A stretch of DNA of 64,000 bases, taken from positions 186,001-250,000 of the forward strand of contig NZ_JACCBH010000001.1 of the NCBI RefSeq assembly GCF_013409745.1, written 5' to 3'. Below are positions 1 to 64,000 of the stretch, piece after piece. Both the position numbers and the translations under genes were made by a program. The stretch is from Microbacterium pseudoresistens. GTDB lineage: Bacteria > Actinomycetota > Actinomycetes > Actinomycetales > Microbacteriaceae. The stretch's first letter is position 1. Each line of letters starts with the position of its first letter. The notes beneath the pieces were generated by a model that had not been told where the DNA came from, searched no databases, and saw only the letters and a list, made by a program, of their open reading frames with translations.

Positions 1-684
1 GGTAGGCATGACCAGCGGGAAGGTCACATGCCAGAACCGCTGCCAGGCGTTGGCGCCGTCGACGCGGGCCGCCTCGTCGGGCTCATCGGAGAGCGAGGTG
101 AGGCCCGCGAGCAGGATGAGCACGACCATCGGCGTCCACTGCCAGATGTCCACGAAGATCAATGTCGGCAGTGCCGTCGCCTCGCCCGCGAGCCACGGCT
201 GCGCGGGGATCCCCACCCAGGAGAGCAACTGGTTGGCGAACCCGATGGTCGGCTCGAAGATGAGCCGCCACATCATGCCGACGGCCACCGGCGTGGCCAC
301 CAGCGGCAGAAGGATGATGACGCGCACGAGGCCCTGGCCGCGGAACGGTCGCCACAGCAACAGGGCGATCGCCATGCCGAGCACCATCTCGATCACCATC
401 GCCCCGACGGTGAAGATCGCCGTACGCCCGACGGCCGGCCAGAAACGATCGACGTCGGTGAGCACATCGAGATAGTTCGCCATCCCGATGAAGTCGTGCG
501 GCGCGCGGATCGATCCCGACGCGTCGGTGAGGCTCAGGTAGAGCGTCCAGCCGAGGGGGAAGGCGATGAGGAGCGCGACGAATACCATCGCGGGGGCCGC
601 GAACACCCATTTGCGGTGCCGATTGGCCCACCCGGACAGCGATGCGCTGCTCCTCCCCTTCCGGGATCCGGTGATTGTTGTCAT
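1..684 (-). CDS. Sugar ABC transporter permease (MalF/UgpA type), 3' end outside window
   Basis: This is an inner-membrane permease of a CUT1-type carbohydrate importer. The visible 228 residues begin with a basic cytoplasmic leader, then a hydrophobic segment at about residues 28-50 and further membrane helices at about 88-110, 120-140 and 172-195. The conserved EAA loop that contacts the ATPase is present at about residues 204-227 (EAA at 204-206, then DG and a final LVMP). The ATG at 684 is the only start in front of the leader. The gene lies 127 bp downstream of the binding-protein gene and is separated from it by two hairpins. The second permease expected of such a system would lie beyond the left edge. 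Substrate cannot be told from the permease. Confidence 0.9.
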   Translation of the reverse strand, partial: MTTITGSRKGRSSASLSGWANRHRKWVFAAPAMVFVALLIAFPLGWTLYLSLTDASGSIRAPHDFIGMANYLDVLTDVDRFWPAVGRTAIFTVGAMVIEMVLGMAIALLLWRPFRGQGLVRVIILLPLVATPVAVGMMWRLIFEPTIGFANQLLSWVGIPAQPWLAGEATALPTLIFVDIWQWTPMVVLILLAGLTSLSDEPDEAARVDGANAWQRFWHVTFPLVMPT

Positions 685-704
685 GGTCGTCTCTCGTCGT
701 GGTG

Positions 705-737
705 GCCGGCGGCGCTGCGAAGGTGCACGCCGCCGGC
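705..737 (-). terminator. Second hairpin between binding-protein and permease genes
   Basis: GCCGGCGGCG at 705-714 pairs perfectly with CGCCGCCGGC at 728-737, giving a 10-bp GC-only stem with a 13-nt loop. There is no T run. It is the second of two tandem hairpins in the gap, so it may be a partial terminator or an RNA-stabilising structure rather than a full stop. Confidence 0.5.
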
Positions 738-767
738 GTCGGAAAGTCGGAAATCGAGAAGAGATCA

Positions 768-804
768 CGCCGGTCGTGCGACGGCGGGCGCCGCACGACC
801 GGCG
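768..804 (-). terminator. Hairpin just after the binding-protein stop codon
   Basis: CGCCGGTCGTGCG at 768-780 is the exact reverse complement of CGCACGACCGGCG at 792-804: a perfect 13-bp stem with an 11-nt loop, starting 7 bases after the stop codon of the binding-protein gene. In many ABC operons such a structure lets the binding protein be made in excess over the permeases. That role is inferred here. Confidence 0.6.
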
Positions 805-811
805 ATGCGGG

Positions 812-2119
812 TCAGGAGTTCTCGTCGTCCAGGAACGCCTGGAAGTCGGCCTGCGCCTTGGCGATGGCCGCATCGACGTCGCCCCCGGTGATCGCCTCCA
901 CGATCGGCGCGCCCACGATCTCGCGGGCCTCGGCGACGTTGATCACGAGCGGACGGTCGTAGCCGAACCCGGTCTCGGAACCGATCGAGATCGCCTCGGC
1001 CAGCTGTTCCGGGAAGCTCGCCGTGCCCTGCGGGTCGGACCACACCGACGCGCGAGCCGCGGGAACGCCGGCGGTCTGCACCTCGAGGGTCATCTCCGGG
1101 CTGGTCAGCCACTTCACGAACTCGAAGGAGAGATCCTTCTTGCTCGAGTCGTTGTTGATGCCCAGCGCCCACGACGGAACGTTGTAGGGCACCGACCCGG
1201 CCTTGCCCGACGGGAACGGCGCGTAGCCGACCTTGTCCCAGACCGTCGAGTTCTCCTCGAGGGCGAGGTTCTGGTACAGGCTGGACGCGTCGGTGTAGAA
1301 GGCGACCTGCCCCTGCGCGAAGAGCGCGGCGGCGTCGGGCCAGCTCATGTCGGTCGACACGTTGTCGGGGCCGTACTGACCGATCAGGCGGCCGTACAGC
1401 TCGTAGGCGGCCTTGGCCTCATCCGAGTCGATGGTGGCCTTGGTGTAGTCCTTGTTGGCGAAGTCGCCGCCCTCGCTGAACAGGAAGCTGGAGAACTGCG
1501 TCACCGCTGCCGAGACGCCGGTGCGGGCGACGAAGCCGGCGATCTGGCCCTGCTCCTTGATCTGCTTGGACGCCGCCTCGAGCTCCTCGAGCGTGGACGG
1601 AACCGCGATGCCGAGGCTCTCGAGCACGTCGGTGCGGTAGTACAGCACCTCCTGCTCGGTGATGATGGGCACGCCGACGACCGCGCCGTCGAAGGTCGTG
1701 GCTTCAACGGGGCCGGACTGGAAGTCGTCCCAGTCCCACTCGGCGTCCTGCGTGACATAGTCGCTGAGGTCGGCCAGATAGCCGTTCTGCGCGAAGAGTT
1801 TGCCCTCTTGCAGCGGGCGGTACATCATCACGTCGATCTCGTCGGTGCCCGCATTGAGCTTGACGTTGTACTGGTCGGACAGCTGGTCCTCGCCCAGCTG
1901 CGTCACCTCGACGGTGACCCCCTCGTGCGCCTCCTCGAACTCGGAGATCTTGTCCTTGACGATGTCCGTCCACACGTGGTTGGCGAGCGTGACCCGGAGA
2001 GTCTGCTCGCCGCCCTCGCCACCGCCGGAGTCGGCGGAGGAGCATCCGGCGAGGAGGCCCGTGGTCAGCGCTGCGATCGCGACACCTGTGGTCGCGACTC
2101 GAATCGAACGATGCTTCAC
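812..2119 (-). CDS. Extracellular sugar-binding lipoprotein (family 1 solute-binding protein)
   Basis: This is the substrate-capture subunit of the CUT1-type importer whose permease follows at 1-684. The 435-residue product starts with a basic, hydrophobic signal peptide ending in a lipobox (LLAG before Cys26), so it should be lipid-anchored outside the membrane. The mature part has the look of MalE/UgpB-type proteins, with DEIDVMMYR and NVPSWALGIN stretches. I chose the GTG at 2119 because AAGGGAG lies 5 bases upstream; an in-frame ATG at 2134 would place that ribosome site inside the gene. It is divergent from the SDR gene across a 164-bp region that holds an AT-rich motif also found at 5997-6026. 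The ligand is unknown. Confidence 0.92.
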   Translation of the reverse strand: MKHRSIRVATTGVAIAALTTGLLAGCSSADSGGGEGGEQTLRVTLANHVWTDIVKDKISEFEEAHEGVTVEVTQLGEDQLSDQYNVKLNAGTDEIDVMMYRPLQEGKLFAQNGYLADLSDYVTQDAEWDWDDFQSGPVEATTFDGAVVGVPIITEQEVLYYRTDVLESLGIAVPSTLEELEAASKQIKEQGQIAGFVARTGVSAAVTQFSSFLFSEGGDFANKDYTKATIDSDEAKAAYELYGRLIGQYGPDNVSTDMSWPDAAALFAQGQVAFYTDASSLYQNLALEENSTVWDKVGYAPFPSGKAGSVPYNVPSWALGINNDSSKKDLSFEFVKWLTSPEMTLEVQTAGVPAARASVWSDPQGTASFPEQLAEAISIGSETGFGYDRPLVINVAEAREIVGAPIVEAITGGDVDAAIAKAQADFQAFLDDENS

Positions 2120-2177
2120 TGCATCTCCCTTCATTGGGCACGAATCTCATCCTCCGTGGATGACGTGCTGTGTTAAG

Positions 2178-2210
2178 GTCGAATAACCCCTATAAATAAT
2201 ACTAGTACCA
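2178..2210. promoter_or_regulatory. AT-rich divergent control site, copy A
   Basis: An AT-rich island in GC-rich surroundings contains GTCGAATAA at 2178-2186, CCTATAA at 2189-2195 and the 8-base palindrome TACTAGTA at about 2200-2207. The words GTCGAATAA and CCTATAA recur in the other divergent gap of the same cluster (5997-6021). It lies between the binding-protein gene and the SDR gene and probably carries their promoters and an operator. The FadR/FCD regulator at 3102-3839 is the obvious candidate to bind it, by inference. Confidence 0.45.
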
Positions 2211-2283
2211 CGAAGCGCCGATAGTCACGAAGCAGTAACGTGTCGGTTCCGCGCCTCGCGGCTCACACGCAAGGAGGCTCACT

Positions 2284-3078
2284 GTGGACATCACTCTCAC
2301 CGGACAGGTCGCGATCGTGACGGGCGTCGGGCAGGGGATCGGGCGCGAGATCGTCAAGACCCTCGCCGCCGAGGGCGTGACGACCGTCGCGCTCGACATC
2401 AACGAGGGCGACCTCGCCAGCCTCGACAAGGAGCTGTCCGAGATCGGCGGCGAGCACGTGCAGTACGTGTGCGATGTGCGCGACGGCGCGCGCATCCGCG
2501 AGATCGTCGCCGATGTGGATGCCCGCTTCGGGCGCATCGACATCCTCGTCAACAACGCGGGCGTCGGCGGCGACGGCCTGGTCTCCGAGCTGAGCGAGGA
2601 CGTGTGGGACCTCTGCTTCGACATCAACGTCAAGGGCACCTACCTCACCTGCCAGGCCGTGCTGCCGATCATGAAGCGCCAGCGCCGCGGACGCATCATC
2701 AACGCCGCATCGTTCGCCGCGATCGTGCCGATTGTGGGCTCCGCCGCCTACGCCGGCTCCAAGTCGGCCGTCAACCAGTTCACCCGCGCCCTCGCCGGCG
2801 AGGTGGGCCCCTGGAACATCACCGCCAACGCCTATGCGCCCGGCATGGTGCCCACCACGCTCAACCACTTCACCGAGCGCGACCAGGCCGAGCAGGACCG
2901 ACTTCTGGACACCCTCACGCTGCGCAGCTGGGGCGAGAAGGCCGACATCGCGAACCTCGTCTGCTTCCTCGCCTCCGACCAGGCTCGGTACATTACCGGT
3001 ACGTTGATCGATATCAGCGGCGGCAAGCTCGCCACTCAGGTTCCGCGTCTCGCCTACGAGCACGCCGGCGCGCTCTGA
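2284..3078 (+). CDS. Short-chain dehydrogenase/reductase
   Basis: This is a classical SDR oxidoreductase of 264 residues, probably NAD(P)-dependent and acting on a sugar or polyol. The nucleotide-binding TGVGQGIG motif is at residues 13-20, NNAG at 90-93, the catalytic Asn at about 115, Ser at 143, and YxxxK as Tyr156 and Lys160. Asp38 after the second strand suggests NAD preference. The GTG start at 2284 is fixed by AAGGAGG seven bases upstream. It is the first gene of a two-gene unit with the FCD-type regulator 23 bp downstream and is divergent from the sugar-binding protein gene. The exact substrate is not known. Confidence 0.9.
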   Translation: MDITLTGQVAIVTGVGQGIGREIVKTLAAEGVTTVALDINEGDLASLDKELSEIGGEHVQYVCDVRDGARIREIVADVDARFGRIDILVNNAGVGGDGLVSELSEDVWDLCFDINVKGTYLTCQAVLPIMKRQRRGRIINAASFAAIVPIVGSAAYAGSKSAVNQFTRALAGEVGPWNITANAYAPGMVPTTLNHFTERDQAEQDRLLDTLTLRSWGEKADIANLVCFLASDQARYITGTLIDISGGKLATQVPRLAYEHAGAL

Positions 3079-3101
3079 GCGCCCCACGTCTGAAGGACAC
3101 C

Positions 3102-3839
3102 ATGGTCGATCTCACCTCCTCGGGTTCTCCGAGCGCGAAGCACCGCAGCCGCGTGGGCAGCGGACTCTACGCGCACGTCTTCGAGATCCTCGGTCAGGAG
3201 ATCATCGACGGGACCCTTCCCGTCGACAGCATCGTCTTCGCCGAGCAGATCTCCGAGCGCTTCGGGGTCTCGCGCTCCGTCGTGCGCGAGAGCCTGCGCT
3301 CGCTGAGCTCGATGGGCCTGCTCGAGTCCCGCCCGCAGGTGGGAACGCGCGTGCAGCCCAGAGAGAGGTGGGACCTGCTCAACCCGCACGTCGTGTACTG
3401 GCGATCGCAGGGGCTCGACTACCGCCAGCAGATGCGCGAGCTGCTCGAGCTGCGTCTCGGGCTCGAGCAGGCTGCCGCGCGCTTCGCGAGCGAACGCATC
3501 ACGCCCGAGCAGGCGGAGGGCCTCATCGCCGCCGCCGACGGGATGCGGGCCGCGATCGAGGAGAGCCACGACCTCCGGGCGTTCTTCGACGCGGATGCGA
3601 AGTTCCACCGGCTTCTTCTCGAAGGAACCGCGAATCCCGTCATCGCCCAGCTGTCCGACACCATCGGCGCCACCCTGCACGCCCGCGCCATGGACACCCG
3701 GCCGGGGATGCACGACATCACCGAGACGTCGATCGAGACGCACAGCGCTCTCGCCGCGGCGATCGCCGCGCACGACGGGCCCGAGGCGGAGCGGCTGGCG
3801 AAGCTGCTCGTCGCCGACACGCTCGACGAGTTCTCGTGA
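3102..3839 (+). CDS. FadR/GntR-family regulator with FCD ligand domain
   Basis: This is a cytoplasmic DNA-binding regulator of 245 residues. The N-terminal winged helix occupies about residues 20-85 (VFAEQISERFGVSRSVVRES is typical of GntR proteins). The all-helical FCD domain follows at about 100-240, with the metal-ligand pattern DADAKFH and a later His in ETHSAL. The open frame runs on far upstream inside the SDR gene, but the ATG at 3102 has a GAAGGA site five bases before it and starts at a sensible family length. The gene is cotranscribed with the SDR gene and is the only regulator in the sugar cluster, so it likely controls it in response to a carboxylic sugar derivative. The effector is not identifiable. 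Confidence 0.9.
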   Translation: MVDLTSSGSPSAKHRSRVGSGLYAHVFEILGQEIIDGTLPVDSIVFAEQISERFGVSRSVVRESLRSLSSMGLLESRPQVGTRVQPRERWDLLNPHVVYWRSQGLDYRQQMRELLELRLGLEQAAARFASERITPEQAEGLIAAADGMRAAIEESHDLRAFFDADAKFHRLLLEGTANPVIAQLSDTIGATLHARAMDTRPGMHDITETSIETHSALAAAIAAHDGPEAERLAKLLVADTLDEFS

Positions 3840-3840
3840 A

Positions 3841-3886
3841 CGCGATGACGGCGGGCGGCCGCGCAGGCCCGCCCGCCGTCATCGCG
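3841..3886. terminator. Bidirectional hairpin terminator
   Basis: Positions 3841-3858 and 3869-3886 are exact reverse complements, an 18-bp GC-rich stem with a 10-nt loop. It starts 2 bases after the regulator's stop codon and lies between two convergent genes, so it can serve both. There is no T run, as is usual in high-GC actinobacteria. Confidence 0.8.
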
Positions 3887-3908
3887 TCCGGTCTGTCCGC
3901 GAGCGAGA

Positions 3909-4946
3909 TCAGTCGAAGACCATCACGCTCTTGATGTTGCGCCCCGACTCCATCGCCTCGAATGCTTCGAGCCAGTCCGCCAGCGGATAGACCCCGCCGA
4001 GCACCTTCTCGGTCTCCAGGCGGCCCGTGGAGAACATCGACAGCACCGCCTCCCACGTCGTCCAGGTGTGCGAGAACGAACCGGCGAGAGTGACGGCCTT
4101 GGCCACGAGCGGGTCAAGGCTGAAGTTCAGCGGCTGCGGTCCCCATCCGACCTTGACGATCGTGCCGTAAGGGCGCACGATATCGAGCCCCTGCTTGAGG
4201 GCGATGCTCACGCCGGTGGCGTCGATCACCGTGTGCGCGCCGAGCCCGTCGCCCAGGCTGCGCACGAACGCGGTGGCGTCCTGGGCCGTGATGTCGATCG
4301 CGTGATCGACACCGAGCTCCTTCGCCTTCGCGAGCCTGGCCGCATCGATGCCGGTGCCGAGCATGACGATCTCGCCCGCTCCGCGCAGTCGCGCCATCTG
4401 CGCGGCGAGCTGCCCGATCGTGCCCGCGCCCTGGATGACCACGACGTCGCCGGGCTTGATGTCGGCGCGCTCGACGACAGCGGTGTACGCCACCGCGAAC
4501 GGCTCTGTCATGGCCGCCTGCTCGAAGCTCACGTTGTCGGGGATGCGGTGCAGCACCCTCGGCTCGGCGACGAGGAACTCGCCGAAGGCGCCGTCACGGA
4601 TCGCGCCGTACCCTTCGCGCTCGGGGCAGAGGTTGTAGCGGCCGGTGCGGCACAGGGCGCACACGCCGCAGATCTTGGCGGCCGTCTCGCAGACGACCCG
4701 GTCGCCGGGCTGCCAGCCGCTCACGTCATCGGCGACGGCGGCGATGACGCCCGCCGTCTCATGGCCGAGCACCAGCGGCAGGGCGATCTCCCAGCTCTGC
4801 CCGTTGCGCAGCATGTGGATGTCGGATCCGCAGACGCCGACCGCCCGGGTGGCGATCAGGACGGTTCCGGGCTCGAGCTGCGGTTCGGTGACCTCTCGGA
4901 TCTCGACGGCTCCGTCTTCGAGCCCGTACTTCACCAACGCCTTCAT
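3909..4946 (-). CDS. Zinc-dependent alcohol/polyol dehydrogenase (MDR family)
   Basis: This is a medium-chain dehydrogenase of 345 residues resembling sorbitol and threonine dehydrogenases. It probably oxidises a secondary alcohol of a sugar or polyol with NAD. The catalytic zinc ligands are visible as Cys39 (CGSDIH) and His62-Glu63 (GHE), with a further Glu at 148. The four structural zinc cysteines are Cys93, 96, 99 and 107. The Rossmann motif GAGTIG is at 173-178. The start codon overlaps the stop of the upstream isomerase gene by 4 bases (ATGA), indicating translational coupling. Substrate is unassigned; threonine dehydrogenase is less likely given the sugar-gene context. Confidence 0.9.
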   Translation of the reverse strand: MKALVKYGLEDGAVEIREVTEPQLEPGTVLIATRAVGVCGSDIHMLRNGQSWEIALPLVLGHETAGVIAAVADDVSGWQPGDRVVCETAAKICGVCALCRTGRYNLCPEREGYGAIRDGAFGEFLVAEPRVLHRIPDNVSFEQAAMTEPFAVAYTAVVERADIKPGDVVVIQGAGTIGQLAAQMARLRGAGEIVMLGTGIDAARLAKAKELGVDHAIDITAQDATAFVRSLGDGLGAHTVIDATGVSIALKQGLDIVRPYGTIVKVGWGPQPLNFSLDPLVAKAVTLAGSFSHTWTTWEAVLSMFSTGRLETEKVLGGVYPLADWLEAFEAMESGRNIKSVMVFD

Positions 4947-5953
4947 CGTGCGATCTCCCGTCCGCGCGCGAGCGCGTCGTCCTCGATATCGGGTCGCGCG
5001 AGGCTCTCCAGCCCCGCCGCGGCGCGCGCCGCCTCCTGGGTGGCGACCCGGACGGCGGTGGATCCGCCGAAGTACACTTCCCGCGCCTCGCGCAGGAAGA
5101 GAACCGACTCGTGCATCTCGTCCATCCCGTTGACGCCGTCCTCGATGCTGACCCAGCCGTCGTAGCCGACGTCGGCGAGCGCGCGGAAGATGCGCGGGTA
5201 GTCGTTCATGCCCTTGCCGATCACGCCGTGCTGCAACGCGGGCGAGTAGCCGATCGTGCCGTCGGCGAGCCGGAGGTCGTCGAGGGTGGTCCCGGGGGCG
5301 AGGAAGCGATCGGATGCCTGCATCGTGACGACGCGATCGATCACCTCGTCGAGGAAGTCCGCCGAGTCCATGCCCGCCGTGATGGCGTTGGAAGGATCGA
5401 ACTGCACGCCGAAATGCACCCGATCCTCGATCGCGTCGACGATCTCGCGGAAGACATCGCCCTTCTGGGCGAACTCGACGTGCTGCCAGCTGCCGTCCTT
5501 GTAGTGGTTCTCCATGCCGAGCGTGATGTCGAGCTCGCGGGCCACGGGAAGCAGCCGCTCGTAGGCGTCGACGACCCAGGCGACCCCCTGCTCGCGGGAG
5601 ACCCCGGGGTGCTTCTGCCCCGACAGCACCCGCGTGCTGGCCCCAGCTCCCCCCAGGCGGCGGGTGATGCGCATCATCTCGAGCTGGCGATCGAACTCGG
5701 ATTCGCGCACCGAGGCGTCGGGGTGCGTGAAGTCGGGCGAGGTGCAGAGCATCGGCATCTCGAACCCCTCGGCGTCAAGGGCCTCCCCGATCGCATCCAG
5801 GTGATCGTCGTCGGTGCGCCAGAACATGCCCGAGTAGAGCTCGAGGCCGTCTGCCGGCAGGGTCGACGCCTTGGTGATCCACTCGAAGACGGTCATGGTG
5901 CGGGCGTCGCTGAGGGCGGCCAGGTCGCCCTTCGGGAAGACGCTGATTCTCAT
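4943..5953 (-). CDS. Sugar phosphate isomerase/epimerase (xylose-isomerase-like TIM barrel)
   Basis: This TIM-barrel protein of 336 residues belongs to the AP-endonuclease-2/xylose isomerase-like superfamily, which interconverts sugars or sugar phosphates using a divalent metal. Likely metal ligands are seen in GMENHYKDG (Glu, His), QFDPSN (Asp) and SIEDGV (Glu). The frame is open 41 codons further upstream, but the ATG at 5953 has AAGAGG five bases before it, and the longer version would run through the AT-rich regulatory island. The gene is followed by the zinc dehydrogenase with a 4-base overlap. Its relation to UlaE or Hyi-like enzymes cannot be settled by eye. Confidence 0.85.
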   Translation of the reverse strand: MRISVFPKGDLAALSDARTMTVFEWITKASTLPADGLELYSGMFWRTDDDHLDAIGEALDAEGFEMPMLCTSPDFTHPDASVRESEFDRQLEMMRITRRLGGAGASTRVLSGQKHPGVSREQGVAWVVDAYERLLPVARELDITLGMENHYKDGSWQHVEFAQKGDVFREIVDAIEDRVHFGVQFDPSNAITAGMDSADFLDEVIDRVVTMQASDRFLAPGTTLDDLRLADGTIGYSPALQHGVIGKGMNDYPRIFRALADVGYDGWVSIEDGVNGMDEMHESVLFLREAREVYFGGSTAVRVATQEAARAAAGLESLARPDIEDDALARGREIAR

Positions 5954-5996
5954 TGCAACCTCTTTGTCGATGATCTTCACGGGACAGAACGTCCAC

Positions 5997-6026
5997 GTCG
6001 AATAAATCTTACCTATAAGATCAGTA
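5997..6026. promoter_or_regulatory. AT-rich divergent control site, copy B
   Basis: GTCGAATAA at 5997-6005 and CCTATAA at 6012-6018 repeat the words of copy A. In this copy the inverted repeat ATCTTA (6006-6011), spacer CCTA, TAAGAT (6016-6021) is perfect. It lies between the divergent isomerase and Ldh2-type genes. I infer promoter and operator function, with the FCD-type regulator as likely binder. Confidence 0.5.
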
Positions 6027-6060
6027 GACGCACTGGCATCGTCGCCGAAAGGATTCCGGA

Positions 6061-7098
6061 ATGCCCATCGCCGCACACCGCCTTCAGCAGTGGGTCACCG
6101 ACCTGCTCACACGCTGGAACTATTCACCCGTCGACGCGGAGTACCTCGCCGATACCCTCGTCGACGCGAACCTGCGCGGCGTCGACTCCCACGGGGTCAT
6201 CCGTCTCGGCGCGTATCGCGCGCGGCTCGACGCCGGCCTCACCAGCGCGACCGCCGAGCCCGTGCTGAAAGGCACGGGTGCCGCACTGAGCGTCGATGCG
6301 AACGGCGCCGCGGGGCAGATCGCCGCGCGGCTGGCGGTGACCGCCGCCCGCGATGCGGCCCGCGAGCACGGCATCGCCGCCGTCGCGATCCACGGCAGCA
6401 CCCATTTCGGGGCGGCGGGGTACTACGCGCGCGCCCTTGCCGACGACGGCCTCGTCGCGATCGTCGTCTCCAACTCCGAACCCATCGTCGTGCCCTTCGG
6501 CGGCCGCGCCCCCCTGTTCGGCACGAACCCGTTCGCGTTCGCCGCCCCGACCAGCACCACCCCGATCAGCCTCGACATGGCCACGAGCACGTCGGCCATG
6601 GGCAAGGTGATGGTCGCCCAGGCCGAGGGTCGCCAGGTCCCCGCGGACTGGGGCGTCGACGCCGGCGGCAACCCCACCACCGATCCTCACGAGATCACCG
6701 CGCTGGTGCCCGCCGGCGGCCCCAAGGGCTACGCGCTCGGCTTCCTCGTGGAGATCCTCGGCGGCGTGCTCACCGGCGCGGCCATCACCCACGGCATCGG
6801 CAACATGTACAACGACTTCTCACGCCCGCAGGACGTCGGCCACTTCATGATCGCGATGGACCCGACCCGCTTCATCCCGTTCGACGACTTCACGGCGCGG
6901 ATGGATGCGCTCAGCGCGGAGGCGCACAGCGTCTCCCCCGCCCCCGGCTTCAGCGAGGTGCTCGTGCCGGGCGAGCCGGAGGAGCGCACCAGCCGCACCC
7001 GGGCCGAGACCGGCATCCCGCTGGCCGCCGCCACGGTCGATGAGCTCCGCGCGCTCGGCGCCGACGCCGGCCTGCCATTCCCCGAGGAGGGCGAATGA
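6061..7098 (+). CDS. Ldh2/malate dehydrogenase-family NAD(P)-dependent oxidoreductase
   Basis: This is a 345-residue member of the Ldh2/YlbC family, which includes 2,3-diketo-L-gulonate reductase YiaK and ureidoglycolate dehydrogenase, with a non-Rossmann fold. The signature DSHGVIR places a His at residue 44, the position of the catalytic His in YiaK. HFGAAGYYA, PFGG and GPKGYALG are also family hallmarks. It probably reduces a 2-keto acid or oxidises a 2-hydroxy acid. GAAAGGA lies 7 bases before the ATG. It is the first gene of a four-gene operon; its stop overlaps the next start by 4 bases. The precise substrate is not assigned. Confidence 0.88.
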   Translation: MPIAAHRLQQWVTDLLTRWNYSPVDAEYLADTLVDANLRGVDSHGVIRLGAYRARLDAGLTSATAEPVLKGTGAALSVDANGAAGQIAARLAVTAARDAAREHGIAAVAIHGSTHFGAAGYYARALADDGLVAIVVSNSEPIVVPFGGRAPLFGTNPFAFAAPTSTTPISLDMATSTSAMGKVMVAQAEGRQVPADWGVDAGGNPTTDPHEITALVPAGGPKGYALGFLVEILGGVLTGAAITHGIGNMYNDFSRPQDVGHFMIAMDPTRFIPFDDFTARMDALSAEAHSVSPAPGFSEVLVPGEPEERTSRTRAETGIPLAAATVDELRALGADAGLPFPEEGE

Positions 7099-8036
7099 AG
7101 GTTCTGCTGCCCTCGACTCTCGCGTTCGACATCACTCCGATCGAGGGCGTCGAATTCATCGAGTACGACGTCGACGCCGCCGTTCCGGCCGAACACCACG
7201 ACGCCGAGGTGCTCGTCACCTGGGCGAACCCGACCGGACCGCTGGAGCAGGCCGCCGCCGCCCTCACCCGGCTGCGCTGGATCCAGACGCTCTCGGCAGG
7301 TTCCGATCAGGTGCTGGCCGCCGGCTTCACCCCGAACGCGGTCATCACGTCGGGCCGCTCGCTGCACGATCTCACCGTGAGCGAGCACGCGCTCGCCCTC
7401 ACCCTCGCCGCAGCGCGAAGCCTGCACACCACCACGCGCGCACAGATCGGGCACCGCTGGGCGGGCGAGCTCGGCGGTGCGCAGCCGATCCACGATCCCG
7501 ACCGCTTCACCACGCTGCGCGGCGCCCACGTGCTGATCTGGGGATTCGGCTCCATCGCGCACACGCTGGCCCCGCATCTCACCGCGCTCGGCGCGCACGT
7601 CACCGGCGTCGCCCGAAGCGCCGGCGAGCGGGGCGGGTATCCGGTCATCGCCGAGTCCGATGTCGACGACGCCCTACCAGGAACCGACGTGCTGATCATG
7701 ATCCTCCCCGGCACCCCTGAGACCGCGGGGATCCTCACCGCGGAGCGGATCGCGCTGCTGCCACGGCGCGCATGGGTCGTCAACGTCGGGCGCGGCACAA
7801 CGATCGACGAGCCCGCGCTCGCCGATGCACTGCGCCGCGGGTCGCTCGGCGGTGCCGCGCTGGATGTCACCTCCGTCGAGCCGTTGCCCGCGTCGTCCGA
7901 GCTATGGGATCTTCCCCGCGCCATCATCACCCCGCACGCCGCGGGCGGACGCCCCATCGGCGCCGACGACCTGATCGCCGACAACCTCCGCGCCCTCCTC
8001 GAGGGCCGCGCCCTCACCAACGTCGTCGCACGCTGA
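7095..8036 (+). CDS. D-isomer-specific 2-hydroxyacid dehydrogenase
   Basis: This is a 313-residue NAD-dependent 2-ketoacid reductase of the SerA/GhrA type. The nucleotide-binding GFGSIA is at residues 150-155. The catalytic triad is Arg233 (NVGRGT), Glu262 (SVEPLP) and His281 (ITPHAAGG). It overlaps the Ldh2-type gene by 4 bases (ATGA), so both should be made together. In this setting it could reduce glyoxylate, hydroxypyruvate or a longer 2-keto acid released by the pathway. Context alone cannot choose among these. Confidence 0.9.
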   Translation: MKVLLPSTLAFDITPIEGVEFIEYDVDAAVPAEHHDAEVLVTWANPTGPLEQAAAALTRLRWIQTLSAGSDQVLAAGFTPNAVITSGRSLHDLTVSEHALALTLAAARSLHTTTRAQIGHRWAGELGGAQPIHDPDRFTTLRGAHVLIWGFGSIAHTLAPHLTALGAHVTGVARSAGERGGYPVIAESDVDDALPGTDVLIMILPGTPETAGILTAERIALLPRRAWVVNVGRGTTIDEPALADALRRGSLGGAALDVTSVEPLPASSELWDLPRAIITPHAAGGRPIGADDLIADNLRALLEGRALTNVVAR

Positions 8037-8064
8037 ACCGCGACCCTCATCCCCGGGAGCACCC

Positions 8065-8802
8065 ATGTCCACGACCATCCGACACCTCACCCGTGAGAAC
8101 CTCACCCGCCCGCTCGTGCAGATCTCGCTCGATCTGACCAACAACGACGAGGCGCTGCGCACCGCGGCGGTCGCCGTGGAATCCGGCGTGGACTGGATCG
8201 AGGTGGGCACGCCCCTCGTGCTGGCCGAGGGCCTGCACGCCGTGCGCGCCCTGCGCAAGGAGTTCCCCGACAACCCGATCGTCGTCGATCTGAAGACCAT
8301 GGACGGCGGATACCTCGAGGCCGAGATGATGGGCGATGCGGGCGCGGATGCCGTGCTCGTCATGGCGCGCGCGCACGATGCGACCATCGAAGCCGTCGTC
8401 AACGCCGGCGAGCGCTTCGGGATGCTCGTGATGGGCGACGACCTCGCGGAGCCCGACCGGGTGGCGGCCTGCCGGCGCCTGGAGGGGCTGGGCGTGGGGA
8501 TGCTCATCCACCACATCGGCTACGACCACCGCAACATGCATCCGGAACTCGGCCTGAGCCCGCTCAGCGAGCTCACCGACATCGTCGCCGCCACCTCCGT
8601 GCCCGTGCAGGCCGTCGGCGGCCTCACGATCGACGAGGCCATCCGCTGCCCCGAGGCGGGAGCGCCCGTCGTCGTGTTCGGCGCGCCGCTGGCCATCGAC
8701 GGCAAGACCTTCAGCCCCGCGTCGGGCGATCTCGGCCGGGTGCTGACCGAGGCGGCCTCCCGCGTGCACGCCGCCGAGATCCGCTACCCCGCGAGCGCCT
8801 GA
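8065..8802 (+). CDS. 3-hexulose-6-phosphate synthase-like protein (OMPDC superfamily)
   Basis: This 245-residue (beta/alpha)8 protein belongs to the orotidine-5'-phosphate decarboxylase superfamily. The metal and phosphate-site motif DxKTxD is at Asp75, Lys77 and Asp80, with GG at 185-186. The later motif is HxGxD (His150, Gly152, Asp154), as in hexulose-6-phosphate synthase, not the HRxRD pattern of 3-keto-L-gulonate-6-phosphate decarboxylase. It may perform an aldol cleavage or addition on a phosphorylated 3-ketose. The usual partner, phosphohexuloisomerase, is absent and no sugar kinase is in the window. GGGAG precedes the ATG. It lies 28 bp after the hydroxyacid dehydrogenase gene and 1 bp before the next. 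Confidence 0.78.
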   Translation: MSTTIRHLTRENLTRPLVQISLDLTNNDEALRTAAVAVESGVDWIEVGTPLVLAEGLHAVRALRKEFPDNPIVVDLKTMDGGYLEAEMMGDAGADAVLVMARAHDATIEAVVNAGERFGMLVMGDDLAEPDRVAACRRLEGLGVGMLIHHIGYDHRNMHPELGLSPLSELTDIVAATSVPVQAVGGLTIDEAIRCPEAGAPVVVFGAPLAIDGKTFSPASGDLGRVLTEAASRVHAAEIRYPASA

Positions 8803-8803
8803 G

Positions 8804-9541
8804 ATGACCACGAACAGATCACCGCGCCGCGTCGCCTGGATCACGGGCGGAGGCAGCGGCACGGGCCGCGCCGTCGCCGTCCGCGCCGCCGCGAGCGGGC
8901 GGGCGGTCGCCATCAGCGGCCGTCGCACCGAGGCGCTCGAGGAGACGTCCGCGCAGATCGTCGCGGCGGGCGGCGAGGCGCCGCTGATCGTGCCCCTCGA
9001 CGTGCGCGACCCGGAGGCGCTCGCCGCCGCGCACTCGCGCGTCGCCGCAGAGCTCGGCGCCGTCGACGACCTGGTGCTCGCCGCCGGAGTCAACACCCCT
9101 CAGCGCACCTGGGCGGATCAGTCGATCACCGAGTTCGCCGCGATCGTCGAGACCAACCTCACCGCCGCGGCCCGCGCCGTCGACCTCGTGCTGCCCGGGA
9201 TGCGCGAGAGCGGCGGCGGAACGATCGTCGTCGTGTCGTCGATCTCGGCATGGCGCCTCTCACCCGGCGCGGGCGTCGCCTACACGGCGAGCAAGCGCGG
9301 CCTGAAGGCGCTCACCGAGACGCTCAACGGCCAGGAGGGGCGCGCGGGCATCCGTGCCACCCTGCTGCTGCCGGGCGACATCGACAGCGAGTTCCTGCGG
9401 CTGCGGCCGGAGGAGCCGGGCGAGGCGGAGCGTGCGCGGATGCTGACCCCCGACGATGTCGCGAGCACCGTGCAGTGCGTGCTCGATCTCCCCGCGCACA
9501 TCACCGTCGACGAGCTCGTCGTGAGTCCGACCGGCTTCTGA
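8804..9541 (+). CDS. Short-chain dehydrogenase/reductase
   Basis: This is a 245-residue SDR oxidoreductase, last gene of the catabolic operon, starting 1 base after the previous stop. It has the nucleotide-binding motif TGGGSGTG and the catalytic Ser in VSSIS with YTASK supplying Tyr and Lys. The usual NNAG is replaced by LAAGVN, so the structural Asn motif is degenerate, which is tolerated in several SDR groups. Arginines after the second strand (GRRTE) suggest NADP use. It is not a close copy of the SDR at 2284-3078, so the two probably act on different intermediates. Confidence 0.87.
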   Translation: MTTNRSPRRVAWITGGGSGTGRAVAVRAAASGRAVAISGRRTEALEETSAQIVAAGGEAPLIVPLDVRDPEALAAAHSRVAAELGAVDDLVLAAGVNTPQRTWADQSITEFAAIVETNLTAAARAVDLVLPGMRESGGGTIVVVSSISAWRLSPGAGVAYTASKRGLKALTETLNGQEGRAGIRATLLLPGDIDSEFLRLRPEEPGEAERARMLTPDDVASTVQCVLDLPAHITVDELVVSPTGF

Positions 9542-9569
9542 CGAGGCGTGGGCGGGCTCGGCTCACCCG

Positions 9570-10103
9570 TCAGTGCATTTCGACTTGCACGCCGCCGACG
9601 TCGAACTCCCCCGCCTGAAGATTGCGGATGCGGCGGACGCCGATCTCGCGCGCGGAGAAGCCCTCGATGGAGGGAATCGCCCGCAGCAGGTACCACTCGT
9701 GCTCGTCATTCATGGCGGACAGGATCCCCGCGGCCTTGCCCAGACCGCGCATCCATCCCGGCACCTCTGCACCGAGCTGATCCAGCGCCTCGGTCGCGTT
9801 CAACGCGACATCGATGCGGAGGGTGCGCGACTGCCCCGGCTCGATCGTGCATGGCTCACGATAGAACACGTTGAGACCCTCGTAGCGGCCGCGGACCTTC
9901 TGAGTGCTCACCGGGTTCTCCCGGTCGTCCTCGGCGAGCTGGATGCGCACTTCCTCGACGCGGCGCTGCTCGTCGGCACCGTTGGTGATCGTCACTGCGA
10001 CAGCGATGGACGGGTCGCTCCAGCGGAAGGTCTTCGGCGCCTCGAGCATGACGTCGATGCCGCCGTCATCGAACATGTGCGTGATCTTGTCGAAGAAGCC
10101 CAT
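9570..10103 (-). CDS. Conserved hypothetical protein
   Basis: This is a 177-residue protein that I do not recognise with confidence. It begins GFFDKITHMF and is rich in beta-type segments, with no signal peptide or membrane helix. The alternation of charged and hydrophobic residues is vaguely like arrestin-type or Spo0M-like sandwiches, but I see no diagnostic motif. I chose the ATG at 10103, though the frame is open to 10199. It is convergent with the SDR gene and divergent from the lipoprotein gene at 10253. Confidence 0.65.
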   Translation of the reverse strand: MGFFDKITHMFDDGGIDVMLEAPKTFRWSDPSIAVAVTITNGADEQRRVEEVRIQLAEDDRENPVSTQKVRGRYEGLNVFYREPCTIEPGQSRTLRIDVALNATEALDQLGAEVPGWMRGLGKAAGILSAMNDEHEWYLLRAIPSIEGFSAREIGVRRIRNLQAGEFDVGGVQVEMH

Positions 10104-10252
10104 GTCCCCACTGTGCGATCCGAAATGCGGAACGGCATCCGTGCCCGCCACGGGGGTGTGCCCCACCGCGAACTCGGCGACCGTTCCGGCCGGACACACC
10201 CTGGTGCCGTGTACGGATGCCTCGGTCGGCAGCGCCGCCTACCGTCGAGCCC

Positions 10253-11164
10253 ATGACCGGGACTCTTCTCCGCAGACGCCGCTTAGCCGGGATCGGCATC
10301 GCCGCTGCACTCTCGGCGGCCCTAGCCGCATGCGCGACCCCTGCCGCGCCGGATGCGGCGGGTCCGGCATCGGAGGAACCCCCGAACACCCCGGCATCGG
10401 TTGCCGACGGTCTCTGCGCGCATGCGGACGAGGTGGCGAAGCTCATCACCACGGCGAACCTGAACGAGGTCGCCGACCCTTCGGCGGTTCCGCAGCGGGT
10501 CGCGGATGCGGTGGCGCTGTTCGACGAGGTCGAACCCCCGGACGAGATCGCCGAGGCGTGGGGGCGGGTGGGCCAGCTCTTCACCATGCTCGATGAGGCG
10601 CTGGAGGGCAAGACGATCACCTCAGCGGACGATCTGCGCACGGTGCTGCCGCAGGATGATCCGGAGGCCTTCGCCCTGGTGCTGCTCGTTCCCGGTCAGG
10701 CGGAGATCGTCGGGCTGCACCTGCAGGACGAGTGCGGTGTCGAACTGGGCCTGTCCACTCCCGCGGTCGCCGATGCCTGCTCGGTGATCGATCCCCTTCA
10801 GCTCGGCTCGGTCTTCCCCTCCGGTGCTCCCGCCGGCAAGCCCGTGCGCTGGCCCAACGCCACCGTGGAGTGCACGTGGAGTGGCGACGAGAACGAGGTC
10901 GGCGTCGTGTTCGGACCGGGTGAGGCGCTCATCGCCGAGACGTTCCGCGACATGGCGCCCGTGGAAACCGTCGCCGGGGATCCCGAGGTGCTCGTCTACG
11001 ACGGCGCGCTGGGCCCGTTGCGGTTCCGGGGCGGTCGTACGGCGGTGGTCCAGAAGGAGGTGGCCGCGGTGCTGGTCTCGGTCGCGGCCGGAGGTGACCG
11101 GCGCGCTGAGGCCGACAAGGCGATCGCCCTGGCGATGTCCGCGGCGCTCGCGCTGGGCGACTGA
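10253..11164 (+). CDS. Putative secreted lipoprotein, DUF3558-like C-terminus
   Basis: This 303-residue protein starts with a basic region and a hydrophobic stretch ending in a lipobox (ALAA before Cys at about residue 24), so it is likely anchored outside the membrane. A central helical region follows. The C-terminal part has paired cysteines in ADACSVIDP and VECTWS and a pattern that recalls DUF3558 lipoproteins of actinobacteria. Function is unknown. The ATG at 10253 starts directly at the signal peptide. Its stop codon is 2 bp from the stop of the convergent LuxR-type gene. Confidence 0.7.
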   Translation: MTGTLLRRRRLAGIGIAAALSAALAACATPAAPDAAGPASEEPPNTPASVADGLCAHADEVAKLITTANLNEVADPSAVPQRVADAVALFDEVEPPDEIAEAWGRVGQLFTMLDEALEGKTITSADDLRTVLPQDDPEAFALVLLVPGQAEIVGLHLQDECGVELGLSTPAVADACSVIDPLQLGSVFPSGAPAGKPVRWPNATVECTWSGDENEVGVVFGPGEALIAETFRDMAPVETVAGDPEVLVYDGALGPLRFRGGRTAVVQKEVAAVLVSVAAGGDRRAEADKAIALAMSAALALGD

Positions 11165-11166
11165 CC

Positions 11167-13863
11167 TCACCCCTCCAGCGCGGAGGCGAGGTCGTCACGG
11201 CCCGAGATCTCGAGTTTGCGGAACACCTTCGAGAGGTGGAACTCCACGGTGCGTTCGGAGATGAACAGCCTTCGCGCGGCCTCCGCGTTGGTCGCCCCGG
11301 TGGACACCTCTTTCGCGACCTCGAACTCACGGGGTGTGAGGGTTGCGACGACAGGGGGCGCCGTCTCGGGGACCGCCGCCCGGCGTGCTCCGCACGCCGC
11401 CAACTCAGAACGCACGACGTCGCACAGTGGCGCGCATCCGAGCCGGGTGAACACCTCCTCAGCGAGGTTCAACTGCTCGTACGCATCGGACTTGCGCCGG
11501 GCGCGGCGCAGCCGTTGCCCCCACAGCAACCGCGTCCGTGCCGTCTCGAACTCGTCCCCGATGTGCGTGAGGATCGCGACGGCCTCGGCGAACAAGGCAT
11601 CGGCGCTCTCCTGCTCCTGCGCCGAGACGGCGCGACAGCGTCGAGCCATGCCCCGCATCCCCGCGTGATCCAGCGCCTCAGCCGCGTGCTCGTACTCGCC
11701 CAGCTCATCGTCGAGGATGTGCGCCCGGCCCAGGTGCCACGCCGCCTCGACGGCGTCGGGGAGCGTGGAGAGGAATCCGGAGACCACCGAACCCGAACTC
11801 TGCTCGATCTCTCGCATCCGCGCCCGATGCTCGAGCGCTCCCTCGAAGTCACGGGCCATCAGAGACTGCGTCGCCCGCACGGCGCGGTCCAGGTGCTCCA
11901 GTCCGTCCATCCAGACCCGCGCGTTCACCCGCGCCCGCGCACGGACCGCCTCGCACTCCTCCTCTTCGCCCTGGATGGCACGCAATTGCGCGTAGCGCAG
12001 GAGGAAGAACGGCAGCGGTGCGTCGAGATCCGTGTCGCGCAGGGTGCGCTCCAGAGTGGCGAACTCGGGCACCACGCGTTGCCAGTGCCCCGTGGACTGG
12101 GGCAGGTACCATGCCAGCGTCCGCAGGACCGAGAGCCCGGTCGCCGTCGGGCCGGACTCGTCGATCACCCTCAGACATCGATCCAGGATGCGCCGCACCT
12201 GCGCGTGTTCGCCGAGCCAGTTGAGCACGACCGAGATGAATCCCATCGACGCGCCGAGCTCGTGCACCCGGTCCCATGCGAAGGCGTCGACCCAGTCCGA
12301 GCGGAGCACGGCACCCGCGCCGGGTGCGGCGATCATCGTCGCGGCAGCATCCGCGAGCAGCCGCTGCTCAAGCGAGGAACTGCCGGCGCGAAGATCAGTG
12401 CCCAACTCGTGAGCCTCGCGGTAGCGGCCGGAGGCGAGCGCCGCCGAGGTGAGGATCTCGAGCAGGCGTGCCGCCGATTCCCGCTCGGCCGCCTCGCCCT
12501 CCGCACGTACGCGTGCGCACAGCGCGCGCAGACGGTCGATGTCTTCAGACATGACGGAATGCAGCCACAGATCGAGGACGGCGCGGCGGACGGCGGCTGC
12601 CACCCGAGCGCCGTCGGTGCGCGCCTCCTCCTCCAGTCGTTCGATGATCCGCTCCGCCTTCGGGGCGGACCCCGCCCGCAGGTAGCCATCGGCGGCCAGC
12701 AGGAGGTGCTGCCACCGCCCGGCGCCATCGTCCGTCTGCGCCAAATGCTCCCGGTACATGCCGGCATCGGCATGTGCGTGATGACGCTCGGCGTACTCGG
12801 CCGCCGCCGCCCACGCAATGCGCAGTTCGGTCACGGACGCCTCGGTGCAGCGGCTGAGGTGGAAGGCATAACGCAGCGGGTCGTCGGCGTGGAGATCGGC
12901 AAGCGCACGATGCACCCGATCCCGCTCGGCGCGATACGCCGCACGTCGCATCGCTGCGGGGATCACCGGATGCCGGAAGTGCTGCGCATTCGCGTCGAGC
13001 CGGATCAGTCCCATCCGCTCGGGCGCGTCCAGATCGCCGTGGTCGCATCCCACCGCGGACAGGAGTGTCGAGCGTTCCTGTTCGTCGACGCTGTCGAAGC
13101 TCAGCGCCAGCAGGGCTATCCTCTCCCGCGGCGCGAGAGCGGCGAGGCGCTGCGCGAACAGACCCTCCAGGGATTCACCGAGCGGCAGATCCTCCGGCAG
13201 CGGGTCGGCGCCCCGTCGCTGACGGGTGCTGAGCTCGACCGGAATCTCAGAGAGCGCCAGGGGGAGCCCGGCCGACTGTTCGGCGATGCGCGCGATCACC
13301 TGTCCCGACGCGTCCGGGGCGACCCGGCTCAGCAGTGCGGCGGCCTCCTCGTCGGTGAACGGCTCCAGCGTCAGCGTCGTGCCGAGTTCGCGCACGTACT
13401 CGTCGGCGTCGCCCGGTCTGACCGACAGCACCAGGCACACGGCATCGGCATCGAGCCGACGGCAGGCGAACACGAGGGCGCGCCTGCTCGGCGCGTCGAG
13501 CCAGTGCACATCGTCGACGAGCACGAGCACCGGCCGGCTCTCTGCCGCCGCGGCCAGCGATTCCAGCAGCCGGATCGCCATCCGCAACGGGTCGTCTTCC
13601 TCGGGCAGAGGGCCGTCGAGCGCGCGAAGCAGTCCATCGATGCCTGCTCCTGGCAGCTCGGTCTCGGCGGGGTGGCCGGCGGCGCGCACGACACGGAAGC
13701 GGTCGCGCGCGTCGTCGGCGACGGCATCCAGCAGCGCGGTCTTGCCGATGCCGGCCGGGCCGCGCACGACGATCGTGCGTGCCGAGCCGTCGGCGGCCGC
13801 CTCGAGCGCCTGCGCGATTGCGGCCCTCTCCACCGCCCGGCCGATCAACTCCGTCGCCGCCAT
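11167..13863 (-). CDS. Large ATP-binding LuxR-family regulator (LAL type)
   Basis: This is an 898-residue transcription regulator of the MalT/LAL class. An AAA/STAND-type NTPase module comes first, with Walker A GPAGIGKT at residues 35-42 and a Walker B-like VLVLVDDVHWLD at about residue 120. A long helical, repeat-like middle region follows at about 330-800. A LuxR-type helix-turn-helix closes the protein at about 835-895 (LTPREFEVAKE, then SERTVEFHLSKVFRKL). Such proteins act as ligand- and ATP-dependent activators. It is convergent with the lipoprotein gene and 115 bp downstream of the wall-anchored protein gene. Neither target nor ligand can be read from the sequence. Confidence 0.92.
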   Translation of the reverse strand: MAATELIGRAVERAAIAQALEAAADGSARTIVVRGPAGIGKTALLDAVADDARDRFRVVRAAGHPAETELPGAGIDGLLRALDGPLPEEDDPLRMAIRLLESLAAAAESRPVLVLVDDVHWLDAPSRRALVFACRRLDADAVCLVLSVRPGDADEYVRELGTTLTLEPFTDEEAAALLSRVAPDASGQVIARIAEQSAGLPLALSEIPVELSTRQRRGADPLPEDLPLGESLEGLFAQRLAALAPRERIALLALSFDSVDEQERSTLLSAVGCDHGDLDAPERMGLIRLDANAQHFRHPVIPAAMRRAAYRAERDRVHRALADLHADDPLRYAFHLSRCTEASVTELRIAWAAAAEYAERHHAHADAGMYREHLAQTDDGAGRWQHLLLAADGYLRAGSAPKAERIIERLEEEARTDGARVAAAVRRAVLDLWLHSVMSEDIDRLRALCARVRAEGEAAERESAARLLEILTSAALASGRYREAHELGTDLRAGSSSLEQRLLADAAATMIAAPGAGAVLRSDWVDAFAWDRVHELGASMGFISVVLNWLGEHAQVRRILDRCLRVIDESGPTATGLSVLRTLAWYLPQSTGHWQRVVPEFATLERTLRDTDLDAPLPFFLLRYAQLRAIQGEEEECEAVRARARVNARVWMDGLEHLDRAVRATQSLMARDFEGALEHRARMREIEQSSGSVVSGFLSTLPDAVEAAWHLGRAHILDDELGEYEHAAEALDHAGMRGMARRCRAVSAQEQESADALFAEAVAILTHIGDEFETARTRLLWGQRLRRARRKSDAYEQLNLAEEVFTRLGCAPLCDVVRSELAACGARRAAVPETAPPVVATLTPREFEVAKEVSTGATNAEAARRLFISERTVEFHLSKVFRKLEISGRDDLASALEG

Positions 13864-13978
13864 TCCGCCAGCTTAGAGTGACGGAACCGCGCGGCGCAGA
13901 GTGTCCGACGGCGCGGTCACCATTGGCCCGGGATGCGCCGGGCGGCGTCGCGGATCGGGCCGGACGCCGCCCGCGACG

Positions 13979-15430
13979 TCACTCGCCCACCCGCGCCCTG
14001 CGTCGACGCAGGAGCAGTCCGCCGAGCCCGATCAGTGCCGCTCCCAGCACGGCCTCGGCGGTCGCCGCCGGGCCGCCGGTGGCCGGCAGGCCGTCCAATC
14101 CGTCCGGCCCACCGGGAACCGAGGGGGCAGGATCCGGGTCGGGAGCAGGATCCGGATCGGGAGCAGGATCGGGATCGGGATCGGGATCCGGATCGGGGTC
14201 CGGCGTCACACTCACGCACTTCTCCGGCATCGCGAAGTCCACCGCACCCCACGGGCTTCGCGTGCCCGCGGCATCGACGCGCTCGATCTCCACGGCCACC
14301 TGATATCCCATGGAGCTCGGCGGTGCCAGCGCACTGTGATCGCGCAGGTCGAATGTCCAGGTGCCGTTGGAGCCGACGGCATCGTTGTCGCTGTTGAGCT
14401 GCTGTCCGGTGACGAGGGGCGTGAAGGCGCCCGAGCCGTAGCCGGCGATGTCGACGAACGCGTTCGAGTCGCCGATGTTGAACGTCTCGAACGTCAGGGT
14501 GCACACGTCGAGCGTCTGGACGTCGCCGGTGATCATCCAGTCCGCCACCCCGATGCCGTTGATCTGCGCATAGGCGTCATCGACCGGTGCGGGATCCAGT
14601 TCCTCCACGGTCACATCGTCGATGGCCACGGCGGTGTCGGGACAGCCGCGCAGTGGTGCGGTGCCGGAGACGCCGTTGCCCTCCCGGTCTATGGCGGTGA
14701 CGCACAGATCCAGCTGTCCGACGATGTCGGGAGGGAAGGTGATGACGGTGTCGAAGGGCTCGACATCAGCGCCGTTGTCGCGCCGCGTGAGATACCCGTA
14801 CGGGCCGATCGACGAGCCCGCTCGCGCGAAGATCTGAATGGCGACCACGCCGCTGCCGGCGTCGCTCGCGCTGGCGCTGAGCACCAGAGGCGCGGGATGC
14901 GTGGTGCCCGTCGACGGGGTGAGGACCGTCACGACCGGCGCATCGGAATCGGGCGGCGGCGGTGCCCCATTGCTGGCGTTCGGGGTGACGTCCGAGCCGG
15001 AGCGGATCTCCCACTCCGTGCTGCCGTCGTGCACGCGCGCGTAGCTCTGCCCCGGCGCCAGAGCGGGGTAGGTGACGACGTCGACTCCGCCGCCGGTGTT
15101 GTGCAGGGTGATCGTCTCGCCGCCGTCGTCGAGGAAAGGCGGATCGACCCAGCGCAGCGCGAAGTCGGCGACCATGTTGCCGCATCCCGCCGAGGTGCTG
15201 TTGCCGTCGTCGTCGGTGATCTCGCAGATCGTGGCCCCGATGGCCCCCGTCGTGGGGTCGTAGACCTCGACCCACTCCGTTCCCGTGGCCGGGTTCGCGA
15301 AGATCTCGTTGATCACGACGTGACTGCGGATGGTGTCGGCCGAGGCTGCCGGTGCGGTCAGTGCCGCACCACCCAGCACGGTGAGCAGGAGGGTTGCGAA
15401 CACGCGAGCGGTGCGATTTCGATGGGGCAT
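13979..15430 (-). CDS. Cell-wall-anchored protein with lamin-tail domain and LPXTG-like signal
   Basis: This 483-residue surface protein has an N-terminal signal peptide ending near PAASA. A lamin-tail (LTD)-like domain follows (VVINEIFANPATGTEWVEVY), then beta-sandwich-like modules. A rigid stretch rich in Asp-Pro and Ala-Pro-Asp-Pro units, encoded by 14128-14202, leads to the sorting signal LPATG, a hydrophobic helix and an RRRRAR tail. It is therefore probably sortase-linked to peptidoglycan, with the Asp-Pro region as a wall-spanning spacer. GGAG precedes the ATG. No sortase gene is in the window. The LTD suggests binding to surfaces, polysaccharide or nucleic acid, which is inference. 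Confidence 0.83.
   Translation of the reverse strand: MPHRNRTARVFATLLLTVLGGAALTAPAASADTIRSHVVINEIFANPATGTEWVEVYDPTTGAIGATICEITDDDGNSTSAGCGNMVADFALRWVDPPFLDDGGETITLHNTGGGVDVVTYPALAPGQSYARVHDGSTEWEIRSGSDVTPNASNGAPPPPDSDAPVVTVLTPSTGTTHPAPLVLSASASDAGSGVVAIQIFARAGSSIGPYGYLTRRDNGADVEPFDTVITFPPDIVGQLDLCVTAIDREGNGVSGTAPLRGCPDTAVAIDDVTVEELDPAPVDDAYAQINGIGVADWMITGDVQTLDVCTLTFETFNIGDSNAFVDIAGYGSGAFTPLVTGQQLNSDNDAVGSNGTWTFDLRDHSALAPPSSMGYQVAVEIERVDAAGTRSPWGAVDFAMPEKCVSVTPDPDPDPDPDPDPAPDPDPAPDPDPAPSVPGGPDGLDGLPATGGPAATAEAVLGAALIGLGGLLLRRRRARVGE
14128..14202 (-). repeat. In-gene short tandem repeat encoding an Asp-Pro linker
   Basis: A run of 6-base units related to GGATCG on the plus strand, broken by GGAGCA units, encodes the Asp-Pro and Ala-Pro spacer of the wall-anchored protein. 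Such runs can change length by slippage in whole codons without breaking the frame. Confidence 0.8.
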
Positions 15431-15629
15431 GGGTCTCCAAGGGCAAGGTACGGACGGGGGTCACCACGGCTTCACAATCCAATCCGGACGGCCCGCACGG
15501 GCGCATCCGGGGTCGCCACCGGGGTGTACAGCGCACGCGCCCGCGCTCGACCAACCGCCCGGCGTCTCGGTCCGCCTTCGCTCAGCGATACTCTGGGACG
15601 ACACCCCGCCACTTCGAGGAGATCAGACC

Positions 15630-17084
15630 GTGCCCACAGCTTCAGCGAACATCGGAGTCGTCGGACTCGCCGTGATGGGATCGAATCTCGCACGAAACCT
15701 CGCCAGCCGCGAAGGCAACACCGTCGCCGTGTACAACCGGAGCCGCGAGAAGACCGATGAGCTGATCGCCGAGCACCCCGAGGCGGGATTCGTGCCGGCC
15801 TTCGGCTATCGTGAGTTCGCCGATTCGCTGACCACGCCGCGCACGGCGATCATCATGGTCAAGGCCGGTGCCCCCACGGATGCCGTGATCGACTCGCTCG
15901 TCGAGGTTTTCGAGCCAGGAGACATCATCGTCGACGGCGGCAACGCCTATTTCCCCGACACGATCCGCCGCGAGAAGGCGGTGCGCGAGAGCGGGATCAA
16001 CTTCGTCGGCGCCGGCATCTCCGGCGGCGAGGAGGGCGCGCTGAACGGCCCCTCGATCATGCCGGGTGGGTCGGACGAGTCGTGGGTCACGCTCGGACCG
16101 ATCCTGCGCTCCATCGCCGCGGTCGCCGAAGGCGAGCCGTGCGTGACGCACGTGGGCCACGACGGCGCCGGGCACTTCGTGAAGATGGTGCACAACGGCA
16201 TCGAGTACGCCGACATGCAGCTCATCGCCGAGGCCTACGACCTCATCCGTCGCGGCACGGGCAAGAGCCCCGCCGAGATCGCCGACGTGTTCGCCGAGTG
16301 GAACCAGGGCGAGCTGGAGTCGTACCTCATCGAGATCACGGCCGAGGTGCTGCGCCAGAACGATGCGGAGACCGGCCTGCCCCTGGTCGACGTGATCCTC
16401 GACCAGGCCGGCGCCAAGGGCACCGGCGCGTGGACCGTGCAGACCGCGCTCTCGCTGGGCGTTCCCGTCTCGGGCATCGCCGAGGCGACCTTCGCCCGCT
16501 CGCTGTCGTCGCACCCCGAGCAGCGCGAAGCGGCAGCCGACCTGCCCGGCCCCGACGAGGGCTTCGCGGTGGCCGCCGGTGATGTCGACGCGTTCATCGA
16601 AGACGTGCGCCTGGCGCTGTACGCCTCCAAGATCGTCGCCTACTCGCAGGGCTTCGACGAGATCCGTGCGGGCGCCACCGAATACGGCTGGAACATCGAC
16701 CTCGGCGCGATCAGCAAGATCTGGCGCGGCGGATGCATCATCCGCGCGCAGTTCCTCAACCGCATCGCCGACGCCTACGCCGAGACGCCGGATCTGCCGC
16801 TGCTCATGGCCGCGCCGTACTTCGCCGAAGCGCTCGGCCGCGGCCAGGCCGCGTGGCGCCGCGTCGTCGTCGCCGCCGCGGAGGCAGGCATCCCCTCCCC
16901 CGCCTTCGGCTCGTCGCTGTCGTACTACGACGGCATCCGCGCCGACCGCCTCCCCGCCGCCCTCGTGCAGGGGCAGCGCGACTTCTTCGGCGCGCACACC
17001 TACAAGCGCGTCGACAAGGACGGCACGTTCCACACCCTGTGGTCGGGCGATCGCACCGAGATCGAAGCGGTCGACGCGCACTGA
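15630..17084 (+). CDS. gnd: 6-phosphogluconate dehydrogenase, decarboxylating
   Basis: This cytosolic pentose-phosphate enzyme oxidatively decarboxylates 6-phosphogluconate to ribulose 5-phosphate. The 484-residue length fits the long form. The N-terminal nucleotide-binding segment GLAVMGSNLARN is at about residues 12-23. The family signature GISGGEEGA and the catalytic Lys in HFVKMVHNGIEY follow, with IWRGGCIIRAQF near residue 370. The frame is open far upstream, but the GTG at 15630 is preceded by GAGGAG eight bases away and gives the normal N-terminus. It stands alone between the wall-protein gene (divergent) and the two-component system. Confidence 0.95.
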   Translation: MPTASANIGVVGLAVMGSNLARNLASREGNTVAVYNRSREKTDELIAEHPEAGFVPAFGYREFADSLTTPRTAIIMVKAGAPTDAVIDSLVEVFEPGDIIVDGGNAYFPDTIRREKAVRESGINFVGAGISGGEEGALNGPSIMPGGSDESWVTLGPILRSIAAVAEGEPCVTHVGHDGAGHFVKMVHNGIEYADMQLIAEAYDLIRRGTGKSPAEIADVFAEWNQGELESYLIEITAEVLRQNDAETGLPLVDVILDQAGAKGTGAWTVQTALSLGVPVSGIAEATFARSLSSHPEQREAAADLPGPDEGFAVAAGDVDAFIEDVRLALYASKIVAYSQGFDEIRAGATEYGWNIDLGAISKIWRGGCIIRAQFLNRIADAYAETPDLPLLMAAPYFAEALGRGQAAWRRVVVAAAEAGIPSPAFGSSLSYYDGIRADRLPAALVQGQRDFFGAHTYKRVDKDGTFHTLWSGDRTEIEAVDAH

Positions 17085-17167
17085 CGACCGTCAGCGGATG
17101 ATCGCGGCTCGCACCGCAGCCGTGGGCGCACGTCGCTCGCTCACAGACCACGCATAGCATTCTCCAT

Positions 17168-17189
17168 AGAAATCACATAGGTGATTCCT
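17168..17189 (+). promoter_or_regulatory. Palindrome overlapping the start region of the response-regulator gene
   Basis: AATCAC at 17171-17176 and GTGATT at 17181-17186 form a perfect inverted repeat with a 4-base spacer. Extending it to AGAAATCAC and GTGATTCCT gives 8 of 9 matching positions per arm. The AGGTGA that looks like the ribosome site of the gene lies within it. It may be an autoregulatory operator or an RNA structure that hides the ribosome site. Confidence 0.45.
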
Positions 17190-17933
17190 ATGATCGGAGT
17201 CATGAGCGATCATTCCCTGCCCGAGCTGCGGCGCCCCGACGGCTCCCCCCTGCGCATCCTGGCCGTCGACGACGAGCCGATGCTCACCGATCTCCTGGCC
17301 ATGGCCCTGCGGATGGAAGGCTGGGAGGTGCGCACCGCGGCCTCGGGCATGGAGGCGCTCCAGGTCGTGCGCGACTTCGGTCCCGACGCGATCATCCTCG
17401 ACGTCATGATGCCCGACCTCGACGGTCTGGGCGTGCTGCGCCGGCTGCGCGAGGCCGGCAACCTCGTCCCCGTGCTCTTCCTCACCGCGAAGGATGCCGT
17501 GGCCGACCGCATCGCCGGTCTCACAGTGGGCGGCGACGACTACGTGACGAAGCCGTTCAGCCTCGAAGAAGTCGTGGCGCGGCTGCGCGCCGTCATCCGT
17601 CGCAGCGGCGGGGCCGCCACGGCCGAAGGGGAGTCGATCCTGCAGGTGGGCGATCTGACGCTCAACGAAGACAGCCACGAGGTCATCCGCGCCGGCACCG
17701 AGGTGGAGCTGACCGCGACCGAGTTCGAACTGCTCCGCTACCTCATGCGCAACGAGCGGCGAGTGCTGTCCAAGGCGCAGATCCTCGACCGGGTGTGGAG
17801 CTACGACTTCGGCGGGCGATCCAGCGTCGTCGAGCTGTACATCTCGTACCTGCGCAAGAAGCTCGACGCAGGCCACACGCCGCTCATCCACACGGTGCGC
17901 GGGGTCGGCTACATGATCAAGGCGCCGCAGTAA
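17190..17933 (+). CDS. OmpR/PhoB-family response regulator
   Basis: This is the DNA-binding half of a two-component system, 247 residues. The receiver domain is N-terminal: acidic pair in AVDDEP, the phosphorylated Asp in LDVMMPD at about residue 69, Thr in FLTAKD and Lys in TKPF. The C-terminal winged helix is of OmpR type (LTATEFELLRYLM, then GRSSVVELYISYLRKKL and TVRGVGYMI). Starts at 17181 (GTG), 17190 (ATG) and 17202 (ATG) are all possible. I prefer 17190, since AGGTGA lies 5 bases before it. The histidine kinase gene starts 11 bp downstream. The stimulus is unknown. Confidence 0.92.
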   Translation: MIGVMSDHSLPELRRPDGSPLRILAVDDEPMLTDLLAMALRMEGWEVRTAASGMEALQVVRDFGPDAIILDVMMPDLDGLGVLRRLREAGNLVPVLFLTAKDAVADRIAGLTVGGDDYVTKPFSLEEVVARLRAVIRRSGGAATAEGESILQVGDLTLNEDSHEVIRAGTEVELTATEFELLRYLMRNERRVLSKAQILDRVWSYDFGGRSSVVELYISYLRKKLDAGHTPLIHTVRGVGYMIKAPQ

Positions 17934-17944
17934 GCCCGCCCGCG

Positions 17945-19510
17945 ATGGCCGACCCCGTCCCGCCGCATCCGTCGCCGAAGATGCGCACGCCGCTCACGTT
18001 GCAGACCCGCCTCATGGGCGCGGTCACGGGCATCGTCTCGCTCATCGTGGTGATCATCGCGATCATCACCAGTGCGGCGCTCAGCCAAGCGCTGGAGAAC
18101 GCCCTGGCCGAGCAGCTGCGCACCACCGCGACGACGACCACGAGCCTCGTCTCTCAGCGCGAGAAGCTCGCGGCGCAGAACGGGATCCCCCTGACCACCG
18201 CGTTCGTGCTGGAGGGCACGCAGGTGCAGGGCGCCGACCTGCTGCTGGCGCTCTCGCCTGCCGACAGCGCACCCAGCGGCCGCACCGTGAGCGGAAACTC
18301 GAGCACCCCGCTCACCGATGCGCAGCTGCTGCAGATCGACCATGCCCTGCGCTCCGAGAATTCCACCACCGTGACACTCGGCAGCCTCGGCTCGTACCGG
18401 ATCACCGTCACCCAGACGTCCAACGGCACCGCCGTGGTGACCGGGCTCTCCCGCGAGTCGAACCTACGCACGATCACCCAACTGTTCGTCGTCATCGCCC
18501 TGGCCACCGTGGGCGGCCTTCTGCTGCTCGCCATCACCACCGTCATCACCATCCGGGTGAGCCTTCGCCCGCTCCGGTCGGTCGCGGCCACCGCCACGCG
18601 GGTCGCCAACCAGCGCCTCGACCAGGGTGCCGTGTCGATCACCGAGCGCGTGCCGACCGCCGAGGCCGATCCGCGCACCGAGACGGGCCTGGTCGGCGCG
18701 GCCGTCAACACCATGCTCGACCACCTCGACTCCTCCCTCGCCGCCCGCCAGCGCAACGAGGAGAAGATGCGACGCTTCGTCGCCGATGCCAGCCACGAGC
18801 TGCGCACACCCCTCGCCTCCATCCGCGGATACTCGGAGCTCTCCCTGCGGCACACCGACCTGCCCGAGGCGACGCACACGGCGCTCGAGCGCATCCAGGC
18901 GCAGTCGCTGCGCATGACGCACCTGGTGGAGGATCTGCTCCTGCTGGCCCGTCTCGACGAGGGGCGGGAGCTCGTGCTCTCCCCCATCGACCTCTCGCGC
19001 CTGGCCGTCGAGGGGGTCGAGGACGCCCGTCCCACCGCGCCCGACCACGAGTGGGAACTCGACGTCCCGGAGGAGTCCGTCGATGTGCGCGGCGACCTCG
19101 GCCGGCTGCAACAGGTCGTCACGAACCTGCTCGCCAACGCCCGCACCCACACTCCCGCGGGCACCCGCATCGCCGTGGAAGTCCTCCGGGACGGAGGACA
19201 CGGCGTCCTGCGCGTGCGCGACGACGGCCCCGGCATCGATCCCGCCGTGCGCGAGACGCTCTTCGCCCGCTTCGCCCGCGGCGACAGCTCCCGCACCCGC
19301 GCCACCGGCGGCACCGGGCTGGGGCTCGCGATCACGAAGGCGATCGTCGACGGCCACGGCGGATCCATCGCCGTGGAAAGCACGCCCGGAAACACCGTGT
19401 TCACCGTGCGCATCCCGCTCAGCAACGCCGAGACACCGGCGACGCCCTCAGGGGCGATCAGCTCCCAGGGCGGTCACGCAATCCCCGACCGCACGTCCTC
19501 CGACGATTGA
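17945..19510 (+). CDS. Sensor histidine kinase
   Basis: This 521-residue membrane kinase partners the preceding response regulator. A first membrane helix at about residues 22-48 and a second at about 178-205 flank an extracellular sensor region of some 130 residues. A HAMP domain follows (VSLRPLRSVAATATRVA), then the dimerisation and phosphoacceptor site ASHELRTPLASIRGY with the His at about residue 284. The ATP-binding domain shows NLLANARTHTP, RDDGPGID and GGTGLGLAI. The ATG at 17945 gives a short basic-proline leader. The layout is that of MprB/TcrY-type kinases. The sensor region carries no recognised domain, so the signal cannot be named. Confidence 0.92.
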   Translation: MADPVPPHPSPKMRTPLTLQTRLMGAVTGIVSLIVVIIAIITSAALSQALENALAEQLRTTATTTTSLVSQREKLAAQNGIPLTTAFVLEGTQVQGADLLLALSPADSAPSGRTVSGNSSTPLTDAQLLQIDHALRSENSTTVTLGSLGSYRITVTQTSNGTAVVTGLSRESNLRTITQLFVVIALATVGGLLLLAITTVITIRVSLRPLRSVAATATRVANQRLDQGAVSITERVPTAEADPRTETGLVGAAVNTMLDHLDSSLAARQRNEEKMRRFVADASHELRTPLASIRGYSELSLRHTDLPEATHTALERIQAQSLRMTHLVEDLLLLARLDEGRELVLSPIDLSRLAVEGVEDARPTAPDHEWELDVPEESVDVRGDLGRLQQVVTNLLANARTHTPAGTRIAVEVLRDGGHGVLRVRDDGPGIDPAVRETLFARFARGDSSRTRATGGTGLGLAITKAIVDGHGGSIAVESTPGNTVFTVRIPLSNAETPATPSGAISSQGGHAIPDRTSSDD

Positions 19511-19567
19511 GCGCGCCCCGATCCACGCCGCTGTCGCCGTGCTTCATAGCCGCAGGATGCGCCGAGC

Positions 19568-21655
19568 TCAGCGGCGCAGGATGTCGCGGGTCGTCGTTGC
19601 CGGGTCGAGGTCGAGCCGGCGCAGCAGCTGCGCGTTGAGGGCGACCACGATCGTCGACAGCGACATCAGGATGGCGCCCACCGACATCGGCAGGATGAAC
19701 CCGAGAGGAGCGAGCACCCCCGCTGCCAGGGGCACGGAGAGGAGGTTGTACCCCGCCGCCCACCACAGGTTCTGCCTCATCTTCCGGTATGCGGCACGCG
19801 ACAGCTCGATCACGGAGAGCACCGACCGCGGGTCGTCGCCCGCGAGGATCACACCCGCCGAGGCGATCGCGACGTCCGTTCCCGCTCCGATCGCGAGTCC
19901 GACATCGGCCTGTGCGAGAGCCGGGGCGTCGTTGACGCCATCGCCGACCATCGCGACCTTCTTGCCCTCGCGCTGCAGCTCCTGAACCTTCGCCGCCTTG
20001 TCTTCGGGACGAACCCCGGCGAAGACGCGATCGATTCCGAGACCCTGCGCCACCGCCTGCGCCACAGCATCCGCGTCGCCCGTGATCATCACGACCTGCA
20101 GGCCGCGCTCATGCAGGGCGTCGATCGCCTCGCGCGACTCCGATCGCACCTCGTCGGCGAGCTTCATCGCGCCGATGACGCGCCCGTCCTGGATGACGTG
20201 CAGGATGATCGCGCCGTCCGAACGCCACTCCGAGGCGACCGGGAGCTCATCCGCCTGCTCCTCCGCGAGCAGGTGTGGCCCGCCGACGCGCACGACGCTG
20301 TCGTCGAGGGTCGCGGTGACACCCACCGCGGGTGAGGAGGCGAACCGGGAGCTGCGGGGAATCGCGAGCTGCTTCTCTTCGGCCGCGCGCACGATCGCGC
20401 GCGCCAGCGGATGCTCGCTATCGGCCTCCGCCGCGGCCGCCAGCGCGAGCACCTGATCCGGCTCAGAACCGTCGACCGCCGAGACGTCCGAGACCACCGG
20501 CTCGCCCTTCGTCAGCGTGCCCGTCTTGTCGAAGAGCACGGTGTCGACCGCGCGCATGCTCTCCAGCGCCAGGCGATCCTTGACCAGCACGCCCGCGCGC
20601 GCAGCGCGTTCGGTGGCGATGGAGACGACCAGCGGAATCGCCAGGCCCAGGGCGTGCGGGCAAGCGATCACCAGCACGGTGATCGTCCGGACCACCGCCG
20701 CGTCGGGGAAGCCGACGAGCGTCCACACGATCGCCGTGATGATCGCCGCTCCGAGCGCGAACCAGAACAGCCACCCGGCGGCCGTGTCCGCGAGGCGCTG
20801 TGCGCGCGAGGACGAACTCTGCGCTTCGGTGACGAGGCGCTGGATGCCCGCCAACGTCGTGTCATCGCCGATCGCCGTGATCTCAACGCGGAGCCCCGAG
20901 TCGGTCGCGACCGTGCCTGCCGTGACATGATCGCCGGTGCCTCGTTCGACCGCGCGGGACTCGCCGGTGACCATCGACTCGTCCATGGAGGCGCGTCCGT
21001 CGACGATGCGCCCGTCCGCGGGAACACTGCCGCCCGGCCGCACGATGACGACATCACCGACGACGAGGTCAGAGGGCGAGACAGTGACGACCTCGTCGCC
21101 ATCGAGTCTCTCGGCTTCATCGGGGAGGAGGGCGGCGAGGGAGTCGAGCGCCGAGGTGGTCCGCGCAAGGGAGCGCATCTCGATCCAGTGCCCGAGCAGC
21201 ATGATGACCACCAGCAGCGCGAGCTCCCACCAGAAGTCGAGTTCGTGATGCAGCACACCAAGGGTCGCGCCCCACGACGCGATGAAGGCGACGGTGATCG
21301 CGAGCGCGATCAGCAGCATCATGCCGGGCTTGCGCGCACGAAGCTCGCTCACCGCACCCGCGAGGAACGGACGTCCTCCCCACACGTACATGACCGTCCC
21401 CAGAACCGGAGACACCCCTCTCAAGCCCGGGACATCGGGAAGGGTGTAGCCGAGGATCGACGCGAACATGCCCGACAGCGCCACGGTGGGAACGGCCAGC
21501 ACCAGCATGATCCAGAACAGGCGACGGAACTGTGCGACATGGTCTCCGTGACCCGAGTGGTGACGGTGACCGCCGTGACCGGAATGCTCTTCGTTCCCGG
21601 TGCGGTCGTGATGAACGTGGTGCTCCGGCGCACCCTCGTGGGGAGAATGGCTCAT
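19568..21655 (-). CDS. CopB-like P1B-type copper-exporting ATPase
   Basis: This 695-residue heavy-metal ATPase has a His-rich N-terminal tail (residues 6-39) in place of a CxxC HMA domain. The transmembrane metal motif is CPH at residues 332-334, which marks the P1B-3 (CopB) group for Cu(II)/Cu(I) or Ag. TGES is at 230-233, the phosphorylated Asp376 sits in DKTGT, and SEHPLA is present in the nucleotide domain. The frame is open to 21769, but a CsoR-type operator lies at 21710-21726, so that longer start is unlikely. AGGAG precedes the ATG at 21655. An ATG at 21688 remains possible. The convergent kinase gene lies 57 bp away. Confidence 0.92.
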   Translation of the reverse strand: MSHSPHEGAPEHHVHHDRTGNEEHSGHGGHRHHSGHGDHVAQFRRLFWIMLVLAVPTVALSGMFASILGYTLPDVPGLRGVSPVLGTVMYVWGGRPFLAGAVSELRARKPGMMLLIALAITVAFIASWGATLGVLHHELDFWWELALLVVIMLLGHWIEMRSLARTTSALDSLAALLPDEAERLDGDEVVTVSPSDLVVGDVVIVRPGGSVPADGRIVDGRASMDESMVTGESRAVERGTGDHVTAGTVATDSGLRVEITAIGDDTTLAGIQRLVTEAQSSSSRAQRLADTAAGWLFWFALGAAIITAIVWTLVGFPDAAVVRTITVLVIACPHALGLAIPLVVSIATERAARAGVLVKDRLALESMRAVDTVLFDKTGTLTKGEPVVSDVSAVDGSEPDQVLALAAAAEADSEHPLARAIVRAAEEKQLAIPRSSRFASSPAVGVTATLDDSVVRVGGPHLLAEEQADELPVASEWRSDGAIILHVIQDGRVIGAMKLADEVRSESREAIDALHERGLQVVMITGDADAVAQAVAQGLGIDRVFAGVRPEDKAAKVQELQREGKKVAMVGDGVNDAPALAQADVGLAIGAGTDVAIASAGVILAGDDPRSVLSVIELSRAAYRKMRQNLWWAAGYNLLSVPLAAGVLAPLGFILPMSVGAILMSLSTIVVALNAQLLRRLDLDPATTTRDILRR

Positions 21656-21709
21656 GGAACTCGTCTCCTGGAGGTCGAGGGCTGACATCTCGTCTGAGTC
21701 GACAACAAG

Positions 21710-21726
21710 ATACCCCTGTAGGGTAT
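21710..21726 (-). promoter_or_regulatory. CsoR-type copper operator
   Basis: ATACCC and GGGTAT form a perfect inverted repeat around CTGTA, 55 bp before the chosen start of the copper ATPase gene. This matches the known form of CsoR/RcnR-family operators (TACCC, short spacer, GGGTA). No csoR gene lies in the window, so the repressor would act in trans. Confidence 0.75.
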
Positions 21727-21805
21727 TCCCATCCTCGCCGAGGTGAGGTGCATCCCCCGATCTCGACATGCCGCCGTCGCTGAGACGATCGGCACGCGGT
21801 CGCGC

Positions 21806-22837
21806 CTACGCGTCGCCGCCGAACATGCTCGTGACCGAGCCGTCTTCGAACACCTGACGGATGGCGGCGGCCAGCAGCGGGGCGATCGGCAGGATCGTCA
21901 GCGTCTCCCAGCGGCGCGACTCGGTGAGCGGGATGGTGTCTGTGATGACGACCTCGTCGATCGCGGCATCCTGCAGGCGCTCGGAGGCGGGATCGCTGAA
22001 GATCGCATGCGTGGCGGCGACGATCACGCGGCGCGCACCGTTCTTCTTGAGCGCCTGAGCGGCCTTGACGATCGTGCCGCCGGTGTCGATCATGTCGTCG
22101 ACCAGCAGACACGTGCGGCCCTCGACCTCGCCCACGATCTCGTGCACCGAGACCTGGTTGGCGACCTTGGGATCGCGGCGCTTGTGGATGATGGCCAGCG
22201 GCGCACCGAGGCTGTCCGACCAGGTATCGGCCACGCGCACGCGCCCCATGTCGGGGGAGACAATCGTCAAGGTCTCACGATCCTCCGGCGTGAGCGTGCT
22301 CCGGAAGTGCTCGAGCAGCACGGGCTTGGCGAAGAGGTGGTCGACGGGCCCGTCGAAGAAGCCCTGGATCTGCGCCGCGTGCAGATCGACGCTCATGACG
22401 CGGTCGGCCCCGGCGGTCTTGAGCAGATCGGCGACGAGGCGGGCGCTGATCGGCTCGCGTCCGCGGCCCTTCTTGTCCTGCCGGGAGTAGGGGAAGTACG
22501 GCGCGACGACCGTGATCCGCTTGGCGGAGGCGCGCTTGGCGGCATCGAGCATGATGAGCGTCTCCATGAGCCACTCGTTGACCGGTTCGCCGAAGGACTG
22601 CACGATGAACAGGTCGCAGCCGCGGATCGACACCTCGAAGCGGGCGTAGATCTCGCCCGACGCGAAGGTGCGGTGCTCGACCGGGGCGATCTCGGTGCCG
22701 AGCACGTCGGCCACCTGCCGGGTGAGGTCAGGGACCGAACGCCCGCCCGCGACGACGAGCCGCTTCTTGGTCTTGGCGATAAGCCCTGGCGCGATGCCGT
22801 TGTCGCGATCAAGCTCGATCTTCTTCTTGCGCCCCAT
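21806..22837 (-). CDS. prs: Ribose-phosphate pyrophosphokinase
   Basis: This cytosolic enzyme makes PRPP from ribose 5-phosphate and ATP for nucleotide, histidine and tryptophan synthesis. The 343-residue product shows the flexible-loop motif SRQDKKGRGREPISARL, the divalent-metal region SVDLHAAQIQGFF, and the PRPP-binding loop LLVDDMIDTGGTI. It starts 9 bp after the glmU stop and so forms an operon with tRNA-Gln and glmU, a common actinobacterial arrangement. The start gives a basic leader (GRKKKIELD); internal starts would remove part of the first strand. Confidence 0.95.
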   Translation of the reverse strand: MGRKKKIELDRDNGIAPGLIAKTKKRLVVAGGRSVPDLTRQVADVLGTEIAPVEHRTFASGEIYARFEVSIRGCDLFIVQSFGEPVNEWLMETLIMLDAAKRASAKRITVVAPYFPYSRQDKKGRGREPISARLVADLLKTAGADRVMSVDLHAAQIQGFFDGPVDHLFAKPVLLEHFRSTLTPEDRETLTIVSPDMGRVRVADTWSDSLGAPLAIIHKRRDPKVANQVSVHEIVGEVEGRTCLLVDDMIDTGGTIVKAAQALKKNGARRVIVAATHAIFSDPASERLQDAAIDEVVITDTIPLTESRRWETLTILPIAPLLAAAIRQVFEDGSVTSMFGGDA

Positions 22838-22846
22838 CGGACCCGC

Positions 22847-24274
22847 CTATTCCGCCGTCTGTGACCGGGCCGCCGCCTCTGCGGCACCCGTGCCCGCCCT
22901 GTTCTTCTCGACCCACCCCTCGATGTTGCGCTGAGGGGCGACGCTCATGGCAAGCGCACCGGCGGGAACGTCCTTGCGGACGACGGCGCCGGCACCTGTC
23001 TTCGCACCGGCTCCCAGCTTAACGGGAGCGACGAGCACCGTGTGCGAACCTGTGTGCACCTCGTCGCCGATCTCGGTGCGGTGCTTGCTCACGTCGTCGT
23101 AGTTGGCCGTGATCGTGCTCGCGCCGAGGTTGACGCCGCGACCGATCGTGGCGTCGCCCACGTACGACAGGTGCGGAACCTTGCTGCCCTCGCCGATCTC
23201 GGCGTTCTTCGTCTCGACGTATGCGCCGATCTTGCCCTCGGCGCCGAGCACGGTGCCGGGACGCAGGTACGAGAACGGGCCGACCGTGGCGCCCGCCCCG
23301 ATCACGGCGAGGTTCGCATCCGTGCGGCGCACCGTGGCGTCGGCGCCGACCTCGCAGTCCGCGAGCGAGGTGTCCGGCCCGATCACCGCCCCCGACTCGA
23401 TCACCGTCGCCCCGACGATGTGCGTGTTCGGCAGGAGCGTGACGTCGGCGGCGAGCTTCGCCTCGTCATCGATCCAGGTCGTGGCGGGATCCACGATCGT
23501 CACGCCCTCGAGCTGCCAGCGGCGCACGATGCGGGCGTTGAGCAGGCGGCCCACTTCCGCGAGCTGGGCGCGGTCGTTGACCCCGTAGGTGACGGAGACG
23601 TCGGAGACGACGGAGGCGCCCACGCGCTGGCCGGCGCCGCGCAGCAGCCCGGGCACGTCGGTGAGGTACTTCTCCCCCTGGGCGTTGTCGACGCCGACCC
23701 TCGCGAGGTTCTCGCGCAGCGCGGCGGCGCGGAAGACGTACATGCCCGCGTTGATCTCATTGACGGCGGCCTCGTCGACCGTGGCATCCTTCTGCTCCAC
23801 GATGCGGTCGACGTCGCCTGCGTCGTCACGGATCACGCGGCCGTAGCCGGTGGGGTCGTCGACGACGGCGGTCATCAGCGTCGCCGACGCCCCCGTGGCG
23901 CGATGCTCGGCGACGAAGGCACTCAGCGTCTGTTCGTCGGCCAGCGGGCAGTCGCCGGAGAGGATGAGCACATCGCCGTCGAAGTCGGGAATGGCCTCGA
24001 GCGCCACCTCGACCGCGCGACCCGTACCGGGGATCTCGTCCTGGTCGACGACATCGGCGTCGGGGTGCTGCGCGGCGATGACGCCGACGACCTGGTCGCG
24101 CTCGTAGCGCACGACGACTTCGATGTGCCGGGCCTGCAGACGCGTCGCGGTCGTGAGCACGTGCCCGACCAGCGGTCGCCCGGCGATCGGATGCAGCACC
24201 TTGGGAAGGCGCGACTTCATGCGCGTGCCCTGTCCTGCCGCGAGGACGATGATCGCGAGATTGTTATCGGTCAT
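22847..24274 (-). CDS. glmU: Bifunctional GlmU: GlcNAc-1-P uridyltransferase and GlcN-1-P acetyltransferase
   Basis: This cytosolic 475-residue enzyme carries out the last two steps to UDP-GlcNAc, the peptidoglycan precursor. The N-terminal pyrophosphorylase has VLAAGQGTRMKSRLPK at about residues 9-24. The C-terminal left-handed beta-helix shows hexapeptide-type repeats and the acetyltransferase region with NAEIGEGSKVPHLSYVGDA. The ATG at 24274 gives the normal N-terminus, and no other start keeps the nucleotide-binding motif. The only Shine-Dalgarno-like bases, GGCGGAG, are the 3' acceptor strand of the tRNA-Gln that ends one base before the ATG. The mRNA may thus be leaderless once the tRNA is cut out. 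Confidence 0.94.
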   Translation of the reverse strand: MTDNNLAIIVLAAGQGTRMKSRLPKVLHPIAGRPLVGHVLTTATRLQARHIEVVVRYERDQVVGVIAAQHPDADVVDQDEIPGTGRAVEVALEAIPDFDGDVLILSGDCPLADEQTLSAFVAEHRATGASATLMTAVVDDPTGYGRVIRDDAGDVDRIVEQKDATVDEAAVNEINAGMYVFRAAALRENLARVGVDNAQGEKYLTDVPGLLRGAGQRVGASVVSDVSVTYGVNDRAQLAEVGRLLNARIVRRWQLEGVTIVDPATTWIDDEAKLAADVTLLPNTHIVGATVIESGAVIGPDTSLADCEVGADATVRRTDANLAVIGAGATVGPFSYLRPGTVLGAEGKIGAYVETKNAEIGEGSKVPHLSYVGDATIGRGVNLGASTITANYDDVSKHRTEIGDEVHTGSHTVLVAPVKLGAGAKTGAGAVVRKDVPAGALAMSVAPQRNIEGWVEKNRAGTGAAEAAARSQTAE

Positions 24275-24275
24275 G

Positions 24276-24347
24276 CTCCGCCGCCAGGATTCGAACCTGA
24301 ACCTCACAGCTCCAAAGGCTGTCGTGCTGCCGTTACACCACGGCGGA
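24276..24347 (-). tRNA. tRNA-Gln (anticodon UUG)
   Basis: The minus strand folds as a full cloverleaf of 72 nt: acceptor TCCGCCG paired with CGGCGGA, D arm GTGTAACGGCAGCAC, anticodon stem ACAGC/GCTGT around loop CTTTGGA (anticodon TTG), and T arm with the loop TTCGAAT. CCA is not encoded. It ends one base before the glmU start codon. Confidence 0.95.
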
Positions 24348-24408
24348 CCACGGCGCCGTCGACATGCGAGGCCCGCGGATCAAGTCTGCCATGCGCGAAG
24401 ATGGACGA

Positions 24409-24903
24409 ATGAGCACGAGCGATGAGGTCGACCGCATCGTCGGCGCCTGGAACACACAGCGCGCCGACCTGGATTTCTCGCCCCTCGAGGTGCTCTCCCG
24501 CGTCGACCGCCTCTCGCGCCATCTCGACCGGGCCCGGCGCGAGGTGTTCCGCCGCAGCGACCTCGAGCCGTGGGAGTGGGACGTGCTGTCGGCCCTGCGC
24601 CGCGCGGGCGATCCGTTCCAGCTCTCGCCCAAGAGCCTGCTGCAGCAGACGCTGGTCTCCAGCGGCACGATGACCAACCGCATCGACCGTCTCGTGGGGC
24701 GCCGATTCGTGCGGAGGGTGTCGGATCCGGGCGATGGGCGCAGCGTTCTCGTCACCCTCACCGACGACGGCCGGGTGCGGGTGGATGCCGCCATCACGCG
24801 CCTGGTGGATGCGGAGGCCGAGCTGCTGGCCCCGCTGGCGCGCGGCGACCGCGAACGCCTCGCCGCGCTGCTGCGCAAGCTCAGCCTGAGCTTCGACTCC
24901 TGA
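24409..24903 (+). CDS. MarR-family transcriptional regulator
   Basis: This 164-residue winged-helix protein has the MarR pattern: an N-terminal dimerisation helix, a helix-turn-helix around SPKSLLQQTLVSSGTMTNRIDRL and the wing DPGDGRSVLVTLTDDG, then a C-terminal helix. It should bind DNA as a dimer and respond to small ligands or oxidants. The frame is open to 24364, but that would run close to the tRNA gene; the ATG at 24409 suits the family length. It is divergent from tRNA-Gln and 16 bp ahead of the pseudouridine synthase gene. The target is unknown. Confidence 0.88.
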   Translation: MSTSDEVDRIVGAWNTQRADLDFSPLEVLSRVDRLSRHLDRARREVFRRSDLEPWEWDVLSALRRAGDPFQLSPKSLLQQTLVSSGTMTNRIDRLVGRRFVRRVSDPGDGRSVLVTLTDDGRVRVDAAITRLVDAEAELLAPLARGDRERLAALLRKLSLSFDS

Positions 24904-24919
24904 GCGGTCCGGAGATCCG

Positions 24920-25861
24920 ATGGCCATGCGCTCGCCCCTGCCCGTCCGCGACGGGGTCGGCGCGACCCGGCTGCACGTGCCGGTGGAGGGGCCGTGGCCC
25001 ACGATCGCCGCGTACATGGCCGAGCGCTTCTTCCACCTCGAGCCCGAACGGCTGCTGCGCCGCTTCGACCGGGGCGAGATCGTCGCCCGCGACGGCACGC
25101 CGCTGGCCCGCGAGACACCGCTGGGGGCCTACGAGTTCGTCTGGTATTACCGTGAACCGCCGGCGGAGAAGCAGATCCCCTTCGACATCGAGGTGCTGCA
25201 TGTCGACGACGACCTCGTCGTGATCGACAAGCCGCACTTCCTGCCCACCACCCCGGGCGGCAAGTACCTGCAGAACTCGGCCCTCGTGCGCCTGCGGAAC
25301 CTGCTCGACAACCCCGATCTCACACCGATCCACCGGCTGGATCGCGCCACGGCCGGCCTACTGATGTTCTCGGCCCGCCCCGTCACGCGCGGCGCGTACC
25401 AGCTGCTGTTCGAGCGCCGCGAGGTCGAGAAGGTCTACGAGGCGGTCTCGGCGCTGCCGCAGGGGTGGGATGCGGATGCTCCCGCCCTCGCCGGGCGCGC
25501 ATTCCCGATCGTGTACCGCAACCACATCGAGAAGCTCCGCGGCAACGTGTGCGTCCGCGTGGACGATGACCGCGAGCCCAACGCCGAGACGCTCATCGAG
25601 TTCGTGAACGCCGACGAGCGCGTGCTGCACACGTTGCTGCGCCCGCACTCCGGACGCATGCATCAGCTGCGGGTGCACCTCGCGGCCCTGGACGCCGGCA
25701 TCCTCAACGACGGCTTCTATCCCAAGCTGCTGCCCGAGACGCCCGACGATTTCACCAGGCCGCTGCAGCTGCTCGCCCGCAAGCTGCGCTTCACCGACCC
25801 GCTCAGCGGCCGCGGGCGCGAGTTCACCACTCGCCGCACGCTGCAGGACGCCCCGCGCTGA
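24920..25861 (+). CDS. RluA-family pseudouridine synthase
   Basis: This 313-residue enzyme isomerises uridine to pseudouridine in rRNA or tRNA. The catalytic motif HRLDRATAGLLMF at about residue 138 contains the essential Asp. VIDKPHFLPTTPGG and HSGRMHQLRVHLA are further family marks. A short N-terminal region of about 60 residues precedes the catalytic domain. The gene begins 16 bp after the MarR gene. Its stop codon abuts that of the convergent metI gene (TGA and TCA back to back). Which uridine it modifies cannot be told. Confidence 0.9.
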   Translation: MAMRSPLPVRDGVGATRLHVPVEGPWPTIAAYMAERFFHLEPERLLRRFDRGEIVARDGTPLARETPLGAYEFVWYYREPPAEKQIPFDIEVLHVDDDLVVIDKPHFLPTTPGGKYLQNSALVRLRNLLDNPDLTPIHRLDRATAGLLMFSARPVTRGAYQLLFERREVEKVYEAVSALPQGWDADAPALAGRAFPIVYRNHIEKLRGNVCVRVDDDREPNAETLIEFVNADERVLHTLLRPHSGRMHQLRVHLAALDAGILNDGFYPKLLPETPDDFTRPLQLLARKLRFTDPLSGRGREFTTRRTLQDAPR

Positions 25862-26521
25862 TCAGCGGCGCATGACAACGCGGGCAAGGCCGGTGCCGAG
25901 CGTCTGCACGAGATGCACGAACACGACGATGAGCACGATCGCGGCCCACATGACGACGGGCTCGAACTGACGGAAGCCATAGATCTGGGCGAAGGCGCCG
26001 AGGCCCCCGCCGCCGATGAGGCCGGCCATCGCCGTCATGTCGATGAGTGCGACGACGATGAACGTGTAGCCGAGGATCAGCGGACCCAGCGCCTCGGGGA
26101 GCACGACGGTGAGCAGGGTCCGCCAGGGGCCCGCGCCCATCGCCCTGGCTGCTTCGATGACACCCGGTGGCACCGAGACGAGGTGCTGCTCGACGATGCG
26201 GCCGATGGCGAAGGATGCCGCCAGTCCGATTGCGAAGGCGCCGGCGTTGATGCCGATGCCCGTGCCGACGACGGCCCGCGTGAAGGGCTGCGCCACGGCG
26301 ATGAAGATGACGAACGGGATGGGCCGGAAGAAGTTGACGATGAACTCGATCACGACGTTCACGGGCTTGTTCTGCAGCAGTCCGCCACGGCGTGTGACAT
26401 AGAGCCCCAGCCCGATGACGGTGCCGAGCACGCCGCCCATGACGAGCGCGAACGTCGTCATGTACAGCGTCTCGACGGCGGCGGCCCAGAACTCGGGCTG
26501 CAGTTCGATGAGGCGATCCAT
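25862..26521 (-). CDS. metI: Methionine ABC transporter permease
   Basis: This 219-residue inner-membrane protein has five predicted helices and is the permease of the MetNIQ D/L-methionine importer. The EAA-type loop is visible as EAARAMGAGPWRTLLTVVLPEALGP. The start overlaps the end of metN by one base, so the two should be coupled. Order and spacing match metQ, metN, metI operons elsewhere. Confidence 0.92.
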   Translation of the reverse strand: MDRLIELQPEFWAAAVETLYMTTFALVMGGVLGTVIGLGLYVTRRGGLLQNKPVNVVIEFIVNFFRPIPFVIFIAVAQPFTRAVVGTGIGINAGAFAIGLAASFAIGRIVEQHLVSVPPGVIEAARAMGAGPWRTLLTVVLPEALGPLILGYTFIVVALIDMTAMAGLIGGGGLGAFAQIYGFRQFEPVVMWAAIVLIVVFVHLVQTLGTGLARVVMRR

Positions 26522-27570
26522 CAGCGCACCTCCTCCGGCTCGACGTCGATCTCCGTGACGGCGGCGTGCTCCCCGATGGCCACCAGGGCCCCGTCGATCG
26601 CGGCGTCGTCGCCGCGGATCGCGAGGGTGAGGTGGCCGAACGCCTTGCCGCGGATGTCGTTGATCCCGCCATAGACGAGCTCGAACTCGAGCCCGGCCTG
26701 AGCGAGATCGACGAAGACCTGCGCCTGCGACGAGTCTCCGTCGCGGAACGAGAAGGTCACCAGGCGTCCGCGATGCCGCTCGCGCAGCAGCGAGCGCTCG
26801 GACGGAGACGGGATGCCCTTGATGACGGTGCCGACGAAGCGCTGCGACGCCGGGTTCTGCGGCGCGGAGAAGACGTCGAAGACATCTCCCTGCTCGACCA
26901 CGCGCCCCTTCTCCATCACTGCGACTCTCGTCGCGAGGGTCTGGATCACATCCATCTCGTGCGTGATGACGACGATCGTCACGCCCTGCTCCTCGTTGAC
27001 CCGGCGCAGCAACGCGAGCACCTCGTGCGTGGTCTGCGGATCCAGGGCGCTGGTCGCCTCGTCGGCGAGGAGGATCGCGGGACGGGTGGCGAGGGCGCGG
27101 GCGATGCCGACGCGCTGCTTCTGACCGCCGGAGAGCTGTTCGGGAAAGGCCCGGGCCTTATCCGACAGCCCAACGAACTCGAGCAGTTCGGCGACGCGCG
27201 CATCCGTGTCGGCTCGGCTCCATCCGGCGAGCTTGAGCGGGTAGGCGATGTTCGCGCGCACCGACTTCGCGGAGAAGAGGTTGAACTGCTGGAAGATCAT
27301 GCCGATCCCCCCGCGCACGGCGCGCAGCTTCTTCTCCGGCAGACGCGTGACGTCGACGCCGTCGACGACGATCTCGCCGGAGGTCGCCGGCTCCAGCGCG
27401 TTGATCAGTCGCACGAGGGTCGATTTGCCCGCACCGGAGTACCCGATGATGCCGAAGACGTCGCCTTTGTCGATGTCGAGGCTCACGTCGTCGACCGCCA
27501 CGACCTCTTCGCCGCCGCGGTCGGCGGGCGGGTACGCCTTGGTGACGTTGGTCAGCGTGACGATCGGCAT
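26521..27570 (-). CDS. metN: Methionine ABC transporter ATP-binding protein
   Basis: This 349-residue ATPase drives methionine uptake. Walker A GYSGAGKST is at about residues 43-51, the ABC signature LSGGQKQRVGIARAL near 145, Walker B ILLADEATSALD near 168, and the switch His in VVITHEMD. A C-terminal extension of about 90 residues corresponds to the NIL regulatory domain, which binds methionine and inhibits transport in characterised systems. It lies 90 bp downstream of metQ, from which a hairpin separates it, and overlaps metI. Confidence 0.95.
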   Translation of the reverse strand: MPIVTLTNVTKAYPPADRGGEEVVAVDDVSLDIDKGDVFGIIGYSGAGKSTLVRLINALEPATSGEIVVDGVDVTRLPEKKLRAVRGGIGMIFQQFNLFSAKSVRANIAYPLKLAGWSRADTDARVAELLEFVGLSDKARAFPEQLSGGQKQRVGIARALATRPAILLADEATSALDPQTTHEVLALLRRVNEEQGVTIVVITHEMDVIQTLATRVAVMEKGRVVEQGDVFDVFSAPQNPASQRFVGTVIKGIPSPSERSLLRERHRGRLVTFSFRDGDSSQAQVFVDLAQAGLEFELVYGGINDIRGKAFGHLTLAIRGDDAAIDGALVAIGEHAAVTEIDVEPEEVR

Positions 27571-27612
27571 GGTTCTTCTCCGGTGAGCGACGGACGGAGG
27601 CGGTGGACGCAG

Positions 27613-27645
27613 GAATCGGGCGGCGCTTCGCGCACCGCCCGATTC
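27613..27645 (-). terminator. Hairpin between metQ and metN
   Basis: GAATCGGGCGG at 27613-27623 is the exact complement of CCGCCCGATTC at 27635-27645, an 11-bp stem with an 11-nt loop, 15 bases after the metQ stop codon. It probably stops or slows part of the transcription, so that the binding protein exceeds the membrane parts. It could equally protect the metQ mRNA end. Confidence 0.6.
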
Positions 27646-27660
27646 TCCCGCATTACTGCA

Positions 27661-28566
27661 TCAGTTGTTGGCGGCGATGTCCTTCTGAACCTTCTCCAGC
27701 GAAGCCACGAGATCCTCGGCCGGGGTCTGCAGCGCCACGGCCGTATCGCCGGACGACTTCTGCAGACCGGCCTGCACGGCCTCGTTCGTCTGGAAGATCT
27801 CGACGAGCGTGCGATACGTCTCGTTGTCGGCATCGTCCGCACGGGCGGCGAAGATGTTCACGTAGGGCAGGGCGTTCGGATCGCTCGGGTCGTCCTGGGC
27901 GATCGCATCGTCGAACGACAGGCCGGCGGCCTCCACGAAGTCGTTGTTGAGGATCGATGCGGCCACGTCCGGCAGGGAGGTGGGCAGCAGAGCCGCCTCG
28001 AGTGCGGTGACCTTCACCTTCGACTTCTCGGTGTCGACGTCGGCAAGGTCCGACAGCGTCGTGCCGCCGCTCTTGAGCTCGATGAGCCCGGCCGACTGCA
28101 GCACGAGCAGGGCGCGCGCCTGATTCGACGCGTCATCGGGAACGGCGACCGTCTCCCCGGCGGGGATGTCCTTCACGTCGTCGTACTTGGTCGAATACAG
28201 CCCGAGCGGGTAGATCGCCGTGGATCCGATCGGCACGAGGTCGTCGCCCGAGGCCTCGTTGTACTGCGCGAGGTAGATGATGTGCTGGAACTGATTGAGG
28301 TCGAGCTCGCCCTCCGACAGGGCCGGGTTGGGCTGCTCGTACGACCCGAAGTCGACCAGCTCGACGGTGATGCCCTCTTCGGCGGCGGCCGCGACGAAGG
28401 CCGGCCACTGCTCGTCGGACTTGCCGACGACGCCGATGCGCACGACCTCGTCGGAGCTCTGGGCCTCGCCGGTGGAGTCGCCGGATCCGGAGGCGCATCC
28501 GGTGAGCGCGGTGAGCAGGACAGACGCCGCGAGGGCGCCAGCGAGGGTGAGACGGCGGCGGGACAT
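27661..28566 (-). CDS. metQ: Methionine-binding lipoprotein
   Basis: This 301-residue lipoprotein is the capture subunit of the methionine importer. A signal peptide with a lipobox (ALTG before Cys at about residue 22) precedes the NlpA-type domain (VRIGVVGKSDEQWPAF, NQFQHIIYL, DVAASILNNDFVEAAG). The frame is open to 28641, but the ATG at 28566 starts exactly at the basic signal-peptide leader and has AGAGGA upstream. It is the first gene of metQ-metN-metI. I see no SAM-binding riboswitch fold in the 5' region. Confidence 0.92.
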   Translation of the reverse strand: MSRRRLTLAGALAASVLLTALTGCASGSGDSTGEAQSSDEVVRIGVVGKSDEQWPAFVAAAAEEGITVELVDFGSYEQPNPALSEGELDLNQFQHIIYLAQYNEASGDDLVPIGSTAIYPLGLYSTKYDDVKDIPAGETVAVPDDASNQARALLVLQSAGLIELKSGGTTLSDLADVDTEKSKVKVTALEAALLPTSLPDVAASILNNDFVEAAGLSFDDAIAQDDPSDPNALPYVNIFAARADDADNETYRTLVEIFQTNEAVQAGLQKSSGDTAVALQTPAEDLVASLEKVQKDIAANN

Positions 28567-28669
28567 GGGCGTGTGATTCCTCTCGTGGGGGCTCGGCAAC
28601 AGTAAGCGCGCGTGCGCGAGCACACCGAATCGATTCGTCACACGGAGTCATAGGCCGCAAGATGGAGGC

Positions 28670-29605
28670 GTGACCGCTCCCGAGACGACGCCTCCGCCGA
28701 GGCATCGCGCACCGCGACGGCTGGGCCCGCGGGCGTGGACGCTCATCGCGGCGATCGGCGTGCTCGCCCTCACGCTCATCGTCATCGTGGCGATCCTGCT
28801 CTGGCCGCGTCCCGAGCCCGAACCCGCCGCGGCGCCGACTCCTCCCGCCATCGCCTCCCCCACGACGACCCCCACTCCGACGCCGACGGGCTTCCCGGCG
28901 AACACCGGCGTCTATGACGTTTCGACGCTGCCGCAGGTCGACGTGTTCGCGGTCATCCCCGCGCTGCCCGTCGACATCGCCCCCGAGGCCCCGTTCGCGG
29001 GCTTCACCGCGCATGCCGCCGCGCCCGCGATCCCCGTGTGGGCGGACCCCCTGGGCGATCCGGTCGCCGCGCTGCCCGCGGAGTACACCTTCGACGGCAC
29101 GACAGTGGCGGTGATCGAGAATCAGGACGACTGGGTGCACGTGCTCCTCACCGGTCGGCAGGCGCTGCCCTCCGAGGGCAGCCCCGCGCAACTGACGGGA
29201 TGGCTGCGCACGGCCGACGTGCAGCTGTCGCCCGTCGACGCGCACGTGGAGGTGAGCATCTCGGCGCGCACCATCGACATCGTGCGCAACGGAGTGCCCG
29301 AGCGCATCGCCACCGACTTCGCCTGGGGCGCCGATGAGACGCCGACGCCGATCGGCCGTGCATTCATCATGATGACGCGCGTGGTGCCCGAGTTCGAGTA
29401 CACGCGCGGCAACCCGATGGTGTACCTGTCGGTGCAGTCGCCGACGCTCGACGGCTTCGGCGGAGCGGATGCGGCGGTGACGGCCTTCCACTACCACGAC
29501 GAGCGCACCGGACCGATCTCGAACGGCTGCATCCGCGTCGACGAGGCGATCATCGCCCGTCTCGCCGAGCTGCCCCAGGGCACCGGGGTGTCCATCCGCC
29601 CCTGA
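28670..29605 (+). CDS. Membrane-anchored L,D-transpeptidase (YkuD family)
   Basis: This 311-residue protein would cross-link peptidoglycan through 3-3 bonds on the outer face of the membrane. A single membrane helix lies at about residues 22-45. A proline- and threonine-rich spacer follows to about 75, then an SH3-like region and the YkuD catalytic domain. The nucleophile is Cys287 in SNGCIRV, with an upstream His in FHYHDERTG. The usual His two before the Cys is Asn, a variant known in actinobacterial members. The GTG start at 28670 has GGAGGC just before it, close spacing. It is divergent from metQ. Confidence 0.87.
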   Translation: MTAPETTPPPRHRAPRRLGPRAWTLIAAIGVLALTLIVIVAILLWPRPEPEPAAAPTPPAIASPTTTPTPTPTGFPANTGVYDVSTLPQVDVFAVIPALPVDIAPEAPFAGFTAHAAAPAIPVWADPLGDPVAALPAEYTFDGTTVAVIENQDDWVHVLLTGRQALPSEGSPAQLTGWLRTADVQLSPVDAHVEVSISARTIDIVRNGVPERIATDFAWGADETPTPIGRAFIMMTRVVPEFEYTRGNPMVYLSVQSPTLDGFGGADAAVTAFHYHDERTGPISNGCIRVDEAIIARLAELPQGTGVSIRP

Positions 29606-29687
29606 CCGGATATCGCTGCGCGAACGGCGCGGGGTGTTGACGCGGAGCGTGCGTCGGGCCACAGTGAGCCGTGAAGGAGGTTCTGCC

Positions 29688-29876
29688 ATGCGCGAGTACT
29701 CGTTCGACAGGATCCCGTTCGCGCGACGCCGCGACGGGGCCAAGCCGCAGGGCGATTACCGCGAGGTGATCCGCGAGCGCGCAGCCGACGGATGGGAGTT
29801 CGTGCAGGCGGTCTCGTTCGAGACCGCGGCGCAACCACACCTCGATCTGGTGTTCACACGGAAGGTAGGGCAATGA
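29688..29876 (+). CDS. Small DUF4177-like protein
   Basis: This 62-residue cytosolic protein resembles DUF4177 proteins: an N-terminal strand, a central GDYREVIRERAADGWEFVQAVS pattern and a C-terminal strand ending LVFTRK. Function is unknown. The start is certain because GAAGGAGG lies at 29673-29680. A weak promoter (TTGACG at 29637, 17-base spacer, CACAGT) is possible upstream. The stop overlaps the start of the next gene by 4 bases, so the two products are probably made together. Confidence 0.8.
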   Translation: MREYSFDRIPFARRRDGAKPQGDYREVIRERAADGWEFVQAVSFETAAQPHLDLVFTRKVGQ

Positions 29877-30382
29877 CGCATCCACTTCGCCTGCTGCAGG
29901 CGTTCACGCTGTTCTGCGCGGGACTGTTCGGCCTGTTCGTGTTCATGGGCAACCTCATGGACTACGACTCCAACTACCAGTTCGTCAAGCACGTGCTGTC
30001 GATGGACACCACCTTCGAGGGCAACGCGCTGATGTGGCGGGCGATCACCGTGCCCTGGATCTGGACGGTCGGATACATCGGCATCATCATCGCCGAGGGC
30101 GTCTTCGCCGGCCTCGGGCTCATCGGCGGCGTGAAGCTGTTCCTCCGTCGCAACGCCGATGCCGCACACTTCGACAGCGCCAAGGGGTGGGGCTACGGCG
30201 CATACGCCGTGGGCTTCGCGATCTGGTTCGTCGGATTCATCGTGATCGGCTCGGAGTGGTTCGCGATGTGGCAGTCGAGCAGCTGGAACGGCAAGGACAC
30301 CGCGATGCCCCTCGCCATCCTCTGGGCCGGCTTCGCCGTGCTGCTCGCACTGAGCGAGCCCGAGCGCACAACCGCGGACTGA
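29873..30382 (+). CDS. DUF2165-like small integral membrane protein
   Basis: This 169-residue protein has four predicted membrane helices (about residues 8-28, 62-85, 103-125 and 140-160) and matches DUF2165 in pattern: FMGNLMDYDSNYQFVKHVL, then a conserved WRAI between the first two helices and GSEWFAMWQS after the third. Its role is unknown. The start overlaps the DUF4177-like gene by 4 bases (ATGA). The 3' end may be overlapped by an opposing frame (30193-30657). Confidence 0.82.
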   Translation: MTHPLRLLQAFTLFCAGLFGLFVFMGNLMDYDSNYQFVKHVLSMDTTFEGNALMWRAITVPWIWTVGYIGIIIAEGVFAGLGLIGGVKLFLRRNADAAHFDSAKGWGYGAYAVGFAIWFVGFIVIGSEWFAMWQSSSWNGKDTAMPLAILWAGFAVLLALSEPERTTAD

Positions 30383-30657
30383 GGCCGCCGCCACCAGGGA
30401 AGCCAACCGCGGTCGCCGACCACCGCATCGACGAACCCCTCGGCGCGCGCGACGATGAGTCGCCACGTCGACTCCGGACCGGAGACGAGCAGCACGACGC
30501 GCCCGCCCGGCATCTCGCCCACCGCGTCGCGCACATCCGAGACCAGACCCTCACGGATCCAGAGCACCTCTCCGTCGAGCGAGACGTCGAACATCGTGAA
30601 GTACCAGCCGGTGGCGCCATGCACGGCGCAGACGATTCCGACGAGCAGCCATCGCAC
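30193..30657 (-). CDS. Uncertain membrane-associated hypothetical protein with run-on 3' end
   Basis: The first 98 residues look like a real protein: a hydrophobic segment (VRWLLVGIVCAVHGATGWYF), then DVSLDGEVLWIREGLVSDVRDAVGE and a WLPWWRR tail. GGAG lies a few bases before the GTG at 30657. Beyond about position 30385 the frame runs antisense into the DUF2165 gene and the sequence loses protein-like character. The original stop may have been lost or a frameshift may be present. This frame is the only coding candidate in the 350 bp between the neighbouring genes. Function is unknown. Confidence 0.35.
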   Translation of the reverse strand: MRWLLVGIVCAVHGATGWYFTMFDVSLDGEVLWIREGLVSDVRDAVGEMPGGRVVLLVSGPESTWRLIVARAEGFVDAVVGDRGWLPWWRRPQSAVVRSGSLSASSTAKPAQRMARGIAVSLPFQLLDCHIANHSEPITMNPTNQIAKPTAYAP

Positions 30658-30702
30658 GAGGCTCCACGGGACGAGCCGGAGCGCCCGAGAATAGTGTCGG
30701 CG

Positions 30703-30739
30703 GAGGGAAGTATCGCTGAGGGAAGTATTCCGCTCAGCG
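30703..30739. repeat. Direct repeat and hairpin at the arsC 3' end
   Basis: GAGGGAAGTAT occurs at 30703-30713 and again at 30718-30728, a 15-base period. CGCTGAG at 30714-30720 also pairs with CTCAGCG at 30733-30739, a 7-bp stem that includes the arsC stop codon. It may be a weak terminator for arsC or a control site for the minus-strand frame that follows. Confidence 0.4.
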
Positions 30740-31129
30740 CAGCTCGTCGACCAGCCGCTCGATGCGGGCGCGTATCTCGTCGCGGATCGCGCGCACGGCG
30801 TCGATGTCCTGGCCGGCGGGGTCGTCGAGCTTCCAATCCTCGTAGCGCTTGCCAGGGAAGAACGGGCAGTCGTCCCCGCATCCCATAGTGATCACGACGT
30901 CGGAGGCCTGAACAGCCTCGGTCGTGAGCACCTTAGGACGCTCGGCGGCGATGTCGATGCCGGCCTCGCGCATGGCCGCCACCGCTATCGGGTTGATCTG
31001 GTCGGCGGGCATGGACCCGCCGGAGCGAACCTCGATCCGGTCGCCAGCGATGTCGCGGAGGAAGCCGGCGGCCATTTGCGAGCGACCCGCGTTGTGCACA
31101 CAGACGAAGAGGACGGAGGGCCTGGTCAT
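30734..31129 (-). CDS. arsC: Arsenate reductase, low-molecular-weight phosphatase fold
   Basis: This 131-residue cytosolic enzyme reduces arsenate to arsenite. The P-loop CxNxGRS-type motif is CVHNAGRSQMA with Cys10 and Arg16. Further cysteines lie in MGCGDDCPFF (Cys84 and Cys88), typical of this arsenate reductase group. Thioredoxin or mycothiol would be the reductant, which the sequence does not settle. The ATG at 31129 has GGGGAG 7 bases upstream and overlaps the flavoprotein stop by 4 bases, so the two are coupled. Confidence 0.9.
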   Translation of the reverse strand: MTRPSVLFVCVHNAGRSQMAAGFLRDIAGDRIEVRSGGSMPADQINPIAVAAMREAGIDIAAERPKVLTTEAVQASDVVITMGCGDDCPFFPGKRYEDWKLDDPAGQDIDAVRAIRDEIRARIERLVDELR

Positions 31130-32439
31130 GACAGCACTCCCCGCAACGGACGATCGCCGGATGCCACGGTCGGCGCTGGCGCGGCGCAGCAGCTGCTGCC
31201 TTCGGCATCGAAGCCCCCGGTGCCGCCGCACACCCCCGTGCCGGGGAGGACGAGTTCATCGCGCTCAGCTGCCTCGTGGTCACCGGCAAGGTGAGCGACG
31301 ACGCTGCGCACCTGCTCGTAACCAGTGAGGGCCAGGAACGTGGGCGCGCGGCCATACGACTTCGCGCCGATGATGAACAGATCCTTCTCGGGCTGCGCGA
31401 GCTGGCGCGCGCCCGTTGCTCCGACGGAGCCGCAGGAGTGGATATTCGGGTCGATCTCCGCTGCGATGCCGGCCACCGCGTCCAGCGACCCGTCCAGGTC
31501 GATGCGCACCTCGCGCAGGATGCTGGCATCGGGGCGGAATCCAGTGAGGGCGAAGACGTGTGCGGCACCGGAGATCTTCTGGCCGTTCTCGGCAATGATC
31601 GTGAGGCTGTCGCCGTCCTGCGTGAACTCCGCGATACGAAACCCAGTGACCACCTCAACGGCGCCGGCCTCGATGACCTTGCGGGCACGGGATCCGAGCT
31701 CAGCCCGCTCAGGCAGCTCATCGCCGGAGCCGCCACCGAACACGTTCACGGCGCTCCCGCGCCGCAGCAGCCAGGTCACCCGGGTGCCGGGCTCGCGACG
31801 GGCAAGCTCGCTCAGGCGGAGGACCGCATGCGTCGCCGAGTGGCCGGCGCCGACGACGACCACGTGCATGCCGGCGAGAGCAGACACATCATCGGGGATC
31901 CGGTACGAGATGCGCTCCGAGGCAGCCGCCTCACCGAGGGCTGGGTATCCGTCGGCACCCGCCGGATTCGGGAGCGACCATGTGCCGCTTGCGTCGATCA
32001 CAGACCTTGCGAGAATGCGACCATCGCGCCCGTCCTGGTCGACGGTGTGCACGACGAACGGCTGCGCCTTCCGGCCGCTCATGATGACCTTGTCCCGCCC
32101 TCGCCGCGCGATGCCGCTGACGGTCGTGCCATAGAGGATCCGGTCACCCAGAGCGTCGGCGAGCGGCGACAGATAGCTGCTCACCCATTCAGCTCCGGTC
32201 GGATAGCCGCTTCTGGGCTCCGTCCAACCGGTCGGCTCGAGCAGGCGTCGCGCTGCGGCGTCGGTGAGCTCCGACCACCCGGAGAACAGACGCACGTGCC
32301 CCCACTCGGACACAGCAGCGCCGGCCGAGGCTCCGCGCTCGACGACCACGGCGTCAACGCCGCGCTCCGTCAGGTGGGCCGCAGCTGCCAGGCCTTGCGG
32401 CCCGGCACCGATGACGACGACAGGAAGCTCGGACACCAT
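31126..32439 (-). CDS. FAD-dependent oxidoreductase of an arsenic cluster (ArsO-like)
   Basis: This 437-residue flavoprotein belongs to the flavin monooxygenase/thioredoxin reductase-like group. The FAD motif GAGPQGLAAAAHL is at residues 10-22 and the second dinucleotide motif GAGHSATHAVLRL near 208. LTGFRPDAS and FIIGAKSYGR lie near the C-terminal half. The tail holds one cysteine in GVCGG and a pair in SSCCAAP, which could bind arsenite. GAGGAGAT precedes the ATG. It is divergent from arsR, overlaps arsC, and is probably arsenite- or antimonite-induced. Such genes occur in actinobacterial ars operons; the reaction is not known to me. Confidence 0.82.
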   Translation of the reverse strand: MVSELPVVVIGAGPQGLAAAAHLTERGVDAVVVERGASAGAAVSEWGHVRLFSGWSELTDAAARRLLEPTGWTEPRSGYPTGAEWVSSYLSPLADALGDRILYGTTVSGIARRGRDKVIMSGRKAQPFVVHTVDQDGRDGRILARSVIDASGTWSLPNPAGADGYPALGEAAASERISYRIPDDVSALAGMHVVVVGAGHSATHAVLRLSELARREPGTRVTWLLRRGSAVNVFGGGSGDELPERAELGSRARKVIEAGAVEVVTGFRIAEFTQDGDSLTIIAENGQKISGAAHVFALTGFRPDASILREVRIDLDGSLDAVAGIAAEIDPNIHSCGSVGATGARQLAQPEKDLFIIGAKSYGRAPTFLALTGYEQVRSVVAHLAGDHEAAERDELVLPGTGVCGGTGGFDAEGSSCCAAPAPTVASGDRPLRGVLS

Positions 32440-32519
32440 ATCTCCTCAGATCGAAGAACTTCAATACGAGTATGTTCGTTCGCCTATCGAAGTTTGTCAA
32501 TACGTGTCAGAATATCTGT
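32440..32519. promoter_or_regulatory. Divergent ars control region with tandem ArsR-type sites
   Basis: Two copies of a 25-base site, starting at 32450 and 32486 and exactly 36 bases apart, share ATCGAAG, four variable bases, then TCAATACG and GT (18 of 25 identical). The region is much more AT-rich than its surroundings. One copy sits beside the flavoprotein ribosome site and the other just before arsR. I infer ArsR operators spaced to lie on one face over about 3.5 helical turns. Confidence 0.6.
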
Positions 32520-32879
32520 ATGAGCCTGCCTGTGACCATCGAGCAGAACACGTGCTGCGTACCGCGCATCACCGCGTCGATCTCCCTCGAGGAGGCCGAG
32601 CGTTCCGCCCGAGTATTCAAGGCAATCGGTGACCCCACCAGGGTGATGCTGCTCTCGCTCATCGCCGGAAGTGAAGGCCGAGAGGCCTGCATCTGCGACC
32701 TCATCGAGCCGATCGGCCTGTCGCAGGGGACGGTCTCGCACCACATGAGGATCCTCACCGATGCCGGACTCGTCGCTCGCGAGCAGCGCGGCAAGTGGGC
32801 CTACTTCACACTCAACGACGGAGCACTCGAGGCCGCCGCGGACGCTCTGCGGCCGGCTGCGCTGGGCATGGCGAGCTAG
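32520..32879 (+). CDS. arsR: ArsR-family metalloregulator
   Basis: This 119-residue repressor should release DNA on binding arsenite or antimonite. The helix-turn-helix spans about residues 40-90 (SQGTVSHHMRILTDAGLV). The alpha-3 site ACICDL matches the As(III)-binding CVC motif of enteric ArsR. A further Cys pair lies near residue 12 (NTCCVP). The ATG at 32520 gives the usual length and has no clear ribosome site, so translation may be leaderless. An ATG at 32472 would extend the protein through the operator. It is divergent from the flavoprotein gene. Confidence 0.92.
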   Translation: MSLPVTIEQNTCCVPRITASISLEEAERSARVFKAIGDPTRVMLLSLIAGSEGREACICDLIEPIGLSQGTVSHHMRILTDAGLVAREQRGKWAYFTLNDGALEAAADALRPAALGMAS

Positions 32880-33143
32880 AAGCCAGAGTCACACGGCTGC
32901 GTAGTCGGACCAGATCCCGCCGGCTTGCTCTTGCGCCGGTCTGCGGTGTGGTCGCCAGGAATCGGATCTGGCGCCTGTGCTCGCTCTCGACGCAGCGACG
33001 CTCGCGGATTATCCGGACGGGATTGCGACGAAGCATCGACCACTGACGACATCGACCGTCCGTGTCGCGGCGGGGAGACGCGCGTTCGGCGTTCCGGAGA
33101 CAGCCGGATTCTCTCTCACACACACACGTATCTGAGTTCTGGT
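32880..33143. other. Gene-free stretch
   Basis: These 264 bases between arsR and the convergent ABC-F gene hold no frame with protein character, no obvious terminator and no repeat except a short CA run near 33118-33127. It may be a decayed remnant at the edge of the ars cluster. Confidence 0.5.
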
Positions 33144-34973
<1,830 letters not shown>

Positions 34974-35008
34974 GTCGTCTCCAGGGTAGACGTCCACGCG
35001 CACGGCGA

Positions 35009-35040
35009 CGGGCCGCCCGGAAGTCTCTCCGGACGACCCG
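35009..35040 (-). terminator. Terminator hairpin of the sugar ABC operon
   Basis: On the minus-strand RNA, 13 bases (35040-35028) pair with 13 bases (35021-35009) around a 6-base loop; 11 are Watson-Crick and 2 are G-U pairs. It lies 27 bases after the stop codon of the sugar-binding protein gene and before the ABC-F gene. Confidence 0.7.
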
Positions 35041-35067
35041 CGGGTGCGCAGCGGATGCGGCGCTCGC

Positions 35068-36192
35068 CTACTGGTACTGATTGACGATGTCGAGCAGGCT
35101 CGGCACGTTCTTGTACGCCTCGGCGGCATTCGCCTTCGTGACGATGATCGGGTCGAGCAGGTACGCCGGCACGATCTTCACACCGTTGTCGTACTGCTCG
35201 GTGTCGTTGACGTCGGCCTCCTCGCCCTTCTGCAGCTGGCCGACCATCTTCACGCTCTGCTCCACGAGCAGAGCGGTGTCCTTGTTGATCGTGGAGTACT
35301 GGATGCCCTCCATGATCGACTTGACCGACTCCACCTCGGAGTCCTGACCGGTCACGACGGGCACCGGCTTGCCGGACTGCTGCACGGAGGTGATGATCGC
35401 ACGGGCGAGGGTGTCGTTCGGCGAGAGCACGCCGTCGATCACCTTGTCGCCGTAGTCGGCCGTGAGGATGGTGTCCATGCGGTTCTGAGCGTTCTCCGCG
35501 AGCCAGCCCTCGGTCGCCGTCTGGCCGATGTCGGTCTGCCCCGAGCCGACGACGAGCGTGCCGTCATCGATCTTCGGCTGCAGCACATCCATCGCGCCGT
35601 TGAAGAAGACCTTGGAGTTGGCGTCGTCGGGCGAGCCCGAGAACAGCTCGATGTTGTACGGCGCCTCGTGGCCCGCGCGCTCGGCGAGGCCGTCGAGCAG
35701 CGCCTGCCCCTGCAGCTGGCCGACCTTGAAGTTGTCGAACGCGACGTAGTAGTCCACCGCGTCGGTGTTCTCGATCAGACGGTCGTAGGCGATCACGGCG
35801 GCGCCGGCGTCGTGCGCGGCCTGCACCTGGGTGGCCAGCTGCTTGCCGTCCTTGGCGCCGATGATGATGACCTTGGCCCCGCCGGTGACCATCGCCTGGA
35901 TCTGGTTCTGCTGCTCGGCGACCGTGTTCGATGCCGGTGCGTACTGCACGTCGGGCTTGAACCCGGCCTCGGTGAGCGCATCGGTGAACAGCTGACCGGC
36001 GAGCACCCAGTTCTCACTGGTCTTGTCGGGCAGTGCCACGCCGATGGTGGCACCGGCGTCGAAGCCGGCGACCGGCGCGTCGGTCGATCCAGCGTCGCCT
36101 GTACCGCCGCGCTCGCCCGAGCATCCGGTGAGGGCGAAAGCACCTGCGACGACGAGCGCTGTCGCCGACAGAAGGATTCTTCCAGTCTTCAT
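35068..36192 (-). CDS. Sugar ABC transporter substrate-binding lipoprotein (XylF/ChvE-like)
   Basis: This 374-residue lipoprotein is the binding subunit of a CUT2-type importer. The signal peptide ends at a lipobox (ALTG before Cys at about residue 24). The mature part is a periplasmic-binding-protein-like type I fold with IGVALPDKTSENW near residue 50, then IIIGAKDG, IAYDRLI, GSPDDANSK and VVTGQDSE. This pattern is nearest to D-xylose and multiple-sugar binding proteins. It is the last gene of the operon, after the ATPase and permease genes, with a terminator behind it. Exact sugar is inferred only. Confidence 0.9.
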   Translation of the reverse strand: MKTGRILLSATALVVAGAFALTGCSGERGGTGDAGSTDAPVAGFDAGATIGVALPDKTSENWVLAGQLFTDALTEAGFKPDVQYAPASNTVAEQQNQIQAMVTGGAKVIIIGAKDGKQLATQVQAAHDAGAAVIAYDRLIENTDAVDYYVAFDNFKVGQLQGQALLDGLAERAGHEAPYNIELFSGSPDDANSKVFFNGAMDVLQPKIDDGTLVVGSGQTDIGQTATEGWLAENAQNRMDTILTADYGDKVIDGVLSPNDTLARAIITSVQQSGKPVPVVTGQDSEVESVKSIMEGIQYSTINKDTALLVEQSVKMVGQLQKGEEADVNDTEQYDNGVKIVPAYLLDPIIVTKANAAEAYKNVPSLLDIVNQYQ

Positions 36193-36233
36193 GTGATCTC
36201 TTTTCTGGTGGCGGGTGATCGCGATGCGATCCC

Positions 36234-37559
36234 CTACTTGCCGCGCACCGTGTCGGCGGCGGGGGTCTGGAACGGCTCCGGCTCGCGTCGGGAGAGCCGT
36301 CGCGTGAGGAAGCCGATGATCGAGGGGCGGCCCTGCTGCTTGTTCCACACGTCGATGCCGACGGCGAGCAGGAGCACGAGGCCCTTGACCATGGAGACGA
36401 CGTCGGCGGGGAAGCCGAGCAACGCCATGCCGTTGTTGAGGAAGGCCATGACGAGGCCACCGATGATGGAGCCGATCACGGTGCCGATGCCACCGGAGAC
36501 GGCCGCGCCGCCGATGAAGACCGCGGCGATCGCGTCGAGCTCCCACATGTTGCCGTCACCGGGACCGGAGGCCTGCGAGCGGGCGACGAAGATCATGCCG
36601 GCCACGGCGGCGAGCACCGACATGTTCATGATGACGAAGAAGTCGACCCAACGATCCTTCACGCCCGACAGACGTGCGGCCTGCCGGTTGCCGCCGACGG
36701 CGTAGATGTGCCGGCCGAAGACGGTGTTGCGGGTGAGGAACGTGTAGAGGATGACGAGCGCGAGCAGGATGACGCCGGAGATCGGGAATCCGGTGCCGGG
36801 GCGCCCGTTGGCGAACTGCCATCCGGCGAGCAGGATGATGACCGACAGTGCGACGACCTTCACCACGCTCACCCACAGCGGGGCCGACGCCGACCCCATC
36901 CGGTGCTGCACGCGGCGAGTGCGGATCTCATAGAACACGACCCACGCCACGGCGAGGAGCGCGAGCACCATCGTGAGCACATTGAAATTGAAGGGGCCCC
37001 CGACCTCGGGCAGGTAGCCCGCGCCGATCACGACGAAACCCTTGGGTACGGGCACCGTGGTCGACTGGCCGATGAACTGGTTGGCGCCGCGGAAGAAGAG
37101 CATGCCCGCCAGCGTCACGATGAACGCGGGCACTCCGACATAGGCGACCCAGAAGCCCTGCCACGCGCCGACCAGCGCTCCCACGACGAGGCCGAGCAGG
37201 ATCGCGAGCGGCCAGGGCAGGTTCCAGTCCGCCATGGATTTGGCCACGATGATCCCCACGAACGCGGCCACCGAGCCGACCGACAGGTCGATGTGCCCCA
37301 TGATGATCACCATCACCATCCCGATCGCGAGGATCAGGATGAACGAGTACTGGTTGATGACGTTGATGAGGTTGCCCGACGACAGCGTCGTGCCGTTGGG
37401 CTTGAGGATCATCGTGGCGATCTGGAAGATCAGGATGATCACCACGAGCGATCCGAGGATGCCGAACTGGCGCAGCGACGACTGCGCGCCGCCGAACATG
37501 GCCCTCAGATCGGAGAATTGGAACCCGCGCGGGGACTCGGTACCGGTGGTGCCGCTCAT
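36234..37559 (-). CDS. Sugar ABC transporter permease (XylH/MmsB-like)
   Basis: This 441-residue inner-membrane protein has about ten to twelve helices and the CUT2 permease hallmarks: [28 protein letters not shown], and [12 protein letters not shown] with [17 protein letters not shown]2 systems use a homodimer, so one permease gene suffices. The start overlaps the stop of the ATPase gene by 4 bases (ATGA). The binding-protein gene starts 41 bp downstream. The extra length after helix six fits the XylH and MmsB subgroup. Confidence 0.92.
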
Positions 37560-39124
37560 GCGCTCGCCTTCTGGTTGGTGGAGGTCATGCTGCGCATGAG
37601 CGCCTCCGGGGTGGCTTCGGATGCGGGGATGCAGTCGGTGACGCGCCCCTCGAAAACGGTGTAGATGCGATCGGACATGCCCAGCAGTTCGGGCAGCTCG
37701 CTGGAGATGACGATCACTCCCTTGCCCGCCGCGGCGAGTTCGTTGATGATCGAGTAGATCTCGTACTTGGCCCCGACGTCGATGCCGCGGGTGGGCTCGT
37801 CGAGGATCAGCAGATCGGGGTCGGTGAACATCCACTTGGCCAGCACGACCTTCTGCTGGTTCCCCCCGGAGAGCTTGTTCACGCCCTCGTCGACCGTCGG
37901 CGCCTTGATGCGCAGGGTCTTGCGATACCGCTCGGCGACGATGGACTCTTCTCGATCGTCGACCACGCCGCGACGGGCGATCTTGGAGAGCTTCGCCGAG
38001 ACGATCGAGCGCTTGATGGTGTCGAGCAGGTTCAGTCCCAGCACCTTGCGGTCCTCGCTCACGTACGCCAGTCCCTGCCGGATGGCGCTGGCGACGTCGG
38101 GGATCACGATCTCCTGGCCGTCCTTGAACACGGATCCGGAGAGGAACGTGCCGTAGGAGCGTCCGAAGATGCTCATGGCGAACTCGGTGCGCCCCGCACC
38201 CATGAGGCCCGCGATGCCCACGACCTCGCCGCGGCGCACCTCGATGCTCGAGCCCTTCACGACCATGCGCTCCGAGACGGTGGGGTGCTGCACCCACCAG
38301 TCGCGCACCTCGAAGAAGACCTCGCCGATCTCGGGGGTGCGGTCGGGGTAGCGGCTCTCCAGGGAACGGCCGACCATGCCGCGGATGATGCGGTCCTCGT
38401 TGACCTCGCCGCGCGAGATGTCGAGGGTCTCGACCGTGCGGCCGTCACGGATGATCGTGATCTCGTCGGCGATCTGCTCGATCTCGTTGAGCTTGTGGCT
38501 GATGATGATCGAGGTCATCCCCTTGGCCTTGAGGCCAAGAATGAGATCGAGCAGGTGCTGCGAGTCGTTCTCGTTGAGGGCCGCGGTGGGCTCGTCGAGG
38601 ATGAGGAGCTTGACGTCTTTGCTCAGCGCCTTGGCGATCTCCACGAGCTGCTGCTTGCCGACGCCGAGGTGCTTGATCGCCAGGTCGGGGTCTTCGGCGA
38701 GCCCGACGCGCGCCAGCAGTTCCGCGGCCTCGGCCCTGGCCGCATGCCAGTCGATGACGCCGCCGCGGCTCTTCTCGTTGCCGAGGAAGATGTTCTCGGC
38801 GATCGACAGCTCGGGGATGAGCGCGAGCTCCTGGTGGATGATCGCGATGCCGGCCTCTTCGCTGGCCGCGATGTCCTTGAAGCGCTGCTCCTGACCGTGC
38901 AGCAGGATGTCGCCTTCATAAGTACCGAAGGGGTAGACGCCCGAGAGCACCTTCATGAGCGTCGACTTGCCGGCGCCGTTCTCGCCGCAGATCGCGTGGA
39001 TCTCGCCGGTGCGCACCGTGATCGACACGTCCGCGAGGGCGGTGACTCCGGGGAACCGCTTGGTGATGGCGCGCATCTCCAAGATGGGGCCCGAGACGGC
39101 GGGCATCGTCGCTGTGCTGCTCAC
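37556..39124 (-). CDS. Sugar ABC transporter ATP-binding protein (XylG/MmsA-like, two domains)
   Basis: This 522-residue double ATPase powers the CUT2 importer. The first domain has Walker [10 protein letters not shown] near residue 47 and DEPTAAL; its signature is degenerate ([16 protein letters not shown]). The second has the usual altered Walker A ([13 protein letters not shown]) and [14 protein letters not shown], which is normal for the family. The GTG start at 39124 is preceded by GAGGAA. A LacI-type operator lies 31 bp upstream, so transcription of the whole operon is probably repressed there until sugar is present. Confidence 0.93.
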
Positions 39125-39154
39125 TGATCTTCCTCGATACGAGACTGTGGTTCA

Positions 39155-39170
39155 ATGTGACCGTTCACAT
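39155..39170 (-). promoter_or_regulatory. LacI-type operator in front of the sugar ABC operon
   Basis: ATGTGACCGTTCACAT is an inverted repeat with 6-base perfect arms and a central CG, as expected for a LacI-family repressor. Its reverse complement equals the site at 40275-40290 in 15 of 16 positions. Confidence 0.82.
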
Positions 39171-39240
39171 AGATGGGATACATCGTGCAACGACCGTGCG
39201 TGCCTGTCAAGTCACAGACGCCGATCGCGTCGCGACCGTG

Positions 39241-40260
39241 TCACGATCGTGACCCGGACGACTCACGCACGCGCAGTTCGGGAGCGAGCAGACCGAACAC
39301 CGGCACCTGCTCTCCGCGGATCTGGGCGAGCAGGATGCGCACGGTGCGCCGCCCCACCTCGGGGAAGTCCTGGTGCACCGTCGTCAAGGGCGGGTGCACG
39401 TGCGCGGCGACCGGGATGTCATCGAAGCCGACCACACTCACGTCCTCGGGGATGCGCAGGCCCGCATCGCGGAACCCGTGCATCAGCCCGATCGCCATCA
39501 CGTCGTTCGCGGCGAACACCGCGGTGAAATCGCGCCTGCGGGCCAGCTCCGTGCCCGCGAAATAGCCGAAGTCGGCCGTCCAGTCCCCTCGGATGGGCGG
39601 GAATGTGGGCAGGTCCGCGTCGCGCAGCGCGTCGAGATAGCCGCGCATCCGCGACTCCGCCTCGATCCAGTCCTGCGGTCCCGCCAGGTGCAGGATGTCG
39701 GTGTGGCCCTGGGCGATGAGGTGGTCGGTGATCATGCGCGCGCCTGCCACCTGGTCGGCCGACAGGCTCACGCCGTCCGAGCCCGATGCGGTCTGCAGGC
39801 TCACGAAGGGCACGGAGACCGCCATGCCCTTGAGCACGCTGTACACGCGCACCTGCGGGGCGAGCACCACGATCCCGTCGACGTGCTCCCGCACGAGCTG
39901 GCGCACCGCGGCGCCGATCGCCTCAGGGCTGCTGTCGGTGAGGTTCAGGGTGCTGACCGAGTACCCCTCCGCGCGCGCGGCGTCTTCGATGCTCGCGATC
40001 GACGACGTCGGCCCGAACTCGCCGATCGTCGCGGAGAGGATGCCCAGGGTGTTCGACCGGCTCGTCACCAGCGCGCGCGCGGCGAGGTTGGGGCGATAGT
40101 CGAGCACCGAGATCGCGTCGAGCACCTTGGCCTTGGTCTCGGGACGGATGCTCGGATGCTCGTTGAGCACTCGGGAGACCGTCTGATGCGACACCCCCGC
40201 GAGCCGCGCCACATCGCGGATGCTGGGCATCCGCGCGCGCTCCGAGGAGTTGCTCGACAC
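39241..40260 (-). CDS. LacI-family sugar-responsive repressor
   Basis: This 339-residue regulator has the N-terminal helix-turn-helix PSIRDVARLAGVSHQTVSRVL and the hinge helix RPNLAARALVTSRS, followed by a periplasmic-binding-like effector domain (NTLGILSA, FAANDVMAIGLMHGFRDAG, VSVVGFDDIP). The GTG at 40260 has GGGAGG five bases upstream; an ATG 30 bases downstream is the alternative. It lies just upstream of the importer operon on the same strand. Sites at 39155 and 40275 suggest it represses both the importer and itself. The inducer is probably the transported sugar. Confidence 0.92.
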   Translation of the reverse strand: MSSNSSERARMPSIRDVARLAGVSHQTVSRVLNEHPSIRPETKAKVLDAISVLDYRPNLAARALVTSRSNTLGILSATIGEFGPTSSIASIEDAARAEGYSVSTLNLTDSSPEAIGAAVRQLVREHVDGIVVLAPQVRVYSVLKGMAVSVPFVSLQTASGSDGVSLSADQVAGARMITDHLIAQGHTDILHLAGPQDWIEAESRMRGYLDALRDADLPTFPPIRGDWTADFGYFAGTELARRRDFTAVFAANDVMAIGLMHGFRDAGLRIPEDVSVVGFDDIPVAAHVHPPLTTVHQDFPEVGRRTVRILLAQIRGEQVPVFGLLAPELRVRESSGSRS

Positions 40261-40274
40261 GTCGGCCTCCCGGG

Positions 40275-40290
40275 ATGTGCACGGTCACAT
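40275..40290 (-). promoter_or_regulatory. LacI-type operator in front of the lacI-family gene
   Basis: ATGTGCACGGTCACAT lies 14 bases upstream of the regulator's GTG start and differs from the reverse complement of the other site at one position. This points to autoregulation. Confidence 0.78.
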
Positions 40291-40355
40291 GGGTGCTCCC
40301 ATTATGCACCCCGCGCCGCGCGGCGCCCCGGCCCGGCCACGGATCGGCGTCACGC

Positions 40356-40775
40356 TCACTCCCGCGGAGCGAGCCCGCCGTACAGCAGCTCCTGCGTCTG
40401 CGGGTCGCGCACGACGAACACCTCCTCGCCCGCGCGGGGGATCTCGATGCGCGAGACGAGCGTGTTGATCGCGGTCTGCACGCCGTCGATCTCGATCATC
40501 ATCACGACGTTCGGATTGCCGTTGACGGTCATCCCGCTGTCGTAGAGCGAGATCACCGGCACCGTCTGCGGCACCGCTCCGGCCGCGACGAGGGCCTGGT
40601 AGCGCTCGGCGGCGTGGATGCCCGAGCTCGCCTCCTTGATCTGGTCGGTGAGCTCGGTGCCGAGGAACGCCTTGGTCATCTTGCCCATGAGGCCCCGCCC
40701 CTCGACGATGTCGTCGAGCGACTTCTCGGCCTCCTGCTGACGCTCCTGCATGCTCTTGCGGGTGAACAGTCCCAT
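40356..40775 (-). CDS. Conserved hypothetical protein
   Basis: This 139-residue soluble protein is unknown to me. It begins with a charged helical region (GLFTRKSMQERQQEAEKSLDD) and ends with a beta-rich half (VISLYDSGMTVNGNPNVVMMIEI, then EVFVVRDPQTQELLYGG) that looks like a small ligand- or protein-binding domain. GGGAG lies 6 bases before the ATG. It stands between ispE and the LacI-type gene on the same strand, with 127 bp on the ispE side. Confidence 0.75.
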   Translation of the reverse strand: MGLFTRKSMQERQQEAEKSLDDIVEGRGLMGKMTKAFLGTELTDQIKEASSGIHAAERYQALVAAGAVPQTVPVISLYDSGMTVNGNPNVVMMIEIDGVQTAINTLVSRIEIPRAGEEVFVVRDPQTQELLYGGLAPRE

Positions 40776-40902
40776 GATCGACTCCCGTCATCGTGCGTAT
40801 CGCAGCGGGTCGCTGCACGACCGACGCTAGAAGGCCCGGCGGTGCTCCCGATCACGGATCGCACGGCGTTCATCCGCCGTTCGGCGGCTGGTGGCCGGCT
40901 GT

Positions 40903-41835
40903 TCAGCCGATGATCCGCGCACCGGGCACCGGCCCGTACGCGTGCATGGCATCGCGGCCGTTCTCCGCCAGCCGGTCGCACACCGCGGAGGCGGAGGCGG
41001 GGTTCTCGCAAAGCAGCGCGATGGTCGGGCCCGACCCCGACACGATGCCTCGCAGCGCGCCGCAGGCGACCCCCTCGTCGATGACGGTCTGCAGATCTGG
41101 CCGCTCGAGCAGCGCGGCCACCTGGAGATCGTTGGCGAGTTCTGCCGCGAGCGCGTGCGGATCGCCGCTGCGCAGCGCCTGCAGCACCGGGGGCGGAACG
41201 TCGAGCGAGCGGGGCGGCTCGTCGGCGAGGGCGCCGTTGTGCTCGCGATACTCGTCGAGTCGCGCGTAGACGGCGGGCGTCGACAGCCCGCCGTCGCTCG
41301 TGACGAGCACCCAGTCGTACCGCCCGCGGGCGAGGGCCGTGGTGAGTCGGTCGCCGCGGCCGGTGCCCACCGCCGTACCGCCCATCATCGCGAAGGGCAC
41401 GTCGGCGCCCAGGCGCGCGGCCAGCTCGTGCAGGCGGGTGGTGCTCAGCCCCGTCTCCCACAGGGCGTCGCAGGCGAGGAGGGCACCGGCCGCATCGGCC
41501 GATCCGCCGCCCATCCCGCCCGCGACGGGCACGGACTTGCGCAGCTCCAGGTGCACGCCGCCGGTGTAGCCGGTGGCCGAGGCGAGCAGCTTGGCCGCGC
41601 GCATCGCCAGGTTGCGGTCATCGGTGGGCACACTGTCGGGGTCGGCGGCACCGGTGACCTCGAGCGAGAAGTCGGCGGCATCGGTGGCGATGACGTCTTC
41701 GCCCAGCGACAGCGCCTGGAAGACCGTGGCGAGCGCGTGATAGCCGTCATCGTGGCGGCCTCCGACGCCCAGGTACAGGTTGACCTTGCCCGGCGCGCGC
41801 ACGTGCACGGAGCGTGTGGCGGCCGGGAGCGTCAT
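40903..41835 (-). CDS. ispE: 4-diphosphocytidyl-2-C-methyl-D-erythritol kinase
   Basis: This cytosolic GHMP kinase of 310 residues phosphorylates CDP-ME in the MEP pathway to isoprenoid precursors. The N-terminal APGKVNLYLGVG, the ATP loop VPVAGGMGGGSADAAGAL at about residues 103-120 and the C-terminal GSGPTIALL are all present. The ATG at 41835 shares one base with the stop of the aldo-keto reductase gene (TGATG); a GTG one codon earlier is possible. It is often near rsmA and metG in actinobacteria; both are within 15 kb here. Confidence 0.93.
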   Translation of the reverse strand: MTLPAATRSVHVRAPGKVNLYLGVGGRHDDGYHALATVFQALSLGEDVIATDAADFSLEVTGAADPDSVPTDDRNLAMRAAKLLASATGYTGGVHLELRKSVPVAGGMGGGSADAAGALLACDALWETGLSTTRLHELAARLGADVPFAMMGGTAVGTGRGDRLTTALARGRYDWVLVTSDGGLSTPAVYARLDEYREHNGALADEPPRSLDVPPPVLQALRSGDPHALAAELANDLQVAALLERPDLQTVIDEGVACGALRGIVSGSGPTIALLCENPASASAVCDRLAENGRDAMHAYGPVPGARIIG

Positions 41836-42899
41836 CACAGCTCCGCGGATTCGGCCCAGAGGTCGACGTCGATGCGGCCGGCGAGCTCATCGATGCGCGC
41901 CCGTTCTTCGACGGTGAGGTCGGGGGCGTCGAGCGCCGCGAGGTTCTCGTCGAGCTGCTCGGGACGCGAGGCGCCGATCAGCGCCGACGCCACGACGTCG
42001 TCGCGGAGCACCCACTGCAGGGCGAGCTGTGCGAGCGACTGCCCCCGCTCCTTCGCGATGTCGTTCAGCGCGCGCAGGGTGTCGACCGACTCGGGCTTGA
42101 GAGCTCCGGTCGGCAGCGACGAGCGCTGCTGGGCACGCTCGGCCGTGCCGTCGCCGAGATACTTGTCGGTGAGCAGTCCCTGCGCGAGGGGCGTGAACGC
42201 GATCGCGCCCATGCCGGCGGTGCGCAGCGCATCCGTGAGCCCCTCTTCGACCCAGCGGTTGAGGATCGAGTACGCCGGCTGATGGATGATCAGGGGCGTG
42301 CCCAGGCGCTGCGCCGCCTCCACGGCAGCGGCGGTGCGCTCGGCGCTGTACGAGGAGATGCCCACGTACAGCGCCTTGCCCTGGCGCACGAGGGTGTCGA
42401 GCGCACCGACCGTCTCCTCGATCGGGGTGACCGGGTCGACGCGGTGCGAGTAGAAGATGTCGACGTAGTCGAGCCCCATGCGGGTGAGCGACTGCTCGGC
42501 GCTGGCGAGGATGTACTTGCGGCTCGCGAAGTCGCCGTAAGGGCCGGGCCACATGTCCCATCCGGCCTTCGACGAGATGATCAGTTCGTCGCGGTAGGGC
42601 CGGAAGTCCTCGGCGAACAGCCGGCCGAAGTTCTTCTCGGCCGAGCCGTACGGCGGGCCGTAGTTGTTGGCCAGGTCGAAGTGGGTGATCCCGCGGTCGA
42701 ACGCGTGCCGCAGCAGGGCGCGCTGGTTGTCGAGGGGGATGTTGTCGCCGAAGTTCCACCACAGCCCCAGCGAGATCGCGGGCAGGTACAGGCCCGAGGA
42801 TCCCACCTGGCGGAACCGCGCCCTCTCGTAGCGGTCGGCGGCCGCCTGGTAGGGGCGGTGGAGTTCGGGGACGTTCGATCGGAAGCGCGATTCGGTCAC
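41835..42899 (-). CDS. Aldo/keto reductase (YghZ/AKR14-like)
   Basis: This NADPH-dependent reductase of 354 residues has the AKR TIM barrel and resembles E. coli YghZ, which reduces L-glyceraldehyde 3-phosphate and methylglyoxal. The tetrad is visible as Asp and Tyr in HFDLANNYGPPYGSAE, Lys in IISSKAGWD and His in YSHRVD. The GTG at 42899 is preferred to the ATG at 42923, since family members start near TESRFRSN. The gene overlaps ispE, so both are probably cotranscribed. Confidence 0.88.
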   Translation of the reverse strand: MTESRFRSNVPELHRPYQAAADRYERARFRQVGSSGLYLPAISLGLWWNFGDNIPLDNQRALLRHAFDRGITHFDLANNYGPPYGSAEKNFGRLFAEDFRPYRDELIISSKAGWDMWPGPYGDFASRKYILASAEQSLTRMGLDYVDIFYSHRVDPVTPIEETVGALDTLVRQGKALYVGISSYSAERTAAAVEAAQRLGTPLIIHQPAYSILNRWVEEGLTDALRTAGMGAIAFTPLAQGLLTDKYLGDGTAERAQQRSSLPTGALKPESVDTLRALNDIAKERGQSLAQLALQWVLRDDVVASALIGASRPEQLDENLAALDAPDLTVEERARIDELAGRIDVDLWAESAEL

Positions 42900-43009
42900 C
42901 TGCTCAGGGTATCCCCCGCGCACGGGTATCGGATGGTCGCGGCAACGGGGCGCGATGCGCTGCCGTTCGGCGGCTCACTCCTGTACAGCGTCGGCGAGCG
43001 CGGTGCGGC

Positions 43010-43777
43010 CTATGGCGTGGGGATCGCGAAGAGCGGGTCGGTGGTCGGCGCGCCCGTGGGTGAGCCTCCCGCCTGCTCCACCGTCATCGCGACGGTGTCT
43101 CCTGCGCGCACATCCCCGTCGAGCAGGGCGATCGCCTGCCCCTCGGCCGGCTCGGCGAGAAGTCCCGCAGGCAGAGCGGCGCCGCCACGGATGACCCACA
43201 GCTGATAGTCCTGTCCCTCGCCGAGCAATTCCAGCCCCTCCGCGACCACGACGCCCTCGCCCAGTTCGACCGACCAGTGCACCGTGGCCGTGCCGCCGTC
43301 GTCGAGGGCGGCCGACGCCTGCGCGGCGTCTCCGGCCGCCTCGATCTTCTCCAGTGCGACGACCGACGGCGAGCGGTTCAGCTGATTGCTCAGCGCCACC
43401 GTGCCGTAACCGATCCCGGCTAGCAGTGCCAGCCCCGCAGCCAGCGCGAAAAGGATGCGCAACCCCCGCCGACGGGGCGGTTCGACCGTGGATCCGGCCG
43501 ACGGCTCCCCCGTCTCCTCTGTCGCCGAGATGGCGGAATCGGGCGGCGTCTGCGGGGTCGACGCGATCTGAGCGAGCAGCCGGTCGCGCACATCGACCTC
43601 GGGAGTCGCAGGACGTACGCCGTCGGCGAGCCCGGCCGCCGTCTCGGCATCCGAGGCGGCGATAGCCCCCCACTCGGGATGCTCGCGCAGCGCCGAGAGG
43701 TACCGCGCCTCATCCGCGTGCGAAAGAGCATGCAGCGCGTGACCCGCGGCGAGCTCGGCGAACTCCTCCTCGTTCAT
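43010..43777 (-). CDS. rskA: Anti-sigma-K factor (RskA-like)
   Basis: This 255-residue single-pass membrane protein should hold SigK inactive. The cytoplasmic N-terminal anti-sigma domain (about residues 1-75) has LAAGHALHALSHADEARY, one membrane helix lies at about 107-128, and the outer C-terminal domain (about 140-250) has the RskA pattern YQLWVIRGG and AVTVEQ-like AMTVEQAGGSPTGAPT. Release would need regulated proteolysis by site-1/site-2 proteases. Its start overlaps sigK by 4 bases (ATGA), securing matched amounts. Confidence 0.9.
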   Translation of the reverse strand: MNEEEFAELAAGHALHALSHADEARYLSALREHPEWGAIAASDAETAAGLADGVRPATPEVDVRDRLLAQIASTPQTPPDSAISATEETGEPSAGSTVEPPRRRGLRILFALAAGLALLAGIGYGTVALSNQLNRSPSVVALEKIEAAGDAAQASAALDDGGTATVHWSVELGEGVVVAEGLELLGEGQDYQLWVIRGGAALPAGLLAEPAEGQAIALLDGDVRAGDTVAMTVEQAGGSPTGAPTTDPLFAIPTP

Positions 43778-44373
43778 GCCGTCACCCCCATCTCCGTGCG
43801 CAGGCGCGTGAGCCCGTCTCGCATCCGTGTCTTGATCGTTCCCAGCGGCGATCCGACGAGTGCCGCGATCTCGCTCTGGCTGTAGCCGCCGTAGTATGCG
43901 AGGACGAGGGTCTCGCGCTGCACGTCCGGCAGTCTGCCCAGCGCCGCCACGACCTGTTCTCCCGCGATGCCGAGTTCGACTTGCTCCGCGACACCGTCGT
44001 GCTCGATCGCGATGTCCTTCAGGCCCGCACGAACATCGCGATCGGCGCTCGCCTGCGACGCCCGGACCCGGTCCACGGCCCGGCGATGTGCGATCGTGAG
44101 CACCCAGGTTCTTCCCTGCCCCTTGTTCGGAGCGAACCGCGCAGCGGATTGCCACACCTCCAGGAACACCTCCTGGAGCACCTCCTCGGACTGCGCCCGG
44201 TTGACGAGCACGCGAAGGATGAGCCCGAACGCACGGGCGGAGAGCATGTCGTACAGCTCCGCGAACGCTGGCTGGTCCCCGGCGGCGACGCGAACTATGA
44301 GGGCACCGGCGTCGTCTTCCGCCGATCCATCCTCGGATACGTTCACGCCGTCGATGACCATTCCGACAAGCAT
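43774..44373 (-). CDS. sigK: ECF RNA polymerase sigma factor SigK
   Basis: This 199-residue ECF sigma factor has region 2 at about residues 38-100 (FAELYDMLSARAFGLILRVL, EEVLQEVFLEVW) and region 4 at about 140-195 (LPDVQRETLVLAYYGGYSQSEIA, GTIKTRMRDGL). The SigK identity rests on its position between dipZ and an RskA-like gene, near a fasciclin gene, as in the mycobacterial SigK regulon. GGAGGATGAGGC precedes the ATG. It lies 29 bp after dipZ and has no room for its own promoter, so it probably autoactivates through the dipZ promoter. Confidence 0.9.
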   Translation of the reverse strand: MLVGMVIDGVNVSEDGSAEDDAGALIVRVAAGDQPAFAELYDMLSARAFGLILRVLVNRAQSEEVLQEVFLEVWQSAARFAPNKGQGRTWVLTIAHRRAVDRVRASQASADRDVRAGLKDIAIEHDGVAEQVELGIAGEQVVAALGRLPDVQRETLVLAYYGGYSQSEIAALVGSPLGTIKTRMRDGLTRLRTEMGVTA

Positions 44374-44402
44374 GCCTCATCCTCCACCGTGAGCCGGTAC
44401 CG

Positions 44403-46118
44403 TCACCCGAACGTGAAGGAGTAGACCTGCACTCCTTCGGACACGTCGACCTCGAGCACTCCGGTCCTGACGGCCGAGTTGCCGAGGACTCCGTAGGAGC
44501 CCGGGTCGCCATCGACTGTCACCGTCTTCTGCTTTCCGTTCGCCCCTCGGATGACGACCTCGCCGGATCCTGCCAGCACCATCCGCACCTCTGCGGCGTG
44601 GTAGGCGAGACGGATCCTGCCACCGCGCGGCGTCGACGGCTGCGCATATTGCGTCTCGATGGTCCAGTCCCCGTCGAGGGCGAAGGTGTCGTCGGCCTGC
44701 TCCGCGGGGAACGAGAACGATCCCTGCCCTGCACGATAGGGCACGCCTCCTCCGAAGTTCACGTCCTTGGACGAGCCGAGGAAGCTCTCCGGGGTGGTCG
44801 ATCCCACGTCGGGCGTCTCATCGGCGACGTTCGATTCCGCGGGCAGCACCGCATCGGGATTCGCGTCGAGGAGGAGTTCTCGGATCATGCTCTCCGTGGC
44901 GGCGTAGTTGCCCTCGCCGAAGGAGATGTGGCGCACGGTGCCGTCTGCATCGATGAGGTAGTGCGCCGGCCAGTACCTGTTGCGGTAGTTCGTCCAGGTC
45001 GAGAGGGAGTTGTCGAGCGCGACGGGGTACTCGATGCCGAAATCGCGCATACCCGCAGCGACGTTGTCGGCGTTCTTCTCGAAGGCGTACTCGGGAGAGT
45101 GGATGCCGATGACCTCGAGCCCGAGGTCCCGGTACGCCTGGTCCCACGCCACGACATGCGGGATCGACCGCTGGCAGTTGATGCACGAGTAGGCCCAGAA
45201 ATCGATGAGCACGACCTTCCCTCGAAGATCGTCGAGATCGATCGCCGCGCCGTCCGGGGTGTTCAGCCACTGTTCGATGCCCTTGATCGACGGCGCCGGT
45301 CCGCACGATTCGAGCTCGTCCGCCCCGTTCGTGCAGTTGTCGAGCTCACGGTTCTCATCGGTGACGAGCCCGCCGAGATCGAGCGCATCCGAGACCTGAT
45401 CCGAGTCGGCGATCTCCTGCTGGATCGGTGCGGTGTAGTCCGGGAGCAGCCGCTGCAGCGCCTGCGGCAGGTTGAACACCAGCCCCACGGCGAGGGCGAT
45501 CATCGCGATCCCCGCGGCGATCCTGAGGCCCCGCTCCTTCGCGCGGAAGGCGCGGATGCGCTCGACCACGCTGCGCCCGGCCAGAGCGAAGACCAGCAGG
45601 GGCACGGACACACCGATCGCGAAGGCGACGGTCAGCATGATCGTCCCGATCCCGATCCGTCCGGTGGATCCGGCGACGATGATCGCTGCGAGCACAGGGC
45701 CCGCGCAGGGGACGAACACCGCGCCCAGCGCGAGCCCCACCCCGAAGCCGCTGCCGCGATTGGTCACCTCGCGCTGCCCGAAGCGCTGGAAGGGCCGCTC
45801 CAGGATCTGCTCGAACCTCGGCACGATGAGTCCGATCCCGATGACGACGAGCACCGCGATGCCCACCCAGCGGATGATGTCCTGCGGCAGGTTGAGCAGT
45901 CCGAGCAGCAGCGAGCCTCCGAGCGTGACGAGCGTGAAGCTCAGCACCAGCCCGGCGATCACGAGGTAGGGCCGGCTGCGCCTCGCCGGAACCGGTTCTC
46001 CGTCGAACTTCGCCGACTGTGCGCCTCCGGTCAGGAAGATCACCGGGAGCACCGGCAGGATGCACGGTGAGATTCCGGTGATGAGCCCGCCGAGCAGGCC
46101 GATGATGATCAGCTCCAT
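44403..46118 (-). CDS. dipZ: DipZ-like CcdA-thioredoxin fusion protein
   Basis: This 571-residue membrane protein moves reducing power across the membrane. The CcdA-like part (residues 1-225) carries the redox cysteines in GISPC (Cys19) and VPCAG (Cys138). A thioredoxin-like domain follows with the CxxC in YSCINC (Cys312 and Cys315) and [11 protein letters not shown]. The C-terminal 170 residues form the carbohydrate-binding-like domain of DipZ proteins. A further Cys pair lies near residues 262 and 272. The ATG at 46118 is preceded by GAGGA. It is the first gene of dipZ-sigK-rskA. Confidence 0.92.
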
Positions 46119-46142
46119 CAGGTCCTCGCTTCTGTCACGAGG

Positions 46143-46170
46143 TATTCGCGTCACAGCGCCGATCGGATTG
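46143..46170 (-). promoter_or_regulatory. SigK-like promoter for dipZ-sigK-rskA
   Basis: On the minus strand, CAATCC (46170-46165), a 16-base spacer and CGAATA (46148-46143) resemble the SigK consensus (CCATCC with CGAAT). The -10 element lies 24 bases before the dipZ ATG. The same spacing is found in the divergent site. Confidence 0.6.
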
Positions 46171-46194
46171 GAATCGCCCGGATCGGGAATGCCC

Positions 46195-46222
46195 CCATCC
46201 GATTCCGGCCGGGCTCCGAACA
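46195..46222 (+). promoter_or_regulatory. SigK-like promoter for the fasciclin gene
   Basis: CCATCC at 46195-46200, a 16-base spacer and CGAACA at 46217-46222 match the mycobacterial SigK pattern. An inverted repeat GCCACGG/CCGTGGC at 46232-46250 lies in the resulting leader, ahead of the ribosome site GAAGGAG. Confidence 0.65.
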
Positions 46223-46271
46223 GCAGTCGACGCCACGGAGAGGCCGTGGCTCAGTTCTGAAGGAGCTCGAC

Positions 46272-46928
46272 ATGTTCAGCACCAAGAAGAAGGTCACTGC
46301 GGCACTCACCCTCACGGTCGCCAGCGCGTTCCTGCTGTCCGCCTGTTCGATGGGCAGTGCGCCCGCGGAGGAGTCGCCGGCACCCAAGGCTCCGGAATCC
46401 TCCGAGGCGACGCCGGAGACGATGGATCCGGCGGCGAACCTCGTCGGTCCCGGGTGCGCCGCCTACGCGGATGAGGTGCCCGACGGCGCGGGGTCGATCC
46501 AGGGCATGTCCCAGGATCCGGTGGCCGTCGCCGCATCCAACAATCCGCTGCTGACGACGCTCGTCGCCGCGGTCAGCGGCCAGCTCAACCCCGACGTGAA
46601 CCTCGTGGACACGCTCAATGGTGACGAATTCACCGTGTTCGCCCCCGTGGACGACGCCTTTGCGAAGATCGACCCCGCCACCATCGAAGGGCTGAAGACC
46701 GACAGTGCGACGCTGAGCTCGATCCTCACCTACCACGTGGTTCCCGGCCAGATCGAGCCGGCCGACATCGCGGGAAGCCACACCACCGTGCAGGGCGCGG
46801 ACCTGGAGGTCACCGGAAGCGGCGAGAAGTGGATGGTCAACGACGCCAACGTCATCTGCGGCGGAGTGCAGACAGCCAACGCGACCGTGTACCTGATCGA
46901 CTCGGTGCTGATGCCCCCGGCCGCGTGA
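46272..46928 (+). CDS. Fasciclin-domain lipoprotein (MPT83/MPT70-like)
   Basis: This 218-residue surface lipoprotein has a signal peptide with lipobox (LLSA before Cys25), a Glu/Pro/Ala-rich spacer to about residue 50 and one fasciclin domain at about 80-215 ([45 protein letters not shown]). It matches mycobacterial MPT83 in layout. A pair of cysteines (CAAYAD near 58 and VICGGV near 197) could form a disulfide, perhaps kept right by DipZ. GAAGGAG precedes the ATG. It is divergent from dipZ and probably SigK-driven. Ligand unknown. Confidence 0.92.
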
Positions 46929-46947
46929 TCTCCCGCCGGCGTGGGAT

Positions 46948-46978
46948 CGCCGACGCGGGGACGGTCTGGCCGTCGGCG
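46948..46978. terminator. Hairpin between fasciclin gene and rsmA
   Basis: CGCCGACG at 46948-46955 and CGTCGGCG at 46971-46978 form a perfect 8-bp stem with a 15-nt loop, 20 bases after the fasciclin stop. The two genes converge, so it can serve both directions. No T run. Confidence 0.5.
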
Positions 46979-47014
46979 GGTCTTCCGTCGGCGGCCGTTC
47001 CGTGTGCCGGCGGC

Positions 47015-47863
47015 TCAGCCTTGCACGCCGGCGAGCGCGATGCGATGGTAGTCGTCGACGGTGAGCGCCTCGCCGCGGGACGTGGGGGCGACGCCGGCAC
47101 GTTCGAGCACCTCGGACGCCGCCGCGGCACTGCCGAACACGCCGGAGAGCGCCTGACGGAGCATCTTGCGGCGCTGGTTGAAAGCTGCGTCGACCACGGC
47201 GAACGTGCGGCGGCGCTCATCCTCGGACCCGCGGGGCTCGGGGGCGCGCACGAACCCGACGAGGAGGCTGTCGACGTTCGGCACCGGCCAGAACACCTGC
47301 CGCGACACGGTGCCGCACAGCCGCCACGGCCCGTACCAGGCCGCCTTCACGCTCGGCGCACCGTAGATCTTCGATCCAGGGGCGGCGGCGAGGCGCTCAG
47401 CGACCTCGGCCTGCACCATCACCACGCCGCGCCGGATGCCGGGGAAGGTCTCCAGGAAGTGCAGCAGCACGGGCACCGAGACGTTGTAGGGCAGGTTGGC
47501 GACGAGGATCGTCGGGTCGCCCGGCAGCTCGGTCACGCGCAGCGCATCCGCATCGACGACGGTGAGCGCTTCCTCCGCGGCACCGTGCGCCCTGGCCGTT
47601 TCGGGGAGGTGCGCGGCGAGGCGATGATCGATCTCCACCGCCGTGACGGATGCGCCGGCTTCGAGGATCGCGAGGGTCAGCGAGCCGAGGCCCGGGCCGA
47701 TCTCGACGACCCGCTCCCCCGGCTGCACGTCGGCGGCCTGCACGATCTTGCGCACCGTGTTCGCATCGACGACGAAGTTCTGCCCCAGCTTCTTCGTCGG
47801 CGTGACGTCAAGCTCGGCGGCCAGGCGGCGGATCTCGGCGGCTCCGAGCAGCGACACGGTCAT
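47015..47863 (-). CDS. rsmA: 16S rRNA adenine dimethyltransferase
   Basis: This 282-residue SAM-dependent enzyme (KsgA) dimethylates the two adjacent adenines near the 3' end of 16S rRNA late in 30S assembly. [10 protein letters not shown] near residue 25, the SAM motif [12 protein letters not shown] near 50 and the catalytic NLPYNV near 116 are present. A small helical C-terminal domain follows. The frame is open a little further upstream, but the ATG at 47863 (MTVSLLG) gives the usual N-terminus. Confidence 0.95.
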
Positions 47864-47918
47864 CCCGCCATTCTTCCGCATCGCACCGGATGTCTGCGGG
47901 CACTCCTAGGATCGAGCG

Positions 47919-49193
47919 GTGACCTCCCTCGGCGAGCTCATCGCGCCACGGCGCATGGGCACGGGCTTCCGCTGGCTGCTCGCCTCCTCGTGGACGAGCA
48001 ACGTCGGCGACGGCGTCGCGCTGGCCGCCGCGCCTCTGCTCATCGCGTCGATGACCTCGTCGCCCATCCTCGTCTCGCTCGGCGCGGTGCTGCAGTTCCT
48101 GCCCTGGCTGCTGTTCGGGCTGCACGCGGGCGCGATCGCCGACCGGTTCGACCGGCGCCGCCTGGTGATGCTCGCCAACGCCGGCCGTGCCGTCGTGCTC
48201 GTCGCGCTGTGCGCATTTCTCGTGACCGGCACCGCGAACATCGCGATCGTGCTCGTCGTCGCGTTCCTCTACGGCACCGCCGAGGTGTTCGTCGACACCG
48301 CTGGCAGCACGCTGCTTCCGATGCTCGTGAAGCCCGCCGACTTCGGCATCGGCAACGCCCGCCTGCAGGCCGGCTACCTCGTGGCGAACCAGTTCGCGGG
48401 GCCGCCGCTGGGCGCCTTCCTCTTCGCCGCCGGCACGGCATGGCCGTTCCTTCTCGAAGCGGTGTGCGTGTCACTCGCGATCGTGCTCATCTCGCGGATC
48501 GCGCGGTCGTCCGTCGCGCTGGCGGCCGCAGATGAGCCGACCGAGGCGCGCAAGCCCGTGCACACCGACATCGCCGAGGGCGTGCGGTGGTTGTGGCGCA
48601 ACCGCCCGGTCCGGATGCTCGTCATCATCATCCTCACCTTCAACGTCACCTGGGCGGCGCCCTGGGGAGTGCTCGTGCTGTATGCGACGGAGCATCTGCA
48701 CATGGGCGCTGTGGGGTACGGGATGCTGACCGCCGCGTCGGCCACCGGCGGGCTGTTGGCGACGGTGCTGTTCGGCTGGCTCGAGAGGCACGTATCGTTC
48801 GCCGCCCTCATGCGCGTGTGCCTGTCGCTCGAAGTGCTCATGCACCTCGCCTTCGCCCTGACGACCAACGGCGTCGTCGCGCTCGCCATCATGTTCGTCT
48901 TCGGCGCGTACGCGTTCGTCTGGGGCACGATCTCGACCACCGTGCGCCAGCGCCTCGTTCCGACCGCACTGCAGGGGCGCATCGGCTCGGTCAACATGGT
49001 GGGCGTATTCGGCGGAATCGTGATCGGGCAGGCCCTCGGCGGCGTGATCGCGCAGTTCTGGGGCCTGACCGCACCGTGGTGGTTCGCCTTCGTGGGCGCG
49101 GCGATCACCCTCGTGCTCGTCTGGCGGCCAATCTCGCACATCGCCGCGGCGAAGCCGGTGCGAGCGGATGACGACGGAAGCGAAGCCGCTTGA
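47919..49193 (+). CDS. MFS transporter (EntS/DUF894-like exporter)
   Basis: This 424-residue inner-membrane transporter has about 12 helices. The motif GLHAGAIADRFDRRRLVMLAN after helix two is the MFS loop, and helix four onward has FVDTAGSTLLPMLV and ARLQAGYLVANQFAGPPLGA, as in the EntS-like group of exporters. The start is GTG at 47919, directly at a basic leader, 55 bp after the divergent rsmA. Its stop codon lies inside the -35 element of the MerR-type promoter that follows. Substrate unknown; export of a drug or siderophore is inferred. Confidence 0.88.
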   Translation: MTSLGELIAPRRMGTGFRWLLASSWTSNVGDGVALAAAPLLIASMTSSPILVSLGAVLQFLPWLLFGLHAGAIADRFDRRRLVMLANAGRAVVLVALCAFLVTGTANIAIVLVVAFLYGTAEVFVDTAGSTLLPMLVKPADFGIGNARLQAGYLVANQFAGPPLGAFLFAAGTAWPFLLEAVCVSLAIVLISRIARSSVALAAADEPTEARKPVHTDIAEGVRWLWRNRPVRMLVIIILTFNVTWAAPWGVLVLYATEHLHMGAVGYGMLTAASATGGLLATVLFGWLERHVSFAALMRVCLSLEVLMHLAFALTTNGVVALAIMFVFGAYAFVWGTISTTVRQRLVPTALQGRIGSVNMVGVFGGIVIGQALGGVIAQFWGLTAPWWFAFVGAAITLVLVWRPISHIAAAKPVRADDDGSEAA

Positions 49194-49220
49194 CCTTCAC
49201 CCGGGGTGAATGCTGAGCAT
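49190..49220 (+). promoter_or_regulatory. MerR-type promoter with 19-bp spacer and palindrome
   Basis: TTGACC (49190-49195) and GAGCAT (49215-49220) are separated by 19 bases, the long spacing typical of MerR-controlled promoters. The spacer holds a perfect 7-base inverted repeat around one central base, TTCACCC, G, GGGTGAA (49196-49210). A start site 7-8 bases after the -10 falls on or next to the ATG at 49228. Confidence 0.75.
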
Positions 49221-49227
49221 TGGTTCC

Positions 49228-50310
49228 ATGACGACGTCAGAACAGCCGTTGCAGACGATCAGCGCATTCAGTCGCGCCGTCGGGTTGAGCACGAGCAGCA
49301 TCCGCGACTACGGCGCAATCGGCCTCCTCGTCCCCGCGGAAGTACACCCGGCATCCGGGTACCGCTACTACGCCGATGCCCAGCAGCGGCGAGCGATCTG
49401 GATCCGTCGCCTGCGTGAAGCCGGACTCGACCTCGACCGCATCCGCACCGTCGTAGACGCCGAACCGCAGGATGCCGAACGCATCCTCGACGACTGGCTC
49501 GCGGAGATCGATGCCCGGGCAGCGGCTGCGTCCCAGGTCGCCGAAGACCTCCGCGCCGAGTTGCGCGCGGCAGGCGGCGCATCCCCTGCTCGGACCTGTC
49601 GCGTTCGGGTCGTTGTCGAGGCGGTCGTGGCTGCCATCCAGCAGGTCATGAGGGCGTGCTCTCGGGAGGATGACTCCTTCGCGACGGTGCTGCTCGAAGC
49701 GGATTCCGGACGACTGTCGATCACTGCGACCGATCGTCGGCTGCTCATCCGCCGAAGCGTCCCCGCCGTCACACTCGGCGATGCCGGTCGCTTCTGCGCT
49801 CGCCCTGACGAGCTGCTTTCCTGGCTCGATGCTCTCGCGCCCGGGCTATGCGAGTTCGTGATCGAATCGTCGGATGCGCGGAAACCTGGCGGCGATATCC
49901 CCCGTTCCATGCTTCTTGATGCCGATGGCGTTCCCATCGCCGTGCCATCCCGTATCGATCCGTTCCCGAGCCCGGAGCGACTGATCGACGTCGCGGACGT
50001 GCCCCTCGCACGAGCCGCCTTGCAACGAGCGGGCGCTGAGGCGCTCCTGAGCGACGCGACGACGGCAAACCTGCAGCTTGAGTTCGCGGACGGCACAGCC
50101 CGCCTCATCTCGGAGAAGGCAACGCTGACCGGACGCAGCAACGGTGAGACCCTGCGCCTCAGAGTCGCGCGATCACCGTATGCGACGGCCGTGCAGGCGA
50201 CGATCGGAGATCAGCTCACCTGCACGATCTACGCGGAGCCTCGACACATCGCGTGGACCGCCCCGTCCCAGCCCGACTTCGTCGCCCTGGCCACCTACCT
50301 GCCGGCGTGA
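49228..50310 (+). CDS. MerR-type regulator fused to a beta-clamp-like domain
   Basis: This 360-residue protein has a MerR-type winged helix at about residues 9-78 (ISAFSRAVGLSTSSIRDYGAIGLL, SGYRYY) and a helical linker to about 118. From about 125 to the end it looks like the DNA polymerase III beta sliding clamp (LSITATDRRLLIRRSVPA, then a C-terminal half ending with DFVALATYLPA). I chose the ATG at 49228 because the MerR-type promoter would start transcription there, giving leaderless mRNA; an ATG at 49210 lies inside the operator. The MFS exporter gene overlaps its stop by 4 bases. It probably activates itself and the exporter; the ligand is unknown. Confidence 0.8.
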   Translation: MTTSEQPLQTISAFSRAVGLSTSSIRDYGAIGLLVPAEVHPASGYRYYADAQQRRAIWIRRLREAGLDLDRIRTVVDAEPQDAERILDDWLAEIDARAAAASQVAEDLRAELRAAGGASPARTCRVRVVVEAVVAAIQQVMRACSREDDSFATVLLEADSGRLSITATDRRLLIRRSVPAVTLGDAGRFCARPDELLSWLDALAPGLCEFVIESSDARKPGGDIPRSMLLDADGVPIAVPSRIDPFPSPERLIDVADVPLARAALQRAGAEALLSDATTANLQLEFADGTARLISEKATLTGRSNGETLRLRVARSPYATAVQATIGDQLTCTIYAEPRHIAWTAPSQPDFVALATYLPA

Positions 50311-51521
50311 GCGCGACCGCCGTGCATCCGGGGTTCGCCGCCTGGGTGGGGGCGACGTTCGCCCTCGAGCTCGGCTCCGGCCTCCTCGCCTTTGCGCTGA
50401 CCTGGACGGCATCCGGCTACGGTTCGTTCGAAGCGGCGATCCTGCTGGCGCTGACGATCGCGCCCACCGTCGTCCTGACCCTGTTCGCCGGCACGCTCTC
50501 GGACCGATTCGGCCCTCGCCGCGTTCTCGTCGTCACGACCAGCGGCATGGTGGTCATCGCCGGATCGATCGCCACCGCGACGACCGTGCTTCCGGGGGAA
50601 CCCGGGGTGCTGCTCGTCGCCGCGGTGCTGATCGGCACGGTGTCGGCGTTCTTTCGGCCCGCGGCCGGTGTCTTTCCCCGACTCTTCGTCGCCGATCACG
50701 ACCTCGGAATCGCGATGGCACGCGTCGGCCTCGCCAGTCAACTCGCGCGCACGATCGGGCCGCCGCTGGGCGGCATCCTCCTGGGAGCGCTGACCCTCAG
50801 CGGTGTTGCCTGGCTGGATGCGTTCGGCTCATTGGCGATGCTCGGCGCCCTGTTGCTCATCCATCCTCCGAAGCGGGTCCTCGAACACGTCGATCGCGTC
50901 ACGCTGCGGGAGGCGTTCGCCGTCGTCCCCGCCATCCGGCGCGCCAGCGGCGCCGGCGCCGTGCTTCTGGGGATCGCGATCGTCGCTGGCGCCGTGATCC
51001 CGGTCGTGACCCTCGGTATCCCTCTCGCCGCGCGGGAACGCGGCTGGACCGTGGTCGATGCGGGGATCATCGAGTCCGGGTGGATCCTCGGCGGAATCGT
51101 GTGCGGAGCGTGGTTCGCGTGGCGCGGCACGATCATGCGCGTCATGCGGCCGATAACGCTGGGCCCGATCATCGTCGCCGCGGGTCTCGTTCTCCTCGCC
51201 CTCGCGTCACACCCCCTGGTCGCCACGATCGGCACGGCCGTTCTCGGCGCTGGCGTCGTCGTGTTCACCGCCCATGCGTTCCCGACGTACATCCTCCTCG
51301 CGCCGAAGGCCCTGATGACGCGGTTCCAGAGCGTCCTCATCTTCATCCAGCTGACGCCTCAGCTCTTCATCAATCCGCTGATCGGCGCGGGTGTCGACCT
51401 GTTCACGACAGCGCCGGTCATCATCGGTGCCGGTGTCCTTGCCATCGCCGCCGCCGGAGTGATGCTGGCGAACAAGCGCCTGCGCGCGCTCGGCGAGGAT
51501 ACCGGAACTGAAGACGGCTAG
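50307..51521 (+). CDS. MFS transporter
   Basis: This 404-residue inner-membrane transporter has about 12 helices and the MFS loop GTLSDRFGPRRVLVVTT after helix two, with FFRPAAGVFPRLF and a later TLGPIIVAAG. It resembles multidrug exporters of the EmrB- or EntS-like kinds. The GTG at 50307 overlaps the stop of the MerR-clamp gene (GTGA), so the two are co-made and the regulator likely senses its substrate. Its stop codon shares CTAG with the convergent GNAT gene. Confidence 0.88.
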   Translation: MSATAVHPGFAAWVGATFALELGSGLLAFALTWTASGYGSFEAAILLALTIAPTVVLTLFAGTLSDRFGPRRVLVVTTSGMVVIAGSIATATTVLPGEPGVLLVAAVLIGTVSAFFRPAAGVFPRLFVADHDLGIAMARVGLASQLARTIGPPLGGILLGALTLSGVAWLDAFGSLAMLGALLLIHPPKRVLEHVDRVTLREAFAVVPAIRRASGAGAVLLGIAIVAGAVIPVVTLGIPLAARERGWTVVDAGIIESGWILGGIVCGAWFAWRGTIMRVMRPITLGPIIVAAGLVLLALASHPLVATIGTAVLGAGVVVFTAHAFPTYILLAPKALMTRFQSVLIFIQLTPQLFINPLIGAGVDLFTTAPVIIGAGVLAIAAAGVMLANKRLRALGEDTGTEDG

Positions 51522-52102
51522 AGGGCGGCGAGCCGGGCATCCAGACCATTGCGGACGGCGGGCCACTCGTGCGGGAGGATCGAGTACGCCGCGGTGTCGC
51601 GCAGCGATCCGTCGGGCATGATCCTGTGGTTGCGGAGAACGCCGTCGAGCTTCGCGCCCAGCCGTTCGATCGCGGCGCGGGACTGACGGTTGTGGAAGTG
51701 CGTCATCAGAGAGACGGCGATGGCGTCGCAGGTGTCGAAGGCGTGTGCAAGCAGGAGGCGCTTCATCGACGGATTCACCTCGCAGCCCTGCGCATCCTTC
51801 GCGATCCAGGTGTAGCCGATCTCGACGCGACGGTTGGGCTGATCGATGGTGCAGAACGTCGTCATGCCCACGACCTCGTCGGTGGCGAGCCTGCGCACGG
51901 CGAAGGGATTCATTGCTCCCGCGTCGCGCATGGCGAGTCGACGATCGATCTCTGCGGGCACCTCGTCGGGTGCCGGGACGAACGTGTACCAGGGCGAGAC
52001 GAGCGTGGCCGAGGCACGTGCGAGGTCACCCGCATGGTCTGCTCGCAGCGGCTCGAGCCGGACGCGGCCATCGTCAAGGGTGATCTCATCGAGAAAGCGC
52101 AC
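51518..52102 (-). CDS. GNAT-family N-acetyltransferase (RimJ/RimL-like)
   Basis: This 194-residue acetyltransferase resembles ribosomal-protein or small-molecule acetyltransferases of the RimL kind (VRLEPLRADHAGDLARA, VEIGYTWIAKDAQG, VNPSMKRLLLAHAFD, SRAAIERLGAKLDGVLRNHRI). The usual GTG or GTxVN before VNP is GCEVN here. The start is GTG at 52102. Its substrate is unknown. It ends head to head with the MFS exporter gene, sharing four bases. Confidence 0.86.
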   Translation of the reverse strand: MRFLDEITLDDGRVRLEPLRADHAGDLARASATLVSPWYTFVPAPDEVPAEIDRRLAMRDAGAMNPFAVRRLATDEVVGMTTFCTIDQPNRRVEIGYTWIAKDAQGCEVNPSMKRLLLAHAFDTCDAIAVSLMTHFHNRQSRAAIERLGAKLDGVLRNHRIMPDGSLRDTAAYSILPHEWPAVRNGLDARLAAL

Positions 52103-52119
52103 CCGCTCAGCGTAGTGCC

Positions 52120-52205
52120 CCGGAAGAGTGTGGATCTGCGCGAAGATCTTTCCCTCATTTCTCGAATATTATCGCGAATGTCAGTGGCGTTTGAGATAAT
52201 TAAGC
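52120..52205 (+). promoter_or_regulatory. AT-rich promoter region of the HNH gene
   Basis: An AT-rich island holds TTCTCGA, ATATTA, TCGCGAA at about 52161-52180 (arms match 6 of 7) and GATAATTAAGC before the ATG. It lies between two divergent genes and is the probable promoter of the HNH gene. Confidence 0.4.
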
Positions 52206-53699
52206 ATGGCAGATTTCTCCGGGCTTGTTGCTCTGATTCCGACGCTTCGGAATCGGATGCCGGAGGACGCCGGCGTGGAAGGCCTGCAGGATGTCGTGGC
52301 GCGGTTGGGCGGCGATGACGTGGTCGCCGTTCTGGAGGAGGCCGCGCAGATCGGGCTCTGGGCGCAGCAGGTGCAGCTCGTCGCATCGGGCGTGATCGCA
52401 ACCCGCTCCTCGCGGGAGGCGGGGCATTCCGGGTTGGCGCAGTCGCGCGGGCATCGCACACCGGCGGCGCTGGTGCAGGAGATCACCGGGACGACGAAGG
52501 GCGAGGCCGCACGGGTCGTGCGGGTCGGCACGGACCTGATCGCACCCGCTCCGGTGCCTGATGCAGCGGCGACGGCGAATGACACTCCGGGCGCGACGCC
52601 GGACGTCGCGTGGTGGGAACCTCTGCGAGGTGCCCTCCATGCGAATACCATCTCGTCCGCCGCGTATGACGCGATCCGCCGTGGGCTCGGAGAGCCACCC
52701 GAGGCAGGCGAGGAACTGAGCGACGAAGCACGGACGGGGTTCGCGGAATCATCACGGGAGGCGTGGCGGCAGGCGGCCGAGCAACTGGTCGGCGAAGCGT
52801 CCGAGCGGACCGTGGAGGAGCTCGCTCAGGCTGCGCGCACGGTGCGGGATCTGCTGGACCCGGAAGGCGCCGAAGCGAGGTTCCTCGCCCGGTTCGAGAA
52901 GCGGTCCTTCCGCCGATGGAAGGACGCGGACGGTCTGAACCGTGCGTCGCTGATCCTCGATGACGAGGGGGCGGCGTTCCTGGACAGCGTGGAGAACGCA
53001 GCCCTTCGCCCCCGGCGGGGCGGGCCGCGGTTCGTCGACCCGGAGGAGAAGCGCGACGCGGACGCGCTCGTGGAGGATGCGCGCACGAACGACCAGCTCT
53101 CCTACGACCTGTTCATGGACATCCTCCGCGCAGGGGTCCTCGCCGACCCGGCAGCGGTGTACGGCACCCGGCAGGCCGGGGTTCGCCTCGTGCAGGTCAT
53201 CGACCCGATGGGATCCCCCTTCCCGGTCGGTCACACAGAAGACGGTCTCACCGCTCTTCCCGCCGCGGCGATCGACCAGAACATCTGCAACACCGGCACC
53301 GTAGACGTCACCATCGACGCGTGCGGGAACCCGCTCGACGTCGGACGGGAACAGCGCCTGTTCACCTCCCGGCAGCGGATCGGACTCGCGATCCGTGACG
53401 GTGGATGCCGGTGGAAGGGCTGCGATCTACCCGCGTCGTATTGCGAAGCCCACCACATCGACGAATGGGATCGCGACGGTGGGCGTACCGACATCGACAG
53501 GGGGATCCTGCTGTGCCGGTTCCACCATATGAACCTCCACCATGGCGGCTGGCGCATCACCCGATCAGGCAAGAACGATTTCGAGCTCCACCCGCCAGGC
53601 GGCAAGCCCCCGATCCTCCTGTCGCCGCGTGCGGCACTGACCGTCGCATGGGCAGGGATCGACCCGCCACCCCCACGATTCCGCCCCACGGCCGCCTGA
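52206..53699 (+). CDS. 13E12/DUF222-type protein with C-terminal HNH nuclease domain
   Basis: This 497-residue protein belongs to a family present in many copies in Microbacteriaceae and mycobacteria. The N-terminal DUF222 region (about residues 20-330) is helical. The C-terminal HNH domain shows two cysteines in GGCRWKGC, then YCEAHHIDEWDRDGG and CRFHHMNLHHGGW, with the paired His and Asn of a metal-dependent nuclease. Whether it cuts DNA in the cell is unclear; links to mobile DNA have been proposed. It starts at ATG 52206 after an AT-rich promoter region. Confidence 0.9.
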   Translation: MADFSGLVALIPTLRNRMPEDAGVEGLQDVVARLGGDDVVAVLEEAAQIGLWAQQVQLVASGVIATRSSREAGHSGLAQSRGHRTPAALVQEITGTTKGEAARVVRVGTDLIAPAPVPDAAATANDTPGATPDVAWWEPLRGALHANTISSAAYDAIRRGLGEPPEAGEELSDEARTGFAESSREAWRQAAEQLVGEASERTVEELAQAARTVRDLLDPEGAEARFLARFEKRSFRRWKDADGLNRASLILDDEGAAFLDSVENAALRPRRGGPRFVDPEEKRDADALVEDARTNDQLSYDLFMDILRAGVLADPAAVYGTRQAGVRLVQVIDPMGSPFPVGHTEDGLTALPAAAIDQNICNTGTVDVTIDACGNPLDVGREQRLFTSRQRIGLAIRDGGCRWKGCDLPASYCEAHHIDEWDRDGGRTDIDRGILLCRFHHMNLHHGGWRITRSGKNDFELHPPGGKPPILLSPRAALTVAWAGIDPPPPRFRPTAA

Positions 53700-53709
53700 A
53701 CCGGTGCGT

Positions 53710-54594
53710 TCACTCGAACGAGCCGTAGACCTCGATCGTGTTCGCGGCGAGCTGGGCGCCCAGCTCATCCGCATCCATCCCGAGCTCCGCCGCCATGAAG
53801 CGCACCGTGATCGGCACGAGGTACGGGGCGTTCGGGCGACCCCGCAAGGGCACCGGCGTGAGGAACGGTGCGTCCGTCTCGACGAGGATCCGATCCCGCG
53901 GCGTCACCGCCAACGCGTCGCGCAGGTTCTGCGCGTTCTTGAACGTCACGTTCCCCGCGAACGACAGGTAGTACCCCGCCTCCGCGCACACGCGCGCCAT
54001 CGTGTCGTCGCCCGAGAAGCAGTGGAACACGGTCTTCTCCGGAGCACCCACTCGCGCCAGCGTCGCCAGCACGTCGTCATGCGCATCCCGGTCGTGGATC
54101 TGCATCGCCAAGCCGTGCTTCTTCGCCAATACGATGTGGGCCTCGAACGACTCGAGCTGCACCGCGTGACCCGGCTCGTCGGTGCGGAAGTAGTCCAGCC
54201 CCGTCTCGCCGATCGCCCGCGTCCGCGGATGCGCCGCCAGCTCGTCGATCACGGCGAGCGCCTCATCGAGGCGCCCGGCAGCCGCATAGGTCGGAGCATC
54301 GTTCGGGTGGATCGCCACGGCCGCCAGCACGCGCTGGTCGGACTCTGCCGCGGCCACCGCCCACCGCGACGACTCGACGTCGCCCGAGGACTGCACGACA
54401 CCGGCGATCCCCACGGCCTCGGCACGATCCAGATGCTCGGTGAGGGTCAGCGGATCGTCGCCGTCCACGATCTCGAGGTGGCAGTGGTTGTCGTAGACCG
54501 GCACGGCGAGCGGCTCGGGCGGCACCGGGTAGCGCAGATCCTTGCGACCCTCACCGGATCGCTCTCGGACGTACGTCCCGGGCTCGTCAGTCAT
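53710..54594 (-). CDS. tatD: TatD-family metal-dependent hydrolase
   Basis: This 294-residue TIM-barrel protein is related to TatD DNases, 3' to 5' nucleases of quality control. NHCHLE near residue 36 supplies two metal-binding His, IGETGLDYFR the Glu, QIHDRDAHDD and FHCFSG further His, and VETDAPFL the last Asp. It lies 10 bp after metG on the same strand, a frequent pairing with metG and rsmA. About 30 unassigned residues precede the barrel. Confidence 0.93.
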   Translation of the reverse strand: MTDEPGTYVRERSGEGRKDLRYPVPPEPLAVPVYDNHCHLEIVDGDDPLTLTEHLDRAEAVGIAGVVQSSGDVESSRWAVAAAESDQRVLAAVAIHPNDAPTYAAAGRLDEALAVIDELAAHPRTRAIGETGLDYFRTDEPGHAVQLESFEAHIVLAKKHGLAMQIHDRDAHDDVLATLARVGAPEKTVFHCFSGDDTMARVCAEAGYYLSFAGNVTFKNAQNLRDALAVTPRDRILVETDAPFLTPVPLRGRPNAPYLVPITVRFMAAELGMDADELGAQLAANTIEVYGSFE

Positions 54595-54604
54595 CGTGTG
54601 AACG

Positions 54605-56182
54605 TCACGCCTGCGACTCCACGCGCGGGAAGAGCGGGGCGAGCGTCTGCACGCGCGTGTCCACCGGCAGCTGGCTCCAGCGGCCCGCCTCGCGGATCGG
54701 CTGCGCCGTCAGCGCACCCAGTGCACCCTCGGCGCCCAGCGCATCCCACAGCTTCGCCGTGGCCTGCGGCATCACCGGCGACAGTAGCACGGCGAGAGCC
54801 CGCAGCCCCTCGGCGCACGTGTACAGCACCGTGCCGAGGCGCTCGCGCTGCGCGTCGTCCTTCGCCAGCGACCAGGGCTCGTTCTCGGTGATGTAGCCGT
54901 TCAGCTCGTCGACGATCGTCCAGATCGCCTCGATCGCCTCGTCGATGCGGAACCGTTCGATCGCCGCATCCGCCTCGGCCGCCGCATCCGCGACGACCTT
55001 CTGCACGTGAAGATCCTGCTCGGAGTACTCCCCCGCTGCAGGAACGACGCCGTCGAAGTAACGCTCGACCATCGCGATCGTGCGTGAGGCGAGGTTGCCG
55101 AAGCCGTTCGCGAGCTCGGCCTGGTAGCGCGCCGAGAGGTCCTCCCAGGAGAACGAGCCGTCCTGCCCGAAGGCGATGGCGGAGAGGAAGTAGAAACGGT
55201 ACGCATCGGATCCGAAGACGTCGGTGATCTCGGTCGGAGCGATGCCCGTGAGCTTCGACTTCGACATCTTCTCGCCGCCGACGAGCAGCCAGCCGTGCGC
55301 GAAAACGCCCTTGGGCACCTCGACGCCGGCGGCCATCAGCAGCGCCGGCCAGATCACGGCGTGGAAGCGCAGGATGTCCTTGCCGACCACATGGTACGCG
55401 GGCCAGCGGCGCGCGAACTGCTCTTCATCGGAGCCGTACCCGACCGCGGTGGCGTAGTTGAGCAGCGCGTCGACCCACACGTAGATGACGTGCGACTCGT
55501 CCCAGGGCAGCGGAATGCCCCAGTCGAACGTCGAGCGCGAGATCGAGAGGTCCTTCAAGCCCTGCGACACGAAAGAGACGACCTCGTTGCGCGCCGAGTG
55601 CGGGCGCACGAAGTCGGGCTCGTTCTTGTAGAGCTCGAGCAGGCGATCCTGGAACTCGCTGAGCTTGAAGAAGTAGTTCTTCTCCTGCAGAAGCTCCAGG
55701 GGCTTGGAGTGGATGGCGCAGACCTTCAGCCCCTCGAAGGGCCCGGTGCCGTCGACGATCTCGGACTCGGGCTTAAACTCCTCGCAGCCCACGCAGTACA
55801 GCGCCTCATACTCGCCCGCGTAGATGTAGCCCGCGTCGTACAGCCGCTGGAAGAACACCTGCACGTTGCGCTCGTGCCGCTCCTGCGTGGTGCGGATGAA
55901 GTCGTCGTTGGCGACGTCGAGCGTCTCCAGCAGCGGGAACCAGCTCTCGGAAACGAGCTTGTCGACCCACTCCTGCGGAGTGACGTTGTTCGCCGCGGCG
56001 GCGCGAAGCATCTTCTGGCCGTGCTCATCGGTTCCCGTCAGCATCCAGGTGTCGTCGCCCGACTGCCGGTGCCAGCGGGCGAGCGTGTCGACCGCCACCG
56101 ACGTGTACCCGTGGCCGATGTGCGGCACATCGGAGGGGTAGTAGATGGGCGTGGTGATGTAGAACGATTCGCCTGCGGGCAT
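54605..56182 (-). CDS. metG: Methionyl-tRNA synthetase
   Basis: This 525-residue class I synthetase charges tRNA-Met. The HIGH motif is in VPHIGHGYTS near residue 22 and KMSKS in GGEKMSKSKLTG near 310. Zinc-site cysteines are present in YCVGCEEF and nearby. Family residues TGTDEHGQKM and WVDALLNY are seen. The protein ends after the anticodon-binding domain and lacks the C-terminal tRNA-binding domain of longer forms, normal for this lineage. It leads a metG-tatD unit. Confidence 0.96.
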   Translation of the reverse strand: MPAGESFYITTPIYYPSDVPHIGHGYTSVAVDTLARWHRQSGDDTWMLTGTDEHGQKMLRAAAANNVTPQEWVDKLVSESWFPLLETLDVANDDFIRTTQERHERNVQVFFQRLYDAGYIYAGEYEALYCVGCEEFKPESEIVDGTGPFEGLKVCAIHSKPLELLQEKNYFFKLSEFQDRLLELYKNEPDFVRPHSARNEVVSFVSQGLKDLSISRSTFDWGIPLPWDESHVIYVWVDALLNYATAVGYGSDEEQFARRWPAYHVVGKDILRFHAVIWPALLMAAGVEVPKGVFAHGWLLVGGEKMSKSKLTGIAPTEITDVFGSDAYRFYFLSAIAFGQDGSFSWEDLSARYQAELANGFGNLASRTIAMVERYFDGVVPAAGEYSEQDLHVQKVVADAAAEADAAIERFRIDEAIEAIWTIVDELNGYITENEPWSLAKDDAQRERLGTVLYTCAEGLRALAVLLSPVMPQATAKLWDALGAEGALGALTAQPIREAGRWSQLPVDTRVQTLAPLFPRVESQA

Positions 56183-56257
56183 GGCTACGATTCTAGGCCG
56201 ACGCGCGTTCGCCGCCGCGCCGCGTGACGACGGGCCGCACCGACGATCACTCGACGG

Positions 56258-56920
56258 TCAACCAGCGAACAGGCGGTACTCGGTGGGGTTGTCCGGCAGG
56301 TACCAGTTCCACCCCGACTCGATGAAGACGACCACGGCGTTGATCGCGATCGTGAACAGCAGCAGCCCGATCACGATCCATACCACCGTGCGCAGCACCG
56401 TGCCCTGCGGGGCCAACGGAACGACCCAGCGCCCGAGTGCCAGCACGACGCCGCAGAAGACGAGCACCACGACGAAGGTCACCAGCGCCCAGGTGTACAG
56501 GTGCATGCCCAGCACCGCGGTGCCGTAGCCGGGGTCTCCCGGGGCGATGTGCAGCAGCACCTGGCGCGACGACATCGCCATGCCCAGCACCGCGCCGAGG
56601 ATCGCGATCCCCGACCCGGTGGCCAGGGTGGCGAGCGTGCTCTGCCCGCGCAGCGCCCGCACCACGATGTAGAGCGGGCCGAGGGTGACGATCATCATCG
56701 CCATCCGCTGCGCGATGCACAGCGGGCAGGGGAACTCCCCCTGCGCGAACTGGTAATAGAACATCGCCGTGCTGAGGATGCCGACGTAGGCGAGGATGAA
56801 CGCCGTGTGCGCCCAGAACGACAACAGTCCGAGCAGACGCGGCGTGGCGACGGGTTCGGAGTCGAACGAGTCGGCGGACACGGGGGAGACGACCTCGGGC
56901 GTCTCGGCTGCGGCGCTCAC
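56258..56920 (-). CDS. DsbB-like disulfide bond formation protein
   Basis: This 220-residue inner-membrane protein reoxidises a DsbA-like partner through quinone. It has an N-terminal cytoplasmic tail of about 30 residues and four or five helices. The first loop has CPLC (about residue 72) in FPCPLCIAQRM, as in DsbB. I see no second cysteine pair in the second outer loop, so it may work with a partner. The GTG at 56920 overlaps the stop of the 52-residue gene (GTGA). MetG lies 75 bp further on. Confidence 0.85.
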   Translation of the reverse strand: MSAAAETPEVVSPVSADSFDSEPVATPRLLGLLSFWAHTAFILAYVGILSTAMFYYQFAQGEFPCPLCIAQRMAMMIVTLGPLYIVVRALRGQSTLATLATGSGIAILGAVLGMAMSSRQVLLHIAPGDPGYGTAVLGMHLYTWALVTFVVVLVFCGVVLALGRWVVPLAPQGTVLRTVVWIVIGLLLFTIAINAVVVFIESGWNWYLPDNPTEYRLFAG

Positions 56921-57075
56921 AGGCTCACCCCCAGCGTGTCGGTCGCGTGGTGCAGGAACAGCGCCAGCGCGAACCCGAAGGCGACCGCGACGCTGAGCAG
57001 AACCACCCAGGTTCTCCGCGCACGGATCGCGGTGACCGCGGCCACCATGATGAGCAAGAACACGATCGCATCCAC
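56917..57075 (-). CDS. Small membrane protein, DUF5993-like, partner of DsbB
   Basis: This 52-residue frame starts VDAIVFLLIMVAAVTAIRA, continues RRTWVVLLSVAVAFGFALALF and ends LHHATDTLGVSL: two membrane helices with a basic turn. GGGGAG lies 5 bases before the GTG at 57075. The stop overlaps the dsbB-like start by 4 bases. The pattern matches DUF5993 proteins, which typically sit next to DsbB genes. Function is not known; assistance to DsbB is inferred. Confidence 0.8.
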   Translation of the reverse strand: MDAIVFLLIMVAAVTAIRARRTWVVLLSVAVAFGFALALFLHHATDTLGVSL

Positions 57076-57167
57076 AACGACTCCCCTTCGTCCCCCTGTT
57101 GATCACACTGTGCCCGACCGCACGCCTCCCGGCAAGAAGATCCGCGGCGAGTCAGCGGGGTCGAGAG

Positions 57168-57989
57168 TCAACGCGATCGTGCGGCGAGCGCCTGCTGGTA
57201 CAGGTCGCGCGAGCGCAACCCCGTGGCGGCGGCCACCTCCGCGCACGCGTCTTTCAAGCGCATCCCGTCGGCCACGAGCCCCTGCACCTGGGTGAGCGCG
57301 TCGTCCGGGGAGACGTCGACGGCGGATGCCCCCTCGACGACGATCACGATCTCGCCCTTCACGCCTTCACCGGCCCAGGCGGCGAGCTCGGCGGCCGTAC
57401 CGCGACGCACCTCTTCGTAGAGCTTGGTCAGCTCGCGGCACACGGCGATCCGCCGTTCGGCGCCGAAGGCCGCCCCCATGTCGGCGAGCGCCGCGGCCAG
57501 CCGTGCGGGCGATTCGAAGAACACCATCGTGCGCGGTTCGGCCACGAGGCGTTCCAGCGCTGAACGCCTCTCCCCCGGCTTGCGCGGCAGGAACCCTTCG
57601 AAGGCGAAGCGGTCGGTGGGCATTCCCGAGATGGCGAGCGCCATGAGCACGGCGCTCGGCCCCGGAATCGCCGTCACGGTGACCCCGGCATCCACGGCCG
57701 CGGCGACCAGCCCGTATCCGGGATCGCTCACGGCCGGCATCCCCGCGTCGCTCACGACCACGATGTCGTCGTCTGCGGCGAGCGCGACCAGTTCGGCGGC
57801 CTTCGTCTTCTCGTTGTGGTCGTGCAAGGCGATCAGCCGCGGACGGTTGTCGATCCCCAGCGCACGCAGCAGCTTCTGCGTGGTGCGGGTGTCTTCCGCG
57901 GCGACGACGCTCGCGTTCTCGAGCACCTCGATCAGCCGGGCGGACGCATCGCCGAGGTTGCCGATCGGAGTCGCCGCCAGGATGATCAC
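57168..57989 (-). CDS. rsmI: 16S rRNA (cytidine-1402 2'-O)-methyltransferase
   Basis: This 273-residue SAM-dependent enzyme methylates the 2'-OH of C1402 in the 16S rRNA P site. It shows the tetrapyrrole-methylase-like pattern: ATPIGNLGDAS near residue 6, AEDTRTTQKLL, SDAGMPAVSDPG and PGPSAVLMALAISG, then FEGFLPRKPGER. The GTG at 57989 starts directly at the first strand and lies 7 bases after TATGCT, suggesting leaderless mRNA. It is divergent from pmt with 22 bp between start codons, as in mycobacteria. Confidence 0.94.
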   Translation of the reverse strand: MIILAATPIGNLGDASARLIEVLENASVVAAEDTRTTQKLLRALGIDNRPRLIALHDHNEKTKAAELVALAADDDIVVVSDAGMPAVSDPGYGLVAAAVDAGVTVTAIPGPSAVLMALAISGMPTDRFAFEGFLPRKPGERRSALERLVAEPRTMVFFESPARLAAALADMGAAFGAERRIAVCRELTKLYEEVRRGTAAELAAWAGEGVKGEIVIVVEGASAVDVSPDDALTQVQGLVADGMRLKDACAEVAAATGLRSRDLYQQALAARSR

Positions 57990-58011
57990 CCGCCCAGCAT
58001 AGGCTGGAGCG
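57990..58011. promoter_or_regulatory. Compact divergent promoter between rsmI and pmt
   Basis: Only 22 bases separate the two start codons. TAGGCT (58000-58005) lies 6 bases before the pmt GTG, and TATGCT (58001-57996 on the minus strand) lies 6 bases before the rsmI GTG. The two -10-like boxes overlap, so both mRNAs would be leaderless and mutually exclusive in initiation. Confidence 0.5.
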
Positions 58012-59565
58012 GTGACCGCCCCGCTGCTTCCGCCCGTCGCCGAGCGGCCCACGTCGTGGGAGCGCACGCGCGACGCGTGGATCCTCGATCCGCGTCGGCG
58101 CCGCCTGCTGTCTTGGCTCGCACCGACCCTGCTCACGGTGTTCGCGGGACTGCTGCGACTGATCGGCCTCGGGCATCCGCACACCCTCGCCTTCGACGAG
58201 ACGTACTACGTCAAAGACGCCTGGTCGCTGTGGGTGCAGGGCTATGAGGGCACGTGGGGAGACGGGGCGAACGAGCTCTTCGCCGCGGGCGACACGAGCG
58301 CGCTGGAAACCGACACGAGCTTCGTCGTGCACCCGCCGCTGGGCAAGTGGCTCATCGCGCTGGGCATGGCGTTGACCGGGCAGGGTTCCAGCGCGGGATG
58401 GCGTCTGGCGACAGCCGTGCTCGGCACTCTCACCGTGCTGCTCGTGTACCTCGTGGCCAAGGAGCTGACCCGTTCGTACACCGCCGCGATCCTCGCGGGC
58501 CTCTTCGTCGCCGTCGACGGGCTGGCGATCGTGCTCAGCCGCATCGCGCTGCTCGACGGCATCCTCACCTTCTTCATCATGCTCGGCGTGCTGTTCGTGC
58601 TGTTCGATCGACGCCGCACCATGCCCGTGCTGGAGGCGGTCGCCACCGTTTCGGACGGCCCACGGATGTGGGGGCGCGTGCTGTGGCGGCGGCCGTGGAT
58701 CCTCGCCGCCGGCGCCGCCTTCGGCGCGGCAACGGCCGTGAAGTGGTCGGGACTCTACGCGCTCGCGGTGTTCGGGCTGTACCTCGTCATCACGGATGCG
58801 CTCGCGCGTCGCCGCGCAGGAATCGTGCTGTGGCCGACGGATGCCGCCTTCCGCCAGGGACCGGTGACGTTCCTCATCTACATGCTCCCCGCCCTCGCGG
58901 TGTACCTCGCGTCGTGGACGGGGTGGTTCGTCACGCGCGGCGGCTACGACCGCTCGAGCGATCCCAATCCGCTCGTGGCGCTGTGGAACTACCACGAGGC
59001 GATCATGGCCTTCCACGTCGGGCTGACCTCGGGGCATCCGTATGCGAGCCCGGCCTGGCAGTGGCCGCTGCTGCTGCGCCCGACGGCCGTGTGGGTGGGC
59101 GGCAAGGACGAGACGTGCCTCGGATCGGACCACTGCATCGCCGCGATCTCGAGCATCCCCAACCCGCTGATCTGGTACCTGGGCGTCGCCGCCGCACTGT
59201 ACCTGCTGTTCCGCTTCGTGCGCGGTCTCGGCGATGGCCGCTACATGCCGTGGTCGTACGCGATCCCGCTCGTGGGGCTGGCGGCGACGTTCCTGCCGTG
59301 GATGCTCGTGCCCCAGCGCACGATCTTCCAGTTCTACACGGTGACGATGGTGCCCTTCCTCATTCTGGCGCTCGTGCTGGCGCTGCGCGATATCGCCGGG
59401 CCCCGCGATGCCCCGCGCGATCGGCGACTGGCAGGGCAGCGCACGGTGCTCATCGTCGTGGTGCTCATCATGCTCGTCTCGGCCTTCTTCTCCCCGGTGT
59501 GGGTGGGCCTCACGGTGCCGTACGACTTCTGGCTGTCGCACATCTGGCTGCCCGGCTGGGTGTGA
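58012..59565 (+). CDS. pmt: Dolichyl-phosphate-mannose-type protein mannosyltransferase
   Basis: This 517-residue inner-membrane GT39 enzyme transfers mannose from polyprenyl-phosphate to Ser or Thr of secreted proteins (actinobacterial Pmt). The catalytic acidic pair DE is in FDETYYVKDAW near residue 62 in the first outer loop. About eleven helices follow, and TAVKWSGLYAL near residue 243 is a typical Pmt segment. Start is GTG 58012. Position beside rsmI matches Rv1002c and its neighbour in M. tuberculosis. Lipoproteins and the wall protein in this window are possible substrates. Confidence 0.92.
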   Translation: MTAPLLPPVAERPTSWERTRDAWILDPRRRRLLSWLAPTLLTVFAGLLRLIGLGHPHTLAFDETYYVKDAWSLWVQGYEGTWGDGANELFAAGDTSALETDTSFVVHPPLGKWLIALGMALTGQGSSAGWRLATAVLGTLTVLLVYLVAKELTRSYTAAILAGLFVAVDGLAIVLSRIALLDGILTFFIMLGVLFVLFDRRRTMPVLEAVATVSDGPRMWGRVLWRRPWILAAGAAFGAATAVKWSGLYALAVFGLYLVITDALARRRAGIVLWPTDAAFRQGPVTFLIYMLPALAVYLASWTGWFVTRGGYDRSSDPNPLVALWNYHEAIMAFHVGLTSGHPYASPAWQWPLLLRPTAVWVGGKDETCLGSDHCIAAISSIPNPLIWYLGVAAALYLLFRFVRGLGDGRYMPWSYAIPLVGLAATFLPWMLVPQRTIFQFYTVTMVPFLILALVLALRDIAGPRDAPRDRRLAGQRTVLIVVVLIMLVSAFFSPVWVGLTVPYDFWLSHIWLPGWV

Positions 59566-59585
59566 GAATGCGCCGAGTGTGAAGC

Positions 59586-61388
<1,803 letters not shown>

Positions 61389-61393
61389 GCTGG

Positions 61394-62543
<1,150 letters not shown>

Positions 62544-62547
<4 letters not shown>

Positions 62548-63245
62548 GGCACGGACCGCTCGCCCGCACCCGTCGTGGCCCGGAATCGGCGCCTCGTCCG
62601 TGCGATCCACCACGCACTGACGCCCCCGGCGAGCAGGAACCCGCCGCCGCCGGCGAGCGCGTACACGAGGAAGTGCGCCGGCGCACCGGCGAAGGGCGCC
62701 GCGCAGCCGACGACGATCGCCCACACACCGAGCCAGAGCATCGGCAGTGCGTGCCAGAGCGCCCCGGCCATGAGGTACATGATCCCGGCGAAGAAGACGA
62801 ACGCGCTGGGGAAGAAGATGGTGAGCAGATCGGGGTCCATGCCGTTGTGCACGAGTCCGAGCCCGAGCACGTAGACCGCGATCGTGCCTATCCACCAGCC
62901 CTGACCGTAGACGATGCCTGCGAACGCGGCCTCCTTGCCTCCGCGCACACCACGCCCGGCGCGGGTCGCCAGCGTGGTGGAGAGGATGCCTGCGGCGACG
63001 AAGAGCACCACGAGAACGGGCGCGGCGACCGCCATCGGCAGGGCGAATGCGGGCGCGAGGCCCTCGACGAGCCAGAGCGCCGCGAAGCCGAGCAGCCACG
63101 CCAGCCCCCACGCGACGAGGACGAGCGGCACGAACCCGCCCGTGCGCGCGGCGACATCGCGCTGCTGATCCGCGGCGAGCGCGAGCGCCCGTGCGGGATC
63201 GAATGCGTCGTGCGCATCCGTTCCGGAACCCTCCGGTGCCGTCAT
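62544..63245 (-). CDS. Integral membrane protein of unknown function
   Basis: This 233-residue protein has an N-terminal soluble part of about 35 residues and five to six membrane helices (about residues 38-60, 68-90, 112-135, 140-160, 168-185 and 190-212), ending in a basic tail. No enzyme motif is visible. It overlaps the winged-helix gene and starts 1 base after the CPBP gene stop, so the three are one operon. I infer it is controlled by the regulator. Confidence 0.8.
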
Positions 63246-63246
63246 G

Positions 63247-64000
63247 TCATGCTCCTTCCGTGAAGACGAAGAACGGGATCATCAAGGCGGGCAGAGACAT
63301 CACCAGGTCCACGAGGAAGTGGGCGACGATGATCGGTATGAGGCGCCCGTGCAGACGGTAGATGATTCCGGAGACCACGCCCCAGACGAAGAAGGCCGCG
63401 ACGAAGACGGACACGGCATCCGGGGTCGGCGCGTACCAGATGTGCTGGAGCGCGAACAGTGACGAAGGGATGACGATCGCCGCCCAGACCGGCACGCGTT
63501 CGGCGAGGCCGCGCTGTGAGATCCCCCGGTACACGAGCTCCTCGGCGGGGGCGTTCAGCGGGGCGAACGTGAGGACGGCGACGACGGCGATCACCGTCCA
63601 CGCCAGCGGCGGCAGCTGAGGCACCGCGGCCGGATCGAAGAAGATCGTTTCCATCGCTGCGAACATGTCCGCGCCGTGCTGGAGCCAGACGACCAACATG
63701 ATCGTCGCCGTGAACGGGAGGTAGAGCACGACGAGCCAGACAAGCCCCCAGAGCACGTCGACCCCCAGACGGCGCGCCGAGAAGTCCATGAGGTCGCGCA
63801 GCCGACGCCCCGTGCCGCGCAGGCGGCGGGCGATGAGCGCCAGGCACAGGATGTTCACCGGCAGCATGGCCGCGCATGCGAGCAGCGACGGCGGCGGGAA
63901 CGGCACCGCGCCATCGACGGTGCGGGTGAGCAGCCAGGCGCTCGTGCAAGTGAGGCCGACGAGCACGACGCGCAGCACCGGGAGCCCGATCGTCCAGGTC
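63247..64000 (-). CDS. CPBP-family intramembrane metalloprotease, 5' end outside window
   Basis: This inner-membrane protein has about eight helices and the CPBP (Abi/CAAX-protease-like) motifs: EExxxR as AEELVYRG, a second-motif His in FALQHIW, and a third in VAHFLVDL. Such proteins cleave membrane substrates or confer bacteriocin immunity. The frame stays open to the window end with a hydrophobic run before the GTG at 63978, so the true start probably lies outside. It is the first visible gene of the three-gene unit. Confidence 0.85.
   Translation of the reverse strand, partial: TWTIGLPVLRVVLVGLTCTSAWLLTRTVDGAVPFPPPSLLACAAMLPVNILCLALIARRLRGTGRRLRDLMDFSARRLGVDVLWGLVWLVVLYLPFTATIMLVVWLQHGADMFAAMETIFFDPAAVPQLPPLAWTVIAVVAVLTFAPLNAPAEELVYRGISQRGLAERVPVWAAIVIPSSLFALQHIWYAPTPDAVSVFVAAFFVWGVVSGIIYRLHGRLIPIIVAHFLVDLVMSLPALMIPFFVFTEGA

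Follow-up and report, generated by a model that had tools for sequence, protein, structure and literature searches.

MerR-type regulators fused to domains II and III of the DNA sliding clamp, a putative family of clamp-derived transcriptional sensors

The effector domain of BmrR, one of the MerR-type regulators, is GyrI-like. MerR regulators act on promoters with spacers of 19-20 bp, many of them controlling efflux pumps, and regulators of the BmrR and EcmrR type have a 19-bp spacer promoter with a dyad as well as a link to efflux (PMC8113463). The sliding clamp DnaN, a ring protein of three domains that keeps DNA polymerase on DNA, has been approached from another direction, as an antibiotic target: in mycobacteria the clamp is bound by griselimycins in a hydrophobic pocket (PMC11139829), and DnaN is also bound by mycoplanecins (PMC10817943). 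GriR and MypR, from the griselimycin and mycoplanecin clusters, are spare clamps used outside replication, in self-resistance, and in the published description mypR is a second DnaN gene and no regulator (PMC10817943). The main text of that paper never mentions a regulator, a transporter or MFS.

We analysed a stretch of 64,000 nucleotides from Microbacterium pseudoresistens (the window), in which one gene appears to join these two kinds of protein (Table 1). Its product has the MerR helix-turn-helix (HTH) in common with BmrR and EcmrR, and chains of both regulators are among the PDB matches of the fusion. A GyrI-like domain is found in two MerR relatives (L011 and L012), whereas the fusion matches clamp domains II and III instead; a GyrI-like effector domain was absent among the nine Pfam families listed for 13 fusion members at E up to 0.1. 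With DnaN the fusion shares homologous domains II and III and most of the subsite I pocket, but it has no domain I, its interface region is shortened and it is joined to a DNA-binding domain. Lack of domain I also sets it apart from GriR and MypR, each of which is a second complete DnaN. We consider it probable that the protein is an autoregulated one-component activator of the MerR type, whose effector part is clamp domains II-III and whose pocket senses a ligand, leading to induction of export. The earlier note knew of no characterised member of this kind, and its impression held: no paper on a MerR-clamp fusion was among the matches listed from open-licence PMC full texts (title and abstract opening), and no studied example was found in the literature searched there.

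Table 1. Features at the fusion locus, in positions of the window
Feature	Position	Strand	Remark
Upstream MFS_3 / EntS-like transporter, ahead of the fusion promoter	47919..49193	+	EntS model match below cut-off
-35 element TTGACC of a MerR-type promoter, overlapping the end (stop codon) of the upstream MFS gene	49190..49195	+	TTGAC[CT] in 43/43
Putative operator, perfect 15-bp palindrome TTCACCCGGGGTGAA within the 19-bp spacer	49196..49210	+	
-10-like element GAGCAT, 19 bp past the -35, with ATG 7 nt further on	49215..49220	+	
MerR-clamp fusion regulator	49228..50310	+	360 aa, frame open
MerR HTH, PF13411, residues 10-78	49255..49461	+	Pfam
Clamp domain II-like region, residues ~120-254, ATDR motif at 167-170	49585..49989	+	II/III boundary approximate
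Clamp domain III-like region, residues ~255-360; counterparts of E. coli 275-278 (ring interface) are lacking	49990..50307	+	
MFS transporter, putative exporter, GTG start overlapping the regulator's TGA	50307..51521	+	

Sequence comparison identifies the protein as a MerR DNA-binding part (residues 1-117) followed by clamp domains II and III (residues ~120-360), with domain I missing. Its likely start is at 49228, because an in-frame ATG at 49210 would fall inside the promoter. In Pfam, matches to MerR_1 (PF13411, E 3.2e-11), MerR and MerR-DNA-bind (E 4.6e-7, residues 55-109) all exceeded their cut-offs and lay within the first 109 residues, and MerR_1 was matched by 13/13 fusion members scanned. 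For the clamp part, the window sequence by itself gives only a hint, PF00712 being matched at E 0.00098 and 19.7 bits, below the 24.4 cut-off, and it is the family evidence that makes clamp homology firm. A profile of 13 fusions reached solved beta clamps in the PDB at E 2.3e-30, spanning domains II-III, and a profile of the window protein with four close relatives reached clamp 5ah2 at E 6.7e-4. Comparison of 17 fusions with 17 DnaN by hhalign gave 99.8% probability over 237 columns, aligning residues 120-360 with domains II-III; the match starts at about DnaN residue 121, and domain I is absent from it. Two single members also reached the DnaN model TIGR00663, at E 4.9e-13 and 1.4e-26, both below the model cut-off, with matches that begin at 129 and 110 of 367; the former is a member from a named plasmid, matching positions 129-366. 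With the Pfam model of the central clamp domain, one member (L227) scored above the cut-off. The stretch LSITATDRRL corresponds to the ATDRYRL-type motif of domain II, one residue shorter. PF02768 had a single match in the host genome, the canonical clamp, and missed both fusions of that genome, so that a very diverged clamp could escape this model. The fusion of a MerR regulator with a clamp-derived part, as the earlier note had read it, is thus confirmed by the Pfam, profile and hhalign results, although its description of that part as a sliding clamp needs narrowing: the homology is to domains II and III and not to a whole clamp. The adjoining transporter gene that it had described as coupled to the regulator is likewise present, and because the GTG at 50307 overlaps the regulator's stop codon TGA (50308-50310), translational coupling of the two genes may be expected.

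In total, 43 MerR-clamp fusions were collected, and the distribution of the family is wide but patchy. A full-length profile (E 1e-35) matched 35 of 394 genomes of the class, three of them (G910, G917 and G941) in the MerR part only, which leaves at least 32 genomes with a fusion, one partial and one split; within the genus, 9/247 genomes matched, three by MerR only, and at least 6 carry a fusion. These genome counts are lower bounds, since the best five candidates per genome were scored in the class search and the best eight in the genus search. When the C-terminal part was searched against 119 genomes of the genus, four matched: the host genome (twice), two others and, weakly, G117, where the matching protein seems to be unrelated. 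The three relatives from this search, including a paralogue at 660 kb in the host genome, were all MerR fusions. Wider searches added further fusions and gave matches in 266/299 and 138/396 genomes, ordinary DnaN included, and several DnaN matched the fusion query through domains II and III. A single-protein scan of genome contigs returned seven MerR relatives, all of them lacking a clamp part. The fusion is also present on four named plasmids from Streptomyces and Kitasatospora, where it is annotated only as MerR family transcriptional regulator; NCBI names for some proteins of this type refer to the polymerase III beta subunit. Among viral contigs, searches with fusion alignments gave two loci that matched in the MerR part only, and further searches gave 11 and 11 loci, which by match range mostly covered the clamp part only; one viral locus (L257, match from residue 68) was read as a candidate and proved to be an ordinary clamp. 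All four matches among phage records were confined to the MerR part.

Trees of the clamp part placed the fusions in one clade against DnaN, with support of 98 for 17 members and 93 for 42 members, the 17 DnaN having been picked from search matches, and this points to one origin of the MerR-clamp fusions. Three clades were distinguished: A, to which the window copy belongs (9 members), B (20, support 86) and C (13, support 100). Of the 43 fusions, 42 could be placed; the remaining one (L249:4647-5709) is broken over two frames and followed by a TPR-like gene, and its place in clade B is taken from the MerR sequence and the partner and not from the tree. Tree, pocket and interface counts exclude this split gene and refer to 42 members, whereas promoter and partner counts include it and refer to 43. 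Partial match G969 was not included in the fusion set, L236, overlooked in gene calling, was added by coordinates, and L063, L085 and L088, being the same genes as L082, L250 and L251, were counted once.

The residue sets of the pocket and the ring interface were taken from PMC11139829; PMC3335792 and PMC7261172 were also consulted. Among the 42 members, T172 was kept in 42, P242 in 41, M362 in 41 and P363 in 40. Eight subsite I residues that are conserved in DnaN were retained at 0.82, compared with 0.46 for sets drawn at random from 67 comparable sites (p 0.0005 by permutation). When every site of a set is counted, mean retention was 0.70 in subsite I (12 residues), 0.37 in subsite II (6), 0.02 at the interface (4, namely E. 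coli I272, L273, E298 and E304) and 0.23 in the rest (220). R152 and R246, two of the 12 subsite I residues, were mostly lost, and subsite II was poorly kept except in clade C. Residues matching E. coli 275-278 were absent in 42/42 members and residue 273 in 30/42. These comparisons, which concern aligned residues and not binding, indicate that the family has kept most of the clamp pocket and given up the ring, and ring formation by the fusion was rejected, domain I and the interface being gone. They agree with the earlier suggestion that the clamp part may have become a sensor, and a sensor is more likely than a replication ring. Alternatively, the clamp part might be a mere scaffold for dimerisation or stability, with the signal read elsewhere or the gene simply autoregulated; the strong divergence of the window's clamp domain fits such a role, and MerR proteins without large effector domains exist, but pocket residues are preferentially conserved in the family and the part lost is the ring interface, the natural contact surface of the clamp, and we regard this explanation as quite improbable. 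In the DnaN of the host's family, all five sequences sampled of 17 aligned (L017, L020, L026, L027 and L042) end in LLQPN, not LMPVR, so that the pocket residue corresponding to E. coli Met362 is Gln, whereas the clade A fusions except the window's keep Met there.

Structure models of the window protein were also obtained. Single-sequence AlphaFold2 was uninformative (pLDDT 38), also with regard to a putative dimerisation helix of the MerR type. A second model, of residues 118-360 aligned with 25 clamp pieces from viral contigs (rows L120, L122, L137 and L155 dropped), reached pLDDT 75 and pTM 0.72, with pLDDT below 50 in the last 27 residues and domain III partly out of register in the alignment. 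Foldseek listed only clamp chains among 50 matches, some with natural products or griselimycin bound, and VIA-align matched PCNA as well; query-normalised TM-scores were mostly about 0.5. Because the alignment rows are themselves clamps, this model is not independent, and because VIA-align puts many rows on domains I-II and not on II-III, the fold alone cannot name the two domains, which the sequence does. The possibility, raised at the outset, of another fold in the C-terminal region is thus answered in part: the model matches clamps, but it was built with clamp rows, and we take the clamp fold as supported, not proven.

Regulation of the fusion genes can be considered from their promoters. 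All 43 are preceded by TTGAC[CT][CT]TC, a spacer of exactly 19 bp and then xAxxxT, although the members are mutually related and do not represent 43 independent cases. Other spacer lengths from 15 to 23 fitted 0/43 genes each, except 22 (10/43). The dyad centred in the spacer has 4.86 of 7 pairs, compared with 1.84 in shuffles (43 genes). In 39/43 genes only 6 or 7 nt separate the -10 from the first in-frame start codon (1 nt in three, no start found in one), which suggests leaderless mRNA, and the fusion mRNA of the window is probably leaderless too. When the host genome was searched with the operator pattern, allowing up to 3 mismatches, exactly two sites were found, one before each fusion gene and each free of mismatches, and the reversed pattern, used as a control, had 0 matches; the regulon with this operator hence appears to consist of both cassettes. 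MerR genes without a clamp part had the same promoter layout in 7/7 controls, so that the layout demonstrates regulation of the MerR type and does not tell what is sensed. By analogy with the MerR paradigm, in which a ligand switches the distortion of the spacer (PMC8113463), a MerR dimer would occupy the dyad that lies within the 19-bp spacer of the regulator's own promoter. Entry of a ligand into what was once the peptide pocket, between domains II and III, would alter the dimer, which would then bend and undertwist the spacer and allow RNA polymerase to read the promoter. More regulator and more MFS pump would be made, and the pump would export the ligand or a related compound.

The genes next to the fusions differ between clades. 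Within 3.5 kb of each fusion gene we scanned for partners with two profiles, MFS and TPR-like; transporter counts are bound to one MFS family, as the MFS profile misses other types, for example near L246. An MFS gene of this family lay directly downstream in 10/43 cases, that is, 9/9 members of clade A and 1/34 of the others (L243, clade C). One of these clade A members (L247) comes from another taxonomic family, and MFS_1 was above cut-off in its transporter and in the three clade A transporters tested. A TPR-like gene followed the fusion gene or was fused to it in 19/43 (18/20 clade B and L249); one of the clade B partners was a weak match (L079) and one was fused (L227). The association of clade with partner gave Fisher values of 1.8e-8 for MFS and 2.6e-10 for TPR-like, in tests that ignore relatedness. 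Twelve of the 13 clade C members had neither partner by the two profiles, which overlooked the MFS of another type near L246. The fused case, L227:4338-5957 on the minus strand, is a single 540-aa ORF comprising MerR, clamp and TPR-like partner, the last by the partner profile and not by Pfam.

Such partners raise another explanation, in which the clamp part senses proteins and not small molecules: a clamp-binding protein, a free clamp-binding motif or, in clade B, the TPR-like partner would dock in the pocket, and the regulator would read the state of replication or repair. The natural ligands of the clamp pocket are indeed clamp-binding motifs (PMC11139829), and the single ORF of L227 suggests contact between partner and sensor. 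However, a simple regular expression found no stretch resembling a clamp-binding motif in any of seven TPR partners (the same loose expression matched all five MFS partners, in QSVL-like stretches that we took for chance), the operator pattern is limited to two cassettes in the host genome, and clade A is paired with a transporter. We judge protein sensing unlikely and favour induction of the pump by a ligand in the pocket, against which we count, as a family-wide account, that the clade B partner is TPR-like and not a pump. As for the EntS-like MFS gene upstream of the window's fusion, inspection by eye showed none of its kind among the genes listed immediately ahead of the fusions in the eight other clade A members. 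Over 407 aa this upstream transporter shares 58% identity with an MFS_3 protein (L246:2190-3425) whose gene precedes, at a distance of two genes, a clade C fusion from a different taxonomic family. Transporters of this type are common, and the likeness may be chance. The window MFS protein had no plasmid match at 1e-5.

The window's own copy has diverged strongly in its clamp part. Its terminal branch was the longest in both trees (1.2 with 42 members, 1.5 with 17 members). In the clamp part it was 29-30% identical to four clade A relatives, compared with 44-60% among the relatives themselves; corresponding values were 49-52% and 56-68% for the MerR part, and 50-55% and 61-72% for the MFS. Of subsite I it keeps T172, L177 and P242 and hydrophobic residues at 155, 247 and 360, but M362 is lost and tyrosine 175 is absent. 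It is one residue short beside ATDR, the column of the gap differing slightly between alignments. Its C-terminus, ALATYLPA, can be aligned with Thr-Tyr in place of Met-Pro, or with a two-residue insertion and Leu-Pro in place of Met-Pro; in both placements Met is lost, whereas Pro is perhaps retained. A more typical fusion copy is the paralogue at 660 kb, and the window copy could be its decaying, functionless duplicate. The long branch, the missing pocket Met and the residue lost beside ATDR would be expected of such a relic, yet the frame is open, the operator palindrome is perfect, the overlapping MFS gene is intact, and both the MFS and the MerR part stay close to half identical to those of the four relatives, which makes decay very improbable in our view. 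Given its long branch, the lost pocket methionine and the residue missing beside ATDR, the window copy may sense another, possibly new, ligand, or sense poorly.

With respect to the nature of the ligand, griselimycin-like compounds and mycoplanecins are plausible candidates, by analogy with their binding to clamps. Counted against a griselimycin-type ligand are the loss of R152 and R246 in most of the family and, in the window copy, that of the pocket Met and of one residue beside the ATDR motif. A more specific proposal is that the sensor mimics an antibiotic target, the clamp pocket having been turned into a ligand domain so that clamp-binding natural products switch on their own export. We advance it tentatively, as possible but rather unlikely to be correct in this form. 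In its favour, Met362 is kept in the clade A sensors except the window's, and the five sampled clamps of the host's family have Gln there, which would fit a sensor that still reads the pocket in its ancestral form. If the reading of these fusions as ligand sensors is true, a core replication protein has been exapted as a transcriptional sensor, and the fusions form a family open to experiment, whose promoters read out an antibiotic target, the clamp pocket. Should pocket ligands induce these promoters, the fusions would be ready-made biosensors for clamp-binding natural products, and the swap of partners, a transporter in clade A and a TPR-like protein in clade B, would represent a natural experiment on how the signal is used.

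Another MerR with an unusual sensor was met in the same searches. The MerR-PP2C proteins of Streptomyces (L007-L010, at about 4929-6068) have a related MerR part, a similar promoter and an unusual C-terminal domain, which by Pfam is a PP2C phosphatase domain in L008 and L010 and not a clamp. Some plasmid genes of the MerR-PP2C type are named protein phosphatase 2C domain-containing.
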